From IMG/VR virus record IMGVR_UViG_3300027721_000009, positions 64,001 to 98,976 of that record: 34,976 bases of DNA. One strand, written 5' to 3'. Position numbers and translations under genes: made by a program. This document shows, piece by piece, positions 1 to 34,976 of this stretch (positions are counted from its first letter, which is position 1; each line of letters begins with the position of its first letter). Source of the stretch: a virus. Below the pieces are notes generated by a model that searched no databases, was not told the DNA's origin, and saw only the letters and a program-made list of their open reading frames with translations.

Positions 1-1
1 C

Positions 2-175
2 AAGAACGAAGTCATACGAAAACACCTAAATACAGGTAACTACAAACACGTAAGCCTATACGACGATTCCGAAGAAAACCTGAATCACTTCAAAGAGTTA
101 TCCAAAGAGCATCCCGACGTAAAGTTCAAAGCATACCACGTTCAACCAGACGGGCGAATTAAGCATCACAAGTGA
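2..175 (+). CDS. C-terminal end of a HAD-like (nucleic-acid repair type?) protein, 5' truncated by the window
   Basis: An open frame enters from the left edge and gives 57 residues ending in DGRIKHHK before TGA. The stretch with LYDDSEENLNHF followed by a hydrophobic strand and a PDG turn resembles the C-terminal part of HAD-superfamily phosphatase domains of the Swiss-army-knife RNA repair type found in many phages, where a YDD(S/R) motif supplies acidic residues. This is pattern memory; the N-terminal DxD motif that would settle it lies outside the window. A CTAAATA motif (26-32) falls inside this frame. The next gene starts 9 bases after the stop, so the two are probably co-transcribed. 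Confidence 0.5.
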   Translation, partial: KNEVIRKHLNTGNYKHVSLYDDSEENLNHFKELSKEHPDVKFKAYHVQPDGRIKHHK

Positions 176-184
176 GACTACACC

Positions 185-541
185 ATGGCAACCTACACCT
201 TCCGCAATAAGAAAACAGGCAAGAAGAAAGAATATGAAATGTCTATCAAGGAATACGACCAATTCAAGATCGACAACCCGCATCTAGAGCGCATCATGGA
301 CGGAGTGGGTATTGCATTCCGTGGCAGAGGCGACAAGACCGTATCAGAACTAGCAGCAAAACGTGATCCCGCATGGGGCGAAGTATTAGCCAAGATCGGA
401 CAACAGAATCTAGACAGCCCATTGAACTCAGATTTCGCAAAGAACAAGACCATCAAGAGACTCAGAGCAGAGGCGGTAGTTGAGAAACATGCCAAAATGC
501 AAGAAAAGCAACGCCAAGAACGTGCGCGTAAAGTCAAGTAA
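185..541 (+). CDS. Conserved hypothetical protein with an FmdB-like N-terminus
   Basis: 118 residues starting MATYTFRNKKTGKKKEYEMS. This beta-hairpin pattern, (M)xTYxFxNxxTGxxxExxMS followed by NPHLERI, recurs in small proteins of T4-like phages and resembles the N-terminus of FmdB-type regulatory proteins, but the CxxC zinc-ribbon cysteines of FmdB are absent: the protein has no cysteine. The middle contains a GIAFRGRGDKT loop and the C-terminus is a very basic, Gln/Arg/Lys-rich helix (about residues 88-118) that could bind nucleic acid. Function unknown. The gene ends just before a strong terminator, so it appears to be the last gene of its transcript. Confidence 0.7.
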   Translation: MATYTFRNKKTGKKKEYEMSIKEYDQFKIDNPHLERIMDGVGIAFRGRGDKTVSELAAKRDPAWGEVLAKIGQQNLDSPLNSDFAKNKTIKRLRAEAVVEKHAKMQEKQRQERARKVK

Positions 542-572
542 GAAATTCGACATTGTAGAAGGTGAATCAGCC

Positions 573-606
573 AAGGCAGGCATCCGAGAGGGTGCCTGCC
601 TTTTTC
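573..606 (+). terminator. Rho-independent terminator between the FmdB-like gene and phoH
   Basis: AAGGCAGGCA (573-582) pairs perfectly with TGCCTGCCTT (593-602) around a 10-base loop and runs into TTTTTCATTT. It decides the phoH start: the open frame extends upstream to 480 across this hairpin and the end of the previous gene, but that extension cannot sensibly be coding. Confidence 0.88.
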
Positions 607-632
607 ATTTCCGTAAGCCAAAAGGGAATCCC

Positions 633-1322
633 ATGTCATCAAGCAAAAAGCAGAAGCGTCCGGAACACTTCTCACTTCGAACCATCAAGCCGTTGAACTA
701 TGCCCAACAGACGGCATTCGAAGCATGGTATGCTGACCAACACCTGTTGCTCCATGGAGTCGCAGGCACCGGTAAGACCTATCTCGCCCTCTATCTAGCC
801 CTCAAGGAGATTCTACGCAACGACAGCAAGTACAATCAGATCATCATCGTCCGTTCCACTGTTCCCTCGCGAGACATGGGATTCCTACCGGGAAAGGTGG
901 ACGAGAAATCGAAAGTCTATGAAGAGCCATACCGCGAAATCTGTGACGACCTGTTCGGACGCGGCGACGGTTACGACATTCTCAAGATGAAGAGAATGGT
1001 TCACTTCACCACCACATCCTTCCTGCGTGGCTTGACCTTCAAGGACGCAATCGTGATCGTGGACGAGTGTGAGAACATGACGCTACAGGAACTCGACACC
1101 GTGATTACTCGCGTGGGCGACAACACTCGCATCGTGTTCTGTGGCGACTATCGGCAGAGCGACCTCCAAAAGCGTTCTGACCGGGAAGGACTCCACACGT
1201 TCCTGCGGATTCTGGATGACACCAAATACTTCGAACGGGTGGAATTCGGTCCAGAGGATATCGTGCGCTCCGGTCTGGTGAAAGCCTACATCTTATCCAA
1301 ATTAGAGTTAGGGATTACTTGA
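633..1322 (+). CDS. phoH: PhoH-family ATPase
   Basis: 229 residues from the ATG at 633, preceded by AAAAGGGA. It has a P-loop GVAGTGKT at residues 42-49 and a Walker B strand ending in DECEN at 144-148, with conserved QxxAF (about 25-29) and CGDYRQ (170-175) segments, as in the C-terminal ATPase domain of bacterial PhoH. The length fits the short single-domain phage PhoH proteins, which are widespread in phages of marine and soil bacteria. Bacterial PhoH is a phosphate-starvation protein; some relatives are RNA helicases fused to nuclease domains, and the phage role is not settled. It sits alone between two terminators and so forms its own transcription unit, although no convincing promoter is visible in the 30 bases before it. 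Confidence 0.93.
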   Translation: MSSSKKQKRPEHFSLRTIKPLNYAQQTAFEAWYADQHLLLHGVAGTGKTYLALYLALKEILRNDSKYNQIIIVRSTVPSRDMGFLPGKVDEKSKVYEEPYREICDDLFGRGDGYDILKMKRMVHFTTTSFLRGLTFKDAIVIVDECENMTLQELDTVITRVGDNTRIVFCGDYRQSDLQKRSDREGLHTFLRILDDTKYFERVEFGPEDIVRSGLVKAYILSKLELGIT

Positions 1323-1352
1323 CAAGTAACTTTTGACTCTGCAAGTACCAAC

Positions 1353-1402
1353 GCCGGTTAATGTACCTTAAATGATACCTTAACCGGCTTAAGGTGCTTT
1401 TT
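1353..1402 (+). terminator. Terminator after phoH with a competing upstream hairpin
   Basis: ACCTTAA (1377-1383) and TTAAGGT (1389-1395) form a stem with loop CCGGC, followed by GC and TTTTT (1398-1402). An alternative stem, GCCGGTTAA (1353-1361) with TTAACCGGC (1380-1388), uses the same left arm and loop and excludes the first. Such pairs are the layout of an attenuator, although it may just be two overlapping palindromes. The remaining 1403-1448 shows no gene. Confidence 0.6.
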
Positions 1403-1448
1403 ATGATACATTATCGGGCTACTATAGCGAACTTATTTCGAATTAGAC

Positions 1449-1477
1449 TTGACAGGACTCTAAAAGACTGGTATAAT
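1449..1477 (+). promoter_or_regulatory. Consensus sigma70 promoter
   Basis: TTGACA (1449-1454), a 17-base spacer and TATAAT (1472-1477): every position matches the housekeeping consensus. It lies 47 bases upstream of the GTG start of the nuclease gene and just after the phoH terminator, so it should fire immediately on infection using host polymerase alone. It is the clearest early promoter in the window. Confidence 0.92.
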
Positions 1478-1523
1478 GTCTGTGTGGACTTTGAATGGTA
1501 ACTTTTAGAGATATAGGATCATT

Positions 1524-2210
1524 GTGACATTTCTACACGTAAAGCATGAGTTTCCTACTCTCTTGAAGGAAGAAACCGAAGATGGTCAACGAGTGTATTG
1601 CACTCCGGATGGGAAACGATATCCGTCTGTAACGACTGTCATTGCTCCACACAACAAAGATGCTATCGACCGGTGGAAGGCACGTATCGGTCATGCCAAG
1701 GCTAAGAAGATATCCGAGAATGCCTCAGAGCGTGGAGATATCGTTCACTTAGCATTAGAAGCACTCCTCAACAATTACTCGACCGGTGAAATCGTCAAAC
1801 AGATGATGCCGCACGCTAAGGCTGTCTATCTCAATATGAAGACTGAGCTAGAGCGTCGGCTGACAGAGGTTCACGGATTAGAACAACCCATGTTCTCGCA
1901 CAAACTACGATTAGCGGGAACCACCGATTGTATAGCAAAATATGACAATCTCTTGAGTATCGTGGACTTCAAGACCGCTCTTAGACTCAAGAAAACCGAA
2001 TACGTTCAAGGCTACTTCATGCAGCTTTCGGCATATGCGTTCATGTTTGAGGAAATGACCGGTCTGCGCATTGAACAGGGTGTAATCCTGATTGGCGTGG
2101 ACAATGAGACATTTGCACAGACCTTCCGGCTTCCCCGCGAGAAATTCGGTCCTCACCTGAAAGAGATAGTTTCGTGGAGAGATAAATACGAGCAGGGGCT
2201 AGCAGCATGA
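1524..2210 (+). CDS. PD-(D/E)XK exonuclease (RecB/Cas4-like)
   Basis: 228 residues. The start is GTG at 1524, with AGGA six bases upstream. The fold is indicated by ERGDIVH (69-75), GTTD with D135, the strand ending in VDFK (D148, K150) and QLSAY (167-171). These correspond to the motifs of the RecB-nuclease/Cas4 group: a metal-binding histidine region, two acidic residues with the following lysine, and the downstream Gln/Tyr motif. Homologues in T4-like phages of cyanobacteria and proteobacteria are annotated as exonucleases of unproven role, perhaps host DNA breakdown or recombination. The four cysteines of an iron-sulphur Cas4 protein are not present. It is the first gene after the consensus promoter and overlaps the next small ORF by ATGA. 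Confidence 0.85.
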   Translation: MTFLHVKHEFPTLLKEETEDGQRVYCTPDGKRYPSVTTVIAPHNKDAIDRWKARIGHAKAKKISENASERGDIVHLALEALLNNYSTGEIVKQMMPHAKAVYLNMKTELERRLTEVHGLEQPMFSHKLRLAGTTDCIAKYDNLLSIVDFKTALRLKKTEYVQGYFMQLSAYAFMFEEMTGLRIEQGVILIGVDNETFAQTFRLPREKFGPHLKEIVSWRDKYEQGLAA

Positions 2211-2299
2211 CACTTCTGACGCAGACAATGATTCTACTCATAGGTGTGGTGATGATTGCCACCTTTCTCTCCAACGACGATGATGACGACGAGGAATAG
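2207..2299 (+). CDS. 30-residue membrane microprotein with an acidic tail
   Basis: The ATG overlaps the nuclease stop as ATGA. The product is a single hydrophobic helix (about residues 3-21, TQTMILLIGVVMIATFL) followed by SNDDDDDEE. The tight coupling, clean transmembrane profile and position before another small membrane protein argue that it is real, but no homologue is recognised. A GATAAATA sequence (2181-2188) lies 19 bases upstream. Confidence 0.55.
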   Translation: MTLLTQTMILLIGVVMIATFLSNDDDDDEE

Positions 2300-2303
2300 T
2301 AAC

Positions 2304-2453
2304 ATGGAATACGTAAGCACAGCATTAGCAGTATTGGTAGTTCTTGCATTTGGATACTTCATCTACAAGAAAGTCACTGCGCCTAAGAAGCCTTCAACCG
2401 GCACTGGCGGCGGTGGAGTCGGCGGCAGCGATAGCAACACTCAGCAGCACTAA
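2304..2453 (+). CDS. Small single-pass membrane protein with a glycine-rich tail
   Basis: 49 residues from the ATG at 2304; an in-frame upstream ATG at 2256 would overlap the previous microprotein gene and is unlikely. Residues 5-21 are a transmembrane helix ending FGYFIYKK, followed by a Pro/Lys linker and a Gly/Ser-rich tail (TGGGGVGGSDS). The basic residues after the helix suggest that the tail lies in the cytoplasm. The stop overlaps the next start as TAATG. Function unknown. Confidence 0.6.
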   Translation: MEYVSTALAVLVVLAFGYFIYKKVTAPKKPSTGTGGGGVGGSDSNTQQH

Positions 2454-3277
2454 TGATTGTTGACGACTCTGCGGGTCCGCAGAAAGCTTGGGCGAATTAT
2501 AGAATGGAACTGCGAGAAGAAATTCAGCGGCGCGAGTATCCTAGGAAACTAGCCGAAGTGGGCAGAGTCGCATTGGTCTGTATTGCGAAGGATGAAGATG
2601 ACTACATTCAGGAGTGGATTGACTATCACTTCAAGTTGGGTGTAGACGATATCTTCATCTATGAAAATGATTGGCGGTCTGGCATCTGGCAGGAACGAGT
2701 ACACACGATTCCGTTTGACGGCAAACACCGTCAGGTCTATGCGTACAACGACTTCCTGTTTCGGCGTGCGAATGATTACAAGTGGGCAATCTTCATTGAC
2801 GTTGACGAGTTCATCGTATTGAAGAACCACTCGTACATTCAGGGATTCCTGCGAGCCTATGGCAATCTCCCCGAAGGCGTGGATGCGATTGCGGTGAACT
2901 GGATGATGTTCGGTGACAATGGCGCAGCCAGTGAGGGTTCCGTAGTGGAACGATTCACACGGCGCGGCGCGATTCCCGAAAGGCACATCAAGAGCATCGT
3001 GCGGCTGAATGGCGACCGAATGATGTTGACAACGCACAACACGTTCGGCTACTGGATAGACCCGAATGGTAATATCGGAGCAGGACAGAATAATTTTGAC
3101 GGTAGCAATGATGTGATTCAGATCAATCATTACTACACTAAGACAGAGAAAGAGTTTGAACGAAAGATGAATCGCGGCAGGGCTGACTGTGGATTGCGTC
3201 GGACAAAGGACGATTTCCACCAATTCAATCAGAACGAAGTTGAAGACCTAACAGCACTCAACTTCTACAGGGGATAA
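2453..3277 (+). CDS. Glycosyltransferase, GT2/GT92-like
   Basis: 274 residues. VALVCIAKDEDDYIQEWIDYHFKLGVDDIFIYEN (starting at residue 39) is the start of a GT-A fold of the glycosyltransferase family 2_4 / family 92 type, and FIDVDEF has the metal-binding DxD at D116 and D118. A later Trp/Asn-rich region (VNWMMFGDNG) and the H-Y motif in NHYYTKTEKEF fit the acceptor half of these enzymes. Phage members may decorate phage DNA, virion proteins or the host surface. Its neighbours (holin-like, PagL-like) favour a surface role, but this is inference. No transmembrane segment is seen. It overlaps the preceding gene by one base. Confidence 0.82.
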   Translation: MIVDDSAGPQKAWANYRMELREEIQRREYPRKLAEVGRVALVCIAKDEDDYIQEWIDYHFKLGVDDIFIYENDWRSGIWQERVHTIPFDGKHRQVYAYNDFLFRRANDYKWAIFIDVDEFIVLKNHSYIQGFLRAYGNLPEGVDAIAVNWMMFGDNGAASEGSVVERFTRRGAIPERHIKSIVRLNGDRMMLTTHNTFGYWIDPNGNIGAGQNNFDGSNDVIQINHYYTKTEKEFERKMNRGRADCGLRRTKDDFHQFNQNEVEDLTALNFYRG

Positions 3278-3278
3278 C

Positions 3279-3515
3279 ATGGAAACGACAGTATCAGAAG
3301 ACACTCGCTACATGAGCCGCAAGTTTCGGTTCTCTGTGGCGGCATGGATCGCAGGCACGATTGCGTATGCGACAGGGTTCTTCACCGAGGTTCCCATGAT
3401 GACGACGGACCAGTGGATTCTGTTCACGCAATGGATCGTCGGTCTGTACCTCGCAGGCAACGTCGGTGACACACTCGTTACCGGTCTAGCCAACGTATTC
3501 ACGGTGAAGTCATGA
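3279..3515 (+). CDS. Two-helix membrane protein, holin-like
   Basis: 78 residues. A short polar N-terminus ending YMSRKFRF precedes a hydrophobic helix (about 18-35) and a second helix (about 46-61, WILFTQWIVGLYLAGNVGD). The pattern SRKF...GLYLAGNVGD recurs in small phage membrane proteins often annotated as holins or hypothetical. Size, two helices and the nearby SleB-type hydrolase allow a holin role. The tmRNA and two other genes lie between them, so this is not a classical compact lysis cassette. Other possibilities are an inner-membrane superinfection-exclusion protein. It overlaps the next gene by four bases (ATGA). Confidence 0.6.
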   Translation: METTVSEDTRYMSRKFRFSVAAWIAGTIAYATGFFTEVPMMTTDQWILFTQWIVGLYLAGNVGDTLVTGLANVFTVKS

Positions 3516-3997
3516 GCCTCTTCAAGAACCCTTGGCAAGCGGTCATTGCCATCGTCATCTTCATCAGTCTCTTCCTGTTTCTATTAAGTCGGGAAGCGCG
3601 AAGTGAAGAAATCTACTTCGACGGCGGTTCAACCATCGTGCGCGGATATGCTCCGGTCATCGGAATCAATGTCGCGTGGAAGGAAGAAGGTCCGAAGAAG
3701 ACTGACTACGAATTAGGATTCAAGCTTATCGGTGAATCTGAGTTCAAGGAAGAGGATCAGAGCAATCAGTTTGTCGTTCACGGCATGTTGGTTGACGGAT
3801 ACAAGAATGCGGAAATGGGAATCGGGTTTGCCTACTTCAACGTAGAATCAGACTACAATTGCCAGTTCACATTCTCGTTGCTTGCGCGTTATCGGTTCAC
3901 GGAACGGATTCACGTACAGGCTCACCACTTCTCTACCGCAGGGTCATGTCGCCCGAATTATGGCAGAGATTTACTCACCGTAGGATGGAGGTTCTAA
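3512..3997 (+). CDS. PagL-like outer-membrane beta-barrel (possible lipid A 3-O-deacylase)
   Basis: 161 residues. Residues 9-26 are a hydrophobic signal helix, with probable cleavage near REARS/EE; the rest alternates like an eight-strand barrel and ends in an aromatic residue (VGWRF), as outer-membrane proteins do. HHFSTAGSCRPNYGRD contains H139, S141 and D153. In PagL of Pseudomonas the catalytic triad is His126, Ser128 and Glu140, with the same spacing of 2 and 12, and the family carries HxSNAG...PN.G around it. Here the acid is Asp instead of Glu and the residue after Ser is Thr rather than Asn, so activity is uncertain. If active, it would remove an acyl chain from lipid A in the host outer membrane. 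The family call is inferred from motif spacing. Confidence 0.55.
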   Translation: MSLFKNPWQAVIAIVIFISLFLFLLSREARSEEIYFDGGSTIVRGYAPVIGINVAWKEEGPKKTDYELGFKLIGESEFKEEDQSNQFVVHGMLVDGYKNAEMGIGFAYFNVESDYNCQFTFSLLARYRFTERIHVQAHHFSTAGSCRPNYGRDLLTVGWRF

Positions 3998-3998
3998 G

Positions 3999-4109
3999 AT
4001 GGAACTATTACTAGGATTTGTCGCAGGCGCATTGGTGGGATGGCACTTCCCGCAGCCTGCATGGGTTAAGACTCTGATTGCGGCAGTGAAAGCCAAGCTA
4101 GCGGAGTAA
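3999..4109 (+). CDS. 36-residue membrane protein conserved in T4-like phages
   Basis: The ATG follows the previous stop by one base. The product MELLLGFVAGALVGWHFPQP continues to a Lys/Ala helix, with one short hydrophobic segment (residues 3-15), a WxxPQP turn and an amphipathic end. Similar tiny proteins (LLGFxxGxxVGWxxPQPxW) are familiar from T4-like phages of cyanobacteria and other hosts; the function is unknown. It ends immediately before the tmRNA acceptor piece. Confidence 0.62.
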   Translation: MELLLGFVAGALVGWHFPQPAWVKTLIAAVKAKLAE

Positions 4110-4178
4110 TCGGTTATAGTGGTATGATGTGAAGTGAAGGTATTCTGGACGCGGGTTCGACTCCCGCCTGCTCCACCA
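4110..4178 (+). ncRNA. ssrA: Permuted tmRNA, acceptor piece (3' half)
   Basis: The T arm is perfect: GCGGG (4151-4155), loop TTCGACT, CCCGC (4163-4167). CTGCTCC (4168-4174), discriminator A and encoded CCA (4176-4178) follow. CTGCTCC pairs with GGGGCAG at 4261-4267 to give a 7-pair acceptor stem with a G3-U70 wobble, the alanyl-tRNA synthetase identity element. Long helix P2 is supported by TATTCT (4141-4146) pairing with AGGGTA (4281-4286) and TAGTGG (4117-4122) pairing with CCACTA (4302-4307). The 5' end must therefore lie upstream of 4117; 4110 is an estimate. In the gene this 3' half comes before the 5' half, as in two-piece tmRNAs. No separate promoter was found, so it is probably made from the upstream transcript. 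Confidence 0.92.
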
Positions 4179-4260
4179 CGAAAGACTCTCACCCGAGATG
4201 CGCAGAAGTTGAGTTCTTACTGCGATACAAGGGAACAACACTCTGAGAGTCTTTCGTAAT
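4179..4260 (+). other. tmRNA intervening segment, excised during maturation
   Basis: The segment between the CCA end (4178) and the mature 5' G (4261) opens with CGAAAGACTCTC (4179-4190) and closes with its perfect complement GAGAGTCTTTCG (4245-4256). This 12-pair stem extends the acceptor stem in the precursor. A smaller hairpin (CGCAG 4201-4205 with CTGCG 4220-4224) lies inside. Only TAAT separates the stem from the coding piece. Removal by RNase P at the 5' side and tRNA 3' processing at the CCA side is the known route for permuted tmRNAs; here it is inferred. Confidence 0.85.
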
Positions 4261-4429
4261 GGGGCAGTCAAGGTTTCGACAGGGTAAGATAGCGGAACGG
4301 ACCACTAGAGAGGCGACTGACTTAATCAGCGCAAACACTACAAATGCAAACGCAGATGTATACGAGGAAGTGCGCCTAGCGGCGTGACCCTCCGGGGCAG
4401 GAAATGCCTTGTTACCAAAACCACCAGAA
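4261..4429 (+). ncRNA. ssrA: Permuted tmRNA, coding piece (5' half with tag frame)
   Basis: It begins GGGGCAG and continues to the GGTTTCGAC element, matching the conserved D-loop-like start of all tmRNAs. The P2 strands AGGGTA (4281-4286) and CCACTA (4302-4307) follow, then a CTGA/TCAG hairpin (4317-4329) just upstream of the resume codon, then the tag frame, a GGCA-GGAAA-TGCC hairpin (4396-4408) and an A-rich tail. The 3' end is placed before the terminator and is approximate. With host SmpB it should be charged with alanine, release ribosomes stalled on broken mRNA and tag the stalled peptide for proteolysis. A phage copy may matter while host mRNA is degraded. Confidence 0.92.
4331..4387 (+). 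other. tmRNA proteolysis-tag reading frame
   Basis: From resume codon GCA (4331-4333) to TGA (4385-4387) the frame reads ANTTNANADVYEEVRLAA. The first Ala follows the alanine carried by the tRNA-like end. The C-terminal LAA is the ClpXP degron form. The Asn-rich start recalls the AND/AAN starts of bacterial tags, but at 18 codons it is longer than the usual 10-14 or so and lacks the common DN(F/Y/N)A core. Confidence 0.88.
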
Positions 4430-4457
4430 GGGGAGAGGGCAACCTCTCCCCGTCTTT
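4430..4457 (+). terminator. Terminator of the tmRNA transcript
   Basis: GGGGAGAGG (4430-4438) and CCTCTCCCC (4443-4451) form a 9-pair GC-rich stem closed by a GCAA (GNRA) tetraloop, followed by GTCTTT. The T tract is short, so read-through to the SleB-type gene 37 bases further on is possible; no separate promoter for that gene was found. Confidence 0.8.
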
Positions 4458-4493
4458 ACATGATGAAAGTCGCAACACATGGAGGAAAATAAC

Positions 4494-5174
4494 ATGCGCC
4501 GACTAACGATGATGATACTTGCTATGATACTTGTGGGCTGTGCGTCAATTCCGACCTCGACACAGCAACTCTCCCAACTCCCCGACGCAACGGAAGCACT
4601 GGAAGAACTCTCATTCAGAGCCAGTCTGGAACTCTATGTGATTGAACACCAGTACGACATTGAGCGTATGCTCGCTAACATCAGTCTGGAACTTCCCGAT
4701 TTTGTGCGCGTAGCCACTGCCGAAGACCGCAAGGCTATTCAGTGCCTCGCGAAGAATATCTATTGGGAAGCCACTGGCGAACCACTGCGCGGTAAGAAAG
4801 CCGTCGCACAGGTCACTCTCAATCGCACCGAGGATGTGCGCTTTCCGGCTGATATCTGCGGTGTAGTCTACGAACGCGACAAGGTGAAGAAAGACGGGCG
4901 CATGAAGACCATCTGCCAGTTCTCATGGACTTGTATGAGCGTCAAGAACAAGACTCCGCGCCATCCGGAAGAGTGGGAACATGCGCAGGAAATCGCTGCT
5001 AAGTTTATCCTCGACGGATATCACATACCTGAATTAGACGAAGCACTGTTCTATCACGCCGACTACGTTCGCCCTAAGTGGGCTAAGAAGATGGTCAAGA
5101 TCGAAAAGATCGGGGCGCATATCTTCTACCGTGAGAAGGTCAAGCAGAATGGGATTTACTTAGCGTCCAATTGA
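4494..5174 (+). CDS. SleB-type cell-wall hydrolase with lipoprotein signal (putative endolysin)
   Basis: 226 residues from the ATG at 4494, chosen over an in-frame ATG at 4479 because GGAGG stands at the right distance from 4494. The N-terminus MRRLTMMILAMILVGCAS is a lipoprotein signal peptide with the lipobox LVGC (C16). Residues 80-200 match the SleB/CwlJ hydrolase domain: LAKNIYWEATGEP with candidate catalytic E92, AQVTLNR, and QFSWTC. SleB-type enzymes are lytic transglycosylases that cleave peptidoglycan glycan strands. It is the likely lysis enzyme, but the lipobox would tether it to the membrane, unlike a soluble endolysin. A region of about 60 residues between signal and domain looks helical and unassigned. 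Confidence 0.85.
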   Translation: MRRLTMMILAMILVGCASIPTSTQQLSQLPDATEALEELSFRASLELYVIEHQYDIERMLANISLELPDFVRVATAEDRKAIQCLAKNIYWEATGEPLRGKKAVAQVTLNRTEDVRFPADICGVVYERDKVKKDGRMKTICQFSWTCMSVKNKTPRHPEEWEHAQEIAAKFILDGYHIPELDEALFYHADYVRPKWAKKMVKIEKIGAHIFYREKVKQNGIYLASN

Positions 5175-5183
5175 TGCTATACT
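5155..5183 (+). promoter_or_regulatory. Probable sigma70-like promoter before the gp33-gp59 operon
   Basis: TTTACT (5155-5160), a 17-base spacer and TATACT (5178-5183) give 4/6 and 5/6 matches. The predicted start lies about 20 bases before the gp33 ATG. It overlaps the end of the SleB-type gene, where a new operon logically begins. Confidence 0.5.
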
Positions 5184-5211
5184 AAGACCATGAGTTCACT
5201 GCGAGTGTATA

Positions 5212-5433
5212 ATGCCAACTAGAGAAGAAAAGAACGAGTTCTCCGAGAAGATCATGCTGCGAATGCAAGATCTGAATACGGACTGCCTCGACGCAATGGT
5301 AACATATTGCGAAGAGATTGGTCTGGAAATGGAGGTCGCGGCAACTCTAGTGAACGATATCCTCAAAGAGCAATTAGAGGATGCATTCGCAGAACTCAAC
5401 TACATTGAGAAGAGTGGCAAGCTGCCGCTATGA
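5212..5433 (+). CDS. 33: gp33-like late transcription coactivator
   Basis: 73 residues. The pattern (MPTREEKNEFSEKIMLRM, then LDAMVTYCEEIGLEMEVAATLVN, ILKEQLEDAFAELNYI and the terminal KLPL) resembles T4 gp33, which has IxEKMVxxxxxxYLEAxxxxxEE, an E-rich amphipathic helix and a hydrophobic C-terminus. T4 gp33 bridges host RNA polymerase (beta flap) and the gp45 sliding clamp, activating gp55-dependent late promoters. The order 33-59-32 is the same as in T4, which supports the call. At 73 residues it is shorter than the T4 protein (112). The stop overlaps the next ATG by four bases. Confidence 0.7.
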   Translation: MPTREEKNEFSEKIMLRMQDLNTDCLDAMVTYCEEIGLEMEVAATLVNDILKEQLEDAFAELNYIEKSGKLPL

Positions 5434-5711
5434 AGCTTCCGAAGGATTACACCAAGCTGAACGGCAAGCAGCGCAGACTTGTGCGTGAAGAGTACGTCAG
5501 AATACAGGACGAGAAGTGTTGGTACTGTAGCGAGAAGCTCGACAGACCACCTAGGGCTGACGTTTCAATGAAGCCTATCAATTGGGGAATGTTCCCCCCC
5601 GGTTTCATGGATCATCCTGTCCACCTACAACACGATCATGATACGGGTATGACAGAGGGCGCAGTTCATTCCCTTTGTAATGCGTATCTGTGGCAATACC
5701 ATGGGCGATAA
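5430..5711 (+). CDS. HNH / endonuclease VII-like nuclease
   Basis: 93 residues. C30-x2-C33, then HLQHDHDTGMTEGAVHSLCNAYLWQYHGR with H68-D69-H70, H80 and C83. This is the beta-beta-alpha metal core (HDHxTG...GxxHxxCN) shared by recombination endonuclease VII and related HNH proteins; the CxxC plus H/C set would hold a structural zinc. Endonuclease VII of T4 resolves branched DNA (gp49). This protein lacks that enzyme's long dimerisation helices, so it could be a resolvase-like enzyme or a homing-type HNH inserted in the operon. The gene shares overlaps with both neighbours. Confidence 0.78.
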   Translation: MKLPKDYTKLNGKQRRLVREEYVRIQDEKCWYCSEKLDRPPRADVSMKPINWGMFPPGFMDHPVHLQHDHDTGMTEGAVHSLCNAYLWQYHGR

Positions 5712-5916
5712 GATCAGACTCGCTGCGAAGGATTTGCTTGACGCATCCAAACGATTCCGCGATGCGTGTAACGCAGTCTATTGCGCACAGAACCCCGAAG
5801 ACTTTGCGGACCATGTGAACATCCCACCGGAGGATGAAGCCATGGAGAGTCAACACGAAGCCTACCTCGCGCTAGAGAGTGCTGAATACTACATGAAGAA
5901 GGCATTGAAGAAATGA
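5701..5916 (+). CDS. Hypothetical small helical protein
   Basis: 71 residues from the ATG at 5701, which overlaps the HNH gene by 11 bases; an ATG at 5680 would overlap further and is less likely. The sequence is almost wholly helical (KIRLAAKDLLDASKRFRDACNAVYCAQ, then HEAYLALESAEYYMKKALKK), with two cysteines and an acidic middle. No family is recognised. The stop overlaps the next start as ATGA, so it belongs to the gp33-gp59 operon. Confidence 0.65.
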   Translation: MGDKIRLAAKDLLDASKRFRDACNAVYCAQNPEDFADHVNIPPEDEAMESQHEAYLALESAEYYMKKALKK

Positions 5917-6161
5917 GCGACAACAAGACAGAACTATTGAAAGAGACACTCAGCCTGTTTAACATGTTGGGTGTCATTCCCGGTCAGGGAGCAGACGGCA
6001 AACTCATGAGTAAGATCATGGACGAGCTATCAGGCGATGCGCCGCCGAGAGTCACATTCACCATGCCGCGTGGACGCTGCCCTTGTTGTGGCGCACCAGA
6101 CCTCATGAATTGCGACTGTAATCCAGACGACCAATTGGCGGCATTCGAAGCGCGAAAGTAA
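5913..6161 (+). CDS. Hypothetical protein with a cysteine cluster
   Basis: 82 residues. A helical N-terminal half (SDNKTELLKETLSLFNMLGV) precedes a small Cys-rich knuckle: C56, C58, C59, C67 and C69 in RCPCCGAPDLMNCDCNPDD. The spacing could hold one zinc ion. No family is recognised. It lies directly before gp59, sharing TAATG, and may have a DNA-transaction role by association only. Confidence 0.65.
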   Translation: MSDNKTELLKETLSLFNMLGVIPGQGADGKLMSKIMDELSGDAPPRVTFTMPRGRCPCCGAPDLMNCDCNPDDQLAAFEARK

Positions 6162-6772
6162 TGAACGGCTACGAAGTATTCTGCACCTATCAGGCTATCA
6201 AGCTGCACTTCACCACCGACACCTATTGCTTCTTCAAGTACAATGGTAAGGTAGCAACGAAACCCGCAGGCTTTGAGAAGCGCAAGGACAAGTATATGTT
6301 CCACCGGCTCGCTCGCAATCTACGCGACGAGGAAGTGGTGGGATTCTTTGTTTCCAACTTCCTCATGAAGCAGAAGGCGTGGACGCAGGATTTCCTTGAA
6401 CCGGAAGCGAAGGAAACGTATCTTGCATGGCGCAAGAAAATAGACTCGCTCTCTTACACGTTCGATCAGGACATGACTAAGATCATTGAGGAAATGGACA
6501 AGCGCGACATGGGAATCGGCGCGATGTTCAAGCCACCGGCAGACGGATCGTATCCTCTAATCTGGACGATGATGAATCAGGGTGACATTGAGTTCGAAAC
6601 CATGGTCATCCTGCACGGCATGACCGGCGTACTCGACTTGTGGGATGCGAAGTATAATTCGGATTTCATCTACGAGAAGACTTCTAAGCTCATACGCAAG
6701 TATGAACCTTTCTTGGGACTGGACGTACCCAAGTTCAAAAAGATCGTCCAAAAGCACTTGACTACATGTTGA
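6161..6772 (+). CDS. 59: gp59-like DNA helicase loader
   Basis: 203 residues against 217 in T4. It aligns by eye with T4 gp59: YQAIKLHF near the start (T4 YKLYLMIKQHF-like), FEKRKDKYMFHRLARNLRDEEVVGFFVSNFL (T4 YQKRRDKYFFQKLSEKYKLKELALIFISNLV), then KAWTQDF (T4 DAWIGD), IEFETMVILHGMTGVLD (T4 ISFETFILLDSFLNIID) and a final RKYEPFLGLDVPKFKKIVQ. gp59 binds fork DNA and gp32 and loads the gp41 replicative helicase. Its place directly upstream of gp32 is as in T4. The protein is basic and mostly helical, as expected. Confidence 0.88.
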   Translation: MNGYEVFCTYQAIKLHFTTDTYCFFKYNGKVATKPAGFEKRKDKYMFHRLARNLRDEEVVGFFVSNFLMKQKAWTQDFLEPEAKETYLAWRKKIDSLSYTFDQDMTKIIEEMDKRDMGIGAMFKPPADGSYPLIWTMMNQGDIEFETMVILHGMTGVLDLWDAKYNSDFIYEKTSKLIRKYEPFLGLDVPKFKKIVQKHLTTC

Positions 6773-6787
6773 AAATCGTGGTATACT
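6758..6787 (+). promoter_or_regulatory. Promoter before ssb (gp32), overlapped by a CTAAATA motif
   Basis: TTGACT (6758-6763), an 18-base spacer and TATACT (6782-6787) give 5/6 at both boxes. CTAAATA (6786-6792) overlaps the -10 element, so the same site could serve both host sigma70 and the proposed phage late polymerase, which would suit a protein needed throughout infection. Confidence 0.65.
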
Positions 6788-6795
6788 AAATACCA
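6779..6795 (+). repeat. Inverted repeat over the ssb promoter
   Basis: TGGTAT (6779-6784), spacer ACTAA and ATACCA (6790-6795) form a perfect 6-base inverted repeat centred on the -10/CTAAATA region. It could be an operator or a small 5' hairpin in transcripts passing through; it could also be chance. Confidence 0.4.
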
Positions 6796-6855
6796 TATAT
6801 TATGAATACTGTGGATAAGCTTAATACATCAATACTCCTATAAGGAAATACGCAA

Positions 6856-7755
6856 ATGGCATTAGATTTCAAATCTCTCAAAAAGTCCTCTGGACTCACC
6901 GAAAAACTCACCAAGGCAATCGAAGACAAGAACAAGGGTTCTTTCGCCAAGGATGACGAGCGGTTCTGGCAACCCGAAGTAGACAAGGCAGGAAACGGTT
7001 ACGCAATCGTTCGCTTGCTCGACGCTCCCGCAGTGGACGGCGAAGATGGTCTTCCGTGGGTACAGGTGTTCAACCATGGCTTCCAAGGTGGAGCGGGTTG
7101 GTACATCGAAAACTGCCCAACGACTGTGGGTGGCAAGTGTCCTGCTTGCGAACACAATAACAAACTCTGGAACTCCGGTATCGAATCCAACAAGGATATC
7201 GTCCGTAAGCAGAAGCGTCGGCTCACCTACATTTCGAACATCCTTGTCGTAGCTGACAAGAATCGTCCGGAAAACGAAGGTAAGGTCTTCCTCTGGAAGT
7301 ACGGTAAGAAGATCTTCGACAAGATTCAGGAAAAGCTGACTCCTCAGTTCGAAGACGAAACGGCAGTGAATCCGTTCGACTTCTGGAAGGGTGCTGACCT
7401 CAAGATCAAGATCCGCAACGTGGAAGGCTATCGTAACTACGATAAGTCCGAATTCGCTGACGCGGCTCCGGTCTACGAAGAGGACAAGAAGATCGAAGCA
7501 CTCTGGAAGAGCGCACACTCCCTCAAGCAGTTCGTTGCTCCGAAGGAATTCAAGACCTACGATGAACTGAGCGAGAAGCTCAATCGTGCCTTGGGTGCCG
7601 GTGGTGCGGTCGCGGCTCGCGCAGCCAAGATCGAAGACGACTCTGCACCGTGGCAGGAGCCGAAGGCAGCAGAGGCTCGCGCTCCACGCGCAACAGCCGA
7701 AGCGGTCAGTGTCGATGACGACATGGATTACTTCAACAAGCTCGCGCAAGAGTAA
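6856..7755 (+). CDS. 32: gp32-like single-stranded DNA binding protein
   Basis: 299 residues (T4: 301). The AAGGAAAT site stands before the ATG. The sequence follows T4 gp32: the RFW...VDKAGNGYAIVRLL strand, NHGF...GWYIENC, a zinc site with H74, C87, C95 and C98 (T4 H64, C77, C87, C90), the NILVV...NEGKVFLWKYGKKIFDKI segment, WKGADLKIKI, and NYDKSEF. The basic N-terminus (residues 1-21) would mediate cooperative binding and the acidic C-tail (SVDDDMDYFNKLAQE) would bind partners such as gp59. It coats single-stranded DNA in replication, recombination and repair. The 60-base AU-rich leader suits the autogenous translational repression known for T4 gp32. A strong terminator follows. Confidence 0.96.
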   Translation: MALDFKSLKKSSGLTEKLTKAIEDKNKGSFAKDDERFWQPEVDKAGNGYAIVRLLDAPAVDGEDGLPWVQVFNHGFQGGAGWYIENCPTTVGGKCPACEHNNKLWNSGIESNKDIVRKQKRRLTYISNILVVADKNRPENEGKVFLWKYGKKIFDKIQEKLTPQFEDETAVNPFDFWKGADLKIKIRNVEGYRNYDKSEFADAAPVYEEDKKIEALWKSAHSLKQFVAPKEFKTYDELSEKLNRALGAGGAVAARAAKIEDDSAPWQEPKAAEARAPRATAEAVSVDDDMDYFNKLAQE

Positions 7756-7785
7756 GTCCTAACCTGCGAAAGCGGGAACATGGCA

Positions 7786-7812
7786 GGGGAGGCAGGGATG
7801 CCTCCCCTTTTT
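7786..7812 (+). terminator. Strong terminator after gp32
   Basis: GGGGAGGCA (7786-7794), loop GGGA and TGCCTCCCC (7799-7807) followed by TTTTT. The perfect 9-pair stem separates the replication operon from the late tail block. It also shows that the in-frame ATG at 7780 upstream of gp4 is not the start of that gene. Confidence 0.95.
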
Positions 7813-7821
7813 ATTTGCGTC

Positions 7822-7828
7822 CTAAATA
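7822..7828 (+). promoter_or_regulatory. CTAAATA late-promoter candidate before gp4
   Basis: CTAAATA resembles the -10 element of T4 late promoters (TATAAATA). By T4 spacing, transcription would begin at or next to 7834, the A of the gp4 ATG, giving a leaderless mRNA. It sits just downstream of the gp32 terminator, where the late block needs a promoter. Confidence 0.6.
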
Positions 7829-7833
7829 AGTGC

Positions 7834-8256
7834 ATGGCATACTCTGGACGCTTTACACCGCAGAACCCGCAGAAGTACCTCGGCAATCCGACAGGCATCA
7901 TCTACCGCAGCCTGTGGGAGCGTCGAGTCATGGTCTATTGTGACACCACTCCGGAAGTCCTAGAATGGTCTTCGGAAGAGATTGTGATTCCCTACGTGTC
8001 GCCTCTGGACAATCGGGTTCATAGGTACTTCCCCGACTTCTTCGTAAGAACTAAGACGGGCGCGACTATCATGGAAGTGAAGCCGCACGCCCAATCCGTA
8101 CAGCCCAAACCGGGAGCCAAGCGCACCCGCCGCTATCTACGGGAAGTCATGACGTTCGGGGTGAATGAAGCCAAGTGGAAAGCAGCCACGGAATACTGCC
8201 TAGATAGGGGATGGAAGTTCAAAGTCATCACCGAGAAGGACTTGGGGATTAAGTAA
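7834..8256 (+). CDS. 4: gp4-like head completion nuclease
   Basis: 140 residues (T4: 150). MAYSGRFTPQNPQKYLGNP and IIYRSLWERRVMVYCD match the T4 gp4 start (MAYSGKWVPKN..KYRGDP, ITYRSNWEKFFFEWLD), followed by a PD-(D/E)XK core: RYFPDFF with D68, then MEVKP with E81 and K83. The end (KWKAATEYCLDRGWKFKVITEKDLGI) also matches. T4 gp4 is needed to finish DNA-filled heads before tail joining and probably trims or protects the DNA end. The start at 7834 is chosen because the upstream extension lies in the gp32 terminator. No Shine-Dalgarno site is visible. The stop shares a base with the next ATG. Confidence 0.92.
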   Translation: MAYSGRFTPQNPQKYLGNPTGIIYRSLWERRVMVYCDTTPEVLEWSSEEIVIPYVSPLDNRVHRYFPDFFVRTKTGATIMEVKPHAQSVQPKPGAKRTRRYLREVMTFGVNEAKWKAATEYCLDRGWKFKVITEKDLGIK

Positions 8257-8804
8257 TGGCAGCATCAGTATGGGAACGCCTGCGTCAGCAGATGAAGACA
8301 GCCGGAATCGCTCCTCGGACGGTAGCGGCGCGTCAGTGGTATGGAGCGGTCATCAATCGCGTCAAGATTCCCACTAATCGGTCTAATATTCTTAATGATC
8401 CCCGAAAAGCGACAGCACACGCTTTGATCGGACGGATGTACTGCTATCACTATATTCCCAAATATGAAGACACATTACCAGTATGGGATCAGTTTCCCCT
8501 TGTTTTGCCTATGGAAATTTACCCTGATGGATTCCTCGGATTGAATTTGCACTATTTGGACCCCTTCAACCGGCTCGCCCTGTTGGAACTCCTGCACGAT
8601 TTCATCACTAACACTAAATACAACGATTCGACTCGCTTTAAGTTGTCTTACAGTGTTCTCAATGGTATCAAGAAGTACGATATCATGCGACCTTGCATCA
8701 AGCGATACCTGTTGGAATACATGGAGTCGCCCATGATCTACGTCGAGCCGGATCAGTGGGAACTAGCTTGCCTGCTCCCATTCGAACGGTTCCACCACAA
8801 CTAA
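8256..8804 (+). CDS. Conserved T4-like assembly or virion protein, function uncertain
   Basis: 182 residues. The block GRMYCYHYIPKYEDTLPVWDQFPLVLP, then GFLGLNLHYLDPFNRLALLELL, is a strongly conserved signature of a protein family found beside head-completion or baseplate genes in many T4-like phages of marine and soil bacteria. The end RPCIKRYLLEYMESPMIYVEPDQWELACLLPFERF is also typical. In some annotations such proteins are called DNA end protector (gp2-like), which would fit the position next to gp4, but the sequence alone does not prove it. The N-terminus (ARQWYG) is basic. It contains a CTAAATA (8614-8620) that has no gene start nearby. Confidence 0.8.
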   Translation: MAASVWERLRQQMKTAGIAPRTVAARQWYGAVINRVKIPTNRSNILNDPRKATAHALIGRMYCYHYIPKYEDTLPVWDQFPLVLPMEIYPDGFLGLNLHYLDPFNRLALLELLHDFITNTKYNDSTRFKLSYSVLNGIKKYDIMRPCIKRYLLEYMESPMIYVEPDQWELACLLPFERFHHN

Positions 8805-8813
8805 GGTACGCCC

Positions 8814-9551
8814 ATGTTTCCAGATGCATTCCTCGCCCATCACGCCCTCCACTTCGACTTTTCCAAGGCGGCAAAGTTTGGAGTTCTAATCTTTCAGCCA
8901 TCGGGGTTGATCGCAGGCGGTCTATTGGGTGGTCTGATCGGACAGACCGCAGCCACCCGCTTCGCAATGAAACCACTCAATACGGCAGGCTTGGCATTCC
9001 AGTGCGAACAGGCTTCTCTTCCCGGCTACAGCCTCAACACGGTAGACCAGAAAATCTATGGTGCGCCGTGGAGTATCGCAGCCCAATCCGGAGACTATCC
9101 TCCACTGGAACTGACGTTCATCAGCGCAGGCGACCTATGGGAGCGCAAGTTCTTTGAGGACTGGATGGAGTTCATTGTACCAAAGGGTACAAAGCGTTCT
9201 GCGATTGATTCGTTTGTGGGCAACTTCACTGAGCAATTGGTCAATGCTAGTGGCACCCGCCGCGCAGCAGGCTCGGCAACCTACCGCAACGAGTACATTT
9301 CTACCATTCAGGTTATTCAGTTTCACGATACAGGGATCCCATCTGCTCGTTACACATTTGAAGAAGCCTATCCAGTCTCTATTGCTCCCACACCTCTCAG
9401 TTGGGGTGATGATAGCATCAATCGTGTTAACGTCACTTTCAAATACACGAATTGGGGTCGCGAATCTAATGTCGCCAGAACAATCTATGATCAATTTACT
9501 GCTCGCACAGGGGTAGTTATCGCGCCGGATCCTGCATTCGGTCCATTGTAA
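8814..9551 (+). CDS. 54: Tail-tube-fold baseplate protein, probably gp54 (tube initiator)
   Basis: 245 residues. After a Gly-rich hydrophobic stretch (about 32-45, LIAGGLLGGLIGQTA), the pattern FQCEQASLPGYSLNT...KIYGAPW, then PPLELTFISAGDLWERKFFEDWMEFI, YRNEYISTIQVIQFHD, YTFEEAYPVSIAPTPLSW and VNVTFKYTNW is that of the T4 gp19/gp54 tail-tube fold. gp54 completes the baseplate tip and starts tube polymerisation. It is shorter than T4 gp54 (320) and longer than gp19 (163), and lies with other hub/baseplate genes, so gp54 is preferred. The main tube protein gp19 usually lies with the sheath and portal genes, outside this window. AAGG stands before the ATG. Confidence 0.75.
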   Translation: MFPDAFLAHHALHFDFSKAAKFGVLIFQPSGLIAGGLLGGLIGQTAATRFAMKPLNTAGLAFQCEQASLPGYSLNTVDQKIYGAPWSIAAQSGDYPPLELTFISAGDLWERKFFEDWMEFIVPKGTKRSAIDSFVGNFTEQLVNASGTRRAAGSATYRNEYISTIQVIQFHDTGIPSARYTFEEAYPVSIAPTPLSWGDDSINRVNVTFKYTNWGRESNVARTIYDQFTARTGVVIAPDPAFGPL

Positions 9552-9566
9552 TATAAGGTGAAAAAT

Positions 9567-10292
9567 ATGGCATTGCCAAAGATTGAATACTCGGTTTATG
9601 AATTCTATGTCAAGAGCTTTGACCGCAAGCTGAAGTTCCGCCCATTTCTTGTCAAGGAAGAGAAAGTTCTCCTCATGGCAAAGGAATCGAAGGATCCAGA
9701 ATCCATCAAGCTCGCAATCAAGCAGATCATTCAGAACTGCGCATTGGAAGAGTTCGATGTGGAAACGATTCCAATGTTCGACGTTGAAATGATCTTCCTC
9801 AAGCTTCGCGCCAAGAGCGTAGGTGAGTCCGTCAAACTGGTCTTCAACTGCAAGAATGAGGTTGAAGAAGGTAAGCCATGTGACACTAATACGGATTATG
9901 TGTTGGATCTGGAAAAGGTTCAATACGAGAGTCTGGAAGGTCATGATCCAAAGATCATGATTACAGACAAGATCGGCATCAAGCTCAAGTATCCAACCCT
10001 CAAGTCTCTGGTGAATCTAGACTTTGAGGGCGACGAATTCACTACGTTCGTGGCAACCCTGCTTGCGAACATTGAGTACATCTTCGATGATGTGTCTGTG
10101 TACAAGCCAGACGACACCAGTAAGGAAGATGTATCCGAATTCCTGTTGAACCTCAAGCCGGAACACCTGATGCAAATTCGGGAGTTCTTTGAGTCTTCTC
10201 CCAAGGTCATTCTTGAAGACACTGTTACCTGTAAGAAGTGTGGATTTGTCCACAAACTGCATACGGAGAACCTACTCGATTTTTTTATTTGA
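9567..10292 (+). CDS. 26: gp26-like baseplate hub / tail assembly protein
   Basis: 241 residues from the ATG at 9567, which has AAGGTG six bases upstream; a GTG at 9558 lies inside that site. The sequence (FDRKLKFRPFLVKEEKVLLMAKES, IKQIIQNCALEEFDVETIPMFDVEMIFLKLRAKSVGE, LKYPTL) is typical of the T4 gp26 family of hub proteins. The C-terminus has a zinc ribbon half, CKKCGFVH. T4 gp26 is needed for hub assembly and is not abundant in virions. The gene ends at TTTTTTTATTTGA and overlaps the next ORF in the -1 frame. The pair lies directly upstream of the tape measure, the position of the G/GT assembly chaperones in other tailed phages. Confidence 0.82.
   Translation: MALPKIEYSVYEFYVKSFDRKLKFRPFLVKEEKVLLMAKESKDPESIKLAIKQIIQNCALEEFDVETIPMFDVEMIFLKLRAKSVGESVKLVFNCKNEVEEGKPCDTNTDYVLDLEKVQYESLEGHDPKIMITDKIGIKLKYPTLKSLVNLDFEGDEFTTFVATLLANIEYIFDDVSVYKPDDTSKEDVSEFLLNLKPEHLMQIREFFESSPKVILEDTVTCKKCGFVHKLHTENLLDFFI
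10280..10287 (+). other. Candidate -1 frameshift (slippery) site
   Basis: Seven T residues (10280-10286) and an A follow GA. In the gp26 frame this reads GAT TTT TTT ATT TGA, so both ribosomal tRNAs can re-pair after a one-base backward slip. The -1 frame is exactly that of the next ORF, which is open from 10238 to 10483. GGAG (10265-10268) lies 11 bases upstream, similar to the stimulating Shine-Dalgarno of dnaX. No clear downstream hairpin was found. Confidence 0.6.
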
Positions 10293-10483
10293 CCTTTGGA
10301 CATGATAGCCTTGAGAATTTTCTGCGCACTATTTGGGCAATGGTGCAGCATCATAAGTGGGATTATGATGCGATTATGAATATGGTTGCGTGGGAACGAC
10401 AGGTTTTCACGATGATGACTATGGTTTACTTGAAGGAAGAGAACGAACGAATCAAACTGGAACAGCAGACTAGAAGACGCTAA
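10289..10483 (+). CDS. 51: gp51-like hub assembly ORF; may be made as a -1 frameshift extension of gp26
   Basis: The frame is open from an ATG at 10238 inside gp26, but that start has no ribosome site and would encode part of gp26's zinc-ribbon region out of frame. Either TTG at 10289 (overlapping the gp26 stop as TTGA) starts a 64-residue protein, or a -1 slip at 10280-10286 fuses it to gp26, giving about 305 residues. The core FLRTIWAMVQHHKWDYDAIMNMVAWERQVFTMMTMVYLKEE resembles the short helical T domain of tail assembly chaperones and the small gp51-like proteins of T4-like phages (W, Y, ER pattern). The stop overlaps the tape-measure ATG as TAATG. Confidence 0.55.
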   Translation: MTFGHDSLENFLRTIWAMVQHHKWDYDAIMNMVAWERQVFTMMTMVYLKEENERIKLEQQTRRR

Positions 10484-12741
10484 TGACAACCAATGCAAAC
10501 CAAGTCCTATTACTGATTCAAAATCTGCCTGCCGAAGAGCAGAGCACTTTGATGAATGCCATGCGTATGTTGGAAGTCAACGCGCAGGATGAACAGTATT
10601 TCACCAACGTTACCAAGGCAATGCAGGCTGCGGGGTGGAACCCTGCCAAGCGTGCGACGGCGGGTGTCAAGGCTGCGTTGCGCAACAGGATGGAAACCAC
10701 GAAGGGTATCAATTCTCGTAAGACAGCAAGAATGATGCGTCTGTTCGGTATGCGCAAGTCGGCTGACTTCATGGACCGGTGGTTCACCAGTTCACCCAAG
10801 AAAAAGCTAAAGCCAATCAAGCTTCCAGCACAGACAAGATCCGGTGCTAGCAGTGGGTCATCCTCCACCGCAATGTCGAGCATCAAGACTCAGCTAAACG
10901 AGATTCAGATTCGGGTAATGGATATCGCTGACGATATCACCGATATCAAGACCCTACTCATGCCGAAGTTCTTCAATGCGAAGGGGCAGAAGGGAACCAA
11001 GGATGCCGGTAGTAATGAAGCGGGGATGTACAATCCACTCGCCCCTTCCGGAAGACAGTACAACAAGATTGATGATCGTACCGGAGAACTGCGCGGAGCC
11101 ACCGGAAAGAATTTCAAGAACTCGGCTGAAATGAGAGTTGCCCTTGAAACGGCTAAACTCGTTCTCAAGATCAAGCAAAAGGATGACGCTAAGGTAGAAC
11201 TCAAAAAGAAGTATGCATTCAAAGAAGAGTTGGAAACCTACGGCAAAGAGGATTCTGTAGAAGCACTGCGCGTCCATCTTGACGAACGCCTCGACAAGAT
11301 TGAGGGTATGTTTGAAAAGAGAGGTGGTCTGTTCGAAGCAATCACCAGTGCCATAGGATCGGTACTAACATCAATTACCGCGCTTCTGACACCGTTCCTC
11401 AACACAATCAAGAACATCTTCGGTGAGGTCATGAAGATCGGCAGATGGGCAATGCAGTTCGGCAGGCTTATCGGCAAGGGTCTGTATGGTCTTGTGCGCG
11501 GAATCTTCCACTCCGTCAGGCTGCTCAAGTATCTGATGAACCCTGTCGGTATGGCAGCAATGATGGCAGGAGCAGTCGTCACCGGTCTAGGCATGTTCTT
11601 TGATATGGGTATGAAGGCAGCAGCAAACAAGGCAATTGACGGTCTTGTGGGTGATGTAAGCAAGAAAATTGCAAAGGATCAGGCACAGTTTCCGGACCAC
11701 CCATACAGCGAAGACCAGAAGTACATGCAGTACAAGAAGGCTTTGGAATTGGGAGACAAGCAGGCGGCGGCTCGCGGACCTGAATATGTCTCTTATCAGA
11801 AGCAGCGTCTATTGACCAGTCCAAATCTGTCCGAAGAAGAACGAAAGTACGTCACGCGATACTACGAAGAGAAAGACGGCAACGTTGCCGGATTCCTTGA
11901 CCAGCTTGCGGCAGAAGATGGTCAGTACGAGGAATATGGTCACGGCTCATTCCCCATCGGTGAGTCTGGCGCACCTTCTGCACCGGCTGAAGGTGGAACC
12001 GGCGCACTTACGACCAACGTTCCGATTCCCGCAGGCATGTCCAAGAAACAGTGGGAAGTGTACCGCAATACCATTGGCTCCATTGAATCGGGTGGTGATT
12101 ACAAGGCTGTCGGCGGTTCGAATGATCATTACGATGGTAAGTATCAAATGGGTAAGGATGCAAAGACGGACGCGGCTAGAGTGTTAGGCATTCCAGATCC
12201 CGGTCATACGCCAGAAGCGCGGGAGGCGTTCCGCAACAATCCTGAACTACAGGAGAGAATGTTCGCGGCTTATACACAAGCCAATCACGGCTACATGCAG
12301 AACAATCCAAAATATCGCTCTATGACAAAGAATCAGCAGATTGAAACCTTGGGATATGCTCACAATCAGGGACATGGTGGAGCGAAGAATTGGCTCAACA
12401 CAGGTGAGGTTGGTGAGGATGGATTCCATACGAAAGGAACCAAATACTCCGAGGCTCTAGCCAAGAACCTCAAGAGTGTTCCGGATGAAGAGGTCTTGAT
12501 GGCTCAGAACCTAAGTCCTGCTACCACCATTCCCGGCGATAGCTTCGACAAGGAAGCCAGACAACATCAGTCCGGTGGTAAGGGTGATCAGGGTGTGACT
12601 GTGGTTAACGCACCAACCGTGAACAACGTCAACAATAACACCGTGGGTAAGCGTCCTGCTCCAAAGGCTGATGTTCTGGCTCAAGACAAGTCTCTGGTTC
12701 GCACAATCGGTCAAGATGCACAACATCCAGTGTACGCCTAA
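10483..12741 (+). CDS. Tape-measure protein with a muramidase / lytic transglycosylase-like domain
   Basis: 752 residues. The N-terminal third is helical and basic with a coiled-coil-like part (about 130-160, ITDIKTLL). Residues about 285-310 (AITSAIGSVLTSITALLTPFL) and 345-378 (MNPVGMAAMMAGAVVTGLGMFF) are hydrophobic and could span the host membrane on injection. From about 520, YRNTIGSIESGGDYKAVGGSNDHYDGKYQMG is a lysozyme-like motif with candidate catalytic E535; the region through about 680 fits one lysozyme-fold domain. A low-complexity tail (VVNAPTVNNVNNNT) follows. Its place after the gp26/gp51 pair and before gp48 corresponds to T4 gp29, which has no such domain. It could determine tail length and cut peptidoglycan. 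Confidence 0.75.
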   Translation: MTTNANQVLLLIQNLPAEEQSTLMNAMRMLEVNAQDEQYFTNVTKAMQAAGWNPAKRATAGVKAALRNRMETTKGINSRKTARMMRLFGMRKSADFMDRWFTSSPKKKLKPIKLPAQTRSGASSGSSSTAMSSIKTQLNEIQIRVMDIADDITDIKTLLMPKFFNAKGQKGTKDAGSNEAGMYNPLAPSGRQYNKIDDRTGELRGATGKNFKNSAEMRVALETAKLVLKIKQKDDAKVELKKKYAFKEELETYGKEDSVEALRVHLDERLDKIEGMFEKRGGLFEAITSAIGSVLTSITALLTPFLNTIKNIFGEVMKIGRWAMQFGRLIGKGLYGLVRGIFHSVRLLKYLMNPVGMAAMMAGAVVTGLGMFFDMGMKAAANKAIDGLVGDVSKKIAKDQAQFPDHPYSEDQKYMQYKKALELGDKQAAARGPEYVSYQKQRLLTSPNLSEEERKYVTRYYEEKDGNVAGFLDQLAAEDGQYEEYGHGSFPIGESGAPSAPAEGGTGALTTNVPIPAGMSKKQWEVYRNTIGSIESGGDYKAVGGSNDHYDGKYQMGKDAKTDAARVLGIPDPGHTPEAREAFRNNPELQERMFAAYTQANHGYMQNNPKYRSMTKNQQIETLGYAHNQGHGGAKNWLNTGEVGEDGFHTKGTKYSEALAKNLKSVPDEEVLMAQNLSPATTIPGDSFDKEARQHQSGGKGDQGVTVVNAPTVNNVNNNTVGKRPAPKADVLAQDKSLVRTIGQDAQHPVYA

Positions 12742-12744
12742 ATA
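12738..12744 (+). promoter_or_regulatory. CTAAATA late-promoter candidate before gp48
   Basis: The motif contains the tape-measure stop codon and lies 24 bases before the gp48 ATG, leaving room for a leader of about 19 bases. Confidence 0.5.
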
Positions 12745-12768
12745 ATCAACCAACTAACGAGAACTAGA

Positions 12769-13902
12769 ATGAGCTTTATCGACAACGTAAAAAAGACCGT
12801 AGGACAGGTTGGTGATGTTATCAAGGAAACCTATGGTCCGCTCTCACCATTGGATAGTGGTCCCAATACCAATACCATTTGGCGTTACCCTCTTGATGTA
12901 GGTAACAGTCAGAGGTACCCACACACCGTCGAATTTCAGACATGGATTCCCGACCAGATTTCGATTGCAGACCTAGGCATCGGCAACAGTGGAGCAACCG
13001 TAGGTGGAGTCTTCGGAAGTGCTTTGGATTTGGGTAAGAGCGTAGCCAAGAAATTACCCGGTGGATTGGGTGAATCATTCACTGATTCTAGCGGATTGGA
13101 AGAAATCAATGTCACCGCAAGACGCATGGTGGATCCAACTGAACCACAGATGAAGGTCAATCAGAATCAGATGTACAACGACCGAGCATCCGACTGGACG
13201 CGCCGCGCTACCCCATCTGACCTGATCGCGATGTACATGCCTGCCGGTGGGTGGATGGATCGTATATCCAACCAGTACGCACAACAGTCCATGACCTCGG
13301 CTATGGGTACGGCAGGATTTGTTCTGGAAGCCGGAAGTGGTCTTCTGGATGCCTATCGTGATAGTGGCGGCAAGATCCCTTGGGGTAAAGCCATGGACAT
13401 GATCAAGGGTCCAGAAGGCATGGAAATCATCGGCAAAATGTCTTCTATGGCAGGAATGGATGCCGGTATCATGACGGATGCCGGATTGAATGCCTTGGGA
13501 TATGCGCTCAATCCTCAGTTCGAAATGCTATACTCTGGCACGGATCTGCGTGAGTTCCAATTCGAATTCACCATGACCCCTCGTTCGCAGAAGGAAGCCG
13601 AAACGATTCGCATGATCATCAAGAAGTTCAAGTACCATGCATCCCCGGCATATGTCTCGGGTCAGGGTCGCTACATCGTTCCACCTTCCTACTTCGACAT
13701 TACGTTCAACTTCAACGGCGCACGTTCCAGATGGTTGCCTCAGATTTCGACCTGTGTGTTGAAGTCCTTTGACGTTGATTACACCGGAGGATTGGATCAG
13801 TGGTCTACGCACGCGGACGGTTCGCCAATTCAAGTCAAGATGGTCATGGTATTCGCAGAACTGGAAATGATGCACAAGACGCTCCGTAGAAAGGGTTACT
13901 AA
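12769..13902 (+). CDS. 48: gp48-like baseplate tail-tube cap
   Basis: 377 residues (T4 gp48: 364). The N-terminal part holds WRYPLDVGNSQRYPHTVEFQTWIPDQ. The C-terminal half, ELMYSGTDLREFQFEFTMTPRSQKEAETIRMIIKKFKYHASP, then IVPPSYFDITFNFNG and VLKSFDVDYT, is a tail-tube-like beta domain as in gp48 and related tube-end proteins. It would cap the hub and receive gp54 and the tube. Residues 110-119 read LEEINVTARR, which is very like a TonB box, and a similar peptide opens the gp27-like protein. The neighbours are the tape measure and gp53. Confidence 0.78.
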   Translation: MSFIDNVKKTVGQVGDVIKETYGPLSPLDSGPNTNTIWRYPLDVGNSQRYPHTVEFQTWIPDQISIADLGIGNSGATVGGVFGSALDLGKSVAKKLPGGLGESFTDSSGLEEINVTARRMVDPTEPQMKVNQNQMYNDRASDWTRRATPSDLIAMYMPAGGWMDRISNQYAQQSMTSAMGTAGFVLEAGSGLLDAYRDSGGKIPWGKAMDMIKGPEGMEIIGKMSSMAGMDAGIMTDAGLNALGYALNPQFEMLYSGTDLREFQFEFTMTPRSQKEAETIRMIIKKFKYHASPAYVSGQGRYIVPPSYFDITFNFNGARSRWLPQISTCVLKSFDVDYTGGLDQWSTHADGSPIQVKMVMVFAELEMMHKTLRRKGY

Positions 13903-13903
13903 G

Positions 13904-14593
13904 ATGAGTTACTTTCAACAGATCCCTCGGGTAGTCTACCCCTCACTCACGGATGCCGTGGGAGAGAATACGGCAGTCATCCTCACTAATATCTTGACAC
14001 GCTCTGCTTTCTTGCAGGAGGTTGTCGGAAACATATCCCTTTTCTACGATTATCAAGTCAAGGATGGGGAAACGGCTGAAATCATTGCCGACAAGCTTTA
14101 CGGGGATGTGAACCGCGCATGGATCGTTCTTCTGTTCAACCAGATCAACAATGCGTTCTATGAGTTCCCATTGGTCACAGAACAACTCCACAACTTCATT
14201 GAATCCAAGTATGGACAAACCATTGCACAGTCTCAGATCACGGTACATCACTATGAGACTAAGGTAACTCGCACGGTTCTATACAACGGGGTAGTGCAGT
14301 CTCTCAGTGAAGAGATTTTCACCATCAGTGAACAGCAACAGAATGATGACTCCGGAATGGCAGAGACTCGCCCAAATCTCCCAACCCTAGGCACCGATAT
14401 CGACGGCGACTCTTTCACAGAAAGCTTCGGATCTGGCATCACGGTCACGACAAAGTATGTGTATCATGCTGTCTCTAACTACGATTATGAGCTACTAGAG
14501 AACGAGAAGCGTCGTTCTATCAAGCTACTGGATGCCGCATTCGTGGGTAATGTTGAGAGTGAATTGAGGAAGTTGATGCGCGATGGAAACTGA
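13904..14593 (+). CDS. 53: gp53-like baseplate wedge protein
   Basis: 229 residues (T4: 196). The block LFYDYQVKDGETAEIIADKLYGDVNRAWIVLLFNQINNAFYEFPL, followed by NFIESKYG, is the LysM-like core of gp53 (T4: YYIKGSPRPEELANAIYGNPQLYWVLLMCNDNYDPYYGWI...). The end DYELLENEKRRSIKLLD matches T4 YEAAVLENEKLRQIKII. gp53 joins neighbouring wedges during baseplate assembly. The extra length is an insertion of about 40 residues (TISEQQQNDDSG to ITVTTKYVY). It overlaps the next gene by 11 bases. Confidence 0.88.
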   Translation: MSYFQQIPRVVYPSLTDAVGENTAVILTNILTRSAFLQEVVGNISLFYDYQVKDGETAEIIADKLYGDVNRAWIVLLFNQINNAFYEFPLVTEQLHNFIESKYGQTIAQSQITVHHYETKVTRTVLYNGVVQSLSEEIFTISEQQQNDDSGMAETRPNLPTLGTDIDGDSFTESFGSGITVTTKYVYHAVSNYDYELLENEKRRSIKLLDAAFVGNVESELRKLMRDGN

Positions 14594-15869
14594 ACTAGAA
14601 GAAATTGTCGTCACTGCTAAACCGCTACCTACAGACGCACATGTAGATACACGCGATTTTCGCGTGCATTCTGTTGCTCTCGTTGCAGCCAATGCCGACG
14701 CTTATGAAATCGGTGGCATGGTTTCCGAAATTCAACTTCGGCAGGACATGTACCTAGGCATTATGAGTGGTGAAATACTCGTAACAGACGGTCGCGACAT
14801 GATCGCAAAGACCGGAGCGCATGGCGGCGAATACCTTTATTTGCACCTAGAAGTTCCGGAACAGAACATCTTCATCAAGAAAGCATTCCGCATCTACAAG
14901 ATCGGAAACCGTTCACCGGCAGATTCAACACAGCATTACGTGATCTACTTCATGTCAGACGAGTTGTTCAACTCTCATACGATCAAGATCAATAAGGCAT
15001 ATCAGAACACGACCATATCCGAGATTGCTCGCGATATCATGGTCAACTATCTGAAAATTCCAGCCAAGAGGACGTTTATTGATCCCACCTCTGAGCCAAT
15101 CTCACTGATCATTCCGAATTGGCGACCAATTGAAGCACTGAATTGGTTGGCTTCCAGAGCATACACCGAGTCGGATACGTGCTACATGTTCTATGAGAAT
15201 TTCTACGGATTCCACTTCCGTTCTATTCAGAGCATCTACCGCTCACCAACTCTTATCAAGGTTCCGTTCAGCTTGGAAAATAAGCGCGGTATGAAGCAGT
15301 TGGACATGGACAAGTTTGCCATTGATGAATATCAAGCCGTGCGGGACTTTGACATTCTATCCACAGTTAGTTCTGGTGGATATGCTATGTCGTTGTTGGG
15401 TGTGGATCCTATCAATCAGTCGATGACGAAGAACACGTACAATCCTAACCAGATCAAAAAGCTCTACCCAAATGCTCCAATGAGCGATGGTGGAGAGCTA
15501 TTCAAGAAATACAGCACTCATGCGCTCACCTATCTACAAGCAGACGGTATTGAAAATTGGATCAAGCGTATCATGAGTCTTGCTCTTCTCAACAGTTCCG
15601 TTTATGAAGTAACTGTTCCCGGTAACATGGGATTGAATGTCGGAACCATGGTCAACCTACGTATTCCATACACCGTGACACCGGCTGAAGGTGACATGTG
15701 GGATAAGAACAAGGGTGGTAAATTCATGGTTGCCGCAACCAATCACAAATTTGATCTAGTCAACCATAAGTACAGTTCCCTCATGATGGTGGCTAGGGAT
15801 TCCCTACCGGAATCCGTTCCCGCCTATGATAAGACTCTACCTGACAAAATTGCGAAGATGAACACATGA
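14583..15869 (+). CDS. 27: gp27-like baseplate hub protein
   Basis: 428 residues (T4 gp27: 391). Lies immediately upstream of gp5, its structural partner in the T4 hub. Beta-rich blocks such as GGMVSEIQLRQDMYLGIMSGEILVTDGRDMIAK, AFRIYKIGN and YVIYFMSDELFNSHT, then IIPNWRPIEALNWLASRAYTESDTCYMFYENFYGFHFRS, are typical of the gp27/gpD hub fold, with the NWRPxEALNWLASRA segment frequent in phage hubs. In T4 the trimer forms the torus linking the tube to the gp5 needle. The protein opens METELEEIVVTAKP, a TonB-box-like peptide that would be flexible and exposed. It overlaps gp5 as ATGA. Confidence 0.75.
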   Translation: METELEEIVVTAKPLPTDAHVDTRDFRVHSVALVAANADAYEIGGMVSEIQLRQDMYLGIMSGEILVTDGRDMIAKTGAHGGEYLYLHLEVPEQNIFIKKAFRIYKIGNRSPADSTQHYVIYFMSDELFNSHTIKINKAYQNTTISEIARDIMVNYLKIPAKRTFIDPTSEPISLIIPNWRPIEALNWLASRAYTESDTCYMFYENFYGFHFRSIQSIYRSPTLIKVPFSLENKRGMKQLDMDKFAIDEYQAVRDFDILSTVSSGGYAMSLLGVDPINQSMTKNTYNPNQIKKLYPNAPMSDGGELFKKYSTHALTYLQADGIENWIKRIMSLALLNSSVYEVTVPGNMGLNVGTMVNLRIPYTVTPAEGDMWDKNKGGKFMVAATNHKFDLVNHKYSSLMMVARDSLPESVPAYDKTLPDKIAKMNT

Positions 15870-16912
15870 ACGACATGCGCTACTTTCTAGGCAAGGAAGG
15901 ATTCATCTGGTGGATGGGTGTGGTCGAAGACCGCAACGATCCGGAACAGTTGGGTCGCGTGCGCGTGCGCTGCTTTGGCTGGCACACGGATGATAAGAGT
16001 TTGATCCCCACAGATGCATTGCCTTGGGCGCATCCTGTGCATCCGGTTTCTGTGCCAGCCTCTTACACTCCGAAAGAGGGTGATTGGGTTGTGGGTTTCT
16101 TTGCGGATGCCAACTCCGCGCAACACCCGGTCATTCTCGGCGTACTCACCGGCAAGCCTAAGCTCAAGCCGGATACCGGGCTAGGCTTCTCTGATCCCGC
16201 AGGCGTGTATCCAAAGCGGCTGAATGAGTCTACGATGAACCGTCTGAGCCGTGGTCGCAAGGACGGTACGATTCATGAGACTCGCTCGCGCAATCTCAAG
16301 CAGGGAGTGAAAGTAGTCGGTGGTTCCACATGGAACGAACCAGAGCCTACCTTTGCTCCGCAGTATCCATTCAACTTCGCGATTGAGTCTGAGTCAGGTC
16401 ACTCATTTGAACTGGATGATACCACAGGCGCAGAGCGCGTTCACCTAGCACATAAGAACGGAAGCTACATTGAGTTCGATGCGCAGGGCAACCGTGTCGA
16501 GAAGATTGTCAAAGACAAGTTCACAGTAGTCGTCGGCAACGATAGCGTTTCCATCGACGGCGTGTGCAACATCACGGTCACTGGCGACTGCAACCTCAAG
16601 ACGGGTGGAAGCCTCAATATCGAAGCGGCTAAGAACGTCAATATCTCCGCAGGCAAGGATGTTCGCATCAAAGCCGGTGGCAAGTTCATGGCAGAAGGCA
16701 ACACCGTGGACGTAAAGGGCAAGGGTGCCGTCAAGGTAGGCGGCGGTGGCAAGTTGTCGCTCAAGGGCAAGTCCACGGCTGTCCAAGGATCGTCCGTCAC
16801 TCTCGGTGGCAAGGTATCCAACAAGGTCAAGACTAAGCATGGCATTGGCAAGATTCTGCCGACCGGCTCCGCAGCCTCTCCATCTAACACCGGCTTGAAG
16901 AGTCCATCATGA
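15866..16912 (+). CDS. 5: gp5-like hub spike without a lysozyme domain
   Basis: 348 residues (T4 gp5: 575). Residues 1-95 form the OB-fold of gp5/VgrG proteins: FIWWMGVVEDRNDPEQLGRVRVRCFGWH, then LPWAHPVHPV, EGDWVVGFFADANSAQHPVILGVLTG. From about 190 the short repeats SFELDDTTGAERVHLAHKNGSYIEFDAQGN and IDGVCNITVTGDCNLKTGGSLNIEA, then Lys/Gly-rich turns, build the triple-stranded beta-helix needle. The lysozyme domain that T4 carries between these parts is missing, and about 90 residues connect them instead. It should trimerise and puncture the outer membrane. Confidence 0.9.
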   Translation: MNDMRYFLGKEGFIWWMGVVEDRNDPEQLGRVRVRCFGWHTDDKSLIPTDALPWAHPVHPVSVPASYTPKEGDWVVGFFADANSAQHPVILGVLTGKPKLKPDTGLGFSDPAGVYPKRLNESTMNRLSRGRKDGTIHETRSRNLKQGVKVVGGSTWNEPEPTFAPQYPFNFAIESESGHSFELDDTTGAERVHLAHKNGSYIEFDAQGNRVEKIVKDKFTVVVGNDSVSIDGVCNITVTGDCNLKTGGSLNIEAAKNVNISAGKDVRIKAGGKFMAEGNTVDVKGKGAVKVGGGGKLSLKGKSTAVQGSSVTLGGKVSNKVKTKHGIGKILPTGSAASPSNTGLKSPS

Positions 16913-18552
16913 TGAAGACCATCTACGAACAAGCAATCGCCGCTCAGAAAGCCATCTTCGATATCATGAATGGTCGTCGGGGTGGTTTGACTAAGGCTGA
17001 CGTAATTCCGTTCGAAGACACCATGAATGGGCTGTCGGGTGAAATCGTCAATCTGGAACCGGACCTACAACGAGTCATTCAGAACAACAACGTCGAGATT
17101 ATCGCAAGAGGCAACTCTGCGGGTGTGTCCGTCGAGCTTCATGACTCCGTGCTGCCGAAGGAAGACCGTGCCAAGACCGAGTTTGATGTAACCACACTCA
17201 CGGCAAAGCAGTTGTATCCACGCACCGAAAGTGTGCAGATCATACGGGATGATATGGGAGACAGTCCGACTGTCACCGTAGCAAATGTAGCTACATTTGT
17301 TGCAAATGTTACTACGGATACCATCGTCCTTTCCGAAGAGGACGAGATTGATCCTGTGTTCGAAGAGATAGATCAGGAAGCCGAGGATCAGGTCGAAGAG
17401 CCTCTCGCAACGCAACAGAATGAAACCGTACCGTATCTCTCGGATGCGATGACGCAGCTTGCTCTGACAGCCGCAGCCAATGCCAATGGGTTGCAAGCAG
17501 GTCTGACTACCTTCTCGTACAACCCGCTCGCATCACTGATTGACAACACTAAAGCACTACTGCTCTACTACACCGAGAACAACTACGCCAATCTGAATAC
17601 TGCGTTGTCGGGTGTGAACAACGATCCGTCCCTATCCTCTCAGTGGAAGGAGCTACAGAACTCCATCGGCGGTAACGATGGTCTGTCAGCCGCCGTCGCT
17701 CAGTTGGACAACTTCAAGGATCACACCGACCGGCTATCCGGACTGGTGTTGGATGAAGACTCTCCGAATGCCGAGCCGACCGACGATTCGGTGGACGACT
17801 TCCTCACCCTGAATGACTTCTCGGGTGGTCCAACCCTGATCTTCTCGTTCAACGCTCGCAAGTTCCGTAGCGCAAAGTATCTCATTCAGGCATCGGCTGA
17901 CCTCACGGATCGTGGGCATCAGGGTACGGAAATCTACATTCTGCATGACAATCACCACGCATTCACCCGCGAAGTGACTGGCATCTATACGCAGGAGCCG
18001 TTTGTCACGTACACCACGCGCCTTTTGAACAATAACGTGGAGGTCTTTGCCACTTCCAACGTTTCTAACACTAATTTCGTGATCACTGGCACCCGTCTAC
18101 AGATTGCGAAGGCATCCAAGACCTATGCCGAAATGAGCCAACAGAAGGTCATCGAACTCCACGAACTCATGGCAGTCTATCTGGACGACGGCGTGGACTA
18201 CGTTGCCCTTTGCTCTGCGTCCTTGCTCATGCCGTCCCTTGTGGCTAATCTCGGTCGAGAGTTCCGCGACATGTTGAACACCATATCGAACGGTGGATTC
18301 TTGTCTCAGTCTACGCCTCAGAAGCAGGCTGGATTGCTCCAATGGGCATCTACCCTGCGCACTCGTTGGGGAGAGATTCAGGCTCAGATGGATGCCGACT
18401 GGAACAACTTTGTGGAAACGCGGCGCAAGACGGAAGCGTTCGACATTGCCTACAACCTGACGGTCGCATACACCGACGAGAGTGGCAATGCCATTCCGTC
18501 AGCAACGCTAAATAGTGCGACAATCCAAGCTATTGAAGCAGATGAGGAATGA
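16909..18552 (+). CDS. Putative virion structural protein, unassigned
   Basis: 547 residues with no T4 counterpart that I recognise. Residues about 1-130 are mixed; about 135-170 are acidic (SEEDEIDPVFEEIDQEAEDQVEEP) and look like a linker; about 180-270 are Ala/Asn/Leu-rich helices. Residues about 300-400 (IFSFNARKFRSAKYLIQASA, EIYILHDNHHAFTREVTGIYTQEPFVTYTTRLLNNNVEVFATS) form a beta-sandwich of a kind repeated in structural proteins of T4-like phages of marine bacteria. The C-terminal third is helical. It lies between gp5 and gp25 and overlaps both, so a baseplate role is likely. Confidence 0.65.
   Translation: MMKTIYEQAIAAQKAIFDIMNGRRGGLTKADVIPFEDTMNGLSGEIVNLEPDLQRVIQNNNVEIIARGNSAGVSVELHDSVLPKEDRAKTEFDVTTLTAKQLYPRTESVQIIRDDMGDSPTVTVANVATFVANVTTDTIVLSEEDEIDPVFEEIDQEAEDQVEEPLATQQNETVPYLSDAMTQLALTAAANANGLQAGLTTFSYNPLASLIDNTKALLLYYTENNYANLNTALSGVNNDPSLSSQWKELQNSIGGNDGLSAAVAQLDNFKDHTDRLSGLVLDEDSPNAEPTDDSVDDFLTLNDFSGGPTLIFSFNARKFRSAKYLIQASADLTDRGHQGTEIYILHDNHHAFTREVTGIYTQEPFVTYTTRLLNNNVEVFATSNVSNTNFVITGTRLQIAKASKTYAEMSQQKVIELHELMAVYLDDGVDYVALCSASLLMPSLVANLGREFRDMLNTISNGGFLSQSTPQKQAGLLQWASTLRTRWGEIQAQMDADWNNFVETRRKTEAFDIAYNLTVAYTDESGNAIPSATLNSATIQAIEADEE
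17282..17299 (+). repeat. 18-base perfect palindrome inside the 547-residue gene
   Basis: CAAATGTAG is followed directly by CTACATTTG. The outer copy GCAAATGT is repeated at 17302-17309. It encodes an ANVATFVANVTT repeat. It could be a protein-binding site or an mRNA hairpin; it may also follow from repeat-encoding sequence. Confidence 0.7.
18508..18514 (+). promoter_or_regulatory. CTAAATA late-promoter candidate before gp25
   Basis: Located in the last codons of the preceding gene, 37 bases before the chosen gp25 ATG. Supported only by recurrence of the motif before other genes. Confidence 0.45.
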
Positions 18553-18944
18553 TGGCAGTCACCAAACGACAATTCAGCGACATTGACCTCAACTTTACGG
18601 CTCACCCTATTACCGGGGATGTGGCTAAGAAGGTGGGTGACGATGCCATTATTCAGTCGATTGTGACCCTTCTGCTTTCTGGAAAGTATGAGAGGTTGAT
18701 GCAGCCGAATATCTATTCCAACCTCAAAAGAAATCTGTTTGAGCCGTTGGATAGTATTACCGCATCGTCCCTCAAGAATGAGGTCGAGTCTGTTATCGGT
18801 AAGTATGAGCCTAGAGTCAGTCTGACCGAGGTTAATGTGACACCAGACTATGACAACAACGGATACACAGTTACCATAACCTTCTTCATTGTCAATCAAA
18901 CGAATCCTATTACGATTGACCTATTCCTAGAGAGAATTCGATAA
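18552..18944 (+). CDS. 25: gp25-like baseplate wedge protein
   Basis: 130 residues (T4: 132). The family signature is clear: DLNFTAHPITGDVAKKVGDDAIIQSIVTLLLSGKYERLMQPNIYSNLKRNLFEP and GKYEPRVSL with the invariant EPR (86-88 here). gp25 with gp6 and gp53 forms the conserved inner baseplate that starts sheath polymerisation; the family also includes TssE of type VI secretion. Two tandem ATGs stand at 18549 and 18552. The second is chosen because GAGGA (18544-18548) has workable spacing only for it. Confidence 0.95.
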   Translation: MAVTKRQFSDIDLNFTAHPITGDVAKKVGDDAIIQSIVTLLLSGKYERLMQPNIYSNLKRNLFEPLDSITASSLKNEVESVIGKYEPRVSLTEVNVTPDYDNNGYTVTITFFIVNQTNPITIDLFLERIR

Positions 18945-19096
18945 TGAAAACGTTCAAACAACTAAGAGAAGGCTTGATGTATCAGGGTAAGCCTATGCTA
19001 CCCAAGACCAAAAAGCCAGAACAGACGGTCAAGAAAGCCACTGTCGGTGGTCACAAGACGTTCCAGAAGAGAGCAAGTAGGAAGATCGGACAATGA
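18944..19096 (+). CDS. 50-residue basic protein between gp25 and gp6
   Basis: The ATG overlaps the gp25 stop as TAATG and the TGA overlaps the gp6 start as ATGA, so translation coupling argues that it is real. The product begins MKTFKQLREGLMYQGKPM and is strongly basic (18 Lys/Arg/His in 50) with no acidic patch. The MKTFKQ... start is reminiscent of head-targeting propeptides of T4-like internal proteins, which begin MK(T/S)(F/Y)xx(F/L)xxE. That would suggest an internal head protein or DNA-binding peptide, but the site among baseplate genes does not support it strongly. Confidence 0.65.
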   Translation: MKTFKQLREGLMYQGKPMLPKTKKPEQTVKKATVGGHKTFQKRASRKIGQ

Positions 19097-21147
19097 CCAC
19101 GCCAACCAAGATCACAGAACTGGACTTTGACACGATCAAAGCCAACCTCAAGGAATACCTCAAGACGCAGCCGGAATTCACCGACTACAACTTCGACGGT
19201 AGTGGCTTGAGTATTCTGTTGGACGTTCTAGCCTACAACACGCACTACATGGGCTACTACATGAACATGATGGCTAACGAAATGTTCATCGACACCGCAC
19301 AACTGCGGCAGTCGGTGGTTAGCCATGCAAAACTTTTGGGTTACACGCCTCGCTCTCGCGTGGCATCCCAAGCAACGATCAATGTCGCGTTTCAGGAAGT
19401 CATGGGCGGTTCCAACTCCGCAATGACCCTGCCTAAGTTCACCAAATTCACCTCGGCACCCAAGGATTCCAAGTCCTACACGTTCGTCACGGTCGAGCAG
19501 CGAGTCGCTTCTAAGAACAACGCAGGCTACTTCAACTTCGAAAACCTACAGATCAAGGAAGGCAACCCTGTCTCCTATGTCTTCACCTATGACGCTCAGA
19601 CTAATGAGAAGCAAGTGTTCGTTCTGCCAGATGTGGGCATTGATACGTCCACGCTGACCGTTCAGATCCAGAAGAGCGCAACGAACTTCTCACTGGAAAC
19701 CTTCGAACTCGCGCAGGATGCCACCACGGTTGTCTCAGATGCGCCAGTCTATTACCTAGAAGAGAATCGCAACGGTCGCTATCAGATCAGCTTCGGTGAC
19801 GGTATTCTAGGTGCAGCCCTAGAGAACGGCAACATCGTGATCGTTTCCTACGTGGTGACTTCCGGTGACTCAGCCAATGGCATTCGCACCTTCAAGCTCT
19901 CCGACAATCCAATGCCGGGAGCAGCCGTCACCATCGTTCTCTCCACTGAGTCTTCATCGGGTAAGCTAGAGGAAACCACCGAGAACATCAAGTTCACCGC
20001 ACCCAAGAGCTTCATTGCTCAGAACCGTGCCGTAACTAAGAACGATTACGTAGCACTAATCAACAAGAACTATCCTTACTTCGACTCGGTTGCGGTATGG
20101 GGCGGCGAAGAGAACGTTCCGCCTGTCTACGGCAAGATTTTCTTCTCGGTCAAGCCTCGCGGCAACTACGAAGTCACTCAGTCCGAGATTCAGCAGCTAA
20201 AGGATGAAGTCCTTGCGCCTATCTCCGTACTGACCGTCACGCCTGAGTATGTCGCACCTGACTACAACTACATGAACTTTGTGGTTGATGTGGTCTATGA
20301 CCCTCGCAAGACCACTAAGACCGCAGGCGGCATTCAGACAGCCGTGTACAACGCAGTTCTAGGATTCTCCGAAGACTATCTGAATACGTTCAACAACACG
20401 TTCAAGATGAGCAAGCTGATTCGTGCGGTGGACGATGCGGATCCTTCCATTGAGAACAACTCCATTCGCGTCCTCATTGAGAAGCGGTTCCGTCCATTGC
20501 TCAATCAGGCTAAGTCCTATAAGATCGACTTCTACGTGCCTCTCAAGAAGGGAACGGCACTGGATCGACTCTACTCCGAGCCATCGTTCGGATATGTGGA
20601 CGAGTTCAACATCGAACGTGTCGCATTCATCGAAGAAGTTCCTCAGTCCTTCACCGGCATTGACGAAATCGAAGTGCTTGCGACCGGCGACCAGTATACC
20701 TCCATCCCTACGATCACTATCGAAGGCGACGGGCAGGGTGCGGTTGCGCAAGCCGTCATCGTCAACGGCAAACTCAAGAGCGTAGTCGTAACCAACTCCG
20801 GTTCAGGATACTCGGCTGCGGTGGCGCGTGTCGTCGGTGGCGAAGGTTCTGGCGCAGAACTCCGTTGCGTATTGCAGGGTAAGAAGGGTTCGCTACGAAT
20901 CTTCTACTACGATGCGAACAACATCAAGCGCGTGATCAACCAGAATGCAGGCACGATCTACTATGACGATGGCTATCTGGTTCTGGATAGCTTCATGCCA
21001 ACCTCCATTTCGGACCCGTTCGGCACGCTAGTCTTCAAGGCAAATCCAAATACGAACGTCTTCTCCACGACCCGAAACGCAATCCTGACTCTGGACACCA
21101 CAGATCCAGCCGCAATCGACATTAGAGTTAGCGCGGTATCGCAGTAA
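19093..21147 (+). CDS. 6: gp6-like baseplate wedge protein
   Basis: 684 residues (T4: 660). The N-terminus TKITELDFDTIKANLKEYLKTQPEFTDYNFDGSGLSILLDVLAYNTHYMGYYMNMMANEMFIDTAQLRQSVVSHAKLLGYTPRSR is the hallmark of gp6/J-type wedge proteins. A middle part has VYYLEENRNGRYQISFGDGILG and AQNRAVTKNDYVALINKNYPYFDSVAVWGGEE, then the LxAVDDADPSIENNSIRV segment. gp6 forms the inner ring that holds six wedges together. About residues 528-592 are an extra GSGY-type beta module shared with gp7, gp8 and the 1046-residue protein. Confidence 0.95.
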   Translation: MTTPTKITELDFDTIKANLKEYLKTQPEFTDYNFDGSGLSILLDVLAYNTHYMGYYMNMMANEMFIDTAQLRQSVVSHAKLLGYTPRSRVASQATINVAFQEVMGGSNSAMTLPKFTKFTSAPKDSKSYTFVTVEQRVASKNNAGYFNFENLQIKEGNPVSYVFTYDAQTNEKQVFVLPDVGIDTSTLTVQIQKSATNFSLETFELAQDATTVVSDAPVYYLEENRNGRYQISFGDGILGAALENGNIVIVSYVVTSGDSANGIRTFKLSDNPMPGAAVTIVLSTESSSGKLEETTENIKFTAPKSFIAQNRAVTKNDYVALINKNYPYFDSVAVWGGEENVPPVYGKIFFSVKPRGNYEVTQSEIQQLKDEVLAPISVLTVTPEYVAPDYNYMNFVVDVVYDPRKTTKTAGGIQTAVYNAVLGFSEDYLNTFNNTFKMSKLIRAVDDADPSIENNSIRVLIEKRFRPLLNQAKSYKIDFYVPLKKGTALDRLYSEPSFGYVDEFNIERVAFIEEVPQSFTGIDEIEVLATGDQYTSIPTITIEGDGQGAVAQAVIVNGKLKSVVVTNSGSGYSAAVARVVGGEGSGAELRCVLQGKKGSLRIFYYDANNIKRVINQNAGTIYYDDGYLVLDSFMPTSISDPFGTLVFKANPNTNVFSTTRNAILTLDTTDPAAIDIRVSAVSQ

Positions 21148-24100
21148 TGGCAACAGCAGAGAAAACAGTATCCGCGTTGATCAACCGGCAGTTGCCGGAT
21201 TTCATTCGTGCGGACCATCCTAAGTTCAAGCAGTTCCTTGAAGTCTACTACCGTTGGCTTGAGGACGAGAGCAAGGGTAATACTGTCTATCACATCATGC
21301 GGTCTGGTGAGTATCGGGACATTGATACCACGTTGGATCCGTTCATTCGCCTGTTCAAGCAGGAACTCCTACCGTACTTTCCTGAACGCTCTGAGCTTGA
21401 TCTGATCAAGATCCTCAAGGGTGCGCGTAGCTTCTACGTCAAGAAGGGTTCCGAAGAGTCCGTCAAGTGGCTGTTCCGGGTTCTGTTCGGGCAGGATGTA
21501 GAAGTCTACTATCCTAAGCAGCAGATTCTCATTGCCTCGGACGGTAAGTGGAAGCAGCCCAAGGCATTCCAGTTGACGCTATCGCAAGCCAATCAGGGCA
21601 TCGACGCGAACCTTCTGGAACGTCACAAGGCTACCGGTTCTATCTCTAAGGCTACTTGCGTCATCGAAAGCGCGAATCGCACCATTGACCGTACCTTCGG
21701 AACAGAAATCCTTGAACTGTACGTGTCGAACGTTCAGAAGACATTCACCAATGGTGAGAACCTTGAGATTCCTTACGTCGATGAAAACGGCGTGGAACAG
21801 GTATTCATCGAAAAGATCATCGGCGCGATTTCGAACATTCTTGTCGATTCCAACATTCGTACAGACCCACAGCAGAAGCGCAGAGGTCTTACGTACAACG
21901 TGGGCGACCCGATTGTGGTCTTTGGTGGTCTGGCTAACACTGCCGAAGCGAAAGATGCTGTCGCAGTGGTTGGCAACGTCACCGTGGGATCCATCGAAGG
22001 TCTACAGGTCATCTTCCCCGGCTACGGCTATCGCGTCTACTCCAACACAGAAACGGTAGTCTATCGCAGTACGGGTGACGATCCCGCAGCCAACACCTCG
22101 ACCGACATTCGCGTTGTGGGTATCAATACGTTCGATTCAGGTACCAACTCACAAGCCAAGTTCATTGAGACTGTCTCGGTAGACAAGCTGCCGATTGAGT
22201 ACATGGCATCCGTCCTGATCAATGCCGGTGACTATGCGGTGATGACGGGTAACAACCGCAACATCGTGTTGTCTGTAAACAACGACGGCGACCCATGGTA
22301 CAACAACGAACGAGTCTATGCGAACGGTGCTTCCTACGAGACTGCGAACTTCACCGCACAGGTTCTTACCGCGAATAGTGGTTGGGCAGGCGGTCCTGCG
22401 CAGATCATTCTCTACAACGTAGCGAACACCGTTCCTCTCACGACCTCGGGCTTCCTTGTCGGCACAGACAAGCTTATCTCGACCGAATCAGGTTCCGTCT
22501 TCAATGTCGCGTCCGTGGTGGCTCAGAGCATTCCAGCCAACTCGGATTCGCAGATCATTCAAGCTCTCACCTACGAGTCCATTGAGACTGGTGGTGTCGC
22601 GCTCTACAACATCATCAACGGTGGCTATGGATTCAGATCTACGCCTCAGATTACCACTAAGTCCTATTACGATACTTTCTTATCGGAAAACTATGCCTAC
22701 GGAACTGCGAACAACGCACTCTACCGGCAGGAGATTGGAGTCTTCGGTAAGGTCGCGCACATCTACATCAACAACCCCGGAACCGGCTATGCGAACGGAC
22801 AGGCAATCGTAGTCACCGGTCGCGGCTATGGCTTCACTGGTTACGTCAACGTCAATGCGACTGGCGCAATCATGACTACCACGATCACCAATCGCGGCGA
22901 AGGCTATACGGGAACGAGAAGCGTTTCCATCACTGGCGGCGGATCGGGCGCGGCACTCACGGCATACGGCTTCGGAGAGGGTGTGACCATCGGTGTCGAA
23001 ACGGGTGCAATCGGTCGCGTCCGTGACGTTCGACTCACCTATCGCGGATTCGACTATATCAACACGCCTCTCGTTTCGTTCAAGGTCATGGACATGATCA
23101 TCGACGGAATTCTGGAAGCAGAATCCCTGTCCGAAGGCGAGCGCGTCTATCAGGGTGCGACTCTTGAGACTGCAACTTTCCAAGGCATCATCAAGTCCTA
23201 CAACCGTTCGACTCGGCTATTGCGCCTCTTCAACTTCTCAGGTGCATCCTACTCTTCCTTCAACAAGACGCTAGAGTTCACCTCTGAGGGTGGCGTGAAG
23301 TTCTTTGTCGATCCGGATCCTGCTTCGCGAGTTCCGGCACCGGCAGACTATCCGCCTAGTGTCGTTTCAGCCGGTCTAGACAATCCATGGTTCTACGGCA
23401 ACGGCAAGGCTAAGGGTATCGCAGAGTTCTTTGCCGGTCTGATTCAGTTCACCGGCTTCTACCTCAACACGGACGGCTTCCTCTCTTCGGACAAGAAGAT
23501 GCAGGACGACAAGACTTATCACAATTACTCCTACGTCATTGAGTCTGAGAAGAGCCTTGCTGAGTACGAGAACACGATGAAGGATATCGTCCACCCTATC
23601 GGCATGTCCATGCTCGCGAAGATGGTCGCTCGTTCGGAACTGAGAGAAACGATTCTCACCAACTCCATCGTTTCCATCAATCCGGTCAACCCTGTGGGTT
23701 CGACGGTTTCCGTGGCTAACTCAGCCAATGCGAAGGTCACAGGAACCTCCACTGAATTCACGGATGCAACCGTGGGTGACATGCTCTGGATCATCGACAC
23801 GGATAACGAACTACGGAGTCAAGCCAAGGTCATCGTAGCCATCGACTCGGATACCTCGCTCAACGTGGAATCCAACTTTATCTACGTCGGGCAGGGCAAG
23901 TTGAGCATTACCTCGGCTTGCACCACAGCATACATCACCGGCAATGTGAATGTAGTCGGACACTTCATGCAGACGGGCGACCGCATTCGCTTCAATGTCG
24001 GCAACACCACGAATCCGGTCTTCGAAAGCTATACCATTACCCTCGGATCCGGTAATGCAATCTCCCTAAATAATGCAGCGAACACGACCAATACGGGTCT

Positions 24101-24167
24101 GGTCTATCTTGTGGTGCCAGATTACACCGGCAACTATGACTATGAAATCATCAAGGTAACGGAATAA
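21147..24167 (+). CDS. 7: gp7-like baseplate wedge protein
   Basis: 1006 residues (T4 gp7: 1032). The N-terminal region SALINRQLPDFIRADHPKFKQFLEVYYRWLEDE, then ILKGARSFYVKKGSEESVKWLFRVLFGQDVEVYYPKQ, is the one seen in gp7-like proteins of marine T4-like phages. Position between gp6 and gp8 supports the call. The middle (about 487-604) is built of Gly-rich repeats (GTGYANG, GYGFTGYVNV, NRGEGYTGTRSVSITGGGSGAAL). Residues about 850-915 hold a VANSANAKVTGTSTEFTDATVGDMLWI module shared in form with gp8 and the 1330-residue protein. gp7 links the inner ring to the periphery of the baseplate. The stop and the gp6 stop/starts are tightly spaced. Confidence 0.82.
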   Translation: MATAEKTVSALINRQLPDFIRADHPKFKQFLEVYYRWLEDESKGNTVYHIMRSGEYRDIDTTLDPFIRLFKQELLPYFPERSELDLIKILKGARSFYVKKGSEESVKWLFRVLFGQDVEVYYPKQQILIASDGKWKQPKAFQLTLSQANQGIDANLLERHKATGSISKATCVIESANRTIDRTFGTEILELYVSNVQKTFTNGENLEIPYVDENGVEQVFIEKIIGAISNILVDSNIRTDPQQKRRGLTYNVGDPIVVFGGLANTAEAKDAVAVVGNVTVGSIEGLQVIFPGYGYRVYSNTETVVYRSTGDDPAANTSTDIRVVGINTFDSGTNSQAKFIETVSVDKLPIEYMASVLINAGDYAVMTGNNRNIVLSVNNDGDPWYNNERVYANGASYETANFTAQVLTANSGWAGGPAQIILYNVANTVPLTTSGFLVGTDKLISTESGSVFNVASVVAQSIPANSDSQIIQALTYESIETGGVALYNIINGGYGFRSTPQITTKSYYDTFLSENYAYGTANNALYRQEIGVFGKVAHIYINNPGTGYANGQAIVVTGRGYGFTGYVNVNATGAIMTTTITNRGEGYTGTRSVSITGGGSGAALTAYGFGEGVTIGVETGAIGRVRDVRLTYRGFDYINTPLVSFKVMDMIIDGILEAESLSEGERVYQGATLETATFQGIIKSYNRSTRLLRLFNFSGASYSSFNKTLEFTSEGGVKFFVDPDPASRVPAPADYPPSVVSAGLDNPWFYGNGKAKGIAEFFAGLIQFTGFYLNTDGFLSSDKKMQDDKTYHNYSYVIESEKSLAEYENTMKDIVHPIGMSMLAKMVARSELRETILTNSIVSINPVNPVGSTVSVANSANAKVTGTSTEFTDATVGDMLWIIDTDNELRSQAKVIVAIDSDTSLNVESNFIYVGQGKLSITSACTTAYITGNVNVVGHFMQTGDRIRFNVGNTTNPVFESYTITLGSGNAISLNNAANTTNTGLVYLVVPDYTGNYDYEIIKVTE

Positions 24168-24168
24168 T

Positions 24169-25785
24169 ATGAGCAAAGCAGCCATCACTCCACTTCTCAA
24201 GTTTGAGATTGTGGAAATCATCAAAGCGAACGTGTTCCCTACCTATGCGAACACGTACCTCTGCATTGGTCGCCCTACCCGTTGGGGTGACGATGCTGAC
24301 CCTGAACTCGCCACTGAAATCGAAGATGTGGTCTACTCGACCAACTACATCAACCAGACCTTCCGCGACATGATCGCAATGAAGCGAGTCGCTGCGGCTG
24401 ACACAGCCCTCGTTGTGCCTCGCGTGGATTGGGTCACTGGAACCCGCTACGACGAATATCGCGACGGTCTGGAACTCTTCTCCCATACCGACAAGCTGAC
24501 TCTAGGCGGCACGGTCAATGCTTCCGCGAATCTGATCACCACCAACACGGCTGTCTTCACCGGCAGTATCTCGGTAGGCAACACGATCACCCTCAATGCC
24601 GAGAGCAGGCAAGTAGTGGGTGTGAATGCCACGCACATTGTCGTCAACACTAATTTCACTTACGCTGTCCTAGACGGCACCGTTGTCCGCACCGACAACA
24701 CCTATCCTCACTTCGCGAACACGTTCTACGTGCGCAACTCCAAGGATCAGGTCTTCAAGTGCCTGCACAATGGCGCAGACAATGGTGTAGGCTTGCAATC
24801 CACCATTGAGCCTACCATTGACATTGACGGGCAGTTGCCTGAGAACCCATGGATTTCAACCTCGGATGGCTACAAGTGGAAGTATCTCTACACGATTCCT
24901 TACGGCTTGAAGCAGAAGTTCTTCACTCGCACATGGATGCCTGTGGTGGACGACAACGCGGTGGTCGCAGGGTCTACTTCCGGACGTATCGACATTGTGG
25001 AAATCCATGATGGCGGCACCGGCTACTTCCTCGACAACGGCGAATCGGGTAACGTCAGTTCCCTATCCATCATCACGATTGAGGGTGACGGTGTAGGTGC
25101 GGTGGCTACAGCCAGAATCGCATCGGGTGTCATCACCGAAGTCAACATTCTCAACGGTGGATCGGGCTATACCTATGCCGAAGTGGTGGTGAACGATCCT
25201 GACCAGTTGCCTACGGGTAATCTAGCCAACCTAGTCGCATCCATTTCTCCTCCGGGTGGACACGGATTCAATCCTCGCAAGGAACTCGGATGTTACTCAG
25301 TCATGACCTCGGTTGACTTTGTGGGAACCGAGACTGACACGATCCCGGTTGGCACGGACGTAGTTCCGTTCGACTTCCGCCAGATTGTTCTGTTGCGCGA
25401 CCCTATGCTCGCTAACGGTATCTTTGCCAACGGCAGTGTGTATCGCACAACGACCAAACTGAGCCTGACGGACCCCGGTACATCCAACTACACCAACGAC
25501 GAAACCGTGTACATCGGAACGAGTGAGGAAGACTCCACGTTTACCGCAACGGTGGTCAATTGGGATCCTAATACGAATGAGTTGTTCGTCAACAACATTC
25601 GGGGCGAGCCGACCATCGGATCTACCCTGACGGGTGGCGTTTCAGCCGCAACCTCGACCGTTCTTGGAGTCGAAGATCCTACCGTAGCCCTGTTTACGGG
25701 AGATCTCCTATATATTGAGAACAGAGACAAAATCGTTCGCGATGCCGACCAGACCGAGCAAATCAGACTCGTTCTATCATTCTAA
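24169..25785 (+). CDS. 8: gp8-like baseplate wedge protein, enlarged
   Basis: 538 residues (T4: 334). Conserved parts: YLCIGRPTRWGDD (T4 FITFGRSEPWSSN), MIAMKRVAAADTALVVPRVDWVTGTRYDEY (T4 MLDAVIPRRDWGDTRYPDPY), VFKCLHNGA, STIEPTIDIDG, SDGYKWKYLYTIP (T4 GDGYVWEYLFEIP) and the end LLYIENRDKIVRDADQTEQIRLVLSF (T4 MIYMENRPPIIMAMDQTEEINILFTF). The extra length comes from a module at about 110-180 (GTVNASANLITTNTAVFTG, then SVGNTITLNAESRQVVGV) and a GSGY module at about 279-344. gp8 dimers hold gp7 and gp10 in the wedge. Confidence 0.93.
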   Translation: MSKAAITPLLKFEIVEIIKANVFPTYANTYLCIGRPTRWGDDADPELATEIEDVVYSTNYINQTFRDMIAMKRVAAADTALVVPRVDWVTGTRYDEYRDGLELFSHTDKLTLGGTVNASANLITTNTAVFTGSISVGNTITLNAESRQVVGVNATHIVVNTNFTYAVLDGTVVRTDNTYPHFANTFYVRNSKDQVFKCLHNGADNGVGLQSTIEPTIDIDGQLPENPWISTSDGYKWKYLYTIPYGLKQKFFTRTWMPVVDDNAVVAGSTSGRIDIVEIHDGGTGYFLDNGESGNVSSLSIITIEGDGVGAVATARIASGVITEVNILNGGSGYTYAEVVVNDPDQLPTGNLANLVASISPPGGHGFNPRKELGCYSVMTSVDFVGTETDTIPVGTDVVPFDFRQIVLLRDPMLANGIFANGSVYRTTTKLSLTDPGTSNYTNDETVYIGTSEEDSTFTATVVNWDPNTNELFVNNIRGEPTIGSTLTGGVSAATSTVLGVEDPTVALFTGDLLYIENRDKIVRDADQTEQIRLVLSF

Positions 25786-25796
25786 GAGAGTAACCC

Positions 25797-28700
25797 ATGG
25801 AATTCAACGTAGATCCGTACAATGACGACTTCGAACAGAACGCGAGAGATAACAACTATCTGAAGATCCTGTTCAAGCCGGGATTCTCGGTACAGGCTCG
25901 CGAACTGACTCAGATTCAGTCGATCCTACAGAACCAGATCAAGGCATTTGGCGACCACATCTTTCAGGATGGCTCACCTGTCATCGGCGGAAACATTTCG
26001 CTCGACAACTCTGTTACGTACATCAAGCTAGATGAAACGTACAACAACGAAGACGTAGAACTCGACCTATTCGTAGGTCAGGTCATTCTGCGCGACTCCG
26101 ACTCTCTGGTTCAAGCCAAGGTTCTAGCCTCGTACTTCCCTTCGGGCGGAACGCCTACCCTGATGGTCAAGTACATTTCGGGTGTGGACTTCTCGGACGG
26201 TGACGTATTCCGTGTCGCAGGCACCACAACCCGCGCAAAGCTGATCGACTCTTCCGCATCCGGCAAGGGTACGATTGCATCCATCAACGACGGTATCTTC
26301 TACGTTGACGGATATTTCGTCACCGTGACCCCTCAGACTGCGGTTGTCGCAGCCTACAGCCAGAACGCAAACGTAAAGATCGGTTTGGAAGTAACGGACG
26401 AAATCGTTGACTACGCGATTGATGCCACGTTGCTTGACCCTGCGCAGGACTCCTTCAATTATCAGGCTCCCGGCGCAGATCGGTATCAGTTCGGGCTGAC
26501 CCTCTCCACTCGTCCACTCGACACCGCAGTTGACGAATCGAAATACTTCGAACTCATGCGCGTAGAGAACGGCGCAGTTACGAAGCAAGTCAAGTACGCA
26601 ATCTACTCTGAAATCGAAAAGACGCTCGCACGTAGAACATTTGACGAATCGGGTGACTACACGGTTGTCCCATTCCGCGCATCGGTAGGTCCGTCGCAGG
26701 ATGCCAACAACTACATCATCAACCTTGAGCCGGGAAAGGCTTACGTCAAGGGATTTGAGTTTGAAACCATCGGTACGGTCAAGATGGAAGTCCAGAAGCC
26801 TCGCACGGACGGCATCGACACTCGTTCGCTTGTGGACATTGACTTCGATACCTCTTACGGCAATTACCTCAAGTTCAAGAACGTCTACGGCTCCAATGCC
26901 GCATCGTTCATCAATACGACCACGTATGACACGGTAGACCTTCACTGCACGCACGCAGGCAACGTCCATATCGGCAACGCAAACCGCTACGCCAACACGA
27001 AGATCGGTACAGCCAAGATTCGTGCCATCCGCCGCGACATTCCCGCACAGGACGGTGTAGCCAATGTAGACACCAACGGTGTGTTTGACTTCTACTTCAC
27101 CGACATGCGCATTCAGCCTAGAGTGCTTGTGTTGGAAGATGGATCAACCTCGACCACACTCAAGTTCCCTGATGACGCGAGCGTGCGCGAGAACGCATAT
27201 CAGAACACCACGATTACGGTTCTGCCGATTTCGTTGACTCCGTTCAGCACGGTCAACACAGCCAACGTCTACATGAACTCCACTCGCGTCAACGCAGAGT
27301 CTTCCCTTGCATCAATTCAGGTTGGACAGATCATTCGCGTTGCCGACGAAGTTCGCCAAGTCGTCAATGTATCCACCAACCACCTATTCGTCAACTCCGC
27401 GTTCACGAAGACAGTCATCGGCGGCACACCAAACGCAAACGTCCAGATTCTTCTACAGAACACATACTCTTCGAACGTCACTAACCAGACTCGTAAGATC
27501 GTATCCTACGTGGGAGGCACTCAGACTGCTACCCTCGACCGAGCATTCGATGAAGGCGCGGTTCCTGCGAACAACACCGTCATTCAGTTGAACTTCGGCG
27601 TGGGTGATCTTGAGTCTTGGGTCAAGCCAAACGCAACGTTCGGTGCAGCCAATGCATCCGCAAACATTGCCGTACAGTCCACATTGCTCGACGGTTCCAC
27701 AGAACTCTTTGAGCCATCCGACAAGCGATTGATCTATCCTCTACCTCAGAACACGATCAAGCGTGGCTCGCTCAACAACGTAGACTACAACTCTTGGAAG
27801 TATGTACAGGCAACCGGTGCTGCCGGTGTCTTCACGCTGTCTCTGGAAGCCTACGAGTCGATTCCTTGGAGCATCACTAACTCTAATCTGGAAGACAACC
27901 TGATCGTCATCGTCCGCGAAGCATCGGGAACCTACGCAAATGGCACGGTCCTCAAGCTCAATACGGGCGAAGTCACTACGGGCATCGGAAGCCTTGTGGT
28001 CACGCTGCCTGCTACTATCGGCAAGATCGACGCATACCTGATCGTCAAGCAGAACGATGCCGAAGATCGTAAGCGCACGAAGACTTTCCGTAGCAATCCT
28101 CTAATCACTACGGGACCGTTTAATGTTCCTACCGATACGGATGTTAACAACGAGCATACCGTAAACGTTCCTAACGTCGGCAACGTGGCTAAGATCAACG
28201 TAGCCAACGGGCTGATCTTCATCATCGAACCATCGGTCACGAACGTCTTCCCCGGCGACTCCATCAGTCTCTATGTTCCCGACGTAGTGAACATCCGTGC
28301 CATCCTCAAGGGTAACACCACCCATGTTGCAGATGCAACAAATTATGAGGATATCACCGACCACTTCGCAATCGACCTCGGACAGACGGAAGAAGTCTAC
28401 GAACACGCCAAGATCACGCTAAAGAGTGGATACCCTTCCCCTAATGCGCGTCTGACGATTCACTGTGACTTCTACGACCACACGTATCCCGCAGGCGCAA
28501 CCTACTTCTCGGTAGACTCGTATGATCAGACCATCTACGAAGCCGGTCAGATTCCTATCTACTTCTCCGAAGTGACGGGAACCTACTTCCTGCGTGACTG
28601 CTTGGACTTCCGTGCGACCCGTCGCATCGGTACCGCTGCCGGAACGCTCGACACTGGCATTCTGCCGGATCCTAACTCCGCAACGGAACTGAGCTTCAAC

Positions 28701-29789
28701 TACTATCTCCCTCGCATCGACAAGCTTGTTCTCTCCAAGAACAAGGAGTTCCGTGTGATCAAGGGCGTGTCGTCGCCTGCTCCAATTCCACCGGATGACT
28801 CCGAAGACGCAATGACGCTCTACAACATCTACCTTGCACCATTCTGTGCGTCCACGGAAGATATTCGCCTGCGTTACGTCGAGAACCGTCGCTACACCAT
28901 GAAGGATATCTCGCGCATTGACAAGCGTGTTCAGTCTCTTGAATACTACACTTCGCTGAACAACATTGAAGGGTTGGCACTCGCTGACCCATCCAAGTAC
29001 GCAGACGGTACGGACAAGACGAAGTACGGTATCATCGGTGAAGGCTTCAAGAACTTCAACATTGCTGACTACAAGGATCCTGACTTCAACTGCTCCATGG
29101 AAGAGGGTGAAATGGGTCCATACGTGGGCAACATGCCATTCTCGCTCAATGCATTGACTCTAACGGGTCTTAGACAGAATGATCGTACCGTGACCCTCGA
29201 CTTCACCGAAGAGGAAATGCTTGCGCAGCCAGTGACTAGCAACAAGCTTGTCTCCGTGCAGCCGTTCCTGTTCGCTCAGTTCATGGGTGACATGAAGCTT
29301 TCGCCTGAAATGGACTTTTGGGTATCCGAAGAACTCAAGCCTGATGTGCTACGCGCACCAGAGATTGACGACCGTGTACGTGAAATCTACAACTCCGAGC
29401 GTGCGGCTGAAAGAGCGCGGGAACCGGCAGCACAAGCCCAAGTTCCTACACCTACGGTTGACGCGGGTTCGATTATCTCCACGGTTCCGGGTACCAACCC
29501 ACCGGCTGCGAATACGTTCTGGAACGTTCCTGTGACTGTACCTACCGCGCCGCCATTGGTTCCTTCTCTTGCATTCCAGCTAATTACAGCAGCGAACGTG
29601 AAGAAGAACAAGAAGCGCAGTCTGTTTGACAACATCAAGCTGCTCTTCCCTGTGGTCAAGAACACGGCACCGGCACCAATTCCGCCTGCACCAAGCTCTT
29701 CGCTACCTGTTTACACTTCGCCAATTCGCATTAGCGGTGGTGGCGGCGGTGGATTCAAGGGCGGAATGACCCAAGTGAATATGGTCTAA
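25797..29789 (+). CDS. Large baseplate / tail-fibre-network protein (DUF4815-like)
   Basis: 1330 residues in the place of gp9/gp10. The N-terminus FNVDPYNDDFEQNARDNNYLKILFKPGFSVQARELTQIQSILQNQIKAFGDHIFQDGSPVIGG and later FYVDGYFVTV and NLEPGKAYVKGFEF are characteristic of the DUF4815 family of T4-like structural proteins. Residues about 480-545 include a STRVNAESSLASIQVGQIIRVADEVRQVV module like those of gp7 and gp8. The C-terminal part has LPRIDKLVLSKNKEFRVIKG and YTMKDISRIDKRVQSLEYYTSLNNIE, then a Pro-rich stretch (PAPIPPAPSSSLP) and a final GGGGGGFKGG tail. It probably forms the peripheral baseplate and an attachment platform. AGAG stands near the ATG. Confidence 0.8.
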   Translation: MEFNVDPYNDDFEQNARDNNYLKILFKPGFSVQARELTQIQSILQNQIKAFGDHIFQDGSPVIGGNISLDNSVTYIKLDETYNNEDVELDLFVGQVILRDSDSLVQAKVLASYFPSGGTPTLMVKYISGVDFSDGDVFRVAGTTTRAKLIDSSASGKGTIASINDGIFYVDGYFVTVTPQTAVVAAYSQNANVKIGLEVTDEIVDYAIDATLLDPAQDSFNYQAPGADRYQFGLTLSTRPLDTAVDESKYFELMRVENGAVTKQVKYAIYSEIEKTLARRTFDESGDYTVVPFRASVGPSQDANNYIINLEPGKAYVKGFEFETIGTVKMEVQKPRTDGIDTRSLVDIDFDTSYGNYLKFKNVYGSNAASFINTTTYDTVDLHCTHAGNVHIGNANRYANTKIGTAKIRAIRRDIPAQDGVANVDTNGVFDFYFTDMRIQPRVLVLEDGSTSTTLKFPDDASVRENAYQNTTITVLPISLTPFSTVNTANVYMNSTRVNAESSLASIQVGQIIRVADEVRQVVNVSTNHLFVNSAFTKTVIGGTPNANVQILLQNTYSSNVTNQTRKIVSYVGGTQTATLDRAFDEGAVPANNTVIQLNFGVGDLESWVKPNATFGAANASANIAVQSTLLDGSTELFEPSDKRLIYPLPQNTIKRGSLNNVDYNSWKYVQATGAAGVFTLSLEAYESIPWSITNSNLEDNLIVIVREASGTYANGTVLKLNTGEVTTGIGSLVVTLPATIGKIDAYLIVKQNDAEDRKRTKTFRSNPLITTGPFNVPTDTDVNNEHTVNVPNVGNVAKINVANGLIFIIEPSVTNVFPGDSISLYVPDVVNIRAILKGNTTHVADATNYEDITDHFAIDLGQTEEVYEHAKITLKSGYPSPNARLTIHCDFYDHTYPAGATYFSVDSYDQTIYEAGQIPIYFSEVTGTYFLRDCLDFRATRRIGTAAGTLDTGILPDPNSATELSFNYYLPRIDKLVLSKNKEFRVIKGVSSPAPIPPDDSEDAMTLYNIYLAPFCASTEDIRLRYVENRRYTMKDISRIDKRVQSLEYYTSLNNIEGLALADPSKYADGTDKTKYGIIGEGFKNFNIADYKDPDFNCSMEEGEMGPYVGNMPFSLNALTLTGLRQNDRTVTLDFTEEEMLAQPVTSNKLVSVQPFLFAQFMGDMKLSPEMDFWVSEELKPDVLRAPEIDDRVREIYNSERAAERAREPAAQAQVPTPTVDAGSIISTVPGTNPPAANTFWNVPVTVPTAPPLVPSLAFQLITAANVKKNKKRSLFDNIKLLFPVVKNTAPAPIPPAPSSSLPVYTSPIRISGGGGGGFKGGMTQVNMV

Positions 29790-29792
29790 ATA
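29786..29792 (+). promoter_or_regulatory. CTAAATA late-promoter candidate before the 1046-residue gene
   Basis: The motif contains the previous stop codon and lies 28 bases before the ATG; AAGG (29808-29811) could serve as ribosome site on the short leader. Confidence 0.5.
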
Positions 29793-29820
29793 GATGATCA
29801 ACGAACAAGGTATTCTCTAA

Positions 29821-32800
29821 ATGGCTGACCAAACCCAAGCAACAGTAGTAGGCGAATCCACCCTGATTCCGTACATGCGGAGACAGGACGTTGCGTTCGA
29901 TGCAAACAACCTTCGCCCTCAGAAGTTGGCTCGACTATTCGTAGATGAAATCGCAATGAATGGCTTCTCGCAGAAGGGCAACAAGATTGTCCTCAACTCC
30001 GAGAAGGTTCTGACTGTTGTTGCTAACTCGGCTTACACTGTTCAAGCCGGGGACTGGCTCTATCAGGGATCGTCCAACGCATCCCCTACCTTCTCAGCCA
30101 ACCTCAAGTCCTACGTGTCTGGAACGGGTACGCTGATCATCAATGGAATGAGCGGTAATTTCGATAGTTCAGCCAAGATTTACATCGAAAAGATCAATGG
30201 CATCACTACGTTCGAAGCGACGGTATCCAAGGAAGTCAACTCTAATACGTCTGACATTTTCGTGATGAACGAAGGTCTGATCAACGCGAACACTCGCACC
30301 TTCATGAAGTGCATCGGCTCGTCGGGTGAGAACATCCTGTATGTGTCGCAGAACTTTGTCAACATCAACGTTGCGGTCATCGGCGCAAACTCCATTGCCG
30401 CAACCACGTTCGGCGTAGGTGATCTTGTCTATCAGGCAGCTTCCGGTAGCATGTTCGATACGTCCACGTTCACTGCTAAGGTCGAATACTACGATTCATC
30501 CACCGGTTCGCTAGCACTCACTCCGTTATCCGGCACGATCAACATTGCCGCATCCCCTACTCAGACCTCGACTCTCTGGAACTCGTCTAACACTTCTTCC
30601 AAGGGTATGCGCGTCGGCGGCTACAAGCAGATCGACATTGCGACCAACAACCGTATCGCGTCTGTCACTACCGCATCCAAGAACGTGTCGGTTGTCACGT
30701 ATACGCATCACTCTGGCGCAATCGCAAACGTGGCTGCGAGCCTATCCGAGATTCACCTGAATGCGCTCGCTAACACGGTCGCAGTCGGTAACGTGATCTA
30801 TCTGACCGCAGGCACAGGCTTGGGGCAGTTCCGTCGCATCACATCTATCAGTGGCAAGACCGTCACACTACATGCCGACCTGAGTGTTCGCCCTACTTCT
30901 AATACCAAATACTCTATCGGCAACCACATTGTCGATGAGAATGGATGCCTCAACGGTATCGTCAACATTCCGGAAGAGCCTAACTTCAAGTTCAAGACCG
31001 GCGAGCGTCTGATTACAATCACCGACGTTGACTACCTTGAGTCTGATGACTACACGATGAAGGCTTCCGCACGGTTTGCCTCGGGTGGTCTGCGCAACTC
31101 CATGCAGCGTATCAACCTTACGCCTATCATGCGTCCATTGCCAGAAGTTCCTGCGGCAATTCCGGTTGTTCCGCCTCCACCAACTTCGCGTCCGATTGCG
31201 CCTGCGCCACCGGCTCCACCAGTTCCACCTACGCGCCCTGCACCAGTCCGTCCACAGAATCGTGGTAAGGATCCTGTTGCTCAGACCTTCTGGACTCCAA
31301 AGCCAGATACCAACAAGGTTTCGTATGGCGTGTTCGTGACTTCCGTAGACCTGTTCTTCGGTGCCAAGCCATCGGTCGCTCGCGGATCGTTGCAGCTTCC
31401 TATTCAGGTCAAGATTGCCGAAGTCGTCAACGGCTTCCCAACTCAGAACTACCTTGCCGAAGCTACGGTCAAGTGTAAGGACGTAAAGGTTTCCTTCTCT
31501 CCTTCGCTAGAGGATCCAGACACGATCACGAAGTTCACCTTCCGTGATCCTATCTACCTACAGCCAGACACCGAATATGCTCTGATCGTTATCTCCGATT
31601 CTCCGGAATACGAAGTCTATATCGCAGAACTCGGCGGCAACGTGCTAGGCGCAGATCCTCCTCAGAGAATCTCGGAACAGCCATATGCAGGCTCGTTCTT
31701 CCGCTCGCAGAACTCTTCGACTTGGACTCCATACCAGAACGAAGACCTCATGTTCCGCATCAACAAGGCTCGCTTCTCTGGATCGGGTTCGGCATCGTTC
31801 AACCTCAAGAACGTGCCTGACTTCGACATGAACGTAGACCGTATGTTCATCAACGCAGACAAGCTCACGTTCCCTGTCTCGGCAATTGATTTCAAGGTCA
31901 AGGGTGTCTTCAAGTCCAACTCCGCGTTCGACAACTACACCAACATCAAGCCACAAGAAATCTTCAAGTATGGCGACCTGATGGACTCTTCCAACAAGGA
32001 AACATCGGGAAGCTTCAACAATGCTCGTAAGTTGATGACCGGCAATGCCAACTCGGTACAGATCCTCACGGAACTGGTTACGACGGACCCTGACGTATCG
32101 CCAGTGTTCAACATGGAAACGCTCGCAGTCGTACCGGCTGACCATGATATCAACAATGCCGGTGTCTCCAACACCATCATTTCGATCACGAATCCCGGCG
32201 CAGGCTACAACGCAGTCATTTCTGCCGCAGATCACACAGCATCCAATCTGGTCATTCGGGGCAGTGACAGCAACAGCATGAACAATGCCGCGCAGTTGTT
32301 CCGTGAGACTTATCTGGCTAACAACTTCAACATCGGCTTCTACAACGTTCGCGTGGATACGGATGGCTATGGTTCGGGTGCAGCAGGCTTCGCAGTGGCA
32401 AACACCACCGGATCCAACACCGTCGATTACATCGTCATCACTTCCGAAGGTTCGGGCTACCTCAAGACTCCTGTTCTGGATATATCCAACGGCAACGCAG
32501 CATCGGGTGTCATTCGGGCATCGGCTGTCGCGCAGGGTGAAAACGGATCGCGTGGTGGTAACATGGCTTGCCGTTACATCACCCGCCAGATTGCTCTGGA
32601 AGATGGCTTCGAAGCAGGCGACCTCCGCGTGTTCATGGATGCCGTCCGTCCTAACGGCACCGATATCCATGTCTACTACAAGGTTCTAGGATCCGAAGAT
32701 CCCGGTCGCTTCTCCGACAAGTCTTGGGTGCTGATGCACAAGGTCAAGGATACGAAGTCGAAGGATGCCCGTCAGGTCATTGAGCTTCAATTCCGTCCAG

Positions 32801-32961
32801 ACCTTCTTGAGAATGAACTCAAGTACACCGAGAACGGTCAGCAGTACCCAATCGGCGGCAAGTTCAAATACTTCGCAGTCAAGGTCTGCCTCACCGCAGT
32901 CGATACCTCCATTGCGCCATGGATTCAGAACTTGAGAATCACGGCAACGCCAGAAGGCTAA
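29821..32961 (+). CDS. Large baseplate-associated structural protein, gp10-like position
   Basis: 1046 residues. ESTLIPYMRRQDVAFDANNLRPQKLARLFVDEIAMNGF is a recurrent N-terminal motif (xIPxMRxxxVxFxAxxLxPxTxxxxFFD) of T4-like distal baseplate proteins. Residues about 438-480 are a Pro-rich linker (PVVPPPPTSRPIAPAPPAPP and on). After it, VAQTFWTPKPDTNKVSYGVFVTSVDLFFGAKPS, VQVKIAEVVNGFPTQNYLAEATV and YLQPDTEYALIVISDSPEYEVYIAELGG form a conserved beta-sandwich. About 789-903 carries GAGY/GSGY modules. The last 100 residues (MDAVRPNGTDIHVYYKVLG) resemble the end of other baseplate wedge proteins. Probably part of the outer baseplate that receives fibres. Confidence 0.75.
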   Translation: MADQTQATVVGESTLIPYMRRQDVAFDANNLRPQKLARLFVDEIAMNGFSQKGNKIVLNSEKVLTVVANSAYTVQAGDWLYQGSSNASPTFSANLKSYVSGTGTLIINGMSGNFDSSAKIYIEKINGITTFEATVSKEVNSNTSDIFVMNEGLINANTRTFMKCIGSSGENILYVSQNFVNINVAVIGANSIAATTFGVGDLVYQAASGSMFDTSTFTAKVEYYDSSTGSLALTPLSGTINIAASPTQTSTLWNSSNTSSKGMRVGGYKQIDIATNNRIASVTTASKNVSVVTYTHHSGAIANVAASLSEIHLNALANTVAVGNVIYLTAGTGLGQFRRITSISGKTVTLHADLSVRPTSNTKYSIGNHIVDENGCLNGIVNIPEEPNFKFKTGERLITITDVDYLESDDYTMKASARFASGGLRNSMQRINLTPIMRPLPEVPAAIPVVPPPPTSRPIAPAPPAPPVPPTRPAPVRPQNRGKDPVAQTFWTPKPDTNKVSYGVFVTSVDLFFGAKPSVARGSLQLPIQVKIAEVVNGFPTQNYLAEATVKCKDVKVSFSPSLEDPDTITKFTFRDPIYLQPDTEYALIVISDSPEYEVYIAELGGNVLGADPPQRISEQPYAGSFFRSQNSSTWTPYQNEDLMFRINKARFSGSGSASFNLKNVPDFDMNVDRMFINADKLTFPVSAIDFKVKGVFKSNSAFDNYTNIKPQEIFKYGDLMDSSNKETSGSFNNARKLMTGNANSVQILTELVTTDPDVSPVFNMETLAVVPADHDINNAGVSNTIISITNPGAGYNAVISAADHTASNLVIRGSDSNSMNNAAQLFRETYLANNFNIGFYNVRVDTDGYGSGAAGFAVANTTGSNTVDYIVITSEGSGYLKTPVLDISNGNAASGVIRASAVAQGENGSRGGNMACRYITRQIALEDGFEAGDLRVFMDAVRPNGTDIHVYYKVLGSEDPGRFSDKSWVLMHKVKDTKSKDARQVIELQFRPDLLENELKYTENGQQYPIGGKFKYFAVKVCLTAVDTSIAPWIQNLRITATPEG

Positions 32962-32966
32962 GACCA

Positions 32967-33179
32967 ATGAGAATGAAAGTACGAGAGAATGAGCGTCTGG
33001 TTCGGGAATCGTCCAACTTCGCCATTCTGAACACCGACAGATCCGCGCTCTCTTCTCATGATCAGAAGATGGCACGGCTTCGCCGGGATCAGGCTCATGA
33101 AGAGGAACTAAATAATATCAAGCGCGATGTGACAGAAATCAAAGACCTGTTGCAACAACTTCTACAACAGAGTAAGTAA
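32967..33179 (+). CDS. Small conserved structural or chaperone-like protein with coiled coil
   Basis: 70 residues from the ATG at 32967; an in-frame ATG at 32919 lies inside the previous gene. KVRENERLVRESSNFAILNTDRSAL is a motif seen in small proteins next to fibre genes in T4-like phages. Residues about 45-69 (EEELNNIKRDVTEIKDLLQQLLQQSK) form heptads of a coiled coil. It may help fibre assembly or trimerisation, by position only. The next gene starts four bases after the stop. Confidence 0.65.
   Translation: MRMKVRENERLVRESSNFAILNTDRSALSSHDQKMARLRRDQAHEEELNNIKRDVTEIKDLLQQLLQQSK
33108..33114 (+). promoter_or_regulatory. CTAAATA late-promoter candidate before the fibre gene
   Basis: Inside the small coiled-coil gene, 68 bases upstream of the fibre ATG. 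Weaker than the others because of the distance. Confidence 0.4.
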
Positions 33180-33182
33180 CCC

Positions 33183-34976
33183 ATGACAAGTAGCGTAAAC
33201 GTTTCCACAGTCGTAGTCGCCAACACCTTCGACCAATGGCGCATTCAGACGAATCTTCTCAAAGATGACGTAAACGAGATTGCGCGTGGTGATTTCGTCA
33301 AGCCTACGGGTAATGTCACCCTGACAGTCGGACGTTTGGTTCTTCCTAACGCAACCGGCACCATGTTGGACGTTACGGCTGACGCTCGCGTTTCCGGTAA
33401 GATTTCGGTCAAGAACATCGAACAGGACGGCGGCGCGGCATACCTCTATTCCGACTCTCTGGATATCAAGTTCCGCGCAGGCGACGGCACGATTCATGCC
33501 AACGGCAACACTCGTACTCGCTTCCTCTACAACAACACGTTCTTCTCGGCAGCGAACATCAACGCAACCGGCTTCATCGAAACCACAGGCGCATCCAACA
33601 ACGCTAATCTGTTGATGAATGTCGCGGGTGTAATGACGATTAGAACGAGTGCCAATAGCGGCAACGTCTACTTCGCAAACAACGTTTCGGTGGCTAACAT
33701 TGCCACGATTGGCAATGCGGTCATTACCCTTGCCAACGTTGTGACTCTGAATGCCAATGCTACTGGATCGTGGATCTACGCCGCAAATATCGCAGCGACC
33801 AATGTAGCCACACCGAATGCTGTGATGACTAGAATCATCGGCACGACGGCTAACATTGCTACCCTGAACGTGGCTGCGACTGGTGCGACAGCCAACTTTG
33901 CCAACGTTACACTCGCCAACACCACGACCACCAATGCGTCAGCATCTATGCTCACGGTTACGACCAGAGCAAATGTGGTTCTGGCTAACATCGTCACCGC
34001 AAACGTAGCGACACTGAACGTGGCTGCTGCCGGTGCGAGTGCGAACATTGCTAACGCGAACATTGCGAACATCGTATCGGCTAACGTCATTGTGACGGCA
34101 GCGCGAGCAACGAACCTGAACGTAACAACGGGTAACATCGTCACTCTGGCTGTAGAAAGCCTTACTCTTACGAATCCAATTCTCGGTCCTGCTGAGTCTG
34201 ACGCAGACTCGTACCGTCTACGTATCGCTCAGACGACTCGCGGCGATGGTAAGTTTGGCGTATTCCAAGGCACGACCAATGGCAACGCAGCCATTGCATT
34301 CGCGACTTCTTCGAACACATGGCAGGCAACCGCGAACGACCTGACGACCTATCAGACGTTGCTCACAACCGCAAACGTTAAGTCTACTTACGCCAATGAA
34401 TCGGCTAACGTTGCTTCGCTTACTCTGGTTAATAGTACAAGACTCAATGTTGAGGCAGCATACGCATCTTCGAACGTAGCTGCGAACACAGTACGTGTCT
34501 CGGCACAATCTGCATCGACCATTCACAATGCTCAGTTGAACTTCATCAACTCGGCATCCATCAACGTTCTCGTCACTACGGGTGTCACCGGCAACGCAAA
34601 CATTTCCTTCACCGCAAACTCTTCGAACCCTGCATTGCTAGGTCCGCAGGGTATTCAGGGTGTACAGGGAACGCTAGGCGTTCAGGGTTCCGCAGGCTTT
34701 GTCGGATCAGACGGTGCGCAGGGTGCAATCGGTGCACAGGGCAGTGCCGGTTCGAATGGAACTCAAGGTGCAATCGGTGCACAGGGTATTGCCGGATCTA
34801 ACGGTTCGAATGGAACTCAAGGTGCAATCGGTGCACAGGGACTTGCCGGTACTAACGGAACTCAGGGTCTTACGGGTGCACAAGGTATTGCCGGATCGAA
34901 TGGTTCGAATGGTGCACAAGGTATTGCCGGATCGAATGGTTCGAATGGTGCACAAGGTATTGCCGGATCCAACGGT
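33183..34976 (+). CDS. Tail fibre protein, 3' truncated by the window
   Basis: 598 codons are present and the frame stays open to the right edge. It begins MTSSVNVSTVVVANTFDQWRIQTNLL, a start common in phage fibre proteins of this group. Residues about 150-330 are a long series of ANxA-type repeats (NVANIATIGNAVITLANVVTLNANATG and so on), with hydrophobic positions spaced as in a beta-helix or fibrous shaft. From residue 487 on the sequence becomes collagen-like Gly-x-y (GPQGIQGVQG...), with GAQGAIGAQG and GIAGSNGSNGAQ repeats. The receptor-binding tip is expected beyond the window, as is any C-terminal chaperone domain. The Gly-x-y stretch suggests a trimeric stalk. Confidence 0.88.
   Translation, partial: MTSSVNVSTVVVANTFDQWRIQTNLLKDDVNEIARGDFVKPTGNVTLTVGRLVLPNATGTMLDVTADARVSGKISVKNIEQDGGAAYLYSDSLDIKFRAGDGTIHANGNTRTRFLYNNTFFSAANINATGFIETTGASNNANLLMNVAGVMTIRTSANSGNVYFANNVSVANIATIGNAVITLANVVTLNANATGSWIYAANIAATNVATPNAVMTRIIGTTANIATLNVAATGATANFANVTLANTTTTNASASMLTVTTRANVVLANIVTANVATLNVAAAGASANIANANIANIVSANVIVTAARATNLNVTTGNIVTLAVESLTLTNPILGPAESDADSYRLRIAQTTRGDGKFGVFQGTTNGNAAIAFATSSNTWQATANDLTTYQTLLTTANVKSTYANESANVASLTLVNSTRLNVEAAYASSNVAANTVRVSAQSASTIHNAQLNFINSASINVLVTTGVTGNANISFTANSSNPALLGPQGIQGVQGTLGVQGSAGFVGSDGAQGAIGAQGSAGSNGTQGAIGAQGIAGSNGSNGTQGAIGAQGLAGTNGTQGLTGAQGIAGSNGSNGAQGIAGSNGSNGAQGIAGSNG
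34884..34976 (+). repeat. 36-base tandem repeats in the collagen-like stalk
   Basis: Units 34884-34919 and 34920-34955 are identical; a third copy starting at 34956 is cut by the window end and has small changes (GGATCC AAC). Each unit encodes GIAGSNGSNGAQ. Longer, less exact repeats sharing GGTGCAATCGGTGCACAGGG lie upstream from about 34720. Confidence 0.9.

Follow-up and report, generated by a model that had tools for sequence, protein, structure and literature searches.

Structure of the tmRNA gene and its setting

The window, that is, the whole 34,976-nucleotide stretch of DNA analysed, corresponds to positions 64001-98976 of the 98,976-bp IMG/VR phage record IMGVR_UViG_3300027721_000009. 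The record contains the T4-type families gp32, gp59, gp33, DNA end protector, baseplate wedge/hub and tail tube cap, indicating that its source is an uncultivated T4-like phage. No close isolate phage was found: the best isolate gp32 match was about 50% identical, and a DNA search against isolate phages matched just two short stretches, of 42 and 69 bases. Elsewhere in the record are 35 tRNA genes (L004:2343-8796), which cover every amino acid except phenylalanine, and a nicotinamide phosphoribosyltransferase gene (L004:17871-19244), suggesting NAD metabolism during infection. Within the window, a protein with a PagL-like lipid A deacylase domain is encoded at 3512-3997, near the lysis-type hydrolase gene.

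tmRNA rescues stalled ribosomes and marks the incomplete proteins on them for degradation. The segment 4118-4387 was confirmed as a complete circularly permuted (two-piece) tmRNA gene, and the described tmRNA parts are all present across 4117-4453, so that the anatomy of the gene is established. The 3′ half, which carries the encoded CCA, comes first, followed by the intervening sequence and then the 5′ half (Table 1). The acceptor stem is fully paired and contains the G3-U70 alanine identity pair, and the 13-residue tag has a hydrophobic-Ala-Ala ending.

Table 1. Positions of the tmRNA parts and of neighbouring genes in the window
Feature	Position	Strand	Basis or detail
PD-(D/E)XK exonuclease, upstream slot marker	1524..2210	+	PF12705, phrog_298, synteny
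First piece	4117..4178	+	RF04321 and RF01850 alignments; anchor and pairing checks
Outer helix	4117-4123 with 4301-4307		TAGTGGT with ACCACTA
P2	4141-4146 (3′ strand) with 4281-4286 (5′ strand)		TATTCT with AGGGTA
T arm	4151-4167	+	In first piece
Acceptor stem	4261-4267 with 4168-4174		GGGGCAG with CTGCTCC; 7/7 pairs including G3-U70
A73	4175
Encoded CCA	4176-4178
Intervening sequence	4179..4260	+	82 nt; 13-pair closing helix, 4179-4191 with 4244-4256; fold
Second piece, 5′ part	4261..4345	+	Acceptor 5′ strand 4261-4267, GGTTTCGAC, P2 5′ strand, outer-helix partner, up to resume codon
Tag reading frame ANADVYEEVRLAA	4346-4384; stop TGA 4385-4387	+	ARAGORN
Second piece, 3′ part	4388..4429	+	Pseudoknot region of beta model; RF01850 alignment complete to model end, 4455
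GC-rich 9-bp hairpin, likely intrinsic terminator	4430..4451	+	Fold and comparison with relatives
Cell-wall hydrolase, directly 3′ of tmRNA	4479..5174	+	PF07486, phrog_938 endolysin
gp33-like late promoter transcription regulator, downstream slot marker	5212..5433	+	phrog_254; matches Mosig gene adjoining SsrA
gp59 helicase loader	6161..6772	+	phrog_269
gp32 single-strand DNA binding protein	6856..7755	+	phrog_224

Covariance-model searches of the 35-kb window, on whose outcome the preliminary description had staked its reading, gave 124.1 bits with RF04321 (tmRNA_permuted; E 4.6e-24, model positions 1-213 of 213, gathering cut-off 47 bits) and 109.7 bits with RF01850 (beta_tmRNA; E 9.7e-33, 331/331 positions, cut-off 84 bits). 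A permuted tmRNA with the tag ANADVYEEVRLAA was called independently by ARAGORN. The folding energy had a z of -6.0, none of 100 shuffles being as low, and the minimum-energy structure holds the acceptor, T, P2, outer and intervening-sequence helices. The Rfam E-values, the ARAGORN call and the folding z exclude a chance origin of the match. These results bear out the earlier account of a complete permuted ssrA with the CCA half first, its perfect seven-pair acceptor stem with the G-U alanine pair, and the pairing of TATTCT with AGGGTA and of TAGTGG with CCACTA across the halves; the second of these is the outer helix and extends to seven pairs. The stem that bounds the intervening segment was also recovered, with 13 pairs rather than the 12 given before. 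Membership of the alpha type was rejected, RF01849 (alpha_tmRNA) scoring 36.8 bits against a cut-off of 50 bits; the alpha-model search proposed in the preliminary description would thus have missed the gene, although the gene is real and the beta model fits it.

The hairpin at 4430-4451 was missed by a simple terminator scan and its following T run is weak in the window, whereas a run of TTTT or longer follows it in several relatives. A terminator-like hairpin, altered in sequence, also lies 3′ of the gene in the nearer relatives. No sigma-70 promoter was found directly upstream of the window tmRNA, and the gene lies immediately next to the stop codon of a 36-aa ORF, so that its promoter must be located farther away. 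A near-consensus sigma-70 promoter (TTGAC ... TATAAT) stands immediately 5′ of the tmRNA in two related contigs, L021 and L042.

Conservation and turnover at the locus in related phages

A search with gp32 as the query yielded 80 IMG/VR loci, 35 of which span the interval from the exonuclease to gp33/gp59. ARAGORN or Rfam identified a permuted tmRNA in 31 of these 35 contigs, some of which are near-duplicates, which shows it to be a stable phage gene. The four spanning contigs that have none (L048, L054, L060 and L075) imply that the tmRNA is not essential. In L060, L062 and L063, a one-piece tmRNA that is not permuted adjoins tRNAs downstream of gp32 (RF00023, 99.8 bits in L060). The synteny indicates that the permuted tmRNA is a long-standing resident of one gene neighbourhood common to many phages, and its long residence in phages is established. 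The two-piece tmRNA thus belongs to the regular gene complement of a widespread, uncultivated group of T4-like phages and is not a stray host gene.

The content of the slot is less constant. In L007, whose gp32 is 95% identical to that of the window, the slot holds a clearly different tmRNA (5030-5360, tag ANESYFYEQALAA) with halves only 59-66% identical, which is probably a cassette replacement. The intervening sequence was compared between window 4179-4260 and L012, L455 and L456. That of L012 is 93% identical to that of the window, although the mature RNA before the tag is only 77-81% identical, suggesting that the intervening sequence is swapped independently of the remainder of the gene. 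Conversely, relatives with halves 82-98% identical have intervening sequences that are 32-57% identical, which is near the level of unrelated sequences in such an alignment. The intervening sequence was also considered as a mobile element; this was rejected, its core being found in only three IMG/VR contigs, with all three copies inside permuted tmRNA genes. Its 14-base end matched 65 contigs, mostly as expected by chance at that length. Comparison of the contigs thus indicates that the slot is conserved while its content turns over.

The RNA and the tag peptide were then compared among the copies. Acceptor stems were scored in 150 genes (138 phage and 12 bacterial), and all seven pairs were present in 149 of them, the exception, Mosig, being a mis-anchored row. 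The 17 well-anchored acceptor-stem sequences keep all seven pairs and G3-U70 (an 18th is the mis-anchored Mosig row). A closing helix of at least six pairs surrounds the intervening sequence in 44/49 phage slot copies, with differing sequences. P2 is fully paired in 134/155 genes, but real partners formed 5.57 of 6 pairs and shuffled partners 5.02, so P2 alone is modest evidence. Pairwise differences among the four distinct sequences encoding ANADVYEE tags fell at third codon positions 20 times, at second positions four times and at first positions never, and each of the 32 different tags in the syntenic set starts with AN and ends with LAA, IAA or MAA. Taken together, the compensatory changes in the acceptor stem and the third-position bias in the tag codons establish that RNA pairing and tag peptide are both under selection.

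Predicted function, tag length and alternative explanations

Given these features, the window gene is very probably a working phage ssrA of the permuted, beta-like kind, which would carry out ordinary trans-translation with host partners and keep ribosomes free. Its expression, processing sites, charging, tagging and benefit are predicted from sequence. Two cuts in a single transcript, at the CCA (4178) and ahead of the 5′ strand of the acceptor stem (4261), would remove the paired intervening sequence, and the acceptor stem, P2 and the outer helix would hold the two RNA pieces together. Host AlaRS could charge the molecule through G3-U70, and host SmpB and EF-Tu would bring the charged tmRNA to stalled ribosomes. 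No SmpB was found in the record, which may be incomplete, so that SmpB could lie outside it; host SmpB is therefore presumably used. Translation would resume on the tag ANADVYEEVRLAA, the tagged peptide would pass to host ClpXP, and ribosomes would stay available in the infected cell, where mRNA undergoes heavy degradation. The earlier suggestion that ribosomes stalled on cut mRNA are freed in this way is plausible.

The phage tags differ in length from those of bacteria. Among 32 different slot tags, 19 are 12-14 residues long and 13 have the ordinary length of 10; the 18 usable bacterial tags are uniformly 10 residues long, the doubtful calls L228 (11-residue tag), L231 and L242 having been left out. 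Ten is also the most frequent tag length in a tmRNA database paper (PMC11915505). In the long phage tags, the two to four extra residues follow the aromatic residue and precede the terminal LAA. The intervening sequence is longer in phages as well, with a median length of 76 nt across 138 phage genes versus 30 nt across 12 bacterial genes; comparison of the slot set with 18 bacterial genes gave P = 5e-8, relatedness being ignored. A second IMG/VR phage group with no gp32 locus nearby (L251, L262, L265, L294, L306, L309 and others) has permuted tmRNAs with tags of 28-31 residues, for example ANADTFDFSAMSFTGNTVRGAANESRFALAA, and further contigs have tags of 24-33 residues. Over the first 18 tag codons of the second group, 406/626 differences fell at third positions, which shows that the long peptide is under selection.

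These tags bear on an alternative that we consider unlikely, namely that the phage RNA is a competitor that is charged, enters ribosomes and displaces host tmRNA, its different tag changing the fate of the product (faster, slower or adaptor-dependent degradation) instead of adding rescue capacity. The 12-14 residues of the tags in the window group, against 10 in the sampled bacterial genes, would suit such a role, as would the inhibition of host tmRNA by the tag-less phage tmRNA DS6A (PMC11915505). The engineered tag DAS+4, in which four added residues separate the SspB site from the ClpX site and the C-terminus is changed, makes degradation strongly SspB-dependent (PMC8138137), so that an altered route to proteolysis is conceivable. 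However, the 13 slot tags of ordinary length and the retention of LAA-type ends speak against the competitor. A related proposal, which we put forward only tentatively, is that phages of this lineage keep the permuted tmRNA slot and evolve lengthened tags, by two to four residues before the ClpX-recognised LAA or, in another phage group, to 24-31 residues, and might thereby re-route proteolysis under their own control, with stalled products handled otherwise than those that the host tags. The varied phage tags and the clear selection on the peptide make it testable whether phages alter the destination of ribosome-rescue products.

It is highly improbable that the gene is a recently captured host ssrA carried as passive cargo, for example after imprecise excision from an attachment site in ssrA. 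Integration at ssrA is common (PMC11915505) and the gene fits a bacterial clade model, but the slot is shared by 31/35 related contigs and by Mosig, and the tag and helices are under selection. In its mature sequence, the window copy shares 79-93% identity with the closest phage copies but no more than 56% with any of 14 sampled bacterial ones, suggesting that it was probably not taken recently from a host. In a quick tree of 162 columns, it was placed among the phage slot copies, with the bacterial genes in separate groups; as many forks were open or had low support and the bacterial sample was small, only this broad separation was used. Recent capture was therefore rejected on identity, tree and synteny. 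The claim in the preliminary description that the gene points to the host lineage holds weakly for its fold, which is of the beta type, but not for its sequence, which groups with phage copies and not with sampled bacterial ssrA. One genome scan returned mainly one-piece tmRNAs. Least probable of all is a decayed or non-expressed remnant, which the lack of a promoter found close by would fit, as all stems are intact, the tag is open with third-position bias and the terminator-like hairpin is kept in relatives.

Comparison with known permuted tmRNAs

The window gene shares with the tmRNAs of RF04321 and RF01850 the order of the halves, the acceptor stem with its G-U pair, the T arm, the tag and the 3′ hairpin. 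Unlike the bacterial members of these families, it lies in a phage, its intervening sequence is 82 nt long compared to 4-54 nt in 18 bacterial genes, and its tag has 13 residues compared to 10; its RF01850 score is below that of most sampled bacterial members. The two-piece ssrA of the Methylophilales phage Melnitz has been assigned to the alphaproteobacterial group and is reported to occur with a glutamine riboswitch (PMC9004378), whereas the window gene fits the beta model and the window gave no match to a riboswitch family. The same paper counted 53 two-piece tmRNAs in a phage database (PMC9004378).

Pelagibacter phage Mosig (MT647606) carries an SsrA that is annotated next to gp33, and its slot has the same order as that of the window (exonuclease, tmRNA, gp33, gp59, gp32). 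However, the Mosig tag as called by ARAGORN is the 9-residue GEDNFALAA, its gp32 is only 50% identical to that of the window, and the DNA matches obtained for the window region do not include its tmRNA. The preliminary description was thus right to place a permuted tmRNA in a T4-like phage, although this is less notable than it claimed, such genes having been published (PMC9004378) and one being annotated in Mosig in the same slot. Permuted tmRNAs in a few marine phages and in T4-like phages were already known; what is new, judging from the contigs compared here, is the stable residence of one in a single slot, in 31 of 35 contigs.
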